The position numbers and the translations under genes were made by a program. A model generated the notes under the pieces. The model was given only the letters and a program-made list of their open reading frames with translations, was not told where the DNA came from and ran no database searches. This document shows positions 1-51,612 of a DNA stretch of 51,612 nt, one piece after another. The DNA comes from Oscillospiraceae bacterium (GTDB lineage Bacteria > Bacillota > Clostridia > Oscillospirales > Ruminococcaceae), in contig JAQXGE010000027.1 in assembly GCA_029006135.1 (NCBI GenBank), forward strand, positions 1 through 51,612. Direction: 5' to 3'. The stretch's first letter is position 1. Each line of letters opens with the position of its first letter.

Positions 1-132
1 GGGTTTGATTTCGGGACGGTCACAGATGAGAATATTCAGGAAGTTGAAGATTTAATCAACAACCGTCCCAGAAAATGTCTCGGCTGGAAAACTCCTGCCG
101 AAGTCTTATTGGAAAGTGTTGCACTTGGTTGA
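1..132 (+). CDS. IS30-family transposase, C-terminal end only
   Basis: The first 43 codons of the window form an open frame that enters from outside and stops with TGA at 130-132. The peptide contains LINNRPRKCLGWKTPAEV, the typical C-terminal tail of IS30-family DDE transposases (established family pattern). Only this tail is visible, so completeness and activity cannot be judged. A hairpin-rich stretch with no gene follows immediately. Confidence 0.8.
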   Translation, partial: GFDFGTVTDENIQEVEDLINNRPRKCLGWKTPAEVLLESVALG

Positions 133-253
133 CTTTCCGCCGTGGCACGGCGCAAGCCGTGACGGAGGGATTGTCATGTCGGTACTTCTGATCCCCTCAG
201 TCAAAAATCAAAGATTTTTGCCAGCTCCCCTTGGTCACCAAGGGGAGCCTTTG
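133..253. repeat. Hairpin-rich intergenic repeat next to the IS30 end
   Basis: This gap between the transposase tail and spoIVB contains three inverted repeats. One is near 143-165 (GGCACGGC/GCCGTGAC-type arms), one is an A/T hairpin at 203-220, and one is a perfect 11-bp inverted repeat at 224-248 (arms GCTCCCCTTGG and CCAAGGGGAGC, 3-nt loop). Such stacked GC-rich palindromes resemble MITE-like intergenic repeats of gut Clostridia. That reading is inference; they may also act as a 3' barrier for spoIVB, but no U-tract follows. Confidence 0.45.
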
Positions 254-1474
254 CTACGATGCCGCATCCAGCATATTTTCAATGAAAATCCCATACCCCG
301 TGGTCGGGTCATTGACGAGGACATGGGTCACGGCGCCCACAATTTTCCCATCCTGTAAAATCGGACTGCCACTCATTCCCTGTACGATTCCGCCGGTTGC
401 GGAAAGGAGGGCGGGGTCGGTGACGCGGAGCATGAGGTTGCGGTTGGGGTCCCCTGCCGTCATATTGACGCGTTCGATACGCACTTTGTAGCGATGCGGT
501 GTCGTGCCGAGCGTTGTGGTCAGAATCTCCGCCTCGCCGAGTGCGATTTCCTGCATATTAGCCACGGGCAGTTCAGTGCCCGCAATGCTGACGCCATCCG
601 CCAATTTGCCGTACACACCGGTCAGCTCATTGCTGTACACGGTCCCGAGCGCCGTACCGGAGGTGAACTCGCCTTTCAGTTCGCCGGGCGAACCGGCTGA
701 GCCTTTCACGCAGCCCGTGATGGTAACCGGCACGATTTCACCGGAAAGCAGCGGCAAATCCGTGCCGGTATCGCTGTCTGAAATGGCGTGCCCCAGTCCG
801 CCGAAAACGCCGCTCTGCGGGTCCACAAAAGTCAGTGTTCCAATGCCTGCGGAGGAATCCCGCACCCAGATGCCTGCCCGCCAGTTTTCACCGTCCCGCT
901 CCTTGACCGGTGTCAGAGCACAGCTGTGGGTAACGTTCTCTCTGCGGTAGACGATTTGAAGTGTATTCCCTCCTGCCGACGCGATTGCCTGCGTCAATTC
1001 CTCATTGGTGCGTGTCTGTACGCCGTTCACTGAGATGATAACATCCCCCAAACGCAGTCCTGCCTCTTTGGCAGGATTCCGTGTTCCCGATGCCGTGTCC
1101 AGGTCACTGAACGCCACAACGAGAGCACCGTCCGAGAACATCTTGATGCCGAAAGGCATTCCGCACGCTGTTATAACTTTTCTCTCCTCGGTGACGGTCC
1201 GCACAGTCTTGACCGGGATGCCCAGAACCGTCAGCACATGGCTGGAGCTGGATTGATCCTGCGTACTGCCCGCCGGGGCGGTGCGCGAAAACTGCGGTGA
1301 GTGCGCAGTGAGGAAGGGTATACTCTCTATCGTCAGCTCCTCGCCGGGCGCCACAGAGAAGGTATCCGGCAATGCGGCACGCAAAGCAAAAAAGCCGCTG
1401 GCAAAGAAAAGTACGGCAGTCAAAAGTACCGCAAGGAAGCGGCGAAAGAATTTGTTTGCTGTCATCGGGGACAT
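254..1474 (-). CDS. spoIVB: SpoIVB serine peptidase, sporulation signal protease
   Basis: 406 aa, close to the usual family length. An N-terminal hydrophobic anchor (about residues 10-32) is followed by a PDZ domain (about 100-190) and an S55 peptidase domain. The catalytic residues can be read: His229 in GGLGHAI, Asp353 in RVTDP and Ser368 in GMSGSPI; the Asp-Ser distance of 15 matches Bacillus SpoIVB. In sporulation SpoIVB is secreted by the forespore across the inner membrane and triggers pro-sigma-K processing by SpoIVFB (established for Bacillus). The start is chosen because a strong Shine-Dalgarno (AGGGGAGGGA) lies just upstream. The gene stands alone, divergent from a TetR-type regulator. 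Confidence 0.93.
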   Translation of the reverse strand: MSPMTANKFFRRFLAVLLTAVLFFASGFFALRAALPDTFSVAPGEELTIESIPFLTAHSPQFSRTAPAGSTQDQSSSSHVLTVLGIPVKTVRTVTEERKVITACGMPFGIKMFSDGALVVAFSDLDTASGTRNPAKEAGLRLGDVIISVNGVQTRTNEELTQAIASAGGNTLQIVYRRENVTHSCALTPVKERDGENWRAGIWVRDSSAGIGTLTFVDPQSGVFGGLGHAISDSDTGTDLPLLSGEIVPVTITGCVKGSAGSPGELKGEFTSGTALGTVYSNELTGVYGKLADGVSIAGTELPVANMQEIALGEAEILTTTLGTTPHRYKVRIERVNMTAGDPNRNLMLRVTDPALLSATGGIVQGMSGSPILQDGKIVGAVTHVLVNDPTTGYGIFIENMLDAAS

Positions 1475-1493
1475 AAGACATCCCTCCCCTTGT

Positions 1494-1521
1494 CAGTATG
1501 CGCAGGTACACGGCGTCATAC
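1494..1521 (-). promoter_or_regulatory. Candidate forespore (sigma-G-type) promoter of spoIVB
   Basis: On the minus strand GTATG (plus 1517-1521) is followed after 16 bp by CATACTG (plus 1494-1500). This resembles the Bacillus sigma-F/G pattern (gHATR, then CATWHTA), with one mismatch in the -10 and slightly short spacing. The position would give a very short leader carrying the SD. It fits the known sigma-G control of spoIVB, but two short motifs are weak evidence. Confidence 0.4.
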
Positions 1522-1589
1522 ACTGACACATTTTGACATACAAAAAAGCCAAACCGTACATTTATTGGCAAATCGAGACAGATTATATA

Positions 1590-1618
1590 TAGCCATTACA
1601 GATTTTTTGTGATATAAT
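1590..1618 (+). promoter_or_regulatory. Probable promoter of the TetR-type gene
   Basis: A perfect TATAAT lies at 1613-1618, about 50 bp before the start codon. No good -35 box is visible at 16-18 bp; TAGCCA at 1590 is the best-placed hexamer. Only the -10 is well supported. Confidence 0.45.
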
Positions 1619-1668
1619 AGGATAGCTTTTTAATGTCTATGGGCTTTCACAAACAAAGGAGTAAGAGG

Positions 1669-2259
1669 ATGTCCCGTACCAACAAGACAAAAATGTTGCT
1701 TGCCCAAAGCCTGATTGAGTTGATGAAAACCACACCGCTTGAAAAGATTTCCGTCAATGATATCGTGGAGCAGGCCGGTGTGGGCCGAAATACATTCTAC
1801 TACCATTTTGAGGACAAGTTTGCGCTGGTCAACTGGTATTTCCAGAGCGGTGTTACGCAGTTCCTTGTTGAGAGCGGGCAGTATTCCAACTGGCCGGAAC
1901 TTTTGCGCAGCATGGAAAATTATTTTCGAGAGAACAAGACATTCTACTGCAACGCGCTGTCCTATATGGGGCAAAACTGCCTGGCAGACTACATTTTCCA
2001 TTTTGTCAGTGATTTGTACGCCCAGCGCCTGGCAGATCTTAATCCGGAATCTTCGTCTCAGGAACGGCGTTTTGCGGGGGATTTTATTGCGGGTGCCTTG
2101 CTCGGATTACTTTTGCCCTGGGTTAATAATGGTATGCGCGGTGAAGGGCCTTCTGAAATCTACGGATACCTGCAAAAAATCGAGAAATACGACATTATCC
2201 AGCTTTTGGGTCCCCGCTACTGGGATAAATATGCCCCTGATAACACAGAGAAAGATTAA
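1669..2259 (+). CDS. TetR/AcrR-family transcriptional regulator
   Basis: 196 aa. The N-terminal helix-turn-helix is clear: KISVNDIVEQAGVGRNTFYY followed by HFEDKFALV, the TetR_N signature. The C-terminal part is an all-helical ligand/dimerisation domain of the type seen in DhaS-like regulators; its ligand cannot be predicted. The start at 1669 is preferred over an upstream in-frame ATG at 1633 because AAAGGAG lies 7 nt before it and the protein then begins directly with the HTH (MSRTNKTK). It is monocistronic, with its own -10 box upstream and a terminator downstream. TetR proteins often regulate a neighbour, but the divergent gene is spoIVB, which has its own control, so the target is unknown. 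Confidence 0.88.
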   Translation: MSRTNKTKMLLAQSLIELMKTTPLEKISVNDIVEQAGVGRNTFYYHFEDKFALVNWYFQSGVTQFLVESGQYSNWPELLRSMENYFRENKTFYCNALSYMGQNCLADYIFHFVSDLYAQRLADLNPESSSQERRFAGDFIAGALLGLLLPWVNNGMRGEGPSEIYGYLQKIEKYDIIQLLGPRYWDKYAPDNTEKD

Positions 2260-2271
2260 ATTACGGCATAG

Positions 2272-2318
2272 AAAAAGAACCGCACACTCGCTTTCACAGC
2301 GATGTACGGTTCTTTTTT
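2272..2318 (+). terminator. Rho-independent terminator, probably bidirectional
   Basis: AAAAAGAACCG (2272-2282) pairs with CGGTTCTTTTT (2307-2317), with an additional small hairpin inside (CGCTTTCACAGCG). T-runs on both strands suit it to end both the TetR gene and the convergent gene at 2373. Confidence 0.85.
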
Positions 2319-2372
2319 ATATCCGGTTTTGTATTGTCACAATGGCCGCGCTGCGCGGCATTTTCCTTGTTC

Positions 2373-3308
2373 TTAATCAATATGAAGTGGGAAGCCCTCC
2401 CCTTCAGGCAGGCAGCGGCCAACAGGAGCATTCGGGGTCAGCAAACTGCTGATCTGGCGAAGGTCCATTTCCCAGTCAAGGAGGAAAATGGGGACCTGGA
2501 CAACCTCCTCACGGCTGCGGACAATCTCGGTGTGCAGGGTTTGGGAGGTTTCTTCCGTCATATTGGGTTTGCGGGAATAAATGCAGAACAGACTGTACTG
2601 CGCAAGCACGTCAAGCCAGTCGGGCTGAAGTGCCTGCCCGGCATTTTCCTCGCTCAATTCCACAAGGAAGCCGAAGAACATCTGTTTTTCCCGCATCGCG
2701 CGGGCAGCCTCACAGGCTTCAGTGGTGATTTCCGGTTCATGCAGGAACAGCAGTTCCACCGTATTCACGCAGGAGCCGAGCAGAGCTGCCGTTTCCGGTG
2801 TAACCATGGCAGGATCTGCAATGATAAAGAATGCACTGAAAGGATGGCTGCGTATGATACGGACCACCTGCTCAGTAAGCGGGCAGGAAAGATACAGCGC
2901 CCAAGTATAGCTGCTGGCTTTTTCGGCTGCTGTAATGGCCTCATCAAGTCCCGGAGCATCCGCAATGGCTACGTTGCACCATGAGACATCGTGTCTTCCC
3001 TCTTTGCGGATACGGGATGCACCGTAAATGATGGAATCCACACCCAGATTGATGCCGACATTGCAGATAAGGTCCTCATTCACCTCAGCAAGCAGGCGAT
3101 GAACCAGCGTGTAATACAGGCTTTCCGTCCGTTCAAGGAGTTTCTGCGCATAATCGAAAAATCGTTTCTGCGAATCCCGCTTTGCAAGGATGGCACACAT
3201 ATCCACATAATTGCGCAGCTGGCGGAAGCCGTCATGGCGAATGTCCTGAACCGCACGGTGTGCCAGCGTCATAGCAAAGCTGCGGGTGCTCTCCAATTCA
3301 TTTCTCAA
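2373..3308 (-). CDS. Conserved-looking protein of unknown function, 311 aa
   Basis: I do not recognise this gene with confidence. It is a soluble protein with an N-terminal helical part (FRQLRNYVDMCAILAKRDSQ) and a C-terminal part alternating hydrophobic strands and helices, as in a TIM-barrel-like fold. The C-terminal stretch FLLDWEMD...GRCLPEGEGFPLHID resembles the end of some radical-SAM proteins (a DFWND...GCIAGGRRYLHI pattern), but no CxxxCxxC cluster is present. A cluster-less SAM-like relative is therefore only a speculation. The start is a TTG at 3308 preceded by AAGAGG at 9 nt; an ATG at residue 13 is the alternative. It lies 142 bp downstream of mutS2 and could be the last gene of that operon. 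Confidence 0.7.
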   Translation of the reverse strand: MRNELESTRSFAMTLAHRAVQDIRHDGFRQLRNYVDMCAILAKRDSQKRFFDYAQKLLERTESLYYTLVHRLLAEVNEDLICNVGINLGVDSIIYGASRIRKEGRHDVSWCNVAIADAPGLDEAITAAEKASSYTWALYLSCPLTEQVVRIIRSHPFSAFFIIADPAMVTPETAALLGSCVNTVELLFLHEPEITTEACEAARAMREKQMFFGFLVELSEENAGQALQPDWLDVLAQYSLFCIYSRKPNMTEETSQTLHTEIVRSREEVVQVPIFLLDWEMDLRQISSLLTPNAPVGRCLPEGEGFPLHID

Positions 3309-3450
3309 GGTTACGCGCCTCTTTCTTCACTCAAATCTTTCAATCGTTCTTTTGAATTCACAATCATTTTATATACAAAAGTATTTTAACACAGGCGCTT
3401 ACAGAGTACCATAGATAAAACCCAAAATCTGTCCGGTGTTCGGGAAATTT

Positions 3451-5826
3451 TTATTTCAGCTCCACTACAGTCACGCCGCTTTCACCCTCGCCGTAACGGC
3501 CAAGGCGGAAAGATTTAACGCCGCGATGGGTGCGCAGATGTTTTTGAATGGCATTGCGCAGCGCCCCCGTGCCGTTGCCGTGGATAATGTAGACCGTATT
3601 CTGATTGGAGAGCATCGCATGATCCAAAAAGCGGTCCACTTCGGCCAGTGCCTCCTCAACGGTATAGCCAAGAAGGTTCAGTTCCATGCTGGATTTGCGG
3701 TCATGGTTGAGTTCCACCCGTGTGCGTGTGCGGGGCGGCTCGGATTTGGCGGTTTTCTTATCCATCTTATCCGGCGCACAAAGGCCCTTGAGCGGGACCT
3801 TTGTCTTGAGGATGCCGGCGCGGACTTCTACCATGCCGTTTTTGTCAGGACGGGAAAGCACTACCGCGTGCTGGTTCAGCTCCGCAATAACCACTTCCTG
3901 CCCGACTTTGACCTCTTTGAGAGGAACAAACTGGCGCGCCGGCTGTTTTTTCTCGGTGCGGGTCAGCATAGCTTCGGTATCGCGGCGGGCAATCTCTCGT
4001 GCGCGAACAGCACGGGCTGCGGCACTGGTCTTCTCATCCTTTTGCAGCTTGCGAAGTTCGTCAGTCAGAGCATAGGCATCATTCTGCACCTGCTGAACAA
4101 GGTCGTGTGCCTTGCGGCGGGCAGCTTCAAGTTCTTCCTCACCCTGACGAATCAGGGCATCGCGCTTTTTCTCGGCGCTTTCCAGCGCGTGTTCTGCTTC
4201 ATAGCGGGCCTTTTCCGCCTCGTCCTGTGCAGCCTTGAGCTGAAGTTTAAGGTCATCGAGCTGGGCCAAAACGCTGTCAAGACGCTTGTCATCACTGGAC
4301 ATATGCCCGCGGGCGGCATCAATGACGCTCTCGGGAATGCCCAGCCGGGCACTGATGAGGAACGCATTGGACTTGCCCGGCACACCAACGCTGAGGCGGT
4401 AGGTCGGGCTGAGACTTTCAACATCAAACTCACAGCTGGCATTGACCACACCGGGGGTTTCGAGCGCATAAATTTTCAGTTCGGCATAGTGGGTCGTTGC
4501 CATGAGCAGCGTTCCCTGCCGGCGCAGACGTTCGAGAATGCTGACCGCAAGCGCCGCGCCCTCTGCGGGGTCGGTTCCTGCGCCCAGCTCGTCAAGCAGT
4601 GTGAGCGTATCCGGTCCGGCCAGTTCGAGAATTCCGGTAATGCGTTTCATGTGGCCCGAGAAGGTGGAAAGGCTCTGTTCGATGCTCTGTTCGTCACCGA
4701 TATCCACGAGGTATTCCTCAAAATGGCAGACCGTACTGCTCTCGTGCGCCGGAATGAGGAAGCCGTGCTGTGCCATTGCATTGAGCAGGCCCGCGGTTTT
4801 CAGGCTGACCGTCTTGCCGCCGGTATTGGGGCCAGTAATGACGAGGGTATCGTATTCATCCCCGAGCGCAATATCCACAGGGACAACTTTTTTCTTGTCA
4901 ATCAGCGGATGGCGTGCCTTTTTCAGGCTGAAACGGCAGCTGTCGCTGACCTGCGGCATAAAGGCATTCTGCTCAACCGCTAAGCGAGCTTTGGCGAGAA
5001 GCAAGTCAATTTGAAGCATTGCCTCATAACTGTGACTGAACTGCGGTTCAAGACTTGCCACTTGTGCAGAAAAAGCCGAGAGGATGCGGGTGATCTCCTC
5101 CTGTTCCTGCGCACGAAGCTGCATAATACGGGCATTGGCCTCCACGACTGCCGTTGGCTCAACAAACACAGTGGAGCCGCTCGATGAAACGTCGTGGATG
5201 ACACCGCCCACCTCGCCGCGGTACTCCGCCCGAACGGGAACCACATAACGGCCATTGCGGAGCGTTACCACAGCATCCTGCAAAAACTTGTTGGTTGTAG
5301 AGTTTTTGATAATATTGTCAAGCTTGGTACGGATAGAATCCTCCGTTGCGCGGATGCGGCGGCGGAGGTCATGCAGCGTGACCGAGGCGGTGTCCGCCAT
5401 CTCCTCTGAGGAGATAATGCAGTCGGTAATCTGTTTTTCCAGCACCGGCTGGGGGGCCAGCGCAAAGAAGAGGTCATCGGTGGGAAGCATATCATGGTCG
5501 GTCAGGCCGTACCACTGGGAAAGGCCGGAGAAATTGCGCAGTGCCGCGGCAATTTCAAGCAGTTCCCCCATGGAGAGGATACCGCCTTTTGCCGCATGAG
5601 CCACAATGCGGCGCACCTCGCTGACGGCGCCAAAGCGCGGACTGCCGTTTTTGAGCAGCAGCGAGTTGATGGCGTTGGTTTGGGAGAGAGCGTAGCGCTC
5701 CTCCTCCGTAGTGTCGCAAGGCTGAATCTGGCGCATCATCTCTTTGGTCTCGGCACAGGTGCAGAGTTCCACCGCACGGTTGATGATTTTGTCCAGTTCC
5801 AGCGTAGTACGATAGGAAAGGTCCAT
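3451..5826 (-). CDS. mutS2: Endonuclease MutS2 (RqcU), ribosome/DNA ATPase with Smr domain
   Basis: 791 aa, the normal family length. The N-terminal MutS core/lever regions lead to an ABC-type ATPase domain with Walker A GPNTGGKT (about residue 335), Walker B LLDELGAGTDP and the TTHYAEL switch. A charged coiled coil follows at about 520-640. The last 75 residues are an Smr nuclease domain (LNLLGYTVEEA, then IIHGNGTGALR). MutS2 proteins act on collided ribosomes or suppress homologous recombination, depending on species (established knowledge). The gene starts 10 bp after recO ends on the same strand, a common Firmicutes neighbourhood. The SD (CAGGAG) is rather far from the ATG at about 13 nt. 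Confidence 0.96.
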   Translation of the reverse strand: MDLSYRTTLELDKIINRAVELCTCAETKEMMRQIQPCDTTEEERYALSQTNAINSLLLKNGSPRFGAVSEVRRIVAHAAKGGILSMGELLEIAAALRNFSGLSQWYGLTDHDMLPTDDLFFALAPQPVLEKQITDCIISSEEMADTASVTLHDLRRRIRATEDSIRTKLDNIIKNSTTNKFLQDAVVTLRNGRYVVPVRAEYRGEVGGVIHDVSSSGSTVFVEPTAVVEANARIMQLRAQEQEEITRILSAFSAQVASLEPQFSHSYEAMLQIDLLLAKARLAVEQNAFMPQVSDSCRFSLKKARHPLIDKKKVVPVDIALGDEYDTLVITGPNTGGKTVSLKTAGLLNAMAQHGFLIPAHESSTVCHFEEYLVDIGDEQSIEQSLSTFSGHMKRITGILELAGPDTLTLLDELGAGTDPAEGAALAVSILERLRRQGTLLMATTHYAELKIYALETPGVVNASCEFDVESLSPTYRLSVGVPGKSNAFLISARLGIPESVIDAARGHMSSDDKRLDSVLAQLDDLKLQLKAAQDEAEKARYEAEHALESAEKKRDALIRQGEEELEAARRKAHDLVQQVQNDAYALTDELRKLQKDEKTSAAARAVRAREIARRDTEAMLTRTEKKQPARQFVPLKEVKVGQEVVIAELNQHAVVLSRPDKNGMVEVRAGILKTKVPLKGLCAPDKMDKKTAKSEPPRTRTRVELNHDRKSSMELNLLGYTVEEALAEVDRFLDHAMLSNQNTVYIIHGNGTGALRNAIQKHLRTHRGVKSFRLGRYGEGESGVTVVELK

Positions 5827-5836
5827 ATAATTTTGA

Positions 5837-6586
5837 TTACTCCTGATTCAAAACGGATTTTAGAAAGTCAAGGCTTTTAGGCACGCTTTCAAGATGTGCA
5901 AGCATATACTGCTCGCTCACCCGGCCGAGGGCGTTCTGACTGGGTGCGGAAAGCGTAAAATTGAAAAGTTTTTCATCCTCCGACAGGCAGATATGCCGCA
6001 GGGCATACAGCGCGCCGGGGTCAAGATTTGGGATGTGGTTGGCTTTTTGGGCGCAGTCCGCGCAGAGCAGACGTCCCTCAACCGGGTCAAGGTAGAAGTC
6101 CCCGCCCTCATAGCGGCCGCAGCCATCGCAGGCAAGCACGTTGGGCATATAACCCGCCTGAGTCATGGCACGCAGTTCGCAGATAGATTTAAGCTGGGTA
6201 AGAGGGCGTTTGTTTTCACTGATCATGTAAAACGTGTTGAGCATCAGACGAAGGAATTCCGCAGACTCCGGCGGCTCGGGAGCAAGGAGAATTGCCGTTT
6301 CCGCCAAATAAGCCGCCAATGCCATTCCTTCAACCGTTCGGCTCAGACCGTGGAACCGTCTGCTCACCGAAGCGGTGTCCACAAAGCTGCTTTTGCGTCC
6401 GACTGTTAAGGTAAATTCAGAATAGCAGAAAAGCCCGCAGCCGCTGAACAGACGATTCTTCAGCCGCAGGCTCCCCCGCGCAGAGGCAGAGATAAGACCT
6501 TTATCCGGTGAAAGAATGGTCAGAATCTGGTCGGCCTCCCCCACCCGGACCGTCCGCAGCACCAGTCCCATTGTTGTGAATTGCAT
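5837..6586 (-). CDS. recO: DNA repair protein RecO
   Basis: 249 aa. It begins with the OB-fold typical of RecO (TMGLVLRTVRVGEADQIL, then LSPDKGL) and continues with the helical domain. It carries the zinc finger common in Firmicutes RecO: CDGC near residue 153 and CADC about 22 residues later. RecO works with RecF and RecR to load RecA onto SSB-coated single-stranded DNA. The start has GGGAGG about 6 nt upstream. The first 86 bp overlap the end of the small YqzL-like gene in another frame, so translation of the two may be coupled. Confidence 0.95.
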   Translation of the reverse strand: MQFTTMGLVLRTVRVGEADQILTILSPDKGLISASARGSLRLKNRLFSGCGLFCYSEFTLTVGRKSSFVDTASVSRRFHGLSRTVEGMALAAYLAETAILLAPEPPESAEFLRLMLNTFYMISENKRPLTQLKSICELRAMTQAGYMPNVLACDGCGRYEGGDFYLDPVEGRLLCADCAQKANHIPNLDPGALYALRHICLSEDEKLFNFTLSAPSQNALGRVSEQYMLAHLESVPKSLDFLKSVLNQE

Positions 6587-6713
6587 CGTTGCCTCCCGCA
6601 GACGACTGCTGCGATTTCACATTCAGATAGTCAAGATAATCATACACACTGCCTGAAGCGGCAAACTTCTGCCACCGGGCACAACGAATCGCATCCGGGT
6701 CCGATACATTCAT
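6501..6713 (-). CDS. YqzL-like small protein overlapping recO
   Basis: 70 aa. The core WQKFAASGSVYDYLDYLNVK matches the YqzL pattern (W-x-x-F-x-x-T/S-G-x-x-x-x-Y-L-x-Y), a short Firmicutes protein of unknown function usually encoded just before recO, exactly its position here. The start is well supported by GAAGGAGG 8 nt upstream. The gene ends 86 bp inside recO. The last ~28 residues are a glycine-rich, low-complexity tail that is simply the recO start read in another frame, so only the first ~45 residues are likely under selection as a YqzL domain. Confidence 0.75.
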   Translation of the reverse strand: MNVSDPDAIRCARWQKFAASGSVYDYLDYLNVKSQQSSAGGNDAIHNNGTGAADGPGGGGRPDSDHSFTG

Positions 6714-6802
6714 GGCCGGTTCCTCCTTCTTTCAGGTTAGGATACCACCCATATTACTCCCAGATACATGGAAATGTTGTCCAAGCGTGATGCGGCAGTT
6801 GT

Positions 6803-7720
6803 TTACGGCTTGGCAAAGCCGAGGTTATCGAGCATACGATCGCTGTCACGCCAGTCCTCACGCACTTTAACCCAGCATTGCAGGTTAACGCGAGCGCCGA
6901 GGAGTTCCTCACAGTCAAGGCGCGCGGCCGTTGCAATCTTTTTGAGCATCTGACCACCCTTGCCGATAATCATGCCTTTATGGCTCTTGCGCTCACAGCA
7001 GATTTCCACCTGAATATCAATGAGGTCCTGGTCGGGACGCTCCTTAAAACTCTCCACCGTGACAGCGATGCCGTGGGGAATTTCATCCCGCATATAAAGC
7101 AGAGCTTTTTCCCGCACAAGTTCGGCCACGAGTTCTTTCTCGGGCATATCGGTAAAAGCCTCATCGTCAAAATAATGCGGGCCGGGGTTGGCATAGGCAT
7201 CCAGCATCGGGAAAAGTGCCTCACAGCCGGTACCGTCCTTTGCGCTGACCGCGGTGATCGCGTCAAAAACCCCGAACGCTTCAATCTGCTTTTTGCGGGC
7301 TTCCAGTGCAGCGAAATCCGTGAGCAAATCCACCTTGTTGATGACCGCGATGGCCGGGCCTGCTTTGCGGAGTGCTTCCACCATATTCAGTTCCGAGTCA
7401 GTAAACTCCCCCGCAGGCTCAAAGAGCATGAGGGTGACGTCCACATCTTTCAGACTGGCCGAGGCGGTCTGGGTCATCCGGGAATCCAGTCGGTTGCGCG
7501 GCTTATGGATGCCGGGGGTGTCGAGCAAGACATACTGCACCGGGCCTTTTGTGATGATGCCGGTGATACGGCTGCGGGTTGTCTGGGGCTTTTGGGTCAC
7601 GATTGCGACCTTTTCCCCAACCAGATGGTTGGTCAGGCTGGATTTGCCGACATTGGGCCGGCCGACCAGCGCCACAAAAACGCTGGAGGTTTCGGGATTA
7701 TTGGGAATTGTTTTTGGCAT
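6803..7720 (-). CDS. era: GTPase Era, 30S ribosome assembly
   Basis: 305 aa, the usual length. The GTP-binding motifs are G1 GRPNVGKS, G3 DTPGIH, G4 NKVD and G5 SAKDGTG. The C-terminal KH domain has the GKGG turn (IIGKGGQMLKKIA). Era binds the 3' end of 16S rRNA and promotes small-subunit maturation. The start codon lies inside the end of dgkA (23-bp overlap), and the neighbours ybeY, dgkA and recO are the classic Firmicutes context. Confidence 0.97.
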   Translation of the reverse strand: MPKTIPNNPETSSVFVALVGRPNVGKSSLTNHLVGEKVAIVTQKPQTTRSRITGIITKGPVQYVLLDTPGIHKPRNRLDSRMTQTASASLKDVDVTLMLFEPAGEFTDSELNMVEALRKAGPAIAVINKVDLLTDFAALEARKKQIEAFGVFDAITAVSAKDGTGCEALFPMLDAYANPGPHYFDDEAFTDMPEKELVAELVREKALLYMRDEIPHGIAVTVESFKERPDQDLIDIQVEICCERKSHKGMIIGKGGQMLKKIATAARLDCEELLGARVNLQCWVKVREDWRDSDRMLDNLGFAKP

Positions 7721-8192
7721 TTGTATTCTCTTTCTTGTTAAATCGGAAAATAAACCAGAACGCGGCAGTGAGCGACACGCACCAGCAAAAAACAGACAGC
7801 GGACTGGCCGTCACACGCGACCAGAGCAGGTGCAGCGTTTCGGCACGGCCAAACAGACAGACACCGACCACCACGGCTCCCACAGCGGTGACGAGAACGC
7901 CACCGGCCGCCATGTCTTTTGCGGCACCGGCGCTCCACCAGTGTGTGGTATCCGGTTTGTCCACCGCGCGCTCCACCGCAGAGTTCATGAGTTCCATGCC
8001 CAGCATGGCGAACACACAGATTGCAAGCAGTGACACTTCCACACGGTTCAGTTCCGCAAGGTACGCCGCCGCAAAAACGTAGACCGCAGCGCACAAATGA
8101 AAGCGGAAATTGCGTTCCTCGCGCAGCGCCGCGCAGATACCGTTCCACGCGTAGACAAAGCCGCGCAGGAAACGTATGAGGTCAGATTTCAT
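7698..8192 (-). CDS. dgkA: Undecaprenol/diacylglycerol kinase (DgkA family)
   Basis: 164 aa integral membrane kinase. The family signature is visible: conserved Glu in GMELMNSAVERAVDK and AKDMAAGGV, with hydrophobic segments around and after them. The C-terminus carries an extra pair of hydrophobic segments (about 95-115 and 128-150). In Gram-positives this family phosphorylates undecaprenol to recycle the cell-wall lipid carrier. It overlaps ybeY at its start and era at its end, so the three genes are probably translated in concert. Confidence 0.93.
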   Translation of the reverse strand: MKSDLIRFLRGFVYAWNGICAALREERNFRFHLCAAVYVFAAAYLAELNRVEVSLLAICVFAMLGMELMNSAVERAVDKPDTTHWWSAGAAKDMAAGGVLVTAVGAVVVGVCLFGRAETLHLLWSRVTASPLSVFCWCVSLTAAFWFIFRFNKKENTNAKNNSQ

Positions 8193-8682
8193 CGTTGGTA
8201 TAGCTCACTGTGCGGGGCAGGCCAAGCTGAATGAGGACGGCTTCCTCCTTTTCCCGCATCCGTACCGCTTCCAGTCCGCTGGCTTCATGGTCATAACCGA
8301 GCAGATGGAGCATCGAATGAACCGTCAGATAGGCCACTTCGCGCTGCAGGCTGTGGCCGTACAGTTCTGCCTGCTCCATGGCGCGTTCCATCGAAATCAC
8401 AATGTCGCCAAGAATCTTGCAGCCGTTATCCTCATCGATGTCATACTGCCCATTGTCCGACATGGGGAAGCTAAGTACATCGGTGGGGGCGTCCTTTTGG
8501 CGATATTGCAGATTCAGTTCATGGATGCGGGCATTGTCCACGAAAGTCACACTGATTTCCGCAGGCCCATCAAAATGCTCATACTCCAGCACGGCATTAC
8601 AGCTGCGCCGGATCAGGATGCGCAAGCCAGAGGGAATTTTCACGGTGTTCTGCTCGTTGGTTATCAAAACTTTGTTGGACAT
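8182..8682 (-). CDS. ybeY: Endoribonuclease YbeY (rRNA maturation)
   Basis: 166 aa. The zinc-binding signature is HSMLHLLGYDHE (H-x3-H-x5-H), and the preceding RQKDAPTDVLSFPM motif is also family-specific. YbeY is a metal-dependent RNase needed for 16S rRNA 3'-end maturation and ribosome quality control. The SD GGGAGG lies about 10 nt before the ATG. The stop overlaps the dgkA start by 11 bp. Confidence 0.97.
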   Translation of the reverse strand: MSNKVLITNEQNTVKIPSGLRILIRRSCNAVLEYEHFDGPAEISVTFVDNARIHELNLQYRQKDAPTDVLSFPMSDNGQYDIDEDNGCKILGDIVISMERAMEQAELYGHSLQREVAYLTVHSMLHLLGYDHEASGLEAVRMREKEEAVLIQLGLPRTVSYTNDEI

Positions 8683-8717
8683 AAAGCATCAGCCTCCCGG
8701 TTTTTGTCCTTTTCTCT

Positions 8718-9692
8718 TTATGGTCTTGCGGCGCGTTCTCCCGCCGCACGCTCGTACGCTTTCACAATCTGCTGCACCAGACGGTGGCGGACCACGTCCT
8801 TCTCCGTCAGGTACACCTGGGCAATTCCATCAATGCCGCGCAGCACATGGAGGGCATCCACCAATCCGCTGCGGGTTTTATCGGGCAGGTCCACCTGCGT
8901 GACATCGCCGGTAACGACCACCTTGCTGCCCACACCCATACGGGTGAGGAACATTTTCATCTGTTCCGGCGTGGTATTCTGCGCCTCATCCAGAATGATA
9001 AAGGCGTCATCCAATGTGCGCCCGCGCATATAGGCCAGCGGTGCTACCTCGATGGACTGTTTTTCTACAAGTTTCTGGAACGTCTCCGCGCCAAGAAGGT
9101 CAAACAGACCATCATAGAGCGGGCGCAGATACGGGTCCACCTTGTTTTGCAGGTCCCCGGGCAAAAAGCCCAGCTTTTCCCCGGCTTCCACCGCCGGGCG
9201 GGTCAGAATAATACGGCTCACATCCTTTGATTTGAATGCCTTGACCGCCATAGCCACCGCGAGGTAGGTCTTGCCGGTGCCGGCCGGACCAACGCCGAAG
9301 GTGATGGAATTAGCCCGAATGGCAGCAAGGTATTCCTTTTGGCCGAGAGTTTTGGGGTGAATGGGTCTTCCCTTGGCGGTAACAGCCACAAAATCATCAT
9401 TCAATTCGCGCAGACGCTTCTGTTCGCCGCCCCGCGCAAGACTGATACAGTACCGCACCGTCTGTTCCTCAAGCGGTGTGTGATTCTGCATGAGGGTCAC
9501 CATGCCCTCCACCGCGTGAACAGCCGCGTCCACGTCCTCGGGCGCTCCAGTAAATTTGAGCAGAGAGCCACGGCAAACCGCTGTGACATGGAACTCATTT
9601 TCCAGCAGTTTAACGTTTTGGTCGCAGTTGCCGAATATGGCCGCGGCCAACTCAATGCTGTCCAGTTCGACTGCTTTTTCCGCCAAAGACAT
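8718..9692 (-). CDS. phoH: PhoH-like ATPase (YbeZ/PhoH)
   Basis: 324 aa. The PhoH domain has Walker A GPAGTGKTYLA (about residue 135) and Walker B AFIILDEAQN, followed by KMFLTRMG and TGDVTQVDLP. An N-terminal KH-like region precedes it. The function is a predicted ATP-dependent RNA-processing factor that acts with YbeY, encoded immediately downstream. The ATG at 9692 gives the usual N-terminus (MSLAEKAVELDSIELA), but its SD (GGGAGG) is only 2-3 nt away. A TTG eight codons upstream (9716) is the alternative. Confidence 0.94.
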   Translation of the reverse strand: MSLAEKAVELDSIELAAAIFGNCDQNVKLLENEFHVTAVCRGSLLKFTGAPEDVDAAVHAVEGMVTLMQNHTPLEEQTVRYCISLARGGEQKRLRELNDDFVAVTAKGRPIHPKTLGQKEYLAAIRANSITFGVGPAGTGKTYLAVAMAVKAFKSKDVSRIILTRPAVEAGEKLGFLPGDLQNKVDPYLRPLYDGLFDLLGAETFQKLVEKQSIEVAPLAYMRGRTLDDAFIILDEAQNTTPEQMKMFLTRMGVGSKVVVTGDVTQVDLPDKTRSGLVDALHVLRGIDGIAQVYLTEKDVVRHRLVQQIVKAYERAAGERAARP

Positions 9693-9750
9693 AACCTCCC
9701 GAGGCAAAATACTCAAAAATAGACGTCCTATAATGGATTCCTTATTTTGA

Positions 9751-9783
9751 ATTATATCACAGTTTTCAAGAAAAGAAACTGTG
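9751..9783 (-). promoter_or_regulatory. Candidate phoH promoter with overlapping palindrome
   Basis: A minus-strand TATAAT (plus 9751-9756) lies about 60 bp before phoH. Directly upstream is a perfect 8-bp inverted repeat (CACAGTTT at 9758-9765, AAACTGTG at 9776-9783) where the -35 would be. No T-run follows it, so it looks more like a protein-binding site or mRNA-end hairpin than a terminator of yqfD. No strong -35 is visible. Confidence 0.4.
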
Positions 9784-9828
9784 AATATTGCACAAAATTT
9801 TTCAGGCTTCCATAGTCATTTCATGAGA

Positions 9829-11022
9829 TTAAGAATTTTTCTTCTCGTCTTTGCTCTCTTCCGCTACGCTCACAGCAATATCAGCGCAAAATTCATAGGT
9901 TACAGTGCAGGAAACGCCGTTTTCCTGCTCCTGTATTTGCGTGATTTCCGTTTCCACCACAGCATCAGGGAATTCTTCCAGCAGTGCAAGGCGGCAGCTG
10001 CGCTGGGCCAACGCAGCCGCGTCCTGCGCATCAAGAATTACCGTATCCTCTGCGCGTTCCCAATATGAGACTTCATATACACTGGCGGGAAGCGCAAACC
10101 GTCCAAGGGTAAGCGGAATCCACCGGCTGGTTTGCTTTGCACCAAGCGGGAACGTTTCTTCCGCCCCTTCCTTGCCCCGATATTCAAAAAGATGCCCAAG
10201 AGCGCAGATTTCCTGCTTTTCCCAAACACGCCCTGTCAGAATCGTTTCCGTTCGTTTCCGTGGAATGAAGGCCGTGCAGCTTTTTCTCACACGCGCCAGC
10301 ACTTTCCCCGCAGCGCTCTGCGATACAGGCGCACCGGAGCGGTCCGGGCGGGATGCTGCGGCCAAAAGCTGGCCCTGCGCCACATACTGCCCGGGTTCCA
10401 CCTGAGAAAAACCACTCTGCACATCCACTGCCAAAACCAGACCGGCCGCTTTCGCGCACAGCTCGGTGTTCGCATCCTCACCGCGCACCTCAGCAGTCTG
10501 GCGGGGTGTGCTCTCGACAAAAAGGCAGCCGCCCGCAAAGTTAAGACTCAGCCAGCCGAAGGCATCCTCCTCAAGATTCATGGCCTGTTGGGCAGCCGCC
10601 AGCGTTTTTTCGTCAAGCCGCACGCCTTCCCGAATCCCATAGCGTGCCAGGCTGCTGCGAAGAGCTGCCTCATCCTCCACCCCGTTCAGGTCCATGCACC
10701 AGAGAAAACCCGAAAGCCATTGCACCAAAATAACGAAGCAAACCGCTCCCGCCGCAAGACCAGGGCGATGAAAAAGCCGTTCCATAATTCGTCCCGGACC
10801 GCGCCGGGAAAGGACCGTCAATTCCCACCCGCCTCGCTCCGCAATGCGGCGCAGTCGGGGAAAATCCGCGCCCGCCGCACTTGCTGTAACGCACTGATCC
10901 TCCGCCTGTATCCTGTTCAAGCGGATACCTGCGCGAGCCGCAGAAGAAAGGAAGTGCTGTGCACCACGTCCGCACACGGCAAAACGGATACGGTCCGCCG
11001 CCAGAGCATCACGGTCCCGCAT
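9829..11022 (-). CDS. yqfD: Sporulation protein YqfD
   Basis: 397 aa. A membrane segment near residues 85-105 (PGLAAGAVCFVILVQWLSGFLW) precedes a long extracytoplasmic part with GIREGVRLDEKTLA, typical of the YqfD/SpoIV family. It is a sigma-E-dependent mother-cell protein in Bacillus with an incompletely known role. The ATG at 11022 is preferred over the TTG at 11052 because GGGGGGAAG precedes it and it overlaps the yqfC stop, giving yqfC-yqfD coupling. The C-terminal tail is highly charged (EESKDEKKNS). Confidence 0.9.
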   Translation of the reverse strand: MRDRDALAADRIRFAVCGRGAQHFLSSAARAGIRLNRIQAEDQCVTASAAGADFPRLRRIAERGGWELTVLSRRGPGRIMERLFHRPGLAAGAVCFVILVQWLSGFLWCMDLNGVEDEAALRSSLARYGIREGVRLDEKTLAAAQQAMNLEEDAFGWLSLNFAGGCLFVESTPRQTAEVRGEDANTELCAKAAGLVLAVDVQSGFSQVEPGQYVAQGQLLAAASRPDRSGAPVSQSAAGKVLARVRKSCTAFIPRKRTETILTGRVWEKQEICALGHLFEYRGKEGAEETFPLGAKQTSRWIPLTLGRFALPASVYEVSYWERAEDTVILDAQDAAALAQRSCRLALLEEFPDAVVETEITQIQEQENGVSCTVTYEFCADIAVSVAEESKDEKKNS

Positions 11023-11338
11023 GGTCTTCCCCCCATTTTGCGGCAAACTCAATGCGTGTCAGGTGTCCGCCCACTGCGAGCCGGCGGCCGGAAAAGGATT
11101 CTATTCGCAGCGCATCACCATAAAATGTAACGATGGCAGTTCCCAAGTCAAGGCAGAGTTTCTGCGGCGTAAAATCAAGGACTCTGCGGCAGCCGTCTGT
11201 ATACACCCGGCCGCTGCGCACCTCCAAATCCGGGCAGCGATAAAAATCCGCATCGGGCTGACGCAGGAAATCCTTCAGCGCGGGCGCGGCAGGCTTGCGG
11301 TGCGAGCGGGGGCGGCGGCGCTGCTGCTTCATACGCAT
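11009..11338 (-). CDS. yqfC: Sporulation protein YqfC (YabP/YqfC family)
   Basis: 109 aa. The basic N-terminus (KQQRRRPRSHRK) leads to the small beta-rich YabP/YqfC domain: YRCPDLEVRSGRVYTDGCRR, then VLDFTPQKLCLDLG, then the YGDALRIESFS motif. The start is set by AAAGGGGGG just upstream. A much longer open frame extends further upstream but is antisense to ylbJ and is rejected. It forms a two-gene sporulation unit with yqfD and diverges from ylbJ with only 42 bp between the start codons. Confidence 0.9.
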   Translation of the reverse strand: MRMKQQRRRPRSHRKPAAPALKDFLRQPDADFYRCPDLEVRSGRVYTDGCRRVLDFTPQKLCLDLGTAIVTFYGDALRIESFSGRRLAVGGHLTRIEFAAKWGEDHAGP

Positions 11339-11380
11339 AGTCCCCCCTTTCAGTTCAATATACGCGGAGGTGGCGCGGTT

Positions 11381-12517
11381 ATGAATCAAGGCCTGATGCA
11401 AGGCACTGCGGCGCTGCTGCTCGGTGCGGCGGTACTGGTGCGGCCCGAGGCTGCGGCTTTGGGGTTCGGTGAGGGGCTGCGGCTCTGTGCCGGGAGTCTT
11501 TTGCCCGCTCTGTTCCCCTTCTTTGTGGTCTGTGAACTTTTGTCGGCAAGTCCCTTGTGCCGCTGGCTGGGTACGCCGCTTCGCCCTTTGACAAAACGGC
11601 TGGGTCTCGGCGCGCAGGAAAGCGGCTCTGCCCTGCTGCTCAGTTGGCTTGGCGGCTATGCCGTCTGTGCCCGACTGGCTGCAGGGCTGCGGGAAAGAGA
11701 AATCCTTTCCCACCGGGAAGCCACACTCCTTTTGGTGCTGGGCTGCTGTTCCGGGCCGGGCTTTGTTGTGGGTTGTGTTGGCGGGCAGCTTTTGGGCAGT
11801 GTATCGCTGGGTGTCTTCCTTTATCTTTTGCAGATTCTCTCCAATCTGCTCGTCACCGTTCTCCTTGCCCGGATATGGCGTGGGGACCGGGAATCCTTTG
11901 CGTGCGGCCGCACAGCCGCAGTCCATGAAAACATAACGCTGCCTCAGGCGATTGGCCGTGCCGTGGACAGCAGCATGACCGTCTGTGGCTGCGTGGTATT
12001 TTTCCGCATTCTCTATCGGCTCGCAGAATCGCTTTTATCTTCTCAGGGAAGCGGGGCTTTGCTGTCTTTTTTGAGCGGATTTCTTGAAATCAGTGCCGGA
12101 TGTGCCGACTTTGCGCAGCAGGGCAGTCTTACGGGGATCTGCTTTTGTCTGAGTATTTTGAGCCTTTCGGTCTTCGCTCAGCTTGCGGCGCTGCTGGATG
12201 GCTGTGTTTCGCTGAAAATACTCGGGATTTCCCGCATTCTCCACCTTGCTGTGATGCAGGTGCTTTTCCGCCTGAGTGTTCGGCTGGTTCCGGGCAGCAT
12301 GGCTGTTTTTTCCAGCTTGGCACCGCGGGTCATCGTAATCCGGCGTGAGCAGCCGGACACGGTACTGGCCATATTTTTCTTCCTGTGTGCGGCGCTTTTC
12401 CAGCTTTACAAACTGTGTCGAAGCTTTTATAATAAAGATAAATCATTGTCGGTCCAATCGATGAAACTGATAAAAAACCGCGCGGATTTTCCCGGCTTTC
12501 GCGGCCGAAACCTGTAA
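11381..12517 (+). CDS. ylbJ: Sporulation integral membrane protein YlbJ-like (nucleoside-recognition fold)
   Basis: 378 aa, with around eight hydrophobic segments. Family features include GLRLCAGSLLPALFPFFVVCELL near the N-terminus and LLSWLGGYAVCARLAAGL and CCSGPGFVVGCVGGQLLGS later. YlbJ is a sigma-E-controlled mother-cell membrane protein required for spore cortex formation in Bacillus. The ATG at 11381 is chosen for its SD (GGAGGTGG) and because upstream extension would run through yqfC on the other strand. A hairpin without a U-tract follows. Confidence 0.87.
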   Translation: MNQGLMQGTAALLLGAAVLVRPEAAALGFGEGLRLCAGSLLPALFPFFVVCELLSASPLCRWLGTPLRPLTKRLGLGAQESGSALLLSWLGGYAVCARLAAGLREREILSHREATLLLVLGCCSGPGFVVGCVGGQLLGSVSLGVFLYLLQILSNLLVTVLLARIWRGDRESFACGRTAAVHENITLPQAIGRAVDSSMTVCGCVVFFRILYRLAESLLSSQGSGALLSFLSGFLEISAGCADFAQQGSLTGICFCLSILSLSVFAQLAALLDGCVSLKILGISRILHLAVMQVLFRLSVRLVPGSMAVFSSLAPRVIVIRREQPDTVLAIFFFLCAALFQLYKLCRSFYNKDKSLSVQSMKLIKNRADFPGFRGRNL

Positions 12518-12579
12518 ATCACCCGCCGGAAAACATCTCAAAAAGTTCCGGTGGAAACGGACGGAAAAGAGGAACCAGA

Positions 12580-12801
12580 ATGTTCAAAAAGCCTCCTTAT
12601 GGGAGCAAGATTCCCCCTGCCTGCGCTTACTGCGCCCATGGGTGCCCGGCAGCTGACCAGAAGATGGTTTTGTGCCGGAGCAAAGGCGTTGTATCGCCTT
12701 ATTTTTCCTGCCGCCGGTTTCGCTATGATCCGCTGCTCCGTGTGCCGCATCGTCAGACTCTGCCCCACTATGACCCAAAGGATTTTAGCCTGGAGGACTG
12801 A
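12580..12801 (+). CDS. Small cysteine-rich conserved protein
   Basis: 73 aa. It has four cysteines in a zinc-knuckle-like arrangement: ACAYCAHGCP, then MVLCRSKGVV, then SCRRFRYDPLLRVP. The CxYC...C...SCRxFRYDP pattern is one I associate with small uncharacterised proteins of Oscillospiraceae and Lachnospiraceae. The function is unknown; metal binding is inferred from the cysteines. The start has GAGGAACCAG just upstream. It sits between ylbJ and a membrane-protein gene on the same strand. Confidence 0.8.
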   Translation: MFKKPPYGSKIPPACAYCAHGCPAADQKMVLCRSKGVVSPYFSCRRFRYDPLLRVPHRQTLPHYDPKDFSLED

Positions 12802-12829
12802 GTTTTCCCGCTGACAGAAAGGACCAGCC

Positions 12830-13762
12830 ATGCCCCGCTTTTGCCCTAAAGATACCCTTCAGCGCCTCGGTCAGGATTTCAAAGAGGTTTGGAACACCAA
12901 ACGTTCGGTGACCATTGTTTACCTTCTTCTGCGTGCTTCCGTTATCTTTGTTCTGATTGCGCAGCTTTTCAACCAGAATTATGAAAATGCTTTTCTATGC
13001 CTGCTCACACTCGTGCTGTTTCTGGTTCCAAGTATTCTGCAGCATCGGCTCAACATACAGCTGCCCACCACGATGGAGATTATCATCCTTCTGTTCATCT
13101 ATGCGGCGGAGATTTTGGGTGAGATTGAAGCATATTATGTCACCTTCCCGCATTGGGATACCGTTCTCCACATCCTCAACGGCTTTTTGTTTGCCGCAAT
13201 CGGCTTTTCTCTGCTCGATTTGCTGAACCGGGACGAACAGGTAAAGTTTTCCCTGTCCCCGCTTTATCTGGCCGTGGTGGCATTCTGTTTTTCGATGACG
13301 GTCGGTATTGTCTGGGAATTTTTTGAATGTACCATGGACACTCTTTTTGCGCTGGATATGCAGAAAGACACCATCATCCACTCCATCAGCAGCATTATGC
13401 TGGACCCGGCCGGGCGCAATCATCCGGTGGCCATCAAAAACATTGCCGACGTTATTGTGGTTCAGGAGGACGGGACGCAGGTTCCGCTCGGCCTTGGCGG
13501 GTATCTGGATATCGGGCTGCTGGACACAATGGAAGATTTGTTCGTCAATTTTATCGGGGCGTTCGTTTTTTCCATCATTGGGTATTTTTACGTGCGAAGC
13601 CGCGGGAAGAACCGTTTTGCCAAGCGTTTTATTCCGGTGGTTCATCCCCATGACCCGCACCACAAGAACGAGGAACCCGCCTGCGCCGCAGCTGCACCGG
13701 ATCTCGTCTCTGCACATCTGGACGGTGCAAATTCCTGCGTCAGCACAGAAATTAACGAATAA
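12830..13762 (+). CDS. Multi-pass membrane protein (YjdF/DUF2238-like)
   Basis: 310 aa with about six predicted membrane segments: near residues 30-47, 55-72, 82-98, 118-138, 150-170 and 245-262. The central motif HWDTVLHILNGFLFAAIGF and GIVWEFFECTMD resemble the YjdF/DUF2238 family, whose function is unknown. The hydrophilic stretch around 185-225 (Asp/Glu-rich, IADVIVVQEDG) lies between the last two segments. The last 50 residues are hydrophilic and variable. The start has GAAAGGACC upstream. Confidence 0.75.
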   Translation: MPRFCPKDTLQRLGQDFKEVWNTKRSVTIVYLLLRASVIFVLIAQLFNQNYENAFLCLLTLVLFLVPSILQHRLNIQLPTTMEIIILLFIYAAEILGEIEAYYVTFPHWDTVLHILNGFLFAAIGFSLLDLLNRDEQVKFSLSPLYLAVVAFCFSMTVGIVWEFFECTMDTLFALDMQKDTIIHSISSIMLDPAGRNHPVAIKNIADVIVVQEDGTQVPLGLGGYLDIGLLDTMEDLFVNFIGAFVFSIIGYFYVRSRGKNRFAKRFIPVVHPHDPHHKNEEPACAAAAPDLVSAHLDGANSCVSTEINE

Positions 13763-13786
13763 ATTCGTGTTTTTCTCTTTTCCCTC

Positions 13787-13814
13787 TTGACTTTGAGCCA
13801 AAAATCAGTATACT
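13787..13814 (+). promoter_or_regulatory. Promoter of the tRNA-Thr gene
   Basis: TTGACT at 13787-13792 and TATACT at 13809-13814 are 16 bp apart. The -10 ends 11 bp before the tRNA 5' end, right for a stable-RNA promoter. Confidence 0.85.
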
Positions 13815-13825
13815 TATATTGTTGC

Positions 13826-13901
13826 GCTGGTGTGGCTCAGTTGGTAGAGCAGCTGATTCGTAATCAGCAGGTCGCCGGTTCAAGTCCGGCCACCAGCTCC
13901 A
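13826..13901 (+). tRNA. tRNA-Thr (anticodon CGT)
   Basis: A full cloverleaf can be drawn. The acceptor stem is GCTGGTG/CACCAGC, the D arm GCTC/GAGC, and the anticodon stem GCTGA/TCAGC with loop TTCGTAA (anticodon CGT at 13859-13861). The T arm is GCCGG/CCGGC with TTCAAGT. The CCA end is encoded (13899-13901). It has its own promoter and terminator. Confidence 0.97.
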
Positions 13902-13902
13902 A

Positions 13903-13938
13903 AAAAGGCACTGTATCGTATGATACAGTGCCTTTTTT
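13903..13938 (+). terminator. Terminator of tRNA-Thr
   Basis: A perfect stem GGCACTGTATC/GATACAGTGCC with a 4-nt loop is flanked by A6 and T6 runs, starting directly after the CCA end. Confidence 0.92.
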
Positions 13939-13986
13939 ATGCTTTCCGGATTATCTGCGGCGAAGCGGAAAGCTCACCGTCACGTT

Positions 13987-14142
13987 TTATTCATCACGCC
14001 CTTTATAGGCAAGAATGAACGCGCCCATTACTGCTATTGCAAAAATTGCCCCTGCATCCGGCCAATTCAGCCAATTCCCGAAAATAGAATCCGCCAAGAA
14101 GCCAACTACAATAGTGGAAACAAACGCTTTCACAATATACAT
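13987..14142 (-). CDS. Small two-segment membrane protein, 51 aa
   Basis: MYIVKAFVSTIVVGFLADSI begins the protein, followed by a short polar turn and a second hydrophobic segment (DAGAIFAIAVMGAFILA), ending YKGRDE. The start at 14142 is selected because AGGGAG lies 6 nt upstream; the in-frame ATG at 14157 has no SD. It resembles GlsB/YeaQ-type small membrane proteins only in overall design, so no function is assigned. It is the last gene of a minus-strand group with the ArsC-like and esterase genes. Confidence 0.65.
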   Translation of the reverse strand: MYIVKAFVSTIVVGFLADSIFGNWLNWPDAGAIFAIAVMGAFILAYKGRDE

Positions 14143-14185
14143 AAATTTCTCCCTCATTTTGATGTTTAAGGTTATTTCCTTGAGC

Positions 14186-14536
14186 TCACAGCAAAGCCTG
14201 TTCCCACTCGGCGGGGCGGAAGCCGACAAGGACGCAATCCTCGGTCACTACGATGGGACGTTTGACAATCATGCCATTCGATGCCAAAAGAGCAAACTGT
14301 TCCTCATCCGTCATGGTGGGGAGTTTTTCTTTCAGGTTCATGGATTGATAGAGTTTGCCGCTGGTATTAAAAAAGCGGCGCAGCGGCAGACCGCTGCGGG
14401 CCTGCCAATCACGAAGTTCCTGCTCGGTAGGGTTCTGCAGTGTGATATTGCGGTCCTCAAAGGGAATTTGGTGGTCCAGCAGCCACTGTTTTGCCCGTTT
14501 GCAGGTCGTACAGCGGGGATATTCGATAAACAGCAT
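14186..14536 (-). CDS. ArsC/Spx-family protein (arsenate reductase-like)
   Basis: 116 aa thioredoxin-fold protein with an N-terminal CTTC motif (YPRCTTCKRAKQWLL) and the family C-terminus KRPIVVTEDCVLVGFRPAEW. The CxxC followed by K/R-rich helix and the later Cys place it in the Spx/YffB/MgsR group rather than classical resistance ArsC; no ars genes are nearby. It could be a glutaredoxin-like reductase or a redox regulator, which the sequence cannot separate. The start has AAAGGAGG upstream. It follows the esterase gene by 37 bp. Confidence 0.85.
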   Translation of the reverse strand: MLFIEYPRCTTCKRAKQWLLDHQIPFEDRNITLQNPTEQELRDWQARSGLPLRRFFNTSGKLYQSMNLKEKLPTMTDEEQFALLASNGMIVKRPIVVTEDCVLVGFRPAEWEQALL

Positions 14537-14573
14537 GGGAATACCTCCTTTTGTCAGTCAATCAAAGACGTTT

Positions 14574-15581
14574 TTACGCGTTGCCTCCAAGTTTGGCAAG
14601 TTCTGCATCAATACGGTCAAGAAGTTCATCCGGCAGGCGGTCCCCCGCAAACGAGGCAATCATCCGCAGTGAGACAGAACCGAACATCGGCGTTTTTTTG
14701 ACCATATCCACCATATCGGGCACTTCCTTTTGCAGAACGGCGGCCGCTTCAGGGTTGCGCAGGATTCTCTTGAGAGGCTCATTGAGGGTGAGCGGCGCGC
14801 GCCCAGTCTGCGTTGCAAGTTCCGCATCGGGCTGCATCACTTCCAGATGGCCCCACAATTTCTGCAAAAAGTCCACGCTGGCAGGCAGCCACTGGGAAAC
14901 CGCCTGATTGCACATGGCAGGGTCGCCGCTGCAGGTTGCAGGCTTTGCCAGCGAAAGGCCATGGTCACCGGTGGGGAAAATCTGGAGTTCAAACGGAATG
15001 TCATGATCCGCCAGAGCTTCGGCAAAGATAAGGCTGTTTTTGACGGGAACAACACGATCGCTCTGCGTGGTAAAAATGTAGGCAGGCGGAGTTTTGTCAT
15101 CCACCAGTTTATCCAGGTCAGGTTCGCTGCGTCCCATCATAGCCCACGTACTCCCCTGCGTCACGGCGTAGCCCAGTACCATCGCATTGGGGCGCAGGTC
15201 CGCCGGGCTTTGGGTGCCGAGCGCGGCCGCAAGGTGTCCGCCGGCAGAAAATCCCACTGCGGCAATCTTCTGCGGGTCAATGGCCAAATCCGCGGCGTTA
15301 TCACGGAGATATTGCAGCGCCGCCTGTGCATCCTGAAGTGCTTTGTCAATCGGATGATCGTTGCCTACCGTATAGCGAAGCACGAACGCATTGAAGCCCT
15401 CAGCCATATAGGCAAGCGCTACCGGTTCCGCCTCACGGTCAGAACAGTATTGATACCCGCCGCCGGGGAAAATCAGCATCGCAGGGCGGATATCCGCATT
15501 GGGCATCTTCGCACTCTTATCCTGCACATAGCAGGTCAATTCCGCTTGGTTGGGTGCAAGGGTCACTGTGGTAATTTTCAT
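14574..15581 (-). CDS. Alpha/beta hydrolase, acetyl-esterase-like, with C-terminal extension
   Basis: 335 aa. The alpha/beta-hydrolase core has the oxyanion motif FPGGGYQYCSDREAEPVA, the nucleophile elbow GFSAGGHLA (G-x-S-x-G) and a terminal GDHGLSL carrying the catalytic His. This is typical of BD-FAE/xylan-acetylesterase-like enzymes. After about residue 260 there is a helical extension (PLKRILRNPEAAAVLQKEVP, then DMVDM) not needed for the hydrolase fold, resembling a small helical module found at the C-terminus of some carbohydrate esterases. The ATG at 15581 is preferred over a GTG three codons upstream because GAGGTG lies 6 nt before it. No signal peptide is seen, so it is probably cytoplasmic. 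The substrate is unknown. Confidence 0.85.
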   Translation of the reverse strand: MKITTVTLAPNQAELTCYVQDKSAKMPNADIRPAMLIFPGGGYQYCSDREAEPVALAYMAEGFNAFVLRYTVGNDHPIDKALQDAQAALQYLRDNAADLAIDPQKIAAVGFSAGGHLAAALGTQSPADLRPNAMVLGYAVTQGSTWAMMGRSEPDLDKLVDDKTPPAYIFTTQSDRVVPVKNSLIFAEALADHDIPFELQIFPTGDHGLSLAKPATCSGDPAMCNQAVSQWLPASVDFLQKLWGHLEVMQPDAELATQTGRAPLTLNEPLKRILRNPEAAAVLQKEVPDMVDMVKKTPMFGSVSLRMIASFAGDRLPDELLDRIDAELAKLGGNA

Positions 15582-15636
15582 GGTATTCACCTCATGATCG
15601 GCGCAAAATTTGCGCGAATTCGTAATTCATGTCAAT

Positions 15637-15665
15637 ATTGTATCATTCCTTTCCCGGCAATACAA
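15637..15665 (-). promoter_or_regulatory. Promoter of the esterase-ArsC-like operon
   Basis: On the minus strand TTGTAT and TACAAT are separated by exactly 17 bp, about 55 bp before the esterase start codon. Confidence 0.65.
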
Positions 15666-15835
15666 GACAGATGTTCAAACTTTCGCACAGAATTTACAAA
15701 TCCGCCAAAATTCATATTTTCCCCTTTTCAGCAGACACGGGATTATTTTTTAACTTTCTGCCGACAATGAATCCGTAGGACGGCGCGGCAGAAGCTCAAT
15801 TCCCAGTTCAGCACTATGATTTTTCTTAAAACCCC

Positions 15836-15864
15836 TTGACGAAGTACTTTGGTAGGAATATAAT
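15836..15864 (+). promoter_or_regulatory. Strong sigma-A promoter of the suf operon
   Basis: TTGACG at 15836-15841 and a perfect TATAAT at 15859-15864 are 17 bp apart. Transcription should begin near 15871, immediately before a perfect palindrome, and run through about 110 nt of leader to sufC. No other feature is seen in the 15666-15835 stretch. Confidence 0.88.
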
Positions 15865-15874
15865 GACAACATAA

Positions 15875-15895
15875 ATCCTACGAATTTCGTAGGAT
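15875..15895. promoter_or_regulatory. Palindromic operator at the suf transcription start (Rrf2/IscR-type candidate)
   Basis: Perfect 9-3-9 inverted repeat, ATCCTACGA / TCGTAGGAT. It covers the expected +1 to +25 of the suf mRNA, the place for a repressor. A further half-site-like TAGGA lies in the promoter spacer (15853-15857). SUF operons in Firmicutes and related bacteria are often controlled by Rrf2-family IscR proteins, so an Fe-S-responsive Rrf2 repressor is the best inference. No rrf2 gene is in the window. Confidence 0.7.
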
Positions 15896-15981
15896 ATGAA
15901 ACACCGCACAATATTTCCGGCTCCGTCCGGCCATGCGGAAAAGTACAGTGATCCTCCGCAGTGCGGAGGTGGGAGGAAGAT

Positions 15982-16734
15982 ATGAAAGACGCACTCTTGC
16001 AAACAAGCGGGCTGACGGCCTGTATTGAGGAAAAAGAACTGCTCCACGGCGTTGACCTGACGATTCACAGCGGCGAGACGCATGTATTGATGGGGCCTAA
16101 CGGCGCAGGTAAATCCACACTGGGCTATGTGCTCATGGGAAATCCCAAGTACACGGTAACCGACGGGAAAATTTATTTTGCGGGTCAGGATATTACCGAG
16201 CTTTCTGCCGACAAACGCGCCAAAGCGGGAATGTTTCTTTCCTTCCAGGAGCCGCTGGAAGTTCCCGGCCTGACGCTTGAGGGCTTCATCCGCAGTGCTT
16301 TGCAGCAGAAAGCCGGGCACGTTCGGTACTATGACTTCAAGAAAGAACTTGCCCGCTGTATGGAAATTCTGCAGATGGATCCGTCTTATGCGCAGCGCAG
16401 TCTCAATGTCGGGTTCTCGGGCGGTGAGAAGAAAAAGGCGGAGATTTTGCAGCTGATGATGCTCAAGCCTCAGCTCGCCATTTTGGATGAGACGGACTCC
16501 GGCCTTGACGTGGACGCAGTGCGGCTCGTTTCCAAGGGCATTGAGGAGTATCAGCGGGACAGCAACGGTGCGCTGCTCATTATCACCCACAGCACCCGTA
16601 TTCTGGATTCTCTGCACGTGGACCACACACACGTCATGGTGGACGGCCATATCGTGGCCAACGGAGACGGCAGCTTGGTGGACGAGATTAACCGCGGCGG
16701 ATACGAGCGTTTTGAGCGCAGCGCGGAGGAATGA
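15982..16734 (+). CDS. sufC: Fe-S assembly ATPase SufC
   Basis: 250 aa ABC ATPase. Walker A is MGPNGAGKSTLGYVL (about residue 40), the signature is NVGFSGGEKKKAEILQ and Walker B is LAILDETDSGLD. SufC drives the SufBCD scaffold on which Fe-S clusters are built in the cytoplasm. The ATG at 15982 is preferred over a GTG at 15961 because GGGAGG lies 5-6 nt upstream. It is the first gene of sufCBDSU, behind a strong promoter and operator. Confidence 0.97.
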   Translation: MKDALLQTSGLTACIEEKELLHGVDLTIHSGETHVLMGPNGAGKSTLGYVLMGNPKYTVTDGKIYFAGQDITELSADKRAKAGMFLSFQEPLEVPGLTLEGFIRSALQQKAGHVRYYDFKKELARCMEILQMDPSYAQRSLNVGFSGGEKKKAEILQLMMLKPQLAILDETDSGLDVDAVRLVSKGIEEYQRDSNGALLIITHSTRILDSLHVDHTHVMVDGHIVANGDGSLVDEINRGGYERFERSAEE

Positions 16735-16736
16735 AG

Positions 16737-18155
16737 ATGGCAGAGCTGAAAAAAGAGCGGACGCAGGTTCAGGACGTAGACCGCAGCCTGTACGATTTCC
16801 GCAATGAAGAAAAAGACGTTTACCGGGTTGATGCCGGGCTGACGCCTGATATTGTCAAGCAGATTTCCCGCGAGAAGAATGACCCGGAATGGATGACGGA
16901 ACTTCGCCTCAAATCCCTTGAAATTTACAATCGGCTGAGCATTCCCGACTGGGGTCCGCCCATTGACGAGCTGGACATGGATCACATTGTGACCTATGTG
17001 CGCCCCAACACCAAAATGAGCGCCAAGTGGAGTGAGGTTCCTGCCGATATCAAGGATACCTTTGAAAAACTTGGTATTCCCCAGGCGGAACGGGAAAGTC
17101 TGGCCGGCGTGGGGGCGCAGTATGACTCGGAACTTGTCTACCACAATGTCAAGGAAGAAGTCGCGGCGCAGGGCGTTGTGTACACAGACCTTGAGAGTGC
17201 CATGCACGGGCCTTACGAAGAAATGATTCGCAGTCATTTCATGCACCTTGTCCCGCCAAGCGACCACAAATTTGCAGCGCTGCATGGTGCGGTGTGGTCG
17301 GGCGGTTCCTTTGTGTATGTTCCGCCCCATGTGAATGTAGAGATTCCGCTGCAGTCCTATTTCCGGCTCAATGCGCCGGGTGCGGGTCAGTTTGAACACA
17401 CCCTCATCATTGTGGACGAGGGGGCTTCACTGCACTTCATTGAGGGCTGCTCGGCACCGAAATACAATGTTGCCAACCTTCATGCCGGATGCGTGGAACT
17501 GTATGTGGGGAAAAACGCCAAGCTGCGGTATTCCACCATCGAAAACTGGTCCAAAAATATGTACAACCTCAACACCAAACGCGCCATTGTCGAGGAGGGC
17601 GGCGTGATGGAGTGGGTGTCGGGTTCCTTTGGTTCCCACACTTCCTACCTCTACCCCATGACCATCCTCAAGGGCAAAGGGTCGCGGATGGAGTTTACGG
17701 GCATCACCTTTGCCGGGCGCGGGCAGAACCTTGACACCGGCGCCAAAGTGGTGCATCAGGGTGCGGACACTTCCAGCTATATCAACACCAAATCCATCTC
17801 GAAGGATGGCGGTGTCAGTACCTTCCGCAGTGCGGTGACGATTCAGAAGAACGCGAAGAACAGCAAAGCGGCGGTTTCCTGCCAGAGCCTGATGCTGGAT
17901 GTCATCTCCCGCTCGGACACAATTCCCGCGATGGATGTGCGCACCTGTGATGCCGATGTAGGCCACGAGGCGCGCATCGGGCGCATCAGCGATGACGCGG
18001 TGTTTTACCTGATGAGCCGCGGCATTTCCGAGGAGGATGCACGCGCCATGATCGTCAGCGGCTTTGCGGATAACGTATCCAAGGAACTGCCGCTGGAATA
18101 CGCAATGGAGATGAATAACCTGATCCGGCTGGAAATGAAGGGCAGCATCGGATGA
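16737..18155 (+). CDS. sufB: Fe-S cluster scaffold protein SufB
   Basis: 472 aa, the normal length. The SufB/D beta-helix core is recognisable by IVDEGASLHFIEGCSAP, YSTIENWSKNMYNLNTKRA, and the C-terminal DVGHEARIGRISDDAVFYLMSRG with Cys in VRTCDADVGHEA. SufB is the assembly site for nascent clusters within SufBC2D. ATGs occur at 16731 (overlapping the sufC stop) and 16737; the second is chosen because GGAGG is 7 nt before it. The coupling with sufC is tight in either case. Confidence 0.97.
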   Translation: MAELKKERTQVQDVDRSLYDFRNEEKDVYRVDAGLTPDIVKQISREKNDPEWMTELRLKSLEIYNRLSIPDWGPPIDELDMDHIVTYVRPNTKMSAKWSEVPADIKDTFEKLGIPQAERESLAGVGAQYDSELVYHNVKEEVAAQGVVYTDLESAMHGPYEEMIRSHFMHLVPPSDHKFAALHGAVWSGGSFVYVPPHVNVEIPLQSYFRLNAPGAGQFEHTLIIVDEGASLHFIEGCSAPKYNVANLHAGCVELYVGKNAKLRYSTIENWSKNMYNLNTKRAIVEEGGVMEWVSGSFGSHTSYLYPMTILKGKGSRMEFTGITFAGRGQNLDTGAKVVHQGADTSSYINTKSISKDGGVSTFRSAVTIQKNAKNSKAAVSCQSLMLDVISRSDTIPAMDVRTCDADVGHEARIGRISDDAVFYLMSRGISEEDARAMIVSGFADNVSKELPLEYAMEMNNLIRLEMKGSIG

Positions 18156-18175
18156 GTCAGCAAGGAGTTGAAACC

Positions 18176-19237
18176 ATGAGTCAAACCAAAACGATTACCG
18201 TCAATCAGCTGCCCGCCAAAACATGGAACCGGCTGAAGTTAAATTCCGCAGCGGTGTCCGTTCCGCAGTCCGTTCAGGGTGCCAAAGCTGCTTTTGCACC
18301 GGCGGGAGCTCTCACTGTTCAGAACGGCGCAGAAAACTGGAGCGATGTTGAGACCGGGCTGGGCAAAGAGCTGGACAGCTATCTGTCCGATACGCCCTGC
18401 GCGCTGGTCAGCCTTGACGCAGAGCAAAAAATGGAAGCCCCTGCCCTGCTGACCTGTACTTTTGCGCCGGGCGGCGCGCAGGGGCAGCGGGTACTGGTTC
18501 ATGCCGGTGCCGGAAGTGTGCTGTCTTTGGCGGTACTTTGCCGCAGCTCTGCACCGGGCGAAGGAACCGCCGCACTGCAGATTAAAGTCCAGGCCGAGGA
18601 AGGCGCAAGCGTACAGCTGTACCTGCTGGAAACGCTGGATGACAATGTCACCGCCCTCATCGACACCGGTGCGCAGTGCGGAAAAAATGCGAAAGTCGAA
18701 TTAACCCGGCTTGAGCTGGGCGCGAAAAAGCTTTACGCCGGCGGGCTGGCGGCTCTTGACGGAGCAGGCAGCCGGTTTACCGCGCATCTTGGCTATTTTG
18801 CCCGAAGCGGGCAGCGGATGGATATGAATTATCTTGCCCGCCACCGCGGCAGGCAGACCTCCTGCCTGATGGATTGCAGCGGTGTGCTGTCCGGGGATGC
18901 TTTCAAACTGTTCCGCGGCAGCATTGATTTTCTGCCGGGGTGTGCCGGCGCTAAGGGCGAGGAGAAAGAGGATATTCTGCTCCTCGGTGAGGACGTTATC
19001 AACCAGACCATCCCGCTGATTCTGTGCGGCGAGGAGGATGTTGAGGGAAATCACGGCGCCACCATTGGACGGCTGGACGAAAAAATGTTGTTTTATCTTG
19101 CGAGCCGGGGCATCAGCGAATCGGATGCGCGCCGTCTGCTCGCCCGCGCCCGCGTAGAGGCGCTGGCACAGCAGATGCCTCAAGTTCTGGCAGATGAAGC
19201 ACGGCGCTTCATGGAGGAACACCAAAATGAGCTTTGA
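18176..19237 (+). CDS. sufD: Fe-S assembly protein SufD
   Basis: 353 aa. It is more divergent than SufB, but the C-terminal SufB/D signature is present: EGNHGATIGRLDEKMLFYLASRGISESDARRLL. The central beta-helix region includes GRQTSCLMDCSGVLSGDAFKLFRG. SufD pairs with SufB in the scaffold complex. The ATG at 18176 has AAGGAG about 8 nt upstream; an in-frame ATG at 18152, overlapping the sufB stop, is the alternative. Its stop overlaps the sufS start by 11 bp. Confidence 0.94.
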   Translation: MSQTKTITVNQLPAKTWNRLKLNSAAVSVPQSVQGAKAAFAPAGALTVQNGAENWSDVETGLGKELDSYLSDTPCALVSLDAEQKMEAPALLTCTFAPGGAQGQRVLVHAGAGSVLSLAVLCRSSAPGEGTAALQIKVQAEEGASVQLYLLETLDDNVTALIDTGAQCGKNAKVELTRLELGAKKLYAGGLAALDGAGSRFTAHLGYFARSGQRMDMNYLARHRGRQTSCLMDCSGVLSGDAFKLFRGSIDFLPGCAGAKGEEKEDILLLGEDVINQTIPLILCGEEDVEGNHGATIGRLDEKMLFYLASRGISESDARRLLARARVEALAQQMPQVLADEARRFMEEHQNEL

Positions 19238-20456
19238 TTTTGCAGCGTGCAGGAAAGATTTTCCGCTTCTCGCAAACAGCGGCATTGCCTATTTGGACAG
19301 CGCCGCCACCGCACAGCGCCCCGTGCCTGTGCTGGATGCCGTTCAGGATTTTTATGAGCAGGCCAACGCCAACCCGCTGCGCGGTTTGTATGCGCTGGGG
19401 ATGGAAGCCACCGAGCGGTACGAAGCCGCCCGCGAGCGGGTGCGCCGTTTTATAAACGCCGGGTCAGAGCGTGAGATTATCTTCACGCGCAACACGACGG
19501 AGAGCATCAATCTTGTGGCGTACAGCTACGCTTTGAATCATCTTAAGCCGGGTGACGAGATTTTTGTGAGCATTATGGAGCATCACAGCAATCTGCTGCC
19601 CTGGCAGATGGCGGCCCGTCAGACTGGGGCAAAACTGGTTTATCTGGAGTGCGAACCGGACGGTTCCCTGCCCGAAGAACGGCTGCGCGCCGTAATTGGT
19701 CCGCACACAAAAATCGCGGCAATCGGTCAGGTTTCCAACGTGCTTGGCTGCACTAATCCGGTGGAGACCATCATCCGCATGGTACACGAAAACGGCGGTG
19801 TGGTCCTTGTGGACGCCGCACAGAGTGCACCGCACATGAAGATTGATGTGCAGGCGATGGGGGCGGATTTTCTGGCCTTTTCCGGCCACAAGCTGATGGC
19901 GCCGATGGGGATCGGTGTTCTGTACGGCCGCGAGGAACTGCTTGACGAAATGCCGCCGTTCCTCACAGGCGGTGAGATGATTGATTCCGTCACGAGAGAC
20001 GGCGCCGTCTATGCCGAATTGCCCCACAAGTTTGAGGCAGGGACCGTCAATGCGGGCGGAGCCGTCGGTCTTGCGGCAGCGATTGATTACCTTGAATCGA
20101 TTGGTTTTGAGGCCATTCACGCGCAGGAGCAAGCGCTGACCCGCCGCGCCTTTGAAGGAATGCGCGAGATTCCCGGCGTTCACATTCTTGGCAGTGACGA
20201 CCCCGACCGTCACGGCGGTATTTTGAGCTTTACGGTGGACGGGGTTCACCCGCATGACATTGCCTCGATTCTGGATGCAAACGGCGTGGCCATCCGAGCC
20301 GGGCATCACTGCGCGCAGCCGCTTTTGCAGTATCTCGGTGTTCGCTCCTGTGCCCGCGCCAGCCTTGCTTTTTACAACACGCCGGAGGATGTGGATCGTT
20401 TTCTCGAAGCACTCCGCGGCGTGAGAAAGGAAATGGGATATGCAGACATTTTATAA
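19227..20456 (+). CDS. sufS: Cysteine desulfurase SufS
   Basis: 409 aa PLP enzyme of the group II NifS/CsdB type. The N-terminus has YLDSAATAQRP, the PLP lysine is in FSGHKLMAP, and the persulfide cysteine is in VRSCARASLAFYNT. It mobilises sulfur from cysteine for the SufBCD scaffold via SufU. The start overlaps the sufD stop (ATGA-like arrangement) with GGAGGAA upstream, and its end overlaps sufU by 17 bp, so translation is coupled along the operon. Confidence 0.97.
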   Translation: MSFDFAACRKDFPLLANSGIAYLDSAATAQRPVPVLDAVQDFYEQANANPLRGLYALGMEATERYEAARERVRRFINAGSEREIIFTRNTTESINLVAYSYALNHLKPGDEIFVSIMEHHSNLLPWQMAARQTGAKLVYLECEPDGSLPEERLRAVIGPHTKIAAIGQVSNVLGCTNPVETIIRMVHENGGVVLVDAAQSAPHMKIDVQAMGADFLAFSGHKLMAPMGIGVLYGREELLDEMPPFLTGGEMIDSVTRDGAVYAELPHKFEAGTVNAGGAVGLAAAIDYLESIGFEAIHAQEQALTRRAFEGMREIPGVHILGSDDPDRHGGILSFTVDGVHPHDIASILDANGVAIRAGHHCAQPLLQYLGVRSCARASLAFYNTPEDVDRFLEALRGVRKEMGYADIL

Positions 20457-20856
20457 CGAAGTCCTGACCGACCACAACCTCTACCCGGCCCACAAGCATC
20501 CGCTGCCGGGCGCCAACATGACGCTCGAAGGGGTCAACCCCAGCTGCGGAGACGACATTGTCCTGCAGCTGCGGGTTGAAAACGGCCGCATTGAGGAGGG
20601 CGCTTTTGTGGGGGACGGGTGTGCAGTCTCTCAGGCCTCCGCAGATATTATGCTGGATTTGGTGATTGGCAGAACGGTGGAGGAAGCCAAGGAGCTTGCC
20701 GCCTGTTTTCTGCGCATGATTAAGGGCAGTGCCTCCGATGAGGATATGGACAAGCTGGAGGAAGCCGGCGCTTTACAGGACATTGCGCATATGCCCGCCC
20801 GCGTCAAATGCGCGGTTCTTGGCTGGCATACGATGGAGCGGATGCTCGATGCGTGA
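20440..20856 (+). CDS. sufU: Sulfur-transfer protein SufU
   Basis: 138 aa. The zinc/sulfur ligands are conserved: NPSCGDDI, GDGCAVSQAS and RVKCAVLGWH. The insertion between the second and third cysteines (RTVEEAKELAACFLRMIKG) separates SufU from IscU. In Firmicutes, zinc-bound SufU accepts the persulfide from SufS. It is the last gene of the suf operon. The end faces the DUF1294 gene 14 bp away with no clear terminator between them. Confidence 0.96.
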   Translation: MQTFYNEVLTDHNLYPAHKHPLPGANMTLEGVNPSCGDDIVLQLRVENGRIEEGAFVGDGCAVSQASADIMLDLVIGRTVEEAKELAACFLRMIKGSASDEDMDKLEEAGALQDIAHMPARVKCAVLGWHTMERMLDA

Positions 20857-20870
20857 CTTCCCTGCCTATT

Positions 20871-21149
20871 TCAGCGGCAAAGGATCCAGAATCCGGCGGC
20901 GCACTGGCACAGCAGAATCAGCGGCATTCCAACGACAAAATACCAGTGGCGCGTCTTGTGGCGGAACAAATACATTCCCGCCCACGCGCCTGCGCTGCCG
21001 CCAAGCAGTGCTGCGCCGAACAGCACCGCTTCGGGGATTCGCCATTTATGACGTTTGGCTCGGCGCTTATCCGTGCCCATCAGAAACAGCGCCGCAAAAT
21101 TGATGATGAAAAGGTACCCCGCAAAGATGGGCGATGAAAGAATTGACAT
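20871..21149 (-). CDS. DUF1294 membrane protein
   Basis: 92 aa. An N-terminal membrane segment (FAGYLFIINFAALFLMGTDK) is followed by KRRAKRHKWRIPEAVLFGAAL and a glycine-rich segment LLGGSAGAWAGMYLFRHKTRH. The D-K-x-x-A-x-x-x-x-x-R-I-P-E motif and HKTRHWYF are the DUF1294 signature. The function is unknown. The start has AAAGGAG 7-8 nt upstream. It is convergent with sufU and next to an IS200 element. Confidence 0.88.
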   Translation of the reverse strand: MSILSSPIFAGYLFIINFAALFLMGTDKRRAKRHKWRIPEAVLFGAALLGGSAGAWAGMYLFRHKTRHWYFVVGMPLILLCQCAAGFWILCR

Positions 21150-21191
21150 TTTTTGCTCCTTTTGTGGTTAGCAAATGAAAGGGGTTAATCA

Positions 21192-21216
21192 AAACCACCC
21201 GTTGAACGGGTGGTTT
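21192..21216. repeat. IS200 right-end palindrome
   Basis: Perfect 12-1-12 palindrome, arms AAACCACCCGTT/AACGGGTGGTTT. It probably serves as the TnpA recognition hairpin at the end downstream of the transposase gene. Three further small hairpins (21221-21237, 21251-21266, 21304-21320) lie between it and the gene. Confidence 0.75.
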
Positions 21217-21325
21217 GAACAGGCCCTATAAGGGCCTATCTCCTGTGGTCGCTCCCTAAAGGGAGCACTGAAAAGTCTGGCAACCACACTCTTACCACGG
21301 GCCGCCCCCTACTCGGGGGCACTTT

Positions 21326-21796
21326 TTATGCCTTTTTAGCTTTCTCTCCCGTAAATGGGTCCACCAATTCTTTCATGCTCAACTGGTCATTGGCTATATC
21401 TTCTTGTAGCTGATTTTGGATGTATTCGCGGATTGCTCCTTCATATTTCCCTACTGTATCGACGTAGTATCCTCTGCACCAGAAATGTCTATTCCCATAT
21501 TTGTATTTCAAATTCGCATGCCTGTCGAAGATCATTAAGCTGCTCTTACTTTTTAGGTATCCCATGAAACTTGCCACACTTATATGCGGTGGTATTTCCA
21601 CCAGCATATGAATATGGTCGGGACAGCATTCTGCCTCGATGATTGTAACACCTTTTCTTTCGCAGAGTTCTCTCAATATTTTCCCGACATCTGCTTTGAT
21701 TTGCTTGTAGATGATTTGCCTGCGATATTTGGGCGCGAACACTATATGGTATTTGCATCTGTACTTACTGTGTGATAAACTTTTTACGTCATTCAT
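21326..21796 (-). CDS. tnpA: IS200 transposase TnpA (Y1 HUH superfamily)
   Basis: 156 aa, normal for IS200. The HUH metal motif is HIHMLVEIPP and the catalytic tyrosine lies in GYYVDTVGKYEGAIREYIQ. KYHIVFAPKYRR near the N-terminus is diagnostic. The enzyme cuts and joins single-stranded DNA at hairpin-marked ends. The ATG at 21796 is chosen because GGAGG lies 9 nt upstream; the upstream TTG at 21802 is less likely. The gene is complete with all catalytic residues, so the element may be active. Confidence 0.95.
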   Translation of the reverse strand: MNDVKSLSHSKYRCKYHIVFAPKYRRQIIYKQIKADVGKILRELCERKGVTIIEAECCPDHIHMLVEIPPHISVASFMGYLKSKSSLMIFDRHANLKYKYGNRHFWCRGYYVDTVGKYEGAIREYIQNQLQEDIANDQLSMKELVDPFTGEKAKKA

Positions 21797-21800
21797 TGAC

Positions 21801-21865
21801 AAGAACCTCCAGTGCTTTTGTATTGCGGTTGCCAGACCACTTACATTTTAGCACTGGAGGTTCTT
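21801..21865 (-). promoter_or_regulatory. Long hairpin that hides the tnpA ribosome binding site
   Basis: A perfect 16-bp inverted repeat (21801-21816 and 21850-21865) separated by 33 nt lies just before tnpA. In the mRNA the 3' arm contains the tnpA SD (GGAGG, plus 21806-21810), so the folded hairpin would block translation. The same device is known for IS200 in enterobacteria, where it also stops read-through transcription. Confidence 0.75.
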
Positions 21866-21890
21866 TCTTTCACTAAAGTCTTTTTTATTG

Positions 21891-21911
21891 ACCCCCAGTT
21901 GAACTGGGGGT
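21891..21911. repeat. IS200 left-end palindrome
   Basis: Perfect 10-1-10 palindrome (arms ACCCCCAGTT/AACTGGGGGT) with the same GTTGAAC core as the other end. It marks the border upstream of tnpA. Confidence 0.72.
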
Positions 21912-21934
21912 TTTATCATGCCTATTCGGCGCCA

Positions 21935-21973
21935 AGAAAAAACCGGCAGTTCCTTTTGAGGGAACTGCCGGTT
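21935..21973 (-). terminator. Terminator of the HU gene
   Basis: Reading the minus strand, a 13-bp perfect stem (AACCGGCAGTTCC / GGAACTGCCGGTT) is followed by a T-run. It lies 72 bp after the HU stop codon and just outside the IS200 end. Confidence 0.9.
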
Positions 21974-22044
21974 CTGGATCCGTGTTGTGCTGTCATGCAC
22001 CTGAAGCCGGGGATAATCTTCGGCTTATGGGGTCAGGACCGCAA

Positions 22045-22320
22045 TCAGCGGCTGACTTTCTCCTTGAGGCGGCCGCTGGCCTTGAATCCAGGAATTGCGG
22101 TCGGCTCAAGCTGGCTGGTGACCTTCGTCTTGGGGTTGGTGAAGTTTTTGGTCTGGCGCTCACGCATCTCAAAGCGGCCAAAACCCGCGATGGTAACCTT
22201 GTCACCGGCCTTCAGCACGTCGCCGATGGTGCCAAAAATGCCATCCATAATCTTCTCGACCTCTGCGGCGGAATAGCCCGTATCAGCCGCAACTTTGGTA
22301 ATTAACTGCGATCTGGTCAT
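22045..22320 (-). CDS. hup: HU-type DNA-binding protein
   Basis: 91 aa. The HU fold is clear: helices with MTRSQLITKVAADTGYSAAE, then GDKVTIAGFGRFEMRERQ and the arm TNPKTKVTSQLEPTAIPGFK, ending RLKEKVSR. The arm keeps the proline used to bend DNA (EPTAIPGF). HU is the main nucleoid protein of Firmicutes. It is monocistronic between a consensus promoter and a strong terminator. Confidence 0.96.
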   Translation of the reverse strand: MTRSQLITKVAADTGYSAAEVEKIMDGIFGTIGDVLKAGDKVTIAGFGRFEMRERQTKNFTNPKTKVTSQLEPTAIPGFKASGRLKEKVSR

Positions 22321-22389
22321 GTTCTTCTATCTCCTGTTATATACCGGGGCGCGCAGACGCCCGTGCCCCTTTTTGATTCATACGTTGAC

Positions 22390-22418
22390 ATTATAAGGAA
22401 AATATCTCGCAGAATCAA
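22390..22418 (-). promoter_or_regulatory. Promoter of the HU gene
   Basis: On the minus strand TTGATT and TATAAT are 17 bp apart, 70 bp before the start codon. The rest of the gap to carB (22419-22606) shows only a weak hairpin near 22545-22560 without a T-run. Confidence 0.85.
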
Positions 22419-22606
22419 GCGATTTTGATAAAAAGCGCAAAAATTGTCATTTCAGACAAAAAGATACAACATTCAAGGCACTCTTTGAAGCAAGGGCAAC
22501 ATAGTTCCTAAAAGAGTTCCCTTCGTGCAGATTTTCCACCGCCTTTTCCCGGGGAATCATCCCGGATTACAGGGCAGATATCAGCGCAAAATATGTACGT
22601 TTTTTA

Positions 22607-25846
<3,240 letters not shown>

Positions 25847-25847
25847 C

Positions 25848-26978
25848 TCAACGGCCTCCTTTCACGCGGTTGATGCGGCGAACGTTCTGCAGGAATCGGT
25901 CAAACAGGAACTCGGTATCCTTCGGCCCGCCGTTGGCTTCGGGGTGGAACTGCACGGTAAAGCAGTTCCACTGCTGATATTCAATGCCCTCACAGGTCTT
26001 ATCGTTGGCGTTCACATGGCTGACCCGGCCTACGACGCGGGGCAATGTGTCGCCCAGAACCGCGTAGCCGTGGTTCTGGCTGGTGATAAAGGTGCGCTCC
26101 ATCGCAAAATCCGTGACGGGCTGGTTGGCGCCGCGATGGCCGTACTTCATCTTGCAGGTCTTGGCGCCCGCCGCGAGAGCGGTGAGCTGGTGACCCAGGC
26201 AGATACCGAACGCGGGGATGCCGGTGTCCAGCATAGCGCGGATGTTCGCGATAATTTCCACGTTTTCCGCCGGGTCGCCGGGGCCGTTGGAGAGCATCAG
26301 TCCATCGGGGTCCAGTGCAGCGAGTTCCGCGGGGGTGGTATTGCCGGGCAGAACCGTCACGCGGCAGCCGCGCTTGCACAGGCAGCGAACGATGTTGTTC
26401 TTGCAGCCCAAATCAAGCAGCGCGATGTGCAGCGGCTCCTCCCCTTCCGCCACGCCGGCGGTAGGAGCAAAGCACTGGGGTTCCTTGCAGGTGACGGCAG
26501 CCACAGCGCCGGTCACGGCATAGCGGCGAATTTCCGGCATAAGCTCCGCCAGCCGCTGTGCATCCTCACGGGGGTCAAATTCGGTGGTGATGGCGCCGTT
26601 CATGACGCCGCTCTCCCGCAGCACACGGGTCAGGGCGCGGGTGTCGATGCCCTCAATGCCGATGATGCCCTGCTCTTTGAGGAAACTGTCCAGCGTTTCC
26701 TCACTGCGGAAGTTAGAGGGAGTGCTGCAAGCCTCCCGAACAATATAGCCTTTGGCCCAGATACGGTCGCTCTCCTTATCCTGGCTGTTCATGCCGTAGT
26801 TGCCGATGAGCGGATAGGTCTGGGTGATAATCTGCCCGTAGTAACTGGGATCAGTGAGTGTTTCCTCAAAGCCCACCATACCGGTGGCAAAAACGACTTC
26901 GCCCACGGTGGTGCCCTGGCATCCAAGGCTCTTGCCGCGGAATACCATGCCGTTTGCCAAAATCAGATATGCCTGCAT
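25848..26978 (-). CDS. carA: Carbamoyl-phosphate synthase small (glutaminase) subunit
   Basis: 376 aa. The N-terminal domain (AYLILANGMVFRGKSLG) is followed by a class I glutamine amidotransferase domain with the nucleophile in FGICLGHQLTALAAG and the His-Glu pair in FTVQFHPEANGGPKD. It hydrolyses glutamine and channels ammonia to CarB. The ATG at 26978 with GAGG 7 nt upstream is preferred over an upstream start at 26993. Confidence 0.97.
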   Translation of the reverse strand: MQAYLILANGMVFRGKSLGCQGTTVGEVVFATGMVGFEETLTDPSYYGQIITQTYPLIGNYGMNSQDKESDRIWAKGYIVREACSTPSNFRSEETLDSFLKEQGIIGIEGIDTRALTRVLRESGVMNGAITTEFDPREDAQRLAELMPEIRRYAVTGAVAAVTCKEPQCFAPTAGVAEGEEPLHIALLDLGCKNNIVRCLCKRGCRVTVLPGNTTPAELAALDPDGLMLSNGPGDPAENVEIIANIRAMLDTGIPAFGICLGHQLTALAAGAKTCKMKYGHRGANQPVTDFAMERTFITSQNHGYAVLGDTLPRVVGRVSHVNANDKTCEGIEYQQWNCFTVQFHPEANGGPKDTEFLFDRFLQNVRRINRVKGGR

Positions 26979-27011
26979 TGTGTTGCCTCGCAATCTCTAA
27001 AAATTCGGTGC

Positions 27012-27608
27012 TTACAGTGTCTGCTTGGCCGCTTCCTTCATCTTGCGGCTACCCAAGTGAACGAGCGGGAGCTTGCCCTCCTTGCAGATGGGGCATTCTT
27101 CCGGCGCATAGTTGGGCAGATCCAGTTTCAGGGCGCTGGCCAGGATGGGAATGGGAGAGGGTGCTTCGGGACGGGTGCGGTCCACAACGCAGGTGATGCC
27201 CAGGCAGACGCCGCCGGCCTCCTCAATGACGCGCTTGGTCTCAAGGCTGGAAACGCCGGTCGTGACAACGTCCTCCGCAATGACGCAGCGCTCACCGGGA
27301 TGAATGGCAAAACGCTTGAGGGTCATCACATTGTCCACACGCTCGGTGAAGATGGCGCGCTTGCCCAGCTGGCGGCCCAGCTCGTAGGCGTAGACGATGC
27401 CGCCCATAGCGGGTCCGACAATCACATCAATGTCCATATCGCGCAGCTGATCGGCCACCTTTACCATGACCTCAGCGCAGCGGTCAGGGTACTGCTGCAG
27501 ATAGGCCATCTGGCAGTATGCCCCGGAATGGCGGCCGGAAGAAAGGAGAAAATGTCCTTCCAAAAACGCTTCGCACTCTTTCAACACTTCGATTGCTTCT
27601 CTTGCCAT
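27012..27608 (-). CDS. pyrE: Orotate phosphoribosyltransferase
   Basis: 198 aa. The PRPP-binding motif is CVIAEDVVTTGVSS, and HFLLSSGRHSGAY is the typical N-terminal orotate region. The C-terminus carries extra residues with a CPICKEGKLP zinc-knuckle-like CxxC, seen in a subgroup of PyrE. It converts orotate and PRPP to OMP. The SD GGAGGG lies 8 nt upstream. A consensus promoter sits in the 148-bp gap before it, so pyrE-carA-carB can be transcribed separately from the upstream genes. Confidence 0.96.
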   Translation of the reverse strand: MAREAIEVLKECEAFLEGHFLLSSGRHSGAYCQMAYLQQYPDRCAEVMVKVADQLRDMDIDVIVGPAMGGIVYAYELGRQLGKRAIFTERVDNVMTLKRFAIHPGERCVIAEDVVTTGVSSLETKRVIEEAGGVCLGITCVVDRTRPEAPSPIPILASALKLDLPNYAPEECPICKEGKLPLVHLGSRKMKEAAKQTL

Positions 27609-27701
27609 TTTATGTTCCCTCCGTAATTTACAGCGCCGCTCAGCGCCGGTGTTATGCCCTTGCGGGCAGTACAGTCAGTTTTATTGCGGAAATTTTGCCT
27701 T

Positions 27702-27730
27702 ATTATAGCGCAGCATGAATAAAAATGCAA
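27702..27730 (-). promoter_or_regulatory. Internal promoter before pyrE-carA-carB
   Basis: On the minus strand TTGCAT and a perfect TATAAT are separated by exactly 17 bp. The leader to pyrE is about 90 nt and contains a short GCCC/GGGC hairpin but no clear terminator. Confidence 0.78.
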
Positions 27731-27756
27731 TATTTTAGAATAAATATTCATGTTAT

Positions 27757-28704
27757 TCATCCGCGTGCACAGCCGCGAATCTCGTCAAGGCTGGCAACAT
27801 GATGTGCATCCATCCACTGTCCAATCTCGGCCGTGATGCGCACACAGGCGGCAGGATCCTGGAAGTTGGCGGTGCCGACCTGAACGGCGGATGCGCCCGC
27901 CATGATGAATTCCAGTGCGTCCCGTCCGGTGGCAATGCCGCCCAGTCCGATGACGGGGATTTTCACTGCGCCCACCGCCTGCCATACCATGCGCAGCGCA
28001 ATGGGACGAATGGCCGGGCCGGACAGACCTGCAAAGGTATTGTCAAACACCGGACGGCGGCGTTCCAAATCAATCGCGCAGGCCTGGAACGTGTTGCACA
28101 GGCTGATGCCGTCCGCGCCGGCGGCCTCAACCGCCTTGCACATTTCGGGGATGCTTTCCGCCTGCGGACTGAGCTTGACGACGAGCGGCACCGTGCAGAC
28201 TTTGCGGACGGCGGAGACAACTTCCTCCGCATCCTTTGCGCGGATACCAAATGCAAGACCGCCCTGTTTGACGTTGGGGCAGCTGATGTTCAGTTCCAGA
28301 ACATCGATTCCGGCCTCGCAGAGCATTCGCACGCCCTCAACGTTCTCCTCAATCGTGTGGCCGCCCAGGTTGGCCCAAACCGAGGTCCCGCAGGTTTTCA
28401 TTGCGGGGAGTTCATTGTCGATAAAATGCTGAACGCCGGGGTTCTGCAGGCCGATGGAGTTCATCAGGCCGGAAGGCGTCTCGAGCAGGCGCTCGCCCAT
28501 GTTGCCGGGCTGGCCGTTGAGGGTCAGGCCCTTGCCGGAGATACCGCCGAGGACCGTCAGATCCTCAATGCCGGCGTATTCCGGGCCAAATCCAAAGGTG
28601 CCGGAGGCGGCAATGACAGGGCCGGCCAGACGTTTCCCGAACAGGTCAACGTGCAGATCGGCGGAGATGCCCTGCGGCAGGCTTGCAGCAGTATAATCAG
28701 CCAT
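27757..28704 (-). CDS. pyrD: Dihydroorotate dehydrogenase, class 1B catalytic subunit
   Basis: 315 aa TIM barrel. The N-terminal GPVIAASGTFGFG motif, the catalytic Cys in LNISCPNVKQGG and the FMN phosphate motif GLGGIATGRDALEFIMAGAS are present. The active-site cysteine and the neighbouring pyrK identify the NAD-dependent class 1B enzyme. The ATG at 28704 is chosen (GGAGG 10 nt upstream); a GTG one codon earlier is possible. The start overlaps the pyrK stop. Confidence 0.97.
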   Translation of the reverse strand: MADYTAASLPQGISADLHVDLFGKRLAGPVIAASGTFGFGPEYAGIEDLTVLGGISGKGLTLNGQPGNMGERLLETPSGLMNSIGLQNPGVQHFIDNELPAMKTCGTSVWANLGGHTIEENVEGVRMLCEAGIDVLELNISCPNVKQGGLAFGIRAKDAEEVVSAVRKVCTVPLVVKLSPQAESIPEMCKAVEAAGADGISLCNTFQACAIDLERRRPVFDNTFAGLSGPAIRPIALRMVWQAVGAVKIPVIGLGGIATGRDALEFIMAGASAVQVGTANFQDPAACVRITAEIGQWMDAHHVASLDEIRGCARG

Positions 28705-29486
28705 CACTCAAACACCTCCTCGGCAGGGAAAACCGGTCCGTCCTTGCAGACCGTCTTGGCGCCTACTTTTGTATGGCAGGTGCAGCCCAGGCAGGCGCCC
28801 AGGCCGCAGGCCATCTTGCGTTCCAGACTGGCGAGGCAGGGCACGCCGGCCGCATCGCAGAGTTTTGCCACGCCGCGCATCATCACCATCGGGCCGCAGG
28901 TCAGCACGGCGGCGAACTGTTCGGGGTGCAGAATCTCGGTCACAAGGCCGTGATATCCGACTGCGCCGGAATCCGTTGCCACGCTGACGGCAGCGCAGTA
29001 AGGCAGGAACTCCTCAAGGCCGTAGGGCTGATCCCGGAAGCCGCAGTAGAGTTCCAGCTTGCAGCCCGCCGCACTGAGTTCGCGGCAGAGCAGCAGCAGC
29101 GGCGCAGTGCCGATGCCGCCGCCCACGACCGCGACGGGGCGGCCCGCCGCAGTGCGGACGATTTCCGCCGTGTCAAAGCCGTTGCCGCAGGGTCCGGTCA
29201 GGCTCAGGGACTGCCCGGCTTCGAGGGCTTTGAGTTTTTCAGTTCCCTCCCTTTTTACCTGATAGAGGAAGGTAAGCGTTTCTTTTTCCGCGTCATAATC
29301 ATGAACGCTGATGGGGCGGGAGAGCATCGGAGTCTCGTCAAACGCCCAGCTTCTGAGCATATAGAACTGTCCGGCATGAGGTGCGGGGAGCCCCGCGCTT
29401 ACGGGCCAGCGGACCGTCATGCGGCAGATGTCCGGCGCAATGCAGAGGTTTTCAAGGACCTCAGCCTGAAATTTTACGGCACTCAC
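28704..29486 (-). CDS. pyrK: Dihydroorotate dehydrogenase electron-transfer subunit PyrK
   Basis: 260 aa. A ferredoxin-reductase-type FAD domain (FYMLRSWAFDETPMLSRPIS) and NAD domain (VVGGGIGTAPLLLLCREL) are followed by the [2Fe-2S] ligands CGLGACLGCTCHTK...VCKDGPVF. It passes electrons from PyrD to NAD. The start codon is a GTG at 29486 with AGGGAGG upstream, overlapping the end of pyrF by 26 bp. Confidence 0.97.
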   Translation of the reverse strand: MSAVKFQAEVLENLCIAPDICRMTVRWPVSAGLPAPHAGQFYMLRSWAFDETPMLSRPISVHDYDAEKETLTFLYQVKREGTEKLKALEAGQSLSLTGPCGNGFDTAEIVRTAAGRPVAVVGGGIGTAPLLLLCRELSAAGCKLELYCGFRDQPYGLEEFLPYCAAVSVATDSGAVGYHGLVTEILHPEQFAAVLTCGPMVMMRGVAKLCDAAGVPCLASLERKMACGLGACLGCTCHTKVGAKTVCKDGPVFPAEEVFE

Positions 29487-30333
29487 CCTGAATATCCTCC
29501 CTCATACGAACACATTCATTGTAGGCGGCCTCGTCAAAGGCAACGCCGGGCTGTTTCTTGTAGGCCAGCAGAATGCCGCGGCTGGAGTTGACAACACCGC
29601 CGTTGCCCTTGTTCAGGTAGCGGGCAATGTCCGCCGCCTTGCCGCCCTGCGCACCGTAGCCGGGAATCAGGAAGAAGGTGTTGGGGTAGGCGGCGCGGAT
29701 GGTCTCGGCCTCCTCGGTGTGGGTACCGCCGATGACAAGGCCGATGCTGGAATAGCCGGTCTCGCCGGTGTAATCGGCGCCGAGCTCCGTCAGGCTGTCC
29801 GCCACAAGGTCATAGACATGGCGGCCGTCCTCAAGCTTGCGGTACTCAAAATCTTTTGCGCCGGGGTTGGACGTGCGGCAGAGCACGAACACGCCCTTGC
29901 CCTGCTCGGCGCAGTAAGGCAGATAGGGGCTGATGGAATCAAGGCCCATGTAGGGAGCCAGCGTGATGAGATCCGCCTCAAAGTCGCCGGTAAAGTGCGC
30001 TTTGGCGTACATTTCAGCGGTCTTTGCAATGTCGCCGCGCTTGATGTCCGCAATGACGGGCAGGCCGGTAGCGCGGGCCATGCGCAGTGTCTCGGCATAG
30101 GCGCGCATTCCGTCAAGGCCGAGAGATTCATAGTAGGCAATCTGTACTTTGTAGCAGCCTGCGGCGGACTTGGTAGCGTCAATGAGGCGGCGGTTGAAGG
30201 CCGTTACATTCTCCCCTGCCGTTTTGGTGGTATCCACAAAATCCTCGGGCAGGTAGCTGAACTCGGTATCCAATCCCACGCAGACCGGGCCGTTGGCGGC
30301 CACACTGGCGTACAGTTTATCCATATTCGTCAT
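29461..30333 (-). CDS. pyrF: Orotidine 5'-phosphate decarboxylase, long type
   Basis: 290 aa, the longer PyrF subfamily. The catalytic motif is VIADIKRGDIAKTAEMYA, and CVGLDTEFSYLPEDF is the typical N-terminus. The phosphate-binding end is FLIPGYGAQGGKAADI. It converts OMP to UMP. The SD GGAGGAACC lies before the ATG at 30333, 23 bp after pyrC. Confidence 0.97.
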   Translation of the reverse strand: MTNMDKLYASVAANGPVCVGLDTEFSYLPEDFVDTTKTAGENVTAFNRRLIDATKSAAGCYKVQIAYYESLGLDGMRAYAETLRMARATGLPVIADIKRGDIAKTAEMYAKAHFTGDFEADLITLAPYMGLDSISPYLPYCAEQGKGVFVLCRTSNPGAKDFEYRKLEDGRHVYDLVADSLTELGADYTGETGYSSIGLVIGGTHTEEAETIRAAYPNTFFLIPGYGAQGGKAADIARYLNKGNGGVVNSSRGILLAYKKQPGVAFDEAAYNECVRMREDIQGECRKISG

Positions 30334-30356
30334 CGCTTGGTTCCTCCTTGATGTTT

Positions 30357-31538
30357 TTATGCCTGATAGGTCACTTTGCCGCCCTTGACGGTGAGCATAA
30401 CCCTGCCGTACAGGTGTTCTCCGTCATAGGGGCAATTTTTGCTTTTGCTGTGCAGGTCCTCGGCGTGAACCGTGTAAAGATGGTCAAGGTCCACAAGCAC
30501 TACATCGGCATCATAGCCGGGCTGCAGCCGTCCTTTGCGGTCATCCAGCCCCAGAACCTGCGCGGGGCCGGCGCTCATCAGGAAGCTGAGCAGTTCGAGC
30601 GGGAGCCCTTCCATACGGCAGAGCTTGGTGTAGCAGACGGCGAATGCCGTTTCCAGTCCCACCATGCCCGCGGCGCCTTTTTCTTTATCCTCCGCGCTGT
30701 GCGGTGCGTGGTCGGTCCCGATGCAGCTCACCGTGCCGTCCTTGATGCCTTCCACCAGCGCAGCCACGTCATCTGCCTTGCGGATGGGCGGATTGACACG
30801 GTATTCAAGGCGGGAATCATCGAACCAGAGGTGATGCGGCGTAACTTCGCAGCTCACAAGTGCGCCGCGGCGGCGGCTCTGTCGAATCATGTCAATCGCT
30901 TCACGGGTGGAGGCATGGCACATATGCAGCCGGGTACCGTAATACTCGGCCAGATGGCAGTTGCGCACCGTCTCGATGTTTTCGGCAAGGCGGTAATCCC
31001 AGGGGCTGATTTCCCGGTCCTCGGCGTGGGACATAACGGTAAGACCGCGCTCGGCAGCGATGGCAAAAACGCGTGCCATCGTTGCATTGTTCATCACTCC
31101 GTTGCCGTCCTCGGTGATAAAGCGAACATCCGCAGGGAGTTCGAGCAGATGGTCAATGGTATGGCCATCGAAGTTTTTTGTGATGGAGACGGTCTGGTTG
31201 ACATCGCACAGACCGACCGCGCGGGCCTGCTCCTCCACGGCGTGTGCCTGCTCGGCCGTGGAGCAGACCGGGCGGGTGTTGGGCATAAGGTTGACGAAGG
31301 TGTAGCCGCCCGCCGCAGCAGCAGCGGAACCGGTAGAGATATCTTCCTTGTACTCAAATCCCGGTGTGCGCCAATGGCAGTGTGTGTCAATAAAAGCCGG
31401 GAGAATGGTCAGTCCGGAAGCGTCCACCACATCCCCGTCCGGGGCAGGCAGGTCAACACCGACAGCGCGGATTTTTCCGTCCTCGATGAGGTAGTCCAAA
31501 ACCTGCCCCTCTGCGTCCCGGGCATTTTTAATGAGCAT
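30357..31538 (-). CDS. pyrC: Dihydroorotase
   Basis: 393 aa amidohydrolase. Zinc ligands appear in DTHCHWRTPG (HxH), the MCHASTREA and CEVTPHHLWF histidines, and GTDHAPH (catalytic Asp). The DxHxHxRxPG start marks class I dihydroorotase. It converts carbamoyl aspartate to dihydroorotate. It is the first structural gene of the operon, with SD AAGGAGGAACC. The upstream leader contains an ORF, a terminator and a consensus promoter. No pyrB is present in the window. Confidence 0.97.
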   Translation of the reverse strand: MLIKNARDAEGQVLDYLIEDGKIRAVGVDLPAPDGDVVDASGLTILPAFIDTHCHWRTPGFEYKEDISTGSAAAAAGGYTFVNLMPNTRPVCSTAEQAHAVEEQARAVGLCDVNQTVSITKNFDGHTIDHLLELPADVRFITEDGNGVMNNATMARVFAIAAERGLTVMSHAEDREISPWDYRLAENIETVRNCHLAEYYGTRLHMCHASTREAIDMIRQSRRRGALVSCEVTPHHLWFDDSRLEYRVNPPIRKADDVAALVEGIKDGTVSCIGTDHAPHSAEDKEKGAAGMVGLETAFAVCYTKLCRMEGLPLELLSFLMSAGPAQVLGLDDRKGRLQPGYDADVVLVDLDHLYTVHAEDLHSKSKNCPYDGEHLYGRVMLTVKGGKVTYQA

Positions 31539-31579
31539 GACGGTTCCTCCTTATTTATAATGAAGAAAACAGGCAGGCA

Positions 31580-31613
31580 AAAAAATAACTTTTCCCCAAA
31601 TAGAGGAAAAGTC
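31580..31613 (-). terminator. Attenuator-type terminator in the pyr leader
   Basis: On the minus strand ACTTTTCC pairs with GGAAAAGT (loop of about 9 nt) and is followed by TATTTTTTT. It lies between the promoter and pyrC, so it must be bypassed for the operon to be expressed. Its 5' arm begins at the last base of the stop codon of the short leader ORF. Confidence 0.82.
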
Positions 31614-31701
31614 AAAACACGCCATCCTGCACAGTGCGGGGAACAAACACTGCACCATGAATTTTTTCGCAGCCGTTAGTCTTTTTGCGGCATCGTACCA
31701 T
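31612..31701 (-). CDS. Putative pyr leader peptide, 29 aa
   Basis: ATG at 31701 with AGAGGGG 9 nt upstream opens a 29-codon frame (MVRCRKKTNGCEKIHGAVF...) that stops with TGA at 31614-31612. The stop codon touches the attenuator stem, so a terminating ribosome would cover its 5' arm. This is the geometry of a translation-coupled attenuator, as in E. coli pyrBI. Upstream of the stop are a possible pause hairpin (TGCAGTG / CACTGTGCA region) and U-rich tracts. Whether it is translated is not known. Confidence 0.55.
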   Translation of the reverse strand: MVRCRKKTNGCEKIHGAVFVPRTVQDGVF

Positions 31702-31733
31702 GGCAGACATTCCCCTCTCAGATGATTTTTTTT

Positions 31734-31762
31734 ATTTTACCATAGCCTGCGCACCGTGTCAA
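31734..31762 (-). promoter_or_regulatory. Promoter of the pyr operon
   Basis: On the minus strand a perfect TTGACA is followed by TAAAAT at 17 bp. Transcription would start near 31727, giving a leader of about 190 nt before pyrC. Confidence 0.88.
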
Positions 31763-31896
31763 CATTGCACGAAACGATACAGGACAAAGGATTTTCCGTC
31801 TTTTGGGCATTGCTTTTGGATATTGTGAACAAACTGCCCGTCTGCCATGGGCAAGAGAAACGCACACCCGAGCCATCCGTGCCATGTGCCGGCATA

Positions 31897-31927
31897 CAAA
31901 AAGGCAGCCCCCAGGGAGGGCTGCCTT
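31897..31927 (-). terminator. Terminator of the zinc-ribbon gene
   Basis: On the minus strand AAGGCAGCCC pairs with GGGCTGCCTT (loop in CTCCCTGG) and a T-run follows. It lies 24 bp after the stop codon. The stretch from here to the pyr promoter (31763-31896) shows no gene. Confidence 0.88.
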
Positions 31928-31950
31928 CGAGGTGATGAATTCAGTTACAA

Positions 31951-32226
31951 TCAGTTCTGCTTCATCTTGGCGAAGCACTCGCTGCAGTAGACCGGGCGGT
32001 CCTCACGAGGCTGGAAGGGAACCTTGCAGGCCTTGCCGCAGCTGGCGCAGACAGCGTCAAACATCTGGCGCTCGCCGCGGGTAGCATTCTTGCGGGCATC
32101 ACGGCAGGCCTTGCAGCGCTGGGGCTGGTTCTCGAAACCACGGCTGGCGTAGAACTCCTGCTCGCCGGCGGTCCAGACGAACTCCTTGCCGCAATCTTTG
32201 CATACCAAAGTCTTGTCTTCGTACAT
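31951..32226 (-). CDS. Zinc-ribbon protein (zf-trcl type plus second CxxC pair)
   Basis: 91 aa with two zinc sites. The first is CKDCGKEFVWTAGEQEFY...CKACR (zf-trcl ribbon), the second CASCGKACKVPFQPREDRPV followed by CSEC. Such double-ribbon proteins are common and uncharacterised in Clostridia; nucleic-acid or protein binding is a guess. The start at 32226 has GAGGAG 9 nt upstream; a longer frame starting at 32271 has no SD and is rejected. It has its own terminator. Confidence 0.88.
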   Translation of the reverse strand: MYEDKTLVCKDCGKEFVWTAGEQEFYASRGFENQPQRCKACRDARKNATRGERQMFDAVCASCGKACKVPFQPREDRPVYCSECFAKMKQN

Positions 32227-32370
32227 AGTGGGTATCTCCTCTTTGTTTACTTGCCCGCGGAAGAATTTCAACCAACGCTTGGGGTCACCAATGAACTGAT
32301 TGCTAAGCTACTGGGGGCATTTTAATATATGACCAGGCGATTTGCCTGAATCCTGATAGAACTGCCGCAT

Positions 32371-32913
32371 TCATTCCCCGCCGCGCAGCTTTTTGCGGGC
32401 ACGGGCAAGCGCATTTTCCACCGACTTTTTGGTACATCCAAGGCTCTGTGCCGTCTGTGCAGCACTTTGCCCCTCCAAACCAGCCAGCAGAGCGCTGCGC
32501 TCAAAGGGAGACAGCACCGTGTCAATGCGTTCAAGAACGTCCGCATACCGTTCGCCGGCAATGGCCAATTCCTCCGGCCCGGGAGCAGCGGAATCCTCCG
32601 GCAATGGCACGCTGTCATTTAAAGGCGCGTGTTTTTTGCGGGTGGCGCGGCGGCGGGCATCCTGCTGCGCGTTGGCAATGCAGGAAGAGGCGTACGCAGT
32701 AAAAGGTGTTTTTTTGGCAGCATCGTAACTGCGCATGGCATTGAAAAGGCCAATCAGGCCTTCCTGCACGGCATCCTCAAAATCCAGTCCCGGCGCGGTT
32801 GTACAGGCGGCACCTTTGCGGATGAGCGGCATCATGCGGGCAATCAGCGCAGCAACCGCGCTCTCCTCCCCCGCACAGGCCCTGCTCAACAGCTCATTAT
32901 CCACCTGCTGCAT
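32371..32913 (-). CDS. Sigma-70-family sigma factor, SigH-like
   Basis: 180 aa. Region 2 is clear (LDFEDAVQEGLIGLFNAMRS, then YDAAKKTPFTAYASSCIANA) and region 4 has the HTH EGQSAAQTAQSLGCTKKSVE followed by NALARARKKLR. The layout and length match the sigma-30/SigH and ECF-like group that directs entry into sporulation or competence, but the exact paralogue cannot be fixed. The ATG at 32913 is chosen because GGGAGG lies 7 nt upstream (inside an upstream in-frame start at 32928). It has its own consensus promoter. Confidence 0.88.
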   Translation of the reverse strand: MQQVDNELLSRACAGEESAVAALIARMMPLIRKGAACTTAPGLDFEDAVQEGLIGLFNAMRSYDAAKKTPFTAYASSCIANAQQDARRRATRKKHAPLNDSVPLPEDSAAPGPEELAIAGERYADVLERIDTVLSPFERSALLAGLEGQSAAQTAQSLGCTKKSVENALARARKKLRGGE

Positions 32914-32959
32914 AGCGGGTCCTCCCATCGGTCATGCCTTTGCAGTTGCGATTGCTACC

Positions 32960-32988
32960 ATTTTACCTTTTGCGGCGCCGTTTGTCAA
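32960..32988 (-). promoter_or_regulatory. Promoter of the SigH-like gene
   Basis: On the minus strand TTGACA and TAAAAT are separated by 17 bp, about 50 bp before the start codon. Confidence 0.83.
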
Positions 32989-33034
32989 TAAATATTTGAT
33001 GACACCGGGCAAAAATCGTTCCGTATCCGGGCAT

Positions 33035-33166
33035 TTATTTCTTCTTTCCGGTCAGATATTCAAGTATTTCAACCGAACCGGCAATCAGCAGCATCACAAC
33101 AAACACGCCAAGCCAGCCAAGGCCCGCTTTGGGCAGGACGGAAATCAGTGCATCCAGTGAAAACAT
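33035..33166 (-). CDS. Small single-span protein, OadG-like, 43 aa
   Basis: Too short for usual gene callers but well supported. AAAGGAG lies 7 nt before the ATG, it follows oadB by 19 bp, and the protein has one hydrophobic segment (AGLGWLGVFVVMLLIAGSVE) with a basic tail (TGKKK). It resembles the membrane-anchor part of OadG/MmdC gamma subunits, which stabilise the sodium-pump decarboxylase complex, but lacks the cytoplasmic Pro/Ala tail. The gamma-subunit role is inferred from position and topology. Confidence 0.68.
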   Translation of the reverse strand: MFSLDALISVLPKAGLGWLGVFVVMLLIAGSVEILEYLTGKKK

Positions 33167-33185
33167 TGCGTTTCTCCTTTCATAA

Positions 33186-34307
33186 TCAGCCGAACATCGA
33201 CAAAATCATGCCGCCTGCAATGACCGAGGCAATCTGACCGGACACATTGACCCCGGCCGCGTGCATGAGAAGGAAATTCTGGTTGTCCTCCTCAAGCCCC
33301 ATCTGGTTGATAACCCGGGCGGACATCGGGAATGCCGAAATGCCTGCCGCGCCGATCATGGGATTGATTTTGTTCTTTGCAAAAATATTATAGACCTTTG
33401 CCACCAGCACACCGCCGACCGTGTCAAAGATGAATGCCACAAGGCCGAGGGCAAGAATCATAAGTGTCTCTTTGGTCAGAAAATCCTCCGCACGCATCCG
33501 GGAAGCCACCGTCAGGCCGAGAAGCAGTGTAATAAGGTTGGCAAGGACTTTTTGGGCGGTCTCGGAGAGGCTGTCCAGCACCCCGCACTCCCGTATCAGG
33601 TTGCCGAACATCAAGAATCCCACAAGCGAAACACTGCGCGGCACGAACAGACCGGCAATGACGGTAATCAGGATGGGGAAAAGGATCTTTGCCGTTTTGC
33701 TGACCTTGCGCTGTGCATAGGGCATCCGGATACGGCGTTCTTCCCGGGTCGTCACGAGCCGGATGACCGGCGGCTGGATAATGGGGACCAGTGCCATATA
33801 AGAGTAGGCCGCCACAAGGATTGCGCCCAGATAGTCCGATTTGAGATAGCTGGCGACAAAAATAGAGGTCGGTCCGTCGGCTGCGCCGATAACCGCGATG
33901 GATGCCGCATTCTTGAGGGGGAAGCCCAGCAGCGCCGCCGCGCAGAGCGTAAAGAAGATGCCGAACTGCGCCGCTGCGCCGAACAGCATCAGTTTCGGGT
34001 TTGCGAGAAGCGGCGTAAAGTCAATCATGGCTCCAATACCGATAAAAAGGAGCAGTGGAAAAAGTTCGTTGGCAATACCCGCATCAAAAAGAACATCCAG
34101 TGCGCCTTCCTCTGTGCCTGTTTCAAACACCTGGGTAACGGCGCCCGAAAACGGCAGATTGACAAGAATTGCGCCGAACCCCATGGGCAGGAGCAGCGAT
34201 GGTTCCATCTTTTTGCGGATAGCCAGCCAGATCAGCACCCCGCCAATGGCCCACATCACCACCTGCTGCCATTGCAGATTGAACAGATTACCGAACAAAG
34301 TTTCCAT
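33186..34307 (-). CDS. oadB: Sodium-ion-translocating decarboxylase beta subunit (OadB/MmdB/GcdB family)
   Basis: 373 aa with about ten membrane segments. The Na+-channel motifs are readable: the aspartate in VIGAADGPTSIFVAS and the region INPMIGAAGISAFPMSARV...HAAGVNVSGQIASVIAGG. This family decarboxylates a biotin-bound carboxyl group and pumps Na+ outwards. The carboxyltransferase and biotin subunits are not nearby, so the substrate (oxaloacetate, methylmalonyl- or glutaconyl-CoA) is open. The start at 34307 has GGAGGA 7 nt upstream; a longer frame through the leader is rejected. Expression is probably gated by the Mn2+ riboswitch upstream. Confidence 0.93.
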   Translation of the reverse strand: METLFGNLFNLQWQQVVMWAIGGVLIWLAIRKKMEPSLLLPMGFGAILVNLPFSGAVTQVFETGTEEGALDVLFDAGIANELFPLLLFIGIGAMIDFTPLLANPKLMLFGAAAQFGIFFTLCAAALLGFPLKNAASIAVIGAADGPTSIFVASYLKSDYLGAILVAAYSYMALVPIIQPPVIRLVTTREERRIRMPYAQRKVSKTAKILFPILITVIAGLFVPRSVSLVGFLMFGNLIRECGVLDSLSETAQKVLANLITLLLGLTVASRMRAEDFLTKETLMILALGLVAFIFDTVGGVLVAKVYNIFAKNKINPMIGAAGISAFPMSARVINQMGLEEDNQNFLLMHAAGVNVSGQIASVIAGGMILSMFG

Positions 34308-34347
34308 AGTCGTTCCTCCATCTTTACAAAATCTTAACGTTTGCGGC

Positions 34348-34404
34348 AAAAAGAAAAGACTCTTGCCGGAAAAGCGCACAAAACGCTCATCCGGCAAAAG
34401 TCTT
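34348..34404 (-). terminator. Riboswitch-controlled terminator before oadB
   Basis: On the minus strand AAGACTTTTGCCGG pairs with CCGGCAAGAGTCTT, followed by TTCTTTTT. The 5' arm includes the 3' strand of the aptamer P1 helix (CTTTTGCC). Aptamer folding and termination are therefore mutually exclusive, and ligand binding should turn expression on. Confidence 0.85.
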
Positions 34405-34490
34405 GCTGTTCCTTTGTGAATCACGGGCCGTTCGCCGTATTGACGTGATTCGCTCACCCCCACTCAGGGGGCCAGCTACTCCCTTTTGCC
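34393..34490 (-). ncRNA. yybP-ykoY (manganese) riboswitch aptamer
   Basis: The two conserved loops are present: AGGGAGTAGC after the 5' P1 strand and CAGCAAGAC before the 3' P1 strand. P1 is a perfect 8-bp helix (GGCAAAAG/CTTTTGCC). P2 is CCCCC/GGGGG. P3 is GAATCACG/CGTGATTC enclosing the internal loop with GTCAATACGG. The order and motifs match the yybP-ykoY class, which senses Mn2+ and usually activates transcription. The overlap of P1 with the downstream terminator fits an ON switch. Confidence 0.85.
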
Positions 34491-34500
34491 TGTTATCTAT

Positions 34501-34529
34501 ATTATGCAGGACAAAGGGTAAGATGTCAA
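34501..34529 (-). promoter_or_regulatory. Promoter of the riboswitch-oadB transcript
   Basis: On the minus strand TTGACA and CATAAT are 17 bp apart. The aptamer begins about 10 bp after the -10. The -35 part lies inside the 31-bp sequence repeated at 44208-44238. Confidence 0.8.
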
Positions 34530-34541
34530 GAGAAAATCGGG
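34511..34541. repeat. Left copy of a 31-bp direct repeat bounding the sugar-transport island
   Basis: Starts ACAAAGGGTAAGATG and ends AGAAAATCGGG; 29 of 31 bases match the copy at 44208-44238, in the same orientation. This copy contains the -35 of the oadB promoter. The interval between the copies is about 9.7 kb. Confidence 0.8.
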
Positions 34542-35010
34542 TGCGGCGCTGCAATAAATATGAGACCAAGCGTATAGAAAAAGGAGATTGAGTTTGTTAG
34601 GACAAAGCTGCCACGCCAAACTCTTGCGAAAGGTCCCAATCACCATGAATCGTGCAGCATAGGAAACGAAAAGAACAAGAGATATGACGGCACAAAAGAA
34701 TCACTTCGGGACAAGTCCTATCGTCATCACAGCGTTCATCCTAACGCCCACACGGAGCAGGAACTAATGCTGATTTTCAAATCAAAATGAAATGATATTT
34801 ATACCGCTCAAACGGCGTTCCTATGTCCGTGCCTGGCTGGAAATTTCCAAATCAGAAGCATCGAAAACCGGAAACCGCTCAGTTTTGCTGCTTTTCTGAC
34901 GACTGCTGTCTCCTTGTACCGGCACGGGCTGCCGAGGGGTGTCCTTTCCGGCGGATCTCGCCCTGCTGCTATAATGATATATGCGGCGGTCAGCGGGGTC
35001 AGACTGGAAA
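34542..35010. other. Gap without recognisable gene at the left edge of the island
   Basis: Both strands contain only short frames with no convincing SD-start combination. A possible 22-codon frame starts within the repeat (ATG at 34523). An AAAGGAG without a good start is near 34579. The sequence is lower in GC than the following operon and may be decayed mobile DNA, but no family is recognisable. Confidence 0.4.
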
Positions 35011-35039
35011 TTGACAAGAGCGTGCAAATGTTTTACTAT
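35011..35039 (+). promoter_or_regulatory. Promoter of the regulator-kinase-lipoprotein operon
   Basis: TTGACA at 35011-35016 and TACTAT at 35034-35039 are 17 bp apart. The leader to the regulator gene is about 130 nt and contains a GAAACC/GGTTTC hairpin at 35056-35073. Confidence 0.75.
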
Positions 35040-35174
35040 TAAGGCAATGAAACTATGTGAAACCTTTGGGTTTCCCAAAAACGCGCCTCCGACGCCGCCC
35101 CCTGAGACAGCCGGAATTTTCCCTGCTTTTCCGCGGCCGTCAGCGCCCCCAAAGGAGAAAGGACATGGATTCCA

Positions 35175-36458
35175 ATGGCCGCGAAGACATTGTACACTGT
35201 GATCGTTGCCGACGATGAGGATGAGCTGCGCGAAGCTGTCTGCTCAATGATTCCCTGGCAGGAACTGGGGTTCCGCCTGGTGGGCAGCGCCAGCAACGGC
35301 TTGGACGCCCTGCAGCTTGTGGAGAAGCTCGAGCCCGACCTGCTTTTGACTGACATCCGGATGCCCTTTATTTCCGGCATTGAGCTGGCCCGACAGGTGC
35401 GGGAGATTCGCCCCGCCATGAACATCGCCTTTTTGAGCGGCTACGATGATTTCGAGTACGCCAAACAGGCCATCCAGTACAATATCATCAGCTATATGCT
35501 CAAGCCTCTGACCATGGAAGGCCTTGCCGCCGAGCTGCGCAGCATCCGTCAGAAGATTGATGAAAAGTTTGCCATGTTCCGCCAGGCCGATGACCAGGCC
35601 GCAGGCCAGGATATGCGCGCCGCCATGCTGATGCCCTTGGTGCTGGACGACTATGCCGAGTCGGAAGGCGAGGCCCAGGCTGAAGCCTACGCCCGGCAGT
35701 GCGGGCTTTTGCGCGATTTGGATGACAAACCCTGCTATACCGTGATGGTCTCAACTCTGCTGGATGAGGACGGCGCCAACTGCACCGCTCCCTCCTTTGT
35801 GAGGTCGGTGGACACGCTGGCCGCCAAATACCTGCGCAGCGTCAGCTTTTTTGCGGCGGGCAAGGTCATCTCGGTACTGCTGGGCAATCCCTCCGATTTT
35901 GACGAGTACCTGCACATTCTGGCCGACGAAATTCCCCAGGTGGCCGCCCGCATCCTGGGCAAACACTGCCGCATCGGCGTCAGCCGCGCGGCCCGGTCTC
36001 TGACCGGCCTGCACGATGCCTACCGGGAAGCCATGGAAGTCCTGCGCCAGGGCGACCCTACCGAGGGCGGCGCCCAGTTCATTAGTGACCTTGTCCCCGC
36101 TGCCAAAGGCGGCAGCCTGCTGTGCAAGCGGGCGTTGGACGCCCTGGACCAGCATTACATGGACGCCGACCTTTCCTTAGTATCCCTGAGCGGAATGCTG
36201 GACGTTAGCCCCAACCATCTGAGTGCCTGCATCAAGAAGTATGCCGGTGAGACTTTCATCAACATCCTGATCCGCAAGCGGATGGACGCCGCGCGGGAGC
36301 TTCTGGAATCCTCCAACCTCAAGATTCAGGAGGTCGCTCAGCGCTGCGGCTATACCGACCAGCACTATTTCAGCTACTGCTTCAAAAAATACTGCGGCGA
36401 GTCCCCCAACGCCCTGCGGCGCAGACTAGGCTCCGAAAAGGCGGGTGACGCGTCTTGA
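35175..36458 (+). CDS. AraC-type response regulator (YesN family)
   Basis: 427 aa. The receiver domain (residues 8-125) has the acidic pocket VADDEDE, the phosphoacceptor Asp60 in LLLTDIRMPF and the KPL lysine (SYMLKPL). The last ~100 residues are an AraC-type double HTH (VSPNHLSACIKKYAGETFIN, then KIQEVAQRCGYTDQHYFSYC). It should activate the adjacent sugar transport genes when phosphorylated by the kinase encoded next. Start choice is uncertain: the best SD (AAAGGAG, 35153-35159) points to an out-of-frame ATG at 35165, while the in-frame ATG at 35175 is about 15 nt from it. Its stop overlaps the kinase start. Confidence 0.92.
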   Translation: MAAKTLYTVIVADDEDELREAVCSMIPWQELGFRLVGSASNGLDALQLVEKLEPDLLLTDIRMPFISGIELARQVREIRPAMNIAFLSGYDDFEYAKQAIQYNIISYMLKPLTMEGLAAELRSIRQKIDEKFAMFRQADDQAAGQDMRAAMLMPLVLDDYAESEGEAQAEAYARQCGLLRDLDDKPCYTVMVSTLLDEDGANCTAPSFVRSVDTLAAKYLRSVSFFAAGKVISVLLGNPSDFDEYLHILADEIPQVAARILGKHCRIGVSRAARSLTGLHDAYREAMEVLRQGDPTEGGAQFISDLVPAAKGGSLLCKRALDALDQHYMDADLSLVSLSGMLDVSPNHLSACIKKYAGETFINILIRKRMDAARELLESSNLKIQEVAQRCGYTDQHYFSYCFKKYCGESPNALRRRLGSEKAGDAS

Positions 36459-38173
36459 AAGACCGATGCCCACATACCGGCCTGCGCATCACGACCATCC
36501 TTGTCTCCATGGTCGTAGGCGTGGTGGCCGTCATCCTGTGCTGCTGCATCTTCCTGTTCCTGGGCCGGTACCGCAGCGCCATGGTGCAGAGCGCCCAGAC
36601 CAGCAGCGCCCAGGCGGTCTCCCAAGTATCCAACACGGTAGGAAATTATCTGCTGGATATGGATCAGGCCATGCAGCTGGTGGAACAATCCATGTCGGAA
36701 AGTGTGGACAGCCGCGATGAACTGCTGTCCGCTTTTTTAAAATTTCGCCCCGACGTGGTGGCGGTGACCAGCTATTCCTCCGATGGTACTCTGCTGGACT
36801 GCTGGTCCCTGAACCACCAACCCAAGGAGAACATTTTCCAGAATCTTTCCTTTAGCATTGACAAGGCTCGCGCTTCCGGCGGGCCTTATATGACTGCGCC
36901 CCATGTAGAGACCATTTTTGAAAGCTACTATCCCTGGGTCGTCACCATGACTGCTCCGCTGACCGGCAGCGAGGAAGCCTCCTGGGTATCCCTGGACCTG
37001 AGCTTTTCCAGCATTTCCAGCTACATCAACAGCGTGGGCATTGGCCAGCGCGGTTACTGCTTTTTGATGGACACAGACGGCAATATCATCTACCACCCCC
37101 AGCAGCAGCTTCTTTATTCGGGGCTGAAGTCGGAGGATACCTCTGCCCTGGCTGCCCTACAGGACGGCTCCTACGCGGACGACACCGTCATTTACTGCGT
37201 CACCAGCATTGAAAGCAGCGGCTGGCGGGTAGTGGGCGTCAGCTATATAGACGAACTGGTCAACCGCAATGTCACCGAGATGATTCATCTTTCCATTTTG
37301 CTGGCCTTTGTGGTGCTGGCTGCGGCTCTGCTGACCAGCTGGCTGCTTTCCCAGCTGCTGGGCCGTCCCCTGCGTGGACTGGCCTCCGCCATGGAAAGCT
37401 TCGAGACCGACGCGGACCACTTTACCTACCGTCCGGTGGGCGGTACCCGGGAAGTTCAGGAACTGTCCAATTCCTTCGGACACATGGTGGTGCGCATCCA
37501 GGAACTGATGACCACCGTCCGCGAGGAGGAGGTCAACCTGCGCAAGACCGAGCTGAAGGCATTGCAGGCCCAGATCAACCCCCACTTTCTGTACAACACC
37601 CTGGACTCCATCGCCTGGATGTGTGAGCAGGGCCGCACCGCCGACGCCGTCAAGATGATCCATGCCCTGGCCCGGCTGTTCCGCATCAGCATCAGCAAGG
37701 GGCACGAGCTCATCCCTATCTCCAAGGAGATTGAGCACGCGGAAAGCTATCTCCAGATTCAGAAATACCGCTACAAGAACAAGTTCACCTATGAATTTGA
37801 CGTAGACCCCGAATGCCTCGATTATCTCTGCAACAAGATTACCCTGCAGCCCATCATTGAGAACGCCATCAACCACGGCTTGGACCTGATGGTGGAGGAA
37901 GGGCACATCGATGTGCGGGTTCGGCAGGACGGCGGGGACATCGTTTTCTTTGTGCAGGACAACGGCGTGGGCATGACGCCGGAGCAGATTGAAGCCATCA
38001 TGCAGCGCGGTCCCAAAGACCGCACCGGCATCGGCATCAAGAACGTCAACGACCGGCTCAAAATCTATTTCGGCAAAAATTACGGGCTGCATATCACCAG
38101 CGAGCCAGATGTCGGCACCTGTGTGGAAATTCGTATGCCCAAGGTACGGGAGGGCGACCATGACACGAAATAA
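36455..38173 (+). CDS. Sensor histidine kinase, YesM/LytS type
   Basis: 572 aa. A first membrane segment (about 11-37) and a second (about 275-300) flank an extracellular Cache-like sensor domain. Next come a HAMP linker (LGRPLRGLASAMESFETDAD), the His_kinase domain with phosphorylatable His377 in INPHFLYNTLDSIAWM, and a HATPase domain (NAINHGLD, GVGMTPEQIEAIM, GIGIKNVNDRLKIYFG). This architecture pairs with AraC-type regulators and often senses sugars through a binding protein. The TTG start overlaps the regulator stop (TTGA), and the end overlaps the lipoprotein gene by 14 bp, so all three are coupled. Confidence 0.93.
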   Translation: MKDRCPHTGLRITTILVSMVVGVVAVILCCCIFLFLGRYRSAMVQSAQTSSAQAVSQVSNTVGNYLLDMDQAMQLVEQSMSESVDSRDELLSAFLKFRPDVVAVTSYSSDGTLLDCWSLNHQPKENIFQNLSFSIDKARASGGPYMTAPHVETIFESYYPWVVTMTAPLTGSEEASWVSLDLSFSSISSYINSVGIGQRGYCFLMDTDGNIIYHPQQQLLYSGLKSEDTSALAALQDGSYADDTVIYCVTSIESSGWRVVGVSYIDELVNRNVTEMIHLSILLAFVVLAAALLTSWLLSQLLGRPLRGLASAMESFETDADHFTYRPVGGTREVQELSNSFGHMVVRIQELMTTVREEEVNLRKTELKALQAQINPHFLYNTLDSIAWMCEQGRTADAVKMIHALARLFRISISKGHELIPISKEIEHAESYLQIQKYRYKNKFTYEFDVDPECLDYLCNKITLQPIIENAINHGLDLMVEEGHIDVRVRQDGGDIVFFVQDNGVGMTPEQIEAIMQRGPKDRTGIGIKNVNDRLKIYFGKNYGLHITSEPDVGTCVEIRMPKVREGDHDTK

Positions 38174-39152
38174 ACGGGCATTGGCCTGCGCGGCGCTGGC
38201 TCTCGCCTGCCTGTGCGGCTGTACATCGGACACGATATCATCGGCGCAGCATTCGGTGGCTCTGGTGGCGAAATCCACCGAGACCGAGTTCTGGCTGTCG
38301 GTCTTTGCCGGAGCCGAAGCCGCCGCCACCGAGTACAACCTCAAGCTCAGCATTCTCGGCCCCGAAACAGAGGAGGACTACGAAACCCAGAACCGGATGG
38401 TCGCACAGGCCGTCTCCGAAGGCGCCGAGGCTCTGGTCTTTTCCGCCATCGACTATGAGAACAACGCCGATGCCATCGACCGTGCCGCCAGCCAGGGCGT
38501 CAAAATCGTGGCCATTGACAGCAATGTAGATTCGGAGGCGGTCAGCACCTACATCGGCACCGACAACTATGCCGCCGGGCAGATGGCCGCACAGGCCGCC
38601 CTTGACCAGGTGGAGGGTAAGCTGAAGGTTGGCATTGTCAACTATGACATCAGCAGTGCCAACGGTCAGGAGCGGGAGCGCGGGGCCGTGGACGCCTTTA
38701 CCGCCAGCGGCCGTGCGGAAATCACCGCCGTCATCAATACCCTGGCCGAAGCTCAGCACGCCCAGAACGACACCGCTGATCTTTTGCGGCAGTACCCCGA
38801 GATCAACGTTCTGCTGGCCTTCAACGAGCCCACCTGCGTGGGTGCAGCCAGTGCCGTGGAGGAGCTGGGCCTTTCGGACACGGTATTCCTGGTCGGGTTT
38901 GACTCCAACGTGGTGACGGTGGACGGCCTGCAGGAAGGCACCGTGGATGCGCTCATCGTACAAAACCCCTATGCCATGGGCTATCTGGGCGTGGAAAGCG
39001 CCTACAAACTGCTGACCGGACAGGGTTCCGGCCTGGAACGGAACGTGGATACTTCCACCCGGATCGTAGATCGCGACAATATATTTACAATGGACAGTCA
39101 AAAGGCCCTTTTTGCCTTTGAGCATCGCAAAACTAAGCAACTTGCACAATAA
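38160..39152 (+). CDS. Sugar-binding lipoprotein, probable third component of the sensor system
   Basis: 330 aa. The lipobox LCGC gives a mature Cys21. The rest is a canonical-order Peripla_BP_4 (RbsB/XylF-like) fold: SVALVAKSTETEFWLSVFAG, EALVFSAIDYENNADAIDRA, VAIDSNVDSEAVSTYIGTDN, NVLLAFNEPTCVGAASAVEE and FLVGFDSNVVTVDGLQEGTV. It is encoded with the kinase and regulator rather than with the permease, as in the XylFII-LytST three-component systems of Clostridium, so it probably presents ligand to the kinase. The ATG at 38160 has GGGAGG 6 nt upstream; the longer upstream frame is rejected. Confidence 0.9.
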   Translation: MTRNKRALACAALALACLCGCTSDTISSAQHSVALVAKSTETEFWLSVFAGAEAAATEYNLKLSILGPETEEDYETQNRMVAQAVSEGAEALVFSAIDYENNADAIDRAASQGVKIVAIDSNVDSEAVSTYIGTDNYAAGQMAAQAALDQVEGKLKVGIVNYDISSANGQERERGAVDAFTASGRAEITAVINTLAEAQHAQNDTADLLRQYPEINVLLAFNEPTCVGAASAVEELGLSDTVFLVGFDSNVVTVDGLQEGTVDALIVQNPYAMGYLGVESAYKLLTGQGSGLERNVDTSTRIVDRDNIFTMDSQKALFAFEHRKTKQLAQ

Positions 39153-39222
39153 AAATCAAACTTGTTTTTGCATATTGTCTTATTCAGATAATTTTTTACC
39201 CCTCTTTCGGTGAATTTTCACC

Positions 39223-39251
39223 TTGTTTTCGTACTCGTTTTCCTTTAGAAT
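39223..39251 (+). promoter_or_regulatory. Promoter of mglBAC
   Basis: TTGTTT at 39223-39228 and TAGAAT at 39246-39251 are 17 bp apart. The predicted start near 39258 is directly before a 9-bp hairpin. The poor -35 fits an activator-dependent promoter driven by the AraC-type regulator (inference). Confidence 0.65.
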
Positions 39252-39262
39252 AAGTAGTATCA

Positions 39263-39289
39263 GGTGAGCCCAGATAGGGAGGGCTCACC
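39263..39289 (+). promoter_or_regulatory. Perfect hairpin at the 5' end of the mglB mRNA
   Basis: GGTGAGCCC/GGGCTCACC, 9-nt loop, with no U-tract after it and the mglB SD (AAAAAGGAG) 15 nt downstream. Its place at the extreme 5' end suggests an mRNA-stabilising stem; as an inverted repeat it could also be a protein site. Confidence 0.55.
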
Positions 39290-39318
39290 AAATTGAACGA
39301 CAAAAAAGGAGAACAACT

Positions 39319-40623
39319 ATGAAAAAAACACTTGCACTGACCTTGGCAGCAGCCATGGCTCTGAGCCTGGCGGCCTGCTCCGGCGACACTGCGTCGGAGT
39401 CTTCCTCCGCGGCCGGCACCTCTGAGGCTGCCTCCGCTTCTACCTCCGCTGAGACCGGCACTGTCGCCAACAAGGACAAGCCTCTGGTCTGGTACAACCG
39501 TCAGCCCTCCAACAGCACCACCGGCGAGCTGGATATGGAAGCTCTGACCTTCAACGACAACACCTACTATGTCGGTTTCGATGCCAACCAGGGCGCTGAG
39601 CTGCAGGGCAAGATGGTCGTTGACTACATTGCTGCCCACGCCGACACCATCGACCGCAACGGCGATGGCATCATCGGCTACGTTCTGGCCATCGGCGATA
39701 TCGGCCACAACGACTCCATCGCACGTACCCGCGGCGTCCGCTCTGCTCTGGGCACCGCTGTTGAGGGTGAGAACGGCATCGTCTCCGATCCCGTCGGCAC
39801 CAACTTGGAAGGCAAGGCCACCCAGGTTCAGGACGGCACTCTCGAAGTTGGCGGCAAGACCTTCACCGTCCGTGAGCTCGCTTCTCAGGAAATGAAGAAC
39901 TCCGCCGGCGCCACTTGGGATGCTTCCACCGCCAGCACCGCGCTGACCACCTGGTCCTCCTCCATGGGCGATAACATCGACATCGTCATCTCCAACAACG
40001 ACGGCATGGGCATGGCTATGTTCAACATCTGGTCCAAGGCCAACGGCGTTCCCACCTTCGGTTATGACGCCAACGCTGACGCTGTTGCCGCTATCGCAGA
40101 AGGCTACGGCGGAACCATCAGCCAGCACGCTGACGTTCAGGCTTACTTGACTCTCCGCCTTGTCCGCAACGCTCTCGACGGCGTTGACATCAACACCGGT
40201 ATTGCCACTGCTGACGACGCCGGCAACGTTCTGAGCGACGATGTCTACTACTATGACGAGGCTTCCCGTTCTTACTACGCTCTGAACGTGGCTGTCACCG
40301 CTGACAATTATAAGGATTTCATGGACTCCACCGTTCCTTACGCTCCGGTCTCCAATCAGCTGGATACCACCGCTCACCCCGAGAAGACCGTCTGGCTCGA
40401 CATCTACAATGCTGCCGACAACTTCCTGAGCGCCACCTATCAGCCCCTGCTGGAGAAGTACGACGATCTGCTCAACCTGAAAGTTGACTACATCGGCGGC
40501 GATGGCCAGACCGAGGGCAACATCACCAACCGTCTGGGCAACCCCGATGCGTACGACGCCTTCGCCATCAACATGGTTAAGACCGACAACGCGTCTTCCT
40601 ACACCTCTCTGCTGAGCCAGTGA
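39319..40623 (+). CDS. mglB: Galactose-type substrate-binding lipoprotein, circularly permuted
   Basis: 434 aa (about 100 longer than E. coli MglB). Lipobox LAAC gives Cys20, then an S/T/A-rich linker (21-52). The family motifs occur in rotated order. KPLVWYNRQPS (54-64) equals the VPVVFFNKEPS region; then come YYVGFD, the Ca2+ loop DRNGDG (112-117), GHND, Trp200, ISNND and FGYD250. After a linker (about 338-356) the usual N-terminal segment follows: WLDIYNAADNFLS (359-371) to DAFAINMVKTDN (413-424). Ligand residues of MglB (Asp14, Phe16, Asn91, His152, Arg158, Trp183, Asp236) have equivalents; Asn256 aligns with Gln269. It should bind galactose/glucose and deliver it to MglAC. Confidence 0.93.
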   Translation: MKKTLALTLAAAMALSLAACSGDTASESSSAAGTSEAASASTSAETGTVANKDKPLVWYNRQPSNSTTGELDMEALTFNDNTYYVGFDANQGAELQGKMVVDYIAAHADTIDRNGDGIIGYVLAIGDIGHNDSIARTRGVRSALGTAVEGENGIVSDPVGTNLEGKATQVQDGTLEVGGKTFTVRELASQEMKNSAGATWDASTASTALTTWSSSMGDNIDIVISNNDGMGMAMFNIWSKANGVPTFGYDANADAVAAIAEGYGGTISQHADVQAYLTLRLVRNALDGVDINTGIATADDAGNVLSDDVYYYDEASRSYYALNVAVTADNYKDFMDSTVPYAPVSNQLDTTAHPEKTVWLDIYNAADNFLSATYQPLLEKYDDLLNLKVDYIGGDGQTEGNITNRLGNPDAYDAFAINMVKTDNASSYTSLLSQ

Positions 40624-40666
40624 TTCTGAGCGACTGCACTGAAACCTGACCACTAAGTAACCACAA

Positions 40667-40729
40667 CGCTATTAGGGAGAAGGAATTTCTCCATTGGGGA
40701 GAATACGCCCTCCCTAATAGCGCTTTTTT
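40667..40729 (+). terminator. Intra-operon terminator between mglB and mglA
   Basis: A 13-bp perfect stem (CGCTATTAGGGAG at 40667-40679, CTCCCTAATAGCG at 40710-40722) with an internal small hairpin is followed by T6. It lies within the 161-bp mglB-mglA gap, with no obvious promoter between it and mglA. Partial termination would make more binding protein than ATPase/permease. Confidence 0.8.
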
Positions 40730-40784
40730 ATGAAAGCGCAGGCGGGGTTTTCCCCGTCAATATGCAGAAACGGGAGTAACGAGA

Positions 40785-42293
40785 ATGGCAGAAGCGAAAG
40801 ATGATATCGTCTTGTCAATTCGCGGTATGTGCAAGTCATTCGGCCGCAACCGAGTGCTTGACCACATCAACCTGGATGTAAAGCGCGGTACTGTCATGGG
40901 GCTTATGGGCGAAAACGGCGCCGGTAAGTCCACTATGATGAAATGTCTCTTCGGCACCTACCAGAAGGACGAGGGCAAGATCTTCCTCAACGGCAAGGAG
41001 ATTAGCTTCTCCGGGCCGAAGGATGCCCTGGAAAACGGTATCGCCATGGTCCACCAGGAGCTGAACCAGTGCCTCGAGCGCAGTGTGATCGACAACCTGT
41101 TCCTCGGCCGGTACCCGGTCAACTCCATGGGCGTCGTTGACGAAGGACAAATGAAAAAGAAGGCGGCTGACCTGTTCCGCAAACTGGGCATGACCGTCAA
41201 CCTGACCCAGCCGATGCGCAATATGTCGGTTTCGCAGCGGCAGATGTGTGAGATTGCCAAGGCGATCTCCTACAACGCCCAGGTCATCGTCCTGGACGAG
41301 CCCACTTCCTCCCTGACGGTGCAGGAAGTTGACAAACTGTTTGAAATGATGCGGATGCTCAAATCCCAGGGCATTTCGCTGATTTACATTTCACACAAGA
41401 TGGATGAGATCTTTGAGATCTGCGATGAAGTCTCCGTTCTGCGTGACGGCAACCTGGTCATGACCAAGCCTACCAAGGATACCGACATGAACGAGCTGAT
41501 CGCTGCCATGGTCGGCCGCTCTCTGGAGAGCCGCTTCCCGCCTGTGGACAACACCCCCGGCGAGCCCATCCTGTCCATTCAGCACCTGTCCACCAAGTAC
41601 GAGCCCCATCTGCAGGACATCACCTTTGATGTGCGCAAGGGCGAGATCTTCGGTCTGTACGGCCTGGTAGGCGCCGGCCGTACAGAACTTCTGGAAACCA
41701 TCTTCGGCGTGCGCACCCGCGCGGCTGGCCGCGTTTATTTCCGCAACCGGCTGATGAACTTCAACAATGCCCACGAGGCCATTGAACACGGTTTCGCACT
41801 GATCACCGAGGAACGCAAGGCGAACGGTCTGTTCCTGAAATGTGACCTGACCTTCAATACCACCATTGCCAATCTGAACCAGTACAAGACCGGCATAGCG
41901 CTTTCCAACCCCAAGATGGTCAAAGCCACCAGCAAAGAGATCAAGACCATGCACACCAAGTGCCTGGGTCCCGACGATATGATCTCCAGCCTGTCCGGCG
42001 GCAACCAGCAGAAAGTCATTTTCGGCAAGTGGCTGGAACGTGAGCCCCAGATCTTTATGATGGACGAGCCCACGCGCGGTATCGACGTCGGCGCCAAATA
42101 TGAGATCTATGAGCTGATCATCCAGATGGCCAAACAGGGCAAGACGATCATTGTCGTCTCCTCTGAGATGCCTGAGATCCTCGGCATTACCAACCGCATC
42201 GGCGTTATGTCCAACGGACATCTTTCCGGCATTGTCAACACCAAGGAGACAAACCAGGAAGAGCTTTTGAGGCTGAGTGCGAAATACCTGTGA
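40785..42293 (+). CDS. mglA: Sugar ABC transporter ATP-binding protein, two ABC domains
   Basis: 502 aa, typical of MglA/RbsA. The first domain has Walker A GENGAGKSTMMK (about residue 45), the degenerate signature MSVSQRQM and Walker B VIVLDEPTSS. The second has the usual degenerate P-loop GLVGAGRTELLE, signature LSGGNQQK and Walker B IFMMDEPTRGIDVG. It powers galactose-type sugar uptake through MglC. The SD is GGGAG about 10 nt upstream. It ends 15 bp before mglC. Confidence 0.95.
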   Translation: MAEAKDDIVLSIRGMCKSFGRNRVLDHINLDVKRGTVMGLMGENGAGKSTMMKCLFGTYQKDEGKIFLNGKEISFSGPKDALENGIAMVHQELNQCLERSVIDNLFLGRYPVNSMGVVDEGQMKKKAADLFRKLGMTVNLTQPMRNMSVSQRQMCEIAKAISYNAQVIVLDEPTSSLTVQEVDKLFEMMRMLKSQGISLIYISHKMDEIFEICDEVSVLRDGNLVMTKPTKDTDMNELIAAMVGRSLESRFPPVDNTPGEPILSIQHLSTKYEPHLQDITFDVRKGEIFGLYGLVGAGRTELLETIFGVRTRAAGRVYFRNRLMNFNNAHEAIEHGFALITEERKANGLFLKCDLTFNTTIANLNQYKTGIALSNPKMVKATSKEIKTMHTKCLGPDDMISSLSGGNQQKVIFGKWLEREPQIFMMDEPTRGIDVGAKYEIYELIIQMAKQGKTIIVVSSEMPEILGITNRIGVMSNGHLSGIVNTKETNQEELLRLSAKYL

Positions 42294-42308
42294 GTGGGGG
42301 ATAAACAA

Positions 42309-43973
42309 ATGTCTAACAGTACGATGACAAACAGTACCATTCTTTCTGCGGAGCGGGAAGCCGAGCTCCGCAAGCCGATTGATGATTACGTCGGCAAAAT
42401 TCAGGCTCAGATTGACGAACTGCGCGTCGACGGCACCGAAAAGGTCGTCAGCCTCCAGAATGACCTGGACAACCTCAAGCGCGACCGTATCTATACCGCT
42501 GAAGAAAAGGCTTCCCGCGAGAAAAAGCTGAAGGCTGCTCTGGAAACCGCCAAGGCAGTGGAAGCCAAGAACAAGGACCAGATTTCCAAGCTGATTGCTG
42601 ATGCCGAAGCTTATCTGAAAGCTCACTACAACAGCGAGTACTATCAGTACGTGGTTGCCAGCTGCAAGGAAGAAAAGGCCGCCGCTCTGGCAAAGTATCA
42701 GGCTGCTGTCGCCCAGCTGGAAAAGGATCATCAGGCCACAGTTGCCAAGCTGACCGACCAGCAGGAGATCAAGGACGAGAAGTACGTCTACAAAAACCGC
42801 ATGTTTGACGCCAAGATGCAGCGTGACAAGGACCTGCAGGCCGTCAAGGACCGCCAGCACGCCGCGTTCGATTACAAGTATCACCTGATCGATATGCTGC
42901 GCCTGTCCAAGTTCACCGTTGCCGAGACGCTCGCTCAGCGCTGGGAGAACTACAAGTACACCTTCAACCGCCGCGACTTCCTGCTGCGCAACGGTCTGTA
43001 CATCGCGATCATCGTCATTTTCATCGCGCTGTGCATCATCACCCCCATCGTCAAGAACGTTCCGCTGCTGACTGTCAACAACATTCTGAACATTCTGCAG
43101 CAGGCTTCTCCTCGTATGTTCCTGGCTTTGGGCGTTGCAGGCCTGATCCTTCTGGCCGGCACCGACCTGTCCATCGGCCGTATGGTCGGTATGGGCATGA
43201 CCGCCGCCACCATCATCATGCACAAGGGCATCAACACCGGCTCAGTCTTTGGCCATGTGTTTGACTTCACCGGCCTGCCGGTCATTGTCCGCGTGTTCCT
43301 GGCTCTGATCGTCTGCATCATCCTGTGTACCATCTTCACCACCATCGCAGGTTTCTTCACCGCCAAGTTTAAGATGCACCCCTTCATCTCCACCATGGCA
43401 AACATGCTGGTCATCTTTGGCCTGGTCACCTACTCCACCAAGGGCGTTTCCTTCGGCGGTATCGAGACCGAGATTCCCAGTATGATTATCCCCAAGATCG
43501 GCGGTTTCCCCACCATCATTCTGTGGGCTGTTGCTGCGGTCGTTATCGTCTGGTTCATCTGGAACAAGACCACCTTTGGTAAGAACCTGTTCGCAGTCGG
43601 CGGCAACCCCGAGGCAGCCGCTGTCTCCGGTATTTCCGTCTTCCGTGTCACCGTGGGCGCTTTCATCCTGGCCGGTATCCTGTACGGCTTCGGCTCCTGG
43701 CTGGAATGCATCCGTATGGTCGGCTCCGGTTCTGCCGCTTACGGCCAGGGCTGGGAAATGGACGCCATCGCGGCCTGCGTTGTCGGCGGTGTCTCCTTCA
43801 CCGGCGGTATCGGTAAGATTTCCGGCGTGGTCGTCGGTGTCTTCATCTTCACCGCTCTGACTTACTCCCTGACCACCCTTGGTATCGACACGAACCTCCA
43901 GTTCGTCTTCTCCGGCATCATCATTCTCGTCGCAGTTATGCTCGACTGCCTCAAGTACGTCCAGAAAAAGTAA
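42309..43973 (+). CDS. mglC: Sugar ABC transporter permease with N-terminal coiled-coil domain
   Basis: 554 aa, against about 336 in E. coli MglC. Residues about 228-554 are a normal MglC/RbsC permease: LLAGTDLSIGRMVGMGMTAA, FKMHPFISTMANMLVIFGL, GGNPEAAAVSGISVF and CVVGGVSFTGGIGKISGV. Residues 1-222 are extra, hydrophilic and mostly helical with heptad-like patterns (IQAQIDELRVDGTEKVVSLQ; KAAALAKYQAAVAQLEKDHQ), and by topology cytoplasmic. I do not recognise this domain. The ATG at 42309 follows GGGGG at about 8 nt. The coding is continuous, so this is a genuine fusion, not a frameshift artefact. Confidence 0.93.
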   Translation: MSNSTMTNSTILSAEREAELRKPIDDYVGKIQAQIDELRVDGTEKVVSLQNDLDNLKRDRIYTAEEKASREKKLKAALETAKAVEAKNKDQISKLIADAEAYLKAHYNSEYYQYVVASCKEEKAAALAKYQAAVAQLEKDHQATVAKLTDQQEIKDEKYVYKNRMFDAKMQRDKDLQAVKDRQHAAFDYKYHLIDMLRLSKFTVAETLAQRWENYKYTFNRRDFLLRNGLYIAIIVIFIALCIITPIVKNVPLLTVNNILNILQQASPRMFLALGVAGLILLAGTDLSIGRMVGMGMTAATIIMHKGINTGSVFGHVFDFTGLPVIVRVFLALIVCIILCTIFTTIAGFFTAKFKMHPFISTMANMLVIFGLVTYSTKGVSFGGIETEIPSMIIPKIGGFPTIILWAVAAVVIVWFIWNKTTFGKNLFAVGGNPEAAAVSGISVFRVTVGAFILAGILYGFGSWLECIRMVGSGSAAYGQGWEMDAIAACVVGGVSFTGGIGKISGVVVGVFIFTALTYSLTTLGIDTNLQFVFSGIIILVAVMLDCLKYVQKK

Positions 43974-43994
43974 TTTTTCCCCTCAAACCCAATC

Positions 43995-44033
43995 GCCGCC
44001 GCGGGCTTATGCTGTCCCGCGGCGGCTTTGTTG
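43995..44033 (+). terminator. Terminator of mglBAC
   Basis: An 11-bp perfect GC stem (GCCGCCGCGGG / CCCGCGGCGGC) is followed by TTTGTTGT, 21 bp after the mglC stop. Confidence 0.85.
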
Positions 44034-44207
44034 TGCCGTACAGCGGGATCCCCTCTCCTCTGCCCTGCCGTTCTGCCCAAAGGAGGATTTTCCACGCAGC
44101 TTCGTCACTACCGCATACAGGACTGCCCTGGCCGGACTGTTCTATGACACCATACATACCATCAACGCCTGGGACTTTTCCCCCCGCCGCACTTCACAGA
44201 CGCTCAC
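44034..44207. other. Short gap at the right edge of the island, no gene called
   Basis: An AAAGGAGG at 44080-44087 is not followed by a start codon at useful distance. A protein-like open frame (YRTALAGLFYDTIHTINAWD) runs through the stretch into the repeat but has no start, so it may be the tail of a lost gene. No family is recognised. Confidence 0.4.
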
Positions 44208-44238
44208 ACAAAGGGTAAAGTGTCAAGAGAAAATCGGG
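44208..44238. repeat. Right copy of the 31-bp direct repeat
   Basis: 29/31 identical to 34511-34541 and in the same orientation. Here the minus-strand TTGACA has no -10 partner, so this copy looks like a cut-off piece of the oadB promoter. It ends 2 bp before the tRNA-Leu promoter. Confidence 0.8.
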
Positions 44239-44239
44239 C

Positions 44240-44268
44240 TTGATTTTTGAAAAAGTATGTAGTATACT
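44240..44268 (+). promoter_or_regulatory. Promoter of the tRNA-Leu gene
   Basis: TTGATT at 44240-44245 and TATACT at 44263-44268 are 17 bp apart, ending 18 bp before the tRNA. Confidence 0.85.
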
Positions 44269-44286
44269 AATCAGGTAAGTTCATAA

Positions 44287-44373
44287 GCCGGTGTGTTGGA
44301 ATTGGCAGACGAGACGGACTCAAAATCCGTTGATGGTGACATCGTGTGGGTTCGACCCCCACCACCGGCACCA
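44287..44373 (+). tRNA. tRNA-Leu (anticodon CAA)
   Basis: Class II tRNA with acceptor stem GCCGGTG/CACCGGC, anticodon stem ACGGA/TCCGT and loop CTCAAAA (anticodon CAA at 44321-44323). A long variable arm (TGGTGACATCG region), T arm GTGGG/CCCAC with TTCGACC, and an encoded CCA (44371-44373) complete it. Confidence 0.97.
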
Positions 44374-44412
44374 AAAATCGACAAGCTTCGTATGAGACTT
44401 GTCGATTTTTTA
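44374..44412 (+). terminator. Terminator of tRNA-Leu
   Basis: AAAATCGACAAG (44374-44385) pairs with CTTGTCGATTTT (44398-44409), ending in a T-run directly after the CCA. Confidence 0.92.
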
Positions 44413-44510
44413 TTTATTACCTGTTCAATCTTCACTCAAATTCGGGGGCAATTTTCGGGATGGAATGGGTTATAACTTCTGTCCACTTGCTCGGAGATGG
44501 GGTTTGGGTA

Positions 44511-44550
44511 TAAAAATGGCCCGCCTTGGCCTCATGCGGCCTTGGTGGGC
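44511..44550 (-). terminator. Terminator after the phage-like genes
   Basis: On the minus strand GCCCACCAAGGCC pairs with GGCCAAGGCGGGC (one mismatch) followed by CATTTTTATA. It lies 45 bp after the stop of the gene at 44595. Nothing else is seen from 44413 to 44510. Confidence 0.8.
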
Positions 44551-44594
44551 ATGAAATGCGCCTTTGCAATCAAATGCAAAACGCACAATCAAAA

Positions 44595-44852
44595 TCAGAG
44601 GGGGATTTCTTCAATCTCTGCACGAAGTTCCAGGATGTGAAGATACTCTCCCATAATGTGCTGCTGGTCGCGCAGCAACGAAACCGGGCAATCGTGTTTC
44701 GGAGGTTCCTTACCAATAATTTCGGCAGCCTCAATTTTGTTGCAGAAAGATTTCAGTTTTTCGTATCTGATTTTCACCTGCATATATTCGGCCTTGAACC
44801 GCCCCTTGTAGTCGGAACTGTTCATCAGGTCGATAGTATCTTTCAATTCCAT
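44595..44852 (-). CDS. Small phage-type protein (crAss001_48-like)
   Basis: 85 aa. MELKDTIDLMNSSDYKGRFK followed by AEYMQVKIRYEKLKSF and LLRDQQHIMGEYLHILELRA is the pattern of a small helical protein found in many prophages of gut Firmicutes and named after a crAss-like phage gene; its function is unknown. The start has AAGGAGG 6-7 nt upstream; a longer start at 44876 is rejected. No phage structural or integrase genes accompany it, so it is a stranded fragment. Confidence 0.72.
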   Translation of the reverse strand: MELKDTIDLMNSSDYKGRFKAEYMQVKIRYEKLKSFCNKIEAAEIIGKEPPKHDCPVSLLRDQQHIMGEYLHILELRAEIEEIPL

Positions 44853-44924
44853 ATTCGGCCTCCTTGAATTTTGCATAAAAAAAGCACGGTGCAGATTGCA
44901 TAGTGCTGTATAGAAACAATGTTT

Positions 44925-45158
44925 TTAGCCGAAAGTTTTTTTCTCATCTTCAGCGGTCCAAAGACCGGCAGCTTTCAACAAGCGCATAGCTGACGTTGCC
45001 TTTTCTCTGTCTTCGGCTCCGGGCCAATCAAAGTATTGGTAATGTTCGTCATCTTCCCTGTAAGGTTTTGCAGAAAACGCCATTTCTCGGCATTTTTTAA
45101 TTTCATCATCCGTCAAGGCAAAAAACGTATCAGAGGGATTCACTGAATTTAAGCCCAT
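44925..45158 (-). CDS. Small protein of the phage-like remnant, unknown function
   Basis: 77 aa, acidic and soluble, with FFALTDDEIKKCREMAFSAK and QYFDWPGAEDREKATSAMRL. I do not recognise a domain. The ATG at 45158 has AAGGAGG 9 nt upstream and overlaps the end of the preceding gene by 29 bp, typical of tightly packed phage genes. An earlier start at 45224 lacks an SD. Confidence 0.65.
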   Translation of the reverse strand: MGLNSVNPSDTFFALTDDEIKKCREMAFSAKPYREDDEHYQYFDWPGAEDREKATSAMRLLKAAGLWTAEDEKKTFG

Positions 45159-45810
45159 ACACAGAAGCCTCCTTTTTGAATTCTTGCACAAATGCAATTC
45201 TCTGCTCCACAACAGACAAATCATACTTTAATCGAATTTTATCATACAATACAAGAGCCTTTTTCTGATTATATCCATATACTTTTTCGCAACTAAAAAA
45301 GGCTCCTTTGTTCCCGACTACCCCTATGCCAACCATGTTTTCCTTGTGAAGGAGAGCAGAAATGTCTTCCGGACTTAGCATAGCATTACTTGCGTGATTG
45401 TGCAAGGAAATATATTTTTCTGCCATGTTCTGAATACGAACCCGTCCATCACCCAAATCGCCAACCATTCGTTTTACAGCGGTTCCGTCCAAAGAAAAGG
45501 AGACCGTCGCCTCCGTTCCTTCCGGAAGCTCTTTTACACTTCTAAGAATTTCTTGCGCATAGGTTTGCGCCTGTGTATTCATGTGGTTTGACAACGATCT
45601 AAAAAACGGTTTTGGCACAGATTCTATGGTCTCTTTCGTCACAGAATACAAAGTATATCCTTGTTTCTTAATATCTGCAGCATCTGCCTGATACGCTGTT
45701 CCATCATTCCGTTCCCGCCAGCGGTCACGGCGCAGCACGTTGCCGTGCTCGGCCACAAACTCCCGCAGTTTCTGCTGGTCCCGGCGCAGAGTGGATTTAT
45801 ATTGTTTCAC
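45130..45810 (-). CDS. Truncated phage head-morphogenesis (MuF-like) protein with JAMM-like C-terminal domain
   Basis: 226 aa as an open frame. The beginning (KQYKSTLRRDQQKLREFVAE, then HGNVLRRDRWRER) resembles the end of SPP1 gp7/MuF head proteins. The frame stays open upstream of the GTG at 45810 to a stop at 45850-45852 with protein-like sequence (RTEKKENAQAPER), and the GTG has no proper SD. I read it as a 5'-truncated remnant. The second half contains LHNHASNAMLSPEDI, an HxH-x6-SxxD motif like JAMM/RadC metalloproteases or MuF-linked toxins. The cut edge lies next to the glycosyltransferase promoter. Confidence 0.6.
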   Translation of the reverse strand: MKQYKSTLRRDQQKLREFVAEHGNVLRRDRWRERNDGTAYQADAADIKKQGYTLYSVTKETIESVPKPFFRSLSNHMNTQAQTYAQEILRSVKELPEGTEATVSFSLDGTAVKRMVGDLGDGRVRIQNMAEKYISLHNHASNAMLSPEDISALLHKENMVGIGVVGNKGAFFSCEKVYGYNQKKALVLYDKIRLKYDLSVVEQRIAFVQEFKKEASVYGLKFSESL

Positions 45811-45866
45811 ACGTTCCGGGGCTTGGGCGTTCTCCTTTTTCTCGGTGCGTCAATTCTGCGCGGGCG

Positions 45867-45895
45867 TTGCATTCCGGGGGTGGATACGGTATAAT
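45867..45895 (+). promoter_or_regulatory. Promoter of the glycosyltransferase gene
   Basis: TTGCAT at 45867-45872 and a perfect TATAAT at 45890-45895 are 17 bp apart, 40 bp before the start codon. Confidence 0.82.
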
Positions 45896-45935
45896 ATACA
45901 AAATAAGCCAAAATTAAAAGAGGGATAGCGACAAA

Positions 45936-46916
45936 ATGAGCATCATCGAAAAACAGCCGATCCTTTATATTGTGATTCCCTGCTACAACGAGCAGGAAGT
46001 TCTGCCGATTACGGCGCCGATGTTTTTGAAAAAAATCAACGATCTGTCCGCCGCAGGAAAAATCAGTGCGGACAGCCGCGTGCTGTTCGTCAATGACGGT
46101 TCCAAGGACAGAACCTGGGAAATCATCTGTGATTTGGCAAAAAGCGACCCACATTATCTCGGCATCTGCCAGAGCCGCAACCGGGGACATCAGAACGCCG
46201 TTTTGGCCGGGCTGATGGAGGCCAAAGACCGGTGCGACATTACCATTTCCATTGACTGTGACGGGCAGGACGATATCAACGCCATGGATGCCATGGTGGA
46301 CGCCTACCGGGACGAGGGCTGCGAAGTAGTCTACGGCGTGCGCTCCAAGCGGGACACTGACACCTTCTTCAAGCGTTTCTCCGCTGAGTGTTTCTACAAA
46401 CTGCTCAACGCGATGGGTGCGGAAGTTGTGTACAACCATGCGGATTACCGGCTGATGAGTGCACGGGTCCTCAACGAGTTTGCCAACTTCAAGGAGGTCA
46501 ACCTGTTCCTGCGCGGCATGGTGCCGCTGGTGGGCTTCAAATCCACGAGTGTGGCGTATGAGCGTCACGAGCGCATTGCAGGGGAAAGCCACTATCCTCT
46601 GTCCAAAATGCTTGCTCTGGCCTTTGACGGCATCACAAGCCTCTCGGTGAAACCGATTCGGTTTATCACGGGCTTCGGCGTTATCGTGGCGTTGATCAGC
46701 TTTATCGGCGTAATCTGGGCCATTGTGCAGGCATTCCTCGGCCATACAGTATCGGGCTGGGCCAGCATGACGAGCATTATCTGCTTTGTGTCCGGCGTAC
46801 AGCTGATTTGTCTTGGCGTCATCGGTGAATACATCGGCAAAATTTATATGGAAACCAAACAGCGTCCGCGTTACATTATCAGCGAGCGCACTTGGGAGCA
46901 GGAGCCGAAAGACTGA
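45936..46916 (+). CDS. Family 2 glycosyltransferase, GtrB/DPM1-like, membrane anchored
   Basis: 326 aa. The GT2 catalytic domain has YIVIPCYNEQEVLP, FVNDGSKDRTW and the metal site ISIDCDGQDDINAMDAM. The acceptor region is YNHADYRLMSARVLNEF. Two C-terminal membrane segments (about 245-268 and 280-305) are typical of bactoprenol-phosphate glucosyltransferases such as GtrB. It probably transfers a sugar to polyprenyl phosphate for envelope glycan modification. No flippase gene is adjacent. It is monocistronic, with promoter and terminator. Confidence 0.92.
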   Translation: MSIIEKQPILYIVIPCYNEQEVLPITAPMFLKKINDLSAAGKISADSRVLFVNDGSKDRTWEIICDLAKSDPHYLGICQSRNRGHQNAVLAGLMEAKDRCDITISIDCDGQDDINAMDAMVDAYRDEGCEVVYGVRSKRDTDTFFKRFSAECFYKLLNAMGAEVVYNHADYRLMSARVLNEFANFKEVNLFLRGMVPLVGFKSTSVAYERHERIAGESHYPLSKMLALAFDGITSLSVKPIRFITGFGVIVALISFIGVIWAIVQAFLGHTVSGWASMTSIICFVSGVQLICLGVIGEYIGKIYMETKQRPRYIISERTWEQEPKD

Positions 46917-46932
46917 AATTTCTCTTCCCTTC

Positions 46933-46971
46933 CCCGCAGGGCTGCGATGCCCTGCGGGATTTTTTATTTTT
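46933..46971 (+). terminator. Terminator of the glycosyltransferase gene
   Basis: CCCGCAGGGC / GCCCTGCGGG, 6-nt loop, followed by ATTTTTTATTTTT. Confidence 0.93.
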
Positions 46972-46993
46972 GCTTTTTTTGTTTTTTTGCCTA

Positions 46994-47022
46994 TTGACAG
47001 GCGGCTATAATGGGTGTATTAT
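46994..47022 (+). promoter_or_regulatory. Promoter of the metal-resistance operon
   Basis: Perfect TTGACA at 46994-46999 and TATTAT at 47017-47022, 17 bp apart. An overlapping TATAAT at 47020-47025 would give 20 bp. Confidence 0.78.
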
Positions 47023-47031
47023 AATGCCAAC

Positions 47032-47051
47032 ATATGAACATTTCTTCATAT
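47032..47051. promoter_or_regulatory. ArsR/SmtB-type operator
   Basis: Perfect 7-6-7 palindrome ATATGAA...TTCATAT just after the -10. This matches the ATATGAACA-N-TTCATAT type bound by CzrA/CadC/SmtB repressors. The repressor gene follows directly, indicating autoregulation released by metal. Confidence 0.82.
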
Positions 47052-47076
47052 AACGATTTGAAAGGAGATTCCTATC

Positions 47077-47469
47077 ATGGATTCCATGGAAGATCCGGGT
47101 GCAAAGACCCGTCAGGAAATCATAGACCAGATTGCCGTGGAGAAGTGCTGCCAGCCGGCCGCCGTTGATAAGCTCCGGGAGGAACTGCCCGATGACGAGG
47201 TCCTGTATGACCTGGCCGAACTGTTCCGGGTTTTTGGTGACTCCGCACGGATTAAAATCCTGTACGCGCTGTTTGAGAGCGAATTGTGCGTGGGGGACAT
47301 TGCCCGGCTGCTGGGGCTTTCCCAGAGTTCGGTCAGCCACCAGCTGCGTCTGCTCAAAAGCAGCAAACTCGTCAAGTTCCGGCGCGAGGGCAAAGCCATC
47401 TACTATTCACTGGATGACGAGCACGTCCGCAGCATGATTGCCCTTGGCATGGAGCATGTGGAAGAATAA
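47077..47469 (+). CDS. ArsR-family metal-responsive repressor (CadC/CzrA-like)
   Basis: 130 aa. The winged HTH is typical: LFRVFGDSARIKILYALFES, CVGDIARLLGLSQSSVSHQL and FRREGKAIYYSLDDEHV. Potential metal ligands are the N-terminal Cys pair (EKCCQP), the Cys in SELCVGDIA and the Asp/His residues in the last helix (DDEHVRSMIALGMEHVEE), suggesting Zn/Cd/Pb sensing. It should repress its own operon at the adjacent palindrome. SD AAAGGAG lies 9-10 nt upstream. Confidence 0.93.
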   Translation: MDSMEDPGAKTRQEIIDQIAVEKCCQPAAVDKLREELPDDEVLYDLAELFRVFGDSARIKILYALFESELCVGDIARLLGLSQSSVSHQLRLLKSSKLVKFRREGKAIYYSLDDEHVRSMIALGMEHVEE

Positions 47470-47529
47470 GCAATCCAAATGTTTTAACAGCACTGCGCTG
47501 AATTATACAATTTTTTAGGAGTGTTTTAT

Positions 47530-47745
47530 ATGCAGAAGAAATTCAAAATTGAAGTGGACTGCGCCAACTGCGCCGCCAAAATCGAACAGGCCATCAGCAA
47601 GCTGCCGGGCGTCAACAATGTTTCGGTGAGCTTTATGGCCCAGAAAATGGTACTGGATGCCGAGGACGAGCGGTTTGACGAGGTTCTTCAGGCTTCCGTC
47701 AAGGCTGCAAAGCGGGTCGAGCCAGACTTTGAAATTGAGCTGTGA
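47530..47745 (+). CDS. Free-standing heavy-metal-associated (HMA) domain protein
   Basis: 71 aa with the ferredoxin-like HMA fold and the metal motif DCANCAAKIEQAI (CxxC). The preceding Asp and the later acidic patch (DAEDERFDE) suit Zn/Cd more than Cu. The next gene is a P1B-ATPase that lacks its own HMA domain, so this protein probably serves as a separate metal-delivery module. SD AGGAG lies 8-9 nt before the ATG. Confidence 0.9.
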   Translation: MQKKFKIEVDCANCAAKIEQAISKLPGVNNVSVSFMAQKMVLDAEDERFDEVLQASVKAAKRVEPDFEIEL

Positions 47746-47853
47746 TGCACGCAATTCACTAAAAAATACAGGACGCTCGCGTTCTGACATTCCGCCGGGC
47801 GGCACCGAACCGCCCTTTATTTTTCCGTTTTTAGACAAACGGGAGGAATTCGC

Positions 47854-49716
47854 ATGACAAAGAAGCAAAAGAAAACGCTCAAGCGCATCATTGTCTCTGC
47901 TCTGCTCTATCTGACGGCAGCCCTGCTTACCTCCGCGCTGACGCTGCCCGGGTGGGCGTGCCTGATGATTTTCCTGATTCCTTACCTGACAATCGGGTAT
48001 GATGTACTGCGCAAAGCCGTGTTGGGAATCATCCACCGGGAAGTCTTTGATGAGAACTTCCTGATGGCAGTTGCCACCGTGGGTGCGCTCTGTCTGCGCG
48101 AATACAGCGAGGCCGTTGCCGTCATGCTGTTTTACCAGATTGGTGAATTTTTCCAGAGTTATGCCGTGGGCAAGAGTCGTCAGAGCATCAGCGAACTGAT
48201 GGACATCCGGCCCGACAGTGCAAACCTTGAACGGGCTGACGGGCGTGTGGAAGTCGTTGACCCCGATAACGTTCCGATTGGTTCGGTCCTTGTGGTTCGC
48301 ACGGGTGAAAAAATTCCCATTGACGGCGTTGTTCTTGAGGGTGAAAGCTCCCTCAGCACCGCCGCGCTGACCGGTGAGAGCAAGCCCCGTTTTGTGCGCT
48401 GCGGCGATGAAGTCATCAGCGGCTGTGTGAACGGAGACGGACTGCTGAAAATCAAAACCACCAAGCTTTACGGTCAGTCCACCGTGGCGAAGATTCTTGA
48501 CCTTGTGGAGAATTCCAGCCTGAAGAAGGCGCGGGCAGAGAATTTTATCACGCGGTTTGCCCATTACTACACGCCAGCAGTCTGCATCGGTGCTCTGATT
48601 CTTGCCGTTGTGCCGCCGCTCGTGCTGGGAGGCGGCTGGAGCGAATGGATCAGCCGCGCGCTGACCTTCCTCGTCATCAGCTGCCCCTGTGCGCTGGTCA
48701 TCAGTATCCCGCTGAGCTTCTTCGGCGGGATTGGCGGGGCTTCCCGCAGCGGTATTCTCGTCAAGGGCGGAAACGATTTGGAGAACCTTGCCCACATTGA
48801 CACGGTCGTGTTCGACAAGACCGGTACGCTGACCAAAGGCACTTTTGCGGTTTCCCGCGCGGAGCCGGCTCAGGGCATCAGCCGCGAGGAGCTGCTTGAG
48901 CAGGCCGCACTGGCGGAGAGTTTTTCGAGTCATCCCATCAGCAAAAGTCTGCGCGAAGCCGCTGGGGCACCGGATACCCGCCGGGCCGCCAACGCGCGGG
49001 AGATTGCCGGTCAGGGCGTCTGCACGCAGGTGGACGGCCGCACCGTGCTGGCGGGCAACGCCCGCCTGATGGAGGAGCAGGGCATTGCATTCGTTCCCAA
49101 CAACAGGGCCGGAACCATCGTGTATGTTGCGCGGGATGGGCAGTTCCTCGGCTCCGTGCTCATTGCGGATGAAGTTAAGGAGAACGCCCGCAAGGCAATT
49201 GACGGGCTGAAAGCAGCCGGCGTGCGCACCGTCATGCTGACCGGTGACAGCGAGTCCGTAGCGCGCAAAGTCGGTGAAGATTTGGGTCTTGATGAAGTTC
49301 ATGCCGAACTGCTGCCGGACGGCAAGGTTCAGCAGGTCGAAGAACTTCTTGCCGACCGGAGCGGCCGCGGTAAGCTGGCCTTTGCCGGGGACGGCATCAA
49401 CGATGCGCCGGTGCTGATGCGCGCCGATGTGGGCATTGCAATGGGTGCCATGGGCAGTGACGCGGCCATTGAAGCCGCTGATGTCGTCCTCATGGACGAT
49501 GACCCGTCCAAAATCACTCTGGCTATGAAAACCGCCCGCAAATGTATGCGTATTGTATATGAGAACATCGTGCTCGCCCTTGGCGTCAAAGCCATCTGCC
49601 TGATTCTGGGGGCGATGGGCATCGCCAATATGTGGGCCGCCGTCTTTGCTGATGTCGGCGTCATGGTGTTAGCCGTTCTCAATGCCATGCGGATGCTCTC
49701 CGTCAAAAAGCAATAA
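47854..49716 (+). CDS. P1B-type heavy-metal ATPase, Zn/Cd/Pb-exporting (CadA/ZntA-like)
   Basis: 620 aa. The membrane metal site is SCPCALVISIPLSFFGGIGG (CPC). The actuator has TGESKPR, the phosphorylation site is DKTGTLTKG, the nucleotide-domain HP motif is SSHPISKSL and the hinge is GDGINDAPVL. The N-terminus starts directly with membrane segments, without the HMA domain usual in ZntA/CadA; that domain is encoded just upstream. It exports divalent metal from the cytoplasm. SD is GGGAGGAA. Confidence 0.95.
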   Translation: MTKKQKKTLKRIIVSALLYLTAALLTSALTLPGWACLMIFLIPYLTIGYDVLRKAVLGIIHREVFDENFLMAVATVGALCLREYSEAVAVMLFYQIGEFFQSYAVGKSRQSISELMDIRPDSANLERADGRVEVVDPDNVPIGSVLVVRTGEKIPIDGVVLEGESSLSTAALTGESKPRFVRCGDEVISGCVNGDGLLKIKTTKLYGQSTVAKILDLVENSSLKKARAENFITRFAHYYTPAVCIGALILAVVPPLVLGGGWSEWISRALTFLVISCPCALVISIPLSFFGGIGGASRSGILVKGGNDLENLAHIDTVVFDKTGTLTKGTFAVSRAEPAQGISREELLEQAALAESFSSHPISKSLREAAGAPDTRRAANAREIAGQGVCTQVDGRTVLAGNARLMEEQGIAFVPNNRAGTIVYVARDGQFLGSVLIADEVKENARKAIDGLKAAGVRTVMLTGDSESVARKVGEDLGLDEVHAELLPDGKVQQVEELLADRSGRGKLAFAGDGINDAPVLMRADVGIAMGAMGSDAAIEAADVVLMDDDPSKITLAMKTARKCMRIVYENIVLALGVKAICLILGAMGIANMWAAVFADVGVMVLAVLNAMRMLSVKKQ

Positions 49717-49723
49717 ACAGCAC

Positions 49724-49762
49724 TGCACCGGATTGCCTGCTGAGGGCAGTCCGGTGCATTTG
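49724..49762 (+). terminator. Terminator of the metal-resistance operon
   Basis: GCACCGGA/TCCGGTGC with an inner hairpin (TGCC/GGCA) and the T-rich TTTGTTTG tail. The convergent SpoIIQ-like gene ends 13 bp further. Confidence 0.75.
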
Positions 49763-49774
49763 TTTGCTGTTGGT

Positions 49775-50512
49775 TTATTGCTGTTCGGGGTCGAGGCAGG
49801 CGCCGTCCTTCCGGCACTCAAGGTGCAGGTGCGTTCCCATCCGCGCTTCGGCGGGGATTTCCCCAAGTTTTCCCAGCGTACTGCCCGCGGTCACACCCTC
49901 TTGCTCTTTTACGGCGATATCGTTCAGTCCGCAGTAGCGCCAGACGCGCCCAGCCGTATCCGTGACTTCCACCACACCGCCCCAGAGTGTATCTTTTTCT
50001 ATGCCGGTTACCGTGCCGCCGCAGCGGGCGGAGACGCTTCCGGATGAAAGCAGATAATCTGCGCCGTTGTGGGTTCGCCAATCGCCCAATGTCTCGTTAT
50101 AGACAAGTTCATCCCCACTGAAGGGTGCTGTCAATGTTCCGGTCGAGGACCTGGCCGAGGAAGTTCCCTGCCCGCCGGAGGAGGCGGACGAGGGCGCGGT
50201 CACGGCGGAACTCCCGCCAGACGGCGCAGATGCCCCAGAGGATGATTCCTGCGCAGAGGAGGAGACTGACGGCGTTGATGAGGGCTGCGGAGTCTCCACG
50301 GGAATGTCTTCCTGTTTGTTGTCTACCGTGGTGTCGGGCAAATCCCATGATGATTCCTCCTCCAGTTTTTTCTGTTTTTCCTGCGTCAGCTCCCCTACCC
50401 CACGAACCACATTGCGCACCGCCATAATTCCCGTAATTGTGACAGCAAACACCAGCGCTAAGCAGATTAGATACAGCCCTTTTTCCTTCAAAAACGCTTT
50501 GATGCTCTTCAT
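49775..50512 (-). CDS. spoIIQ: M23 peptidase-domain membrane protein, SpoIIQ-like
   Basis: 245 aa. A short cytoplasmic start and one membrane segment (about 11-30: GLYLICLALVFAVTITGIMA) are followed by a Ser/Pro-rich linker (about 60-130) and a LytM/M23 domain. The metal ligands look intact: HNGADYLL (HxxxD) and GTHLHLEC (HxH). In sporulation SpoIIQ spans the forespore membrane and binds SpoIIIAH; in clostridia it keeps an active M23 site. No sporulation genes are next to it, so a general envelope endopeptidase remains possible. The start at 50512 has a GGGGGAAG SD; starts further upstream have none. Confidence 0.82.
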   Translation of the reverse strand: MKSIKAFLKEKGLYLICLALVFAVTITGIMAVRNVVRGVGELTQEKQKKLEEESSWDLPDTTVDNKQEDIPVETPQPSSTPSVSSSAQESSSGASAPSGGSSAVTAPSSASSGGQGTSSARSSTGTLTAPFSGDELVYNETLGDWRTHNGADYLLSSGSVSARCGGTVTGIEKDTLWGGVVEVTDTAGRVWRYCGLNDIAVKEQEGVTAGSTLGKLGEIPAEARMGTHLHLECRKDGACLDPEQQ

Positions 50513-50674
50513 CTTCCCCCGTCCTTTTCCGCGTATAGTTTTGTTGCTCATAGTGTGGCGCGGCAAAGCAGTATTTATTCAAAAATCAGCAAAAATTCAT
50601 CTGTACAATCTTGGTCAGGCCCTCCTTTCCGCCAAGAAAAAATCCCGGAATTTGGTGATGCTGGCTCTTGCGTT

Positions 50675-50702
50675 TTGTTCATTTTCTGTTTATACTTATT
50701 AT
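50675..50702 (+). promoter_or_regulatory. Candidate promoter of the cytidylate-kinase-like gene
   Basis: TTGTTC at 50675-50680 and TATTAT at 50697-50702, 16 bp apart, 60 bp before the start codon. The SpoIIQ-like gene is read in the opposite direction from the same 250-bp gap. Confidence 0.5.
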
Positions 50703-50762
50703 AGTAGGGATATTATGGCCGCTTTTCGGCGGCCGCAAAATTCGAATGTGAGGTGGAATATA

Positions 50763-51371
50763 ATGGAACCTATGGTCATTACAATCGCGCGTGAATATGC
50801 CTCCGGCGGCAGCGAGATCGCTCAGCGGGTGGCCGACATTCTGGGTGTCCCCCTTTACAACAAGGAGCTTATCACGATTGCAGCCAAAAAGAGTGGCCTG
50901 ACAGAAGAAGCCATTGCCGCAAGCGAAAATCAGCGCAGCGGCAGCCTGATTTACAGTCTGTATATGATGGGCAATACGATGCCCTTAGCTGACCAGGTCT
51001 ATATTTTGCAGTCCAACGTGATCAAGGAGGTCGCATCGAAGGGCCCCTGTGTCATTCTGGGCCGCTGCGGCGACTATGTGCTGCGGGATCGTCCCAACGT
51101 GCTGAGCGCGTTCGTATATGCTCCGCTTGAAGATCGCATCAAGAACGCCAAAGCCCGCCCGGATGCTAAGGATATGGCAGACCGGATGTGGGAGACTACG
51201 ATTGCCAAGCACGATCGTGCCCGCGCAAGTTACTACAACTATTACACCGAAAATCGCTGGGGCGAGGCCAAGAACTATGACCTGTGCCTCAACGCACATA
51301 TCGGTCAGGAGGCCTGCGCGCAGCTGATTGTGCAGGCAGCAAAAGCAATGGAGGCAGCCAATCAGGAATGA
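50763..51371 (+). CDS. Cytidylate kinase-like protein
   Basis: 202 aa. It begins MVITIAREYASGGSEIAQRV, the AAA_26/cytidylate-kinase-like variant in which the P-loop is replaced by REYASGG-type residues. GPCVILGRCGDYVLRDRPNV and RADPAKDM-like middle motifs follow, ending TYYTENRWGEAKNYDL-like residues (NYYTENRWGEAKNYDLCLNA). Members occur widely in gut Clostridia and their substrate is unproven. The start at 50763 has GAGGTGG 6 nt upstream; the long upstream frame is antisense to the SpoIIQ-like gene and rejected. Its stop overlaps the MATE start. Confidence 0.88.
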   Translation: MEPMVITIAREYASGGSEIAQRVADILGVPLYNKELITIAAKKSGLTEEAIAASENQRSGSLIYSLYMMGNTMPLADQVYILQSNVIKEVASKGPCVILGRCGDYVLRDRPNVLSAFVYAPLEDRIKNAKARPDAKDMADRMWETTIAKHDRARASYYNYYTENRWGEAKNYDLCLNAHIGQEACAQLIVQAAKAMEAANQE

Positions 51372-51612
51372 GTAAGCAAGACACTTTATCCGCATCCCGC
51401 ATGGGCAGCGCGCCGGTTGGCCCGCTGCTCCTTTCCTGTGCGGTCCCAATGATGATTTCCATGCTGGTCCAGGCACTGTACAATGTGGTTGACAGCATCT
51501 TTGTCAGCCGAATTGATGAGGCTGCCCTGTCCGCCGTATCGCTGGCGTTCCCGATTCAAAACCTGATGATTGCCTTTGCGGTGGGTACTGCGGTGGGTGT
51601 CAACGCACACCT
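51368..51612 (+). CDS. MATE-family efflux transporter, N-terminal part (cut by window end)
   Basis: 81 codons visible. GSAPVGPLLLSCAVPMMISM, LVQALYNVVDSIFVSRIDEA and ALSAVSLAFPIQNLMIAFAV are the first membrane segments of a MATE transporter (Na+ or H+ coupled drug/metabolite export). The ATG overlaps the preceding stop (ATGA), so the two genes are co-translated. The rest lies outside the window. Confidence 0.93.
   Translation, partial: MSKQDTLSASRMGSAPVGPLLLSCAVPMMISMLVQALYNVVDSIFVSRIDEAALSAVSLAFPIQNLMIAFAVGTAVGVNAH

Follow-up and report, generated by a model that had tools for sequence, protein, structure and literature searches.

A circularly permuted MglB-type sugar-binding lipoprotein of the known Type Ic subclass and its extended partner permease in a Gemmiger-like gut bacterium

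The closest described relative of the protein analysed here is TpMglB-2 (Tp0684), the founding member of its subclass, whose crystal structure, published in 2016 (PMC4990184), was described as circularly permuted, with Type Ic and Cluster Bc proposed as names. The same text reports that TpMglB-2 binds glucose with a KD of 1.1 μM, that its chain makes an extended connection after the fourth hinge, and that homologues occur in treponemes and in Gram-positive gut bacteria, the product of the permease gene being similarly distributed. It also raises the possibility that the rotated end was derived from a different gene, and gives 13% identity for that end. A literature search, judged on titles and abstracts, found no further natural case of a permuted binding protein.

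We analysed a 51,612-nucleotide stretch of DNA from an Oscillospiraceae bacterium (assembly GCA_029006135.1, contig JAQXGE010000027.1, positions 1-51,612 of the forward strand), referred to below as the window. A first-pass annotation had called the product of its open reading frame at 39319-40623 an MglB-type binding protein with a rotated order of motifs; the coordinates and frame proved correct on re-check. The features of the locus are as follows.

35175..36458, + strand: response regulator with an AraC-type C-terminus, named by reading the sequence
36455..38173, + strand: sensor histidine kinase, named by reading the sequence
37989..39152, + strand: canonical-order Peripla_BP_4 protein beside the sensor kinase (family searches), likely its sensory partner
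39319..40623, + strand: Type Ic (circularly permuted) MglB, glucose/galactose-binding lipoprotein, 434 aa (Pfam, phmmer, profile alignment)
39319..39474, + strand: signal peptide with lipobox (Cys20) and S/T/A-rich tether, residues 1-52 (from sequence; lipidation predicted)
39475..40323, + strand: residues 53-335, the counterpart of canonical MglB from near mature residue 86 through to the C-terminus (hhalign E 1.2e-38)
40324..40383, + strand: linker from old C-terminus to old N-terminus, residues 336-355, with no counterpart in canonical MglB (alignments)
40384..40620, + strand: residues 356-434, equivalent to the canonical MglB N-terminus (PF18610; hhalign to canonical 9-81)
40667..40729, + strand: strong hairpin with a U run behind it in the mglB-mglA gap, resembling a terminator or processing site (-32.1 kcal/mol, z -5.5)
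40785..42293, + strand: MglA-type ATPase, 502 aa (Pfam ABC_tran, two stretches)
42294..42977, + strand: N-terminal hydrophilic extension of MglC, about 228 residues, no known domain (no significant family match; co-occurs with the permuted binding protein)
42978..43973, + strand: MglC-type permease body (PRK09478 MglC 273 bits, below the 386 cut-off; BPD_transp_2 at residues 263-547)

We compared the order of the chain with that of canonical MglB by profile-profile alignment (hhalign), using a permuted profile of 96 sequences (95 extracted ones, the window's own included and near-copies kept, plus 5jx2) and a canonical profile of 31 MglBs (E. coli and 30 from the window's bacterial order). Residues 55-335 aligned to canonical MglB 86-307 (score 261.5) and residues 362-431 to canonical 9-79 (score 30.9, E 2.1e-4); when two plasmid-borne sequences were added, the second match covered residues 362-433 and canonical 9-81 (score 32.2, E 1.2e-4). 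The family profile, once rotated, gave one continuous alignment of 292 columns to canonical MglB (score 288.5), versus 218 columns (score 263.0) for the unrotated profile. The canonical Type I/Cluster B order, in which strands 1-3 of the N-lobe are N-terminal, is thus not the one found here, the unrotated profile aligning only from canonical residue 86. The rotation claimed by the first-pass annotation was borne out, with the front of the chain lying on canonical 86-307 and its end on the canonical N-terminus.

Family models gave the same picture piece by piece. Residues 80-288 matched the middle and end of the Pfam Peripla_BP_4 profile (positions 94-256), and the C-terminal residues 355-425 made a complete match (1-71) to PF18610, Peripla_BP_7, a 'Periplasmic binding protein domain' whose model spans the rotated C-terminal piece only. 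The NCBIfam MglB model scored the protein at 87 bits, against a cut-off of 420. In a phmmer search of the PDB, residues 51-432 were colinear with 5jx2, the TpMglB-2 structure (E 1.4e-91), and the same held for 6bgc and 6bgd, titled 'Glucose/galactose-binding lipoprotein'; canonical MglB chains gave far weaker matches, split into two pieces (8fxu, for instance, at E 1.7e-20). Since the solved homologue 5jx2 is colinear with the window protein, we regard the rotated order as firm. The homologue search in PMC4990184 asked for coverage above 90% and matching N-termini, and such a match joins residues 51-432 of 434 here to 19-385 of 387 in TpMglB-2, a span that covers the mature part, leaves out signal peptide and tether, and makes up 88% of the precursor. 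As judged from its sequence, the product of 39319-40623 is therefore a member of the already known Type Ic/Cluster Bc permuted subclass and not a novel type.

Several details of the earlier reading can be refined. It had placed a linker of about 18 residues between the old termini; the linker exists, with a length of about 20 residues (336-355), and by analogy it is probably the counterpart of the extended connection that follows the fourth hinge in TpMglB-2. An added domain formed by residues 357-434 beside an already complete N-lobe, which would have spoken against permutation, is absent as far as sequence can tell, because the canonical N-terminus is matched by residues 362-433 and the front of the protein begins only at canonical 86, leaving no second N-lobe start. 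The shift of the lipid anchor's attachment point follows from the rotated chain order, and the TpMglB-2 authors discuss it likewise (PMC4990184); as the earlier reading proposed, it may alter how the protein docks on the permease. Cys20 of the lipobox was invariant in 22 of 22 aligned sequences.

The sugar pocket was mapped through 5jx2 onto the ten glucose-contact residues of E. coli MglB given in Table 2 of PMC4990184. Their counterparts in the window protein are D367, F369, N60, H130, D132, R136, W200, N227, D250 and Q269, of which nine are identical to those of E. coli MglB and the tenth, Q269, is as in TpMglB-2. The seven residues first proposed as sugar contacts (N60, H130, R136, W200, D250, D367 and F369) all fall on published glucose-binding residues. 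These positions were invariant in all 96 aligned sequences, except 367, which is D in 95 and N in 5jx2. D112, N114 and D116 of the Ca loop are conserved, with G120 standing where E. coli has glutamine.

Relative to its two reference proteins, the window protein thus stands close to TpMglB-2, with which it shares the rotated order over the mature length, the altered Ca loop (G120), an mglB-mglA-mglC operon and nine of the ten pocket residues, at 45% identity overall. It differs from TpMglB-2 in having D367 in place of N311, agreeing there with D14 of E. coli, in being about 15 residues longer between 148 and 170, and in its Gram-positive host. With canonical E. coli MglB (1glg, 2gbp) it is alignable over nearly its full length once rotated and shares nine of ten glucose contacts, but it differs in chain order, in the position of the termini and in its extra linker. 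The profiles, the pocket residues and the solved homologue together support a natural circular permutation of MglB in which the sugar site is kept.

A search for homologues found the permuted order in many genomes, those of gut Clostridia among them. Of 41 relatives, 13 carried PF18610: the window's genome itself, 11 of the 24 remaining members of the genus and 1 of 16 from other parts of the order. It was also present in 12 of 295 genomes sampled from the window's order and in 20 of 200 sampled from another family of the class. Among 398 sampled from the phylum 2 had it, the window's genome and a second one from that order, neither of which is new to the count. The earlier statement that periplasmic binding proteins are rarely permuted naturally is too strong, because one permuted subclass, Type Ic, is widespread. 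The closest named record among the matches listed was Gemmiger gallinarum (94%). Two of eight plasmid records with a match covered most of the query: one from Agathobacter rectalis (78.5% identity, 89% covered) and one from Treponema saccharophilum (45.9%, 88% covered). On the Agathobacter rectalis plasmid (L220, 109644-124801) the permuted mglB-mglA-mglC genes are found close to integrase and IS91 transposase genes, a setting that could allow them to spread. Mutual exclusion of permuted and canonical MglB is not claimed, because their occurrence in 12 and 52 of the 295 genomes, with no overlap, gave a hypergeometric P of 0.09.

The window cluster contains a substrate-binding protein (SBP), a double ATPase and a BPD_transp_2 permease, the content of an MglBAC-type (CUT2) operon. 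A scan of genome contigs for relatives of the binding protein was evaluated for the best 80 of 565 loci, the remaining 485 of which may include canonical proteins. Among these 80, the order SBP-mglA-mglC was seen in 70, the other ten being cut short, and an orthologue (at least 45% identity) of the canonical-order binding protein lay upstream in 39. A regulator and kinase were found upstream in 46 of the best 80 of 565 loci, and a regulator downstream in 14; the fetched flank of 20 contained neither. The hairpin between mglB and mglA was matched in stability by none of 200 shuffled sequences, and could raise the level of the binding protein above that of the pump; as a general feature of the operon it was not retained, a crude scan being positive in 18 of 76 related loci.

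Three other explanations of the locus were weighed. One is that an assembly error or frameshift joined two genes, for which it can be said that the window's genome is fragmented and 84% complete; the same order, however, recurs in the 95 extracted sequences (the window's own included, near-copies kept), in plasmid records titled complete from two phyla and in crystallised homologues, and these other assemblies refute an artefact, which we consider virtually impossible. It is also very unlikely that the permuted protein has lost transport and serves only as input to a sensor or chemoreceptor. A two-component system and a second binding protein do adjoin its gene, but it is the canonical-order protein that lies next to the kinase; the permuted gene directly precedes mglA-mglC in 70 of the best 80 of 565 loci, and 20 of the 80 (some cut short) have no two-component system in the fetched flank. 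The third concerns the rotated end, which may have been acquired from a different gene and have converged on the MglB N-terminus, in which case the protein would be a chimera without true permutation.

The low identity of this end speaks for a chimera: besides the 13% given for TpMglB-2 in PMC4990184, the window's rotated segment is 18% identical to E. coli MglB (mature 3-80), and E. coli MglB alone matched the rotated end weakly and partially (score 18.6, E 0.031), no higher than LsrB (19.1). The profile match to the canonical MglB N-terminus is nevertheless in register (E 2.1e-4, or 1.2e-4 with the plasmid sequences), both ends having the motifs IYxxxDNF and AINxV in common, and its score of 30.9 was reached by none of 200 column-shuffled C-terminal profiles (best 23.2); the reversed C-terminal piece scored 13.7 against the canonical profile. 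Single sequences of six E. coli Type I SBPs (RbsB, XylF, AraF, AlsB, YtfQ, LsrB) and of the neighbouring SBP scored 9.8-19.1 against the rotated end, and a 38-member profile of the neighbouring SBP 13.8, whereas 10 of 31 single canonical MglBs exceeded 19.1 (best 31.4, median of all 16.7), a comparison that is not like for like because just one rival family was entered as a profile. The top match lay within the first 120 residues for 27 of the 31 canonical MglBs (register not checked for each) versus 2 of 7 non-MglB proteins, and the mean identity of the segment was 19% to canonical MglBs versus 14% to other SBPs. A HMMER profile of six C-terminal segments, consistent with a chimera, retrieved no canonical MglB from the PDB at E up to 10, its matches being the three entries for TpMglB-2 and a viral chain at chance level (E 0.91); in Pfam the segment alone had PF18610 as its sole match at E up to 10. 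By BLASTP, however, the 85-residue end was covered practically throughout by one of four chosen canonical MglBs (L146, from the window's bacterial family; residues 3-84, 27%, E 3.9e-4 as a one-sequence search), while the other three gave short pieces only (best E 0.07-0.15). A tree of the segment put the permuted proteins on a long branch whose placement was not resolved, the 77 columns kept being too few to place them; the tree is not enlisted as support, and its long branch also leaves room for a foreign origin. We consider such an origin improbable; the evidence favours a rotated end homologous to the MglB N-terminus, though short of proof. The branch length was 4.2 for the rotated segment versus 0.97 for the rest of the protein, as if change had been faster after the permutation.

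The partner permease is unusual in its length. MglC of the window has 559 aa, against 336 in E. coli MglC, a permease with no large soluble domain. Its N-terminal 228 residues in the window include 41 K/R, 39 D/E, one proline and three glycines, and contain no hydrophobic segment: mean hydropathy over 19 residues peaks at 0.53, and the first span above 1.6 starts at residue 228. The extension alone matched nothing near significance in PDB, Pfam or NCBIfam (best E 0.15, 0.074 and 0.16, respectively), and a literature search of a partial collection found no paper on an N-terminal extension or coiled coil of MglC; the one paper found that names tp0686 does not, in the part available, use the name MglC.

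The extension (about 215-228 residues) was present in all 70 permeases visible among the best 80 of 565 binding-protein loci, presence being scored because the match begins within the first 20 residues of the window MglC; in the other ten loci the sequence ends within 1.3 kb of the binding-protein gene. A further 32 loci (12 and 20) were fetched with the extension as query and are not independent evidence, because the extension itself retrieved them; with these pooled, the permease was visible in 102 of 112 loci (96 complete, 6 cut by contig ends). The median identity to the window was 66% for the extension versus 89% for the body, the extension being the less conserved. Searched alone (E up to 1e-6), the extension was found in 12 of 295 and 20 of 200 genomes, the same genomes as PF18610, and among the 41 relatives in 12 of the 13 with PF18610; the thirteenth (G001) lies on a contig that stops 0.9 kb past the gene. 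Fisher P values for this co-occurrence were 1e-21 (295 genomes), 6e-28 (200) and 2e-9 (41 relatives), although the events counted are not independent and may reflect one origin, because the operon is inherited as a unit. The Treponema saccharophilum permease, of 562 aa, resembles the window's in its first part (32% over 77 residues, E 4e-8).

For comparison, 18 regions with canonical operons were taken, in 13 of which MglC was recognisable (open frames of 335-439 aa); the other five gave no BLAST match in the fetched stretch. None of these 13 canonical MglCs matched the extension alone at E 1e-5, and the idea that it is shared with the longer canonical-operon MglCs was rejected. A whole-protein BLAST of one of them (L157) reaches back to residue 144 of the window MglC; a permissive BLAST of the extension against canonical MglCs gave a best E of 0.007 over 10 residues, at the first membrane helix. 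Six canonical-operon MglCs (L156, L157, L158, L160, L161 and L162) have a different N-terminal addition of 74-93 residues, hydrophobic by eye and perhaps forming extra membrane helices.

From its composition, the absence of a preceding hydrophobic segment and the topology of E. coli MglC, we infer that the extension is cytosolic and helical. In one metagenome-assembled genome (L101, 7363-10701), mglA and mglC form a single 1113-residue frame that runs through the extension with no intervening stop; such a fused frame would fit a cytosolic N-terminus, but may be a sequencing error. The link between the extension and the Type Ic subclass goes beyond what the available part of PMC4990184 shows.

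Taken together, the window protein is almost certainly the lipoprotein that binds substrate for an MglBAC-type (CUT2) sugar importer of a Gemmiger-like gut bacterium, in the circularly permuted Type Ic form. This assignment is supported by the colinear match to 5jx2, the C-terminal Peripla_BP_7 domain, the one-piece rotated alignment, the pocket and the operon order. The chain order, the pocket residues and the gene cluster are visible in the DNA itself; fold, sugar binding and closure are predicted from the solved and assayed homologue TpMglB-2, and docking on the permease and lipidation are expected from the family. The chain would start with the strand that normally comes fourth in the N-lobe, continue through the C-lobe to the old C-terminus, cross the new linker and end with the old N-terminus. 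By analogy, both lobes and the sugar pocket would be rebuilt from this rotated chain with the fold kept. Anchored through a putatively lipidated Cys20 and a flexible tether, the receptor would close on glucose and/or galactose and hand the sugar to MglC/MglA.

A more far-reaching reading is that Type Ic MglB and the extended permease make up a distinct importer subtype, in which the two arose together, depend on each other and have moved together between spirochaetes and gut Clostridia, and in which the putative cytosolic helical domain would, in this subtype only, act as a gate or scaffold for the ATPase or link uptake to phosphorylation of the sugar. We offer this as a speculation, possible but rather doubtful.

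These results confirm, directly from the DNA letters, a permuted subclass of binding proteins that is known but has attracted little notice, and show how frequent it is in gut Clostridia. They also bring sequence evidence to bear on a question left from the 2016 work: does the rotated end share ancestry with the MglB N-terminus? Finally, the Type Ic subclass may differ from canonical MglB systems in its pump too, and not merely in its binding protein, because its partner permease has a large additional domain in every locus where the permease is visible.
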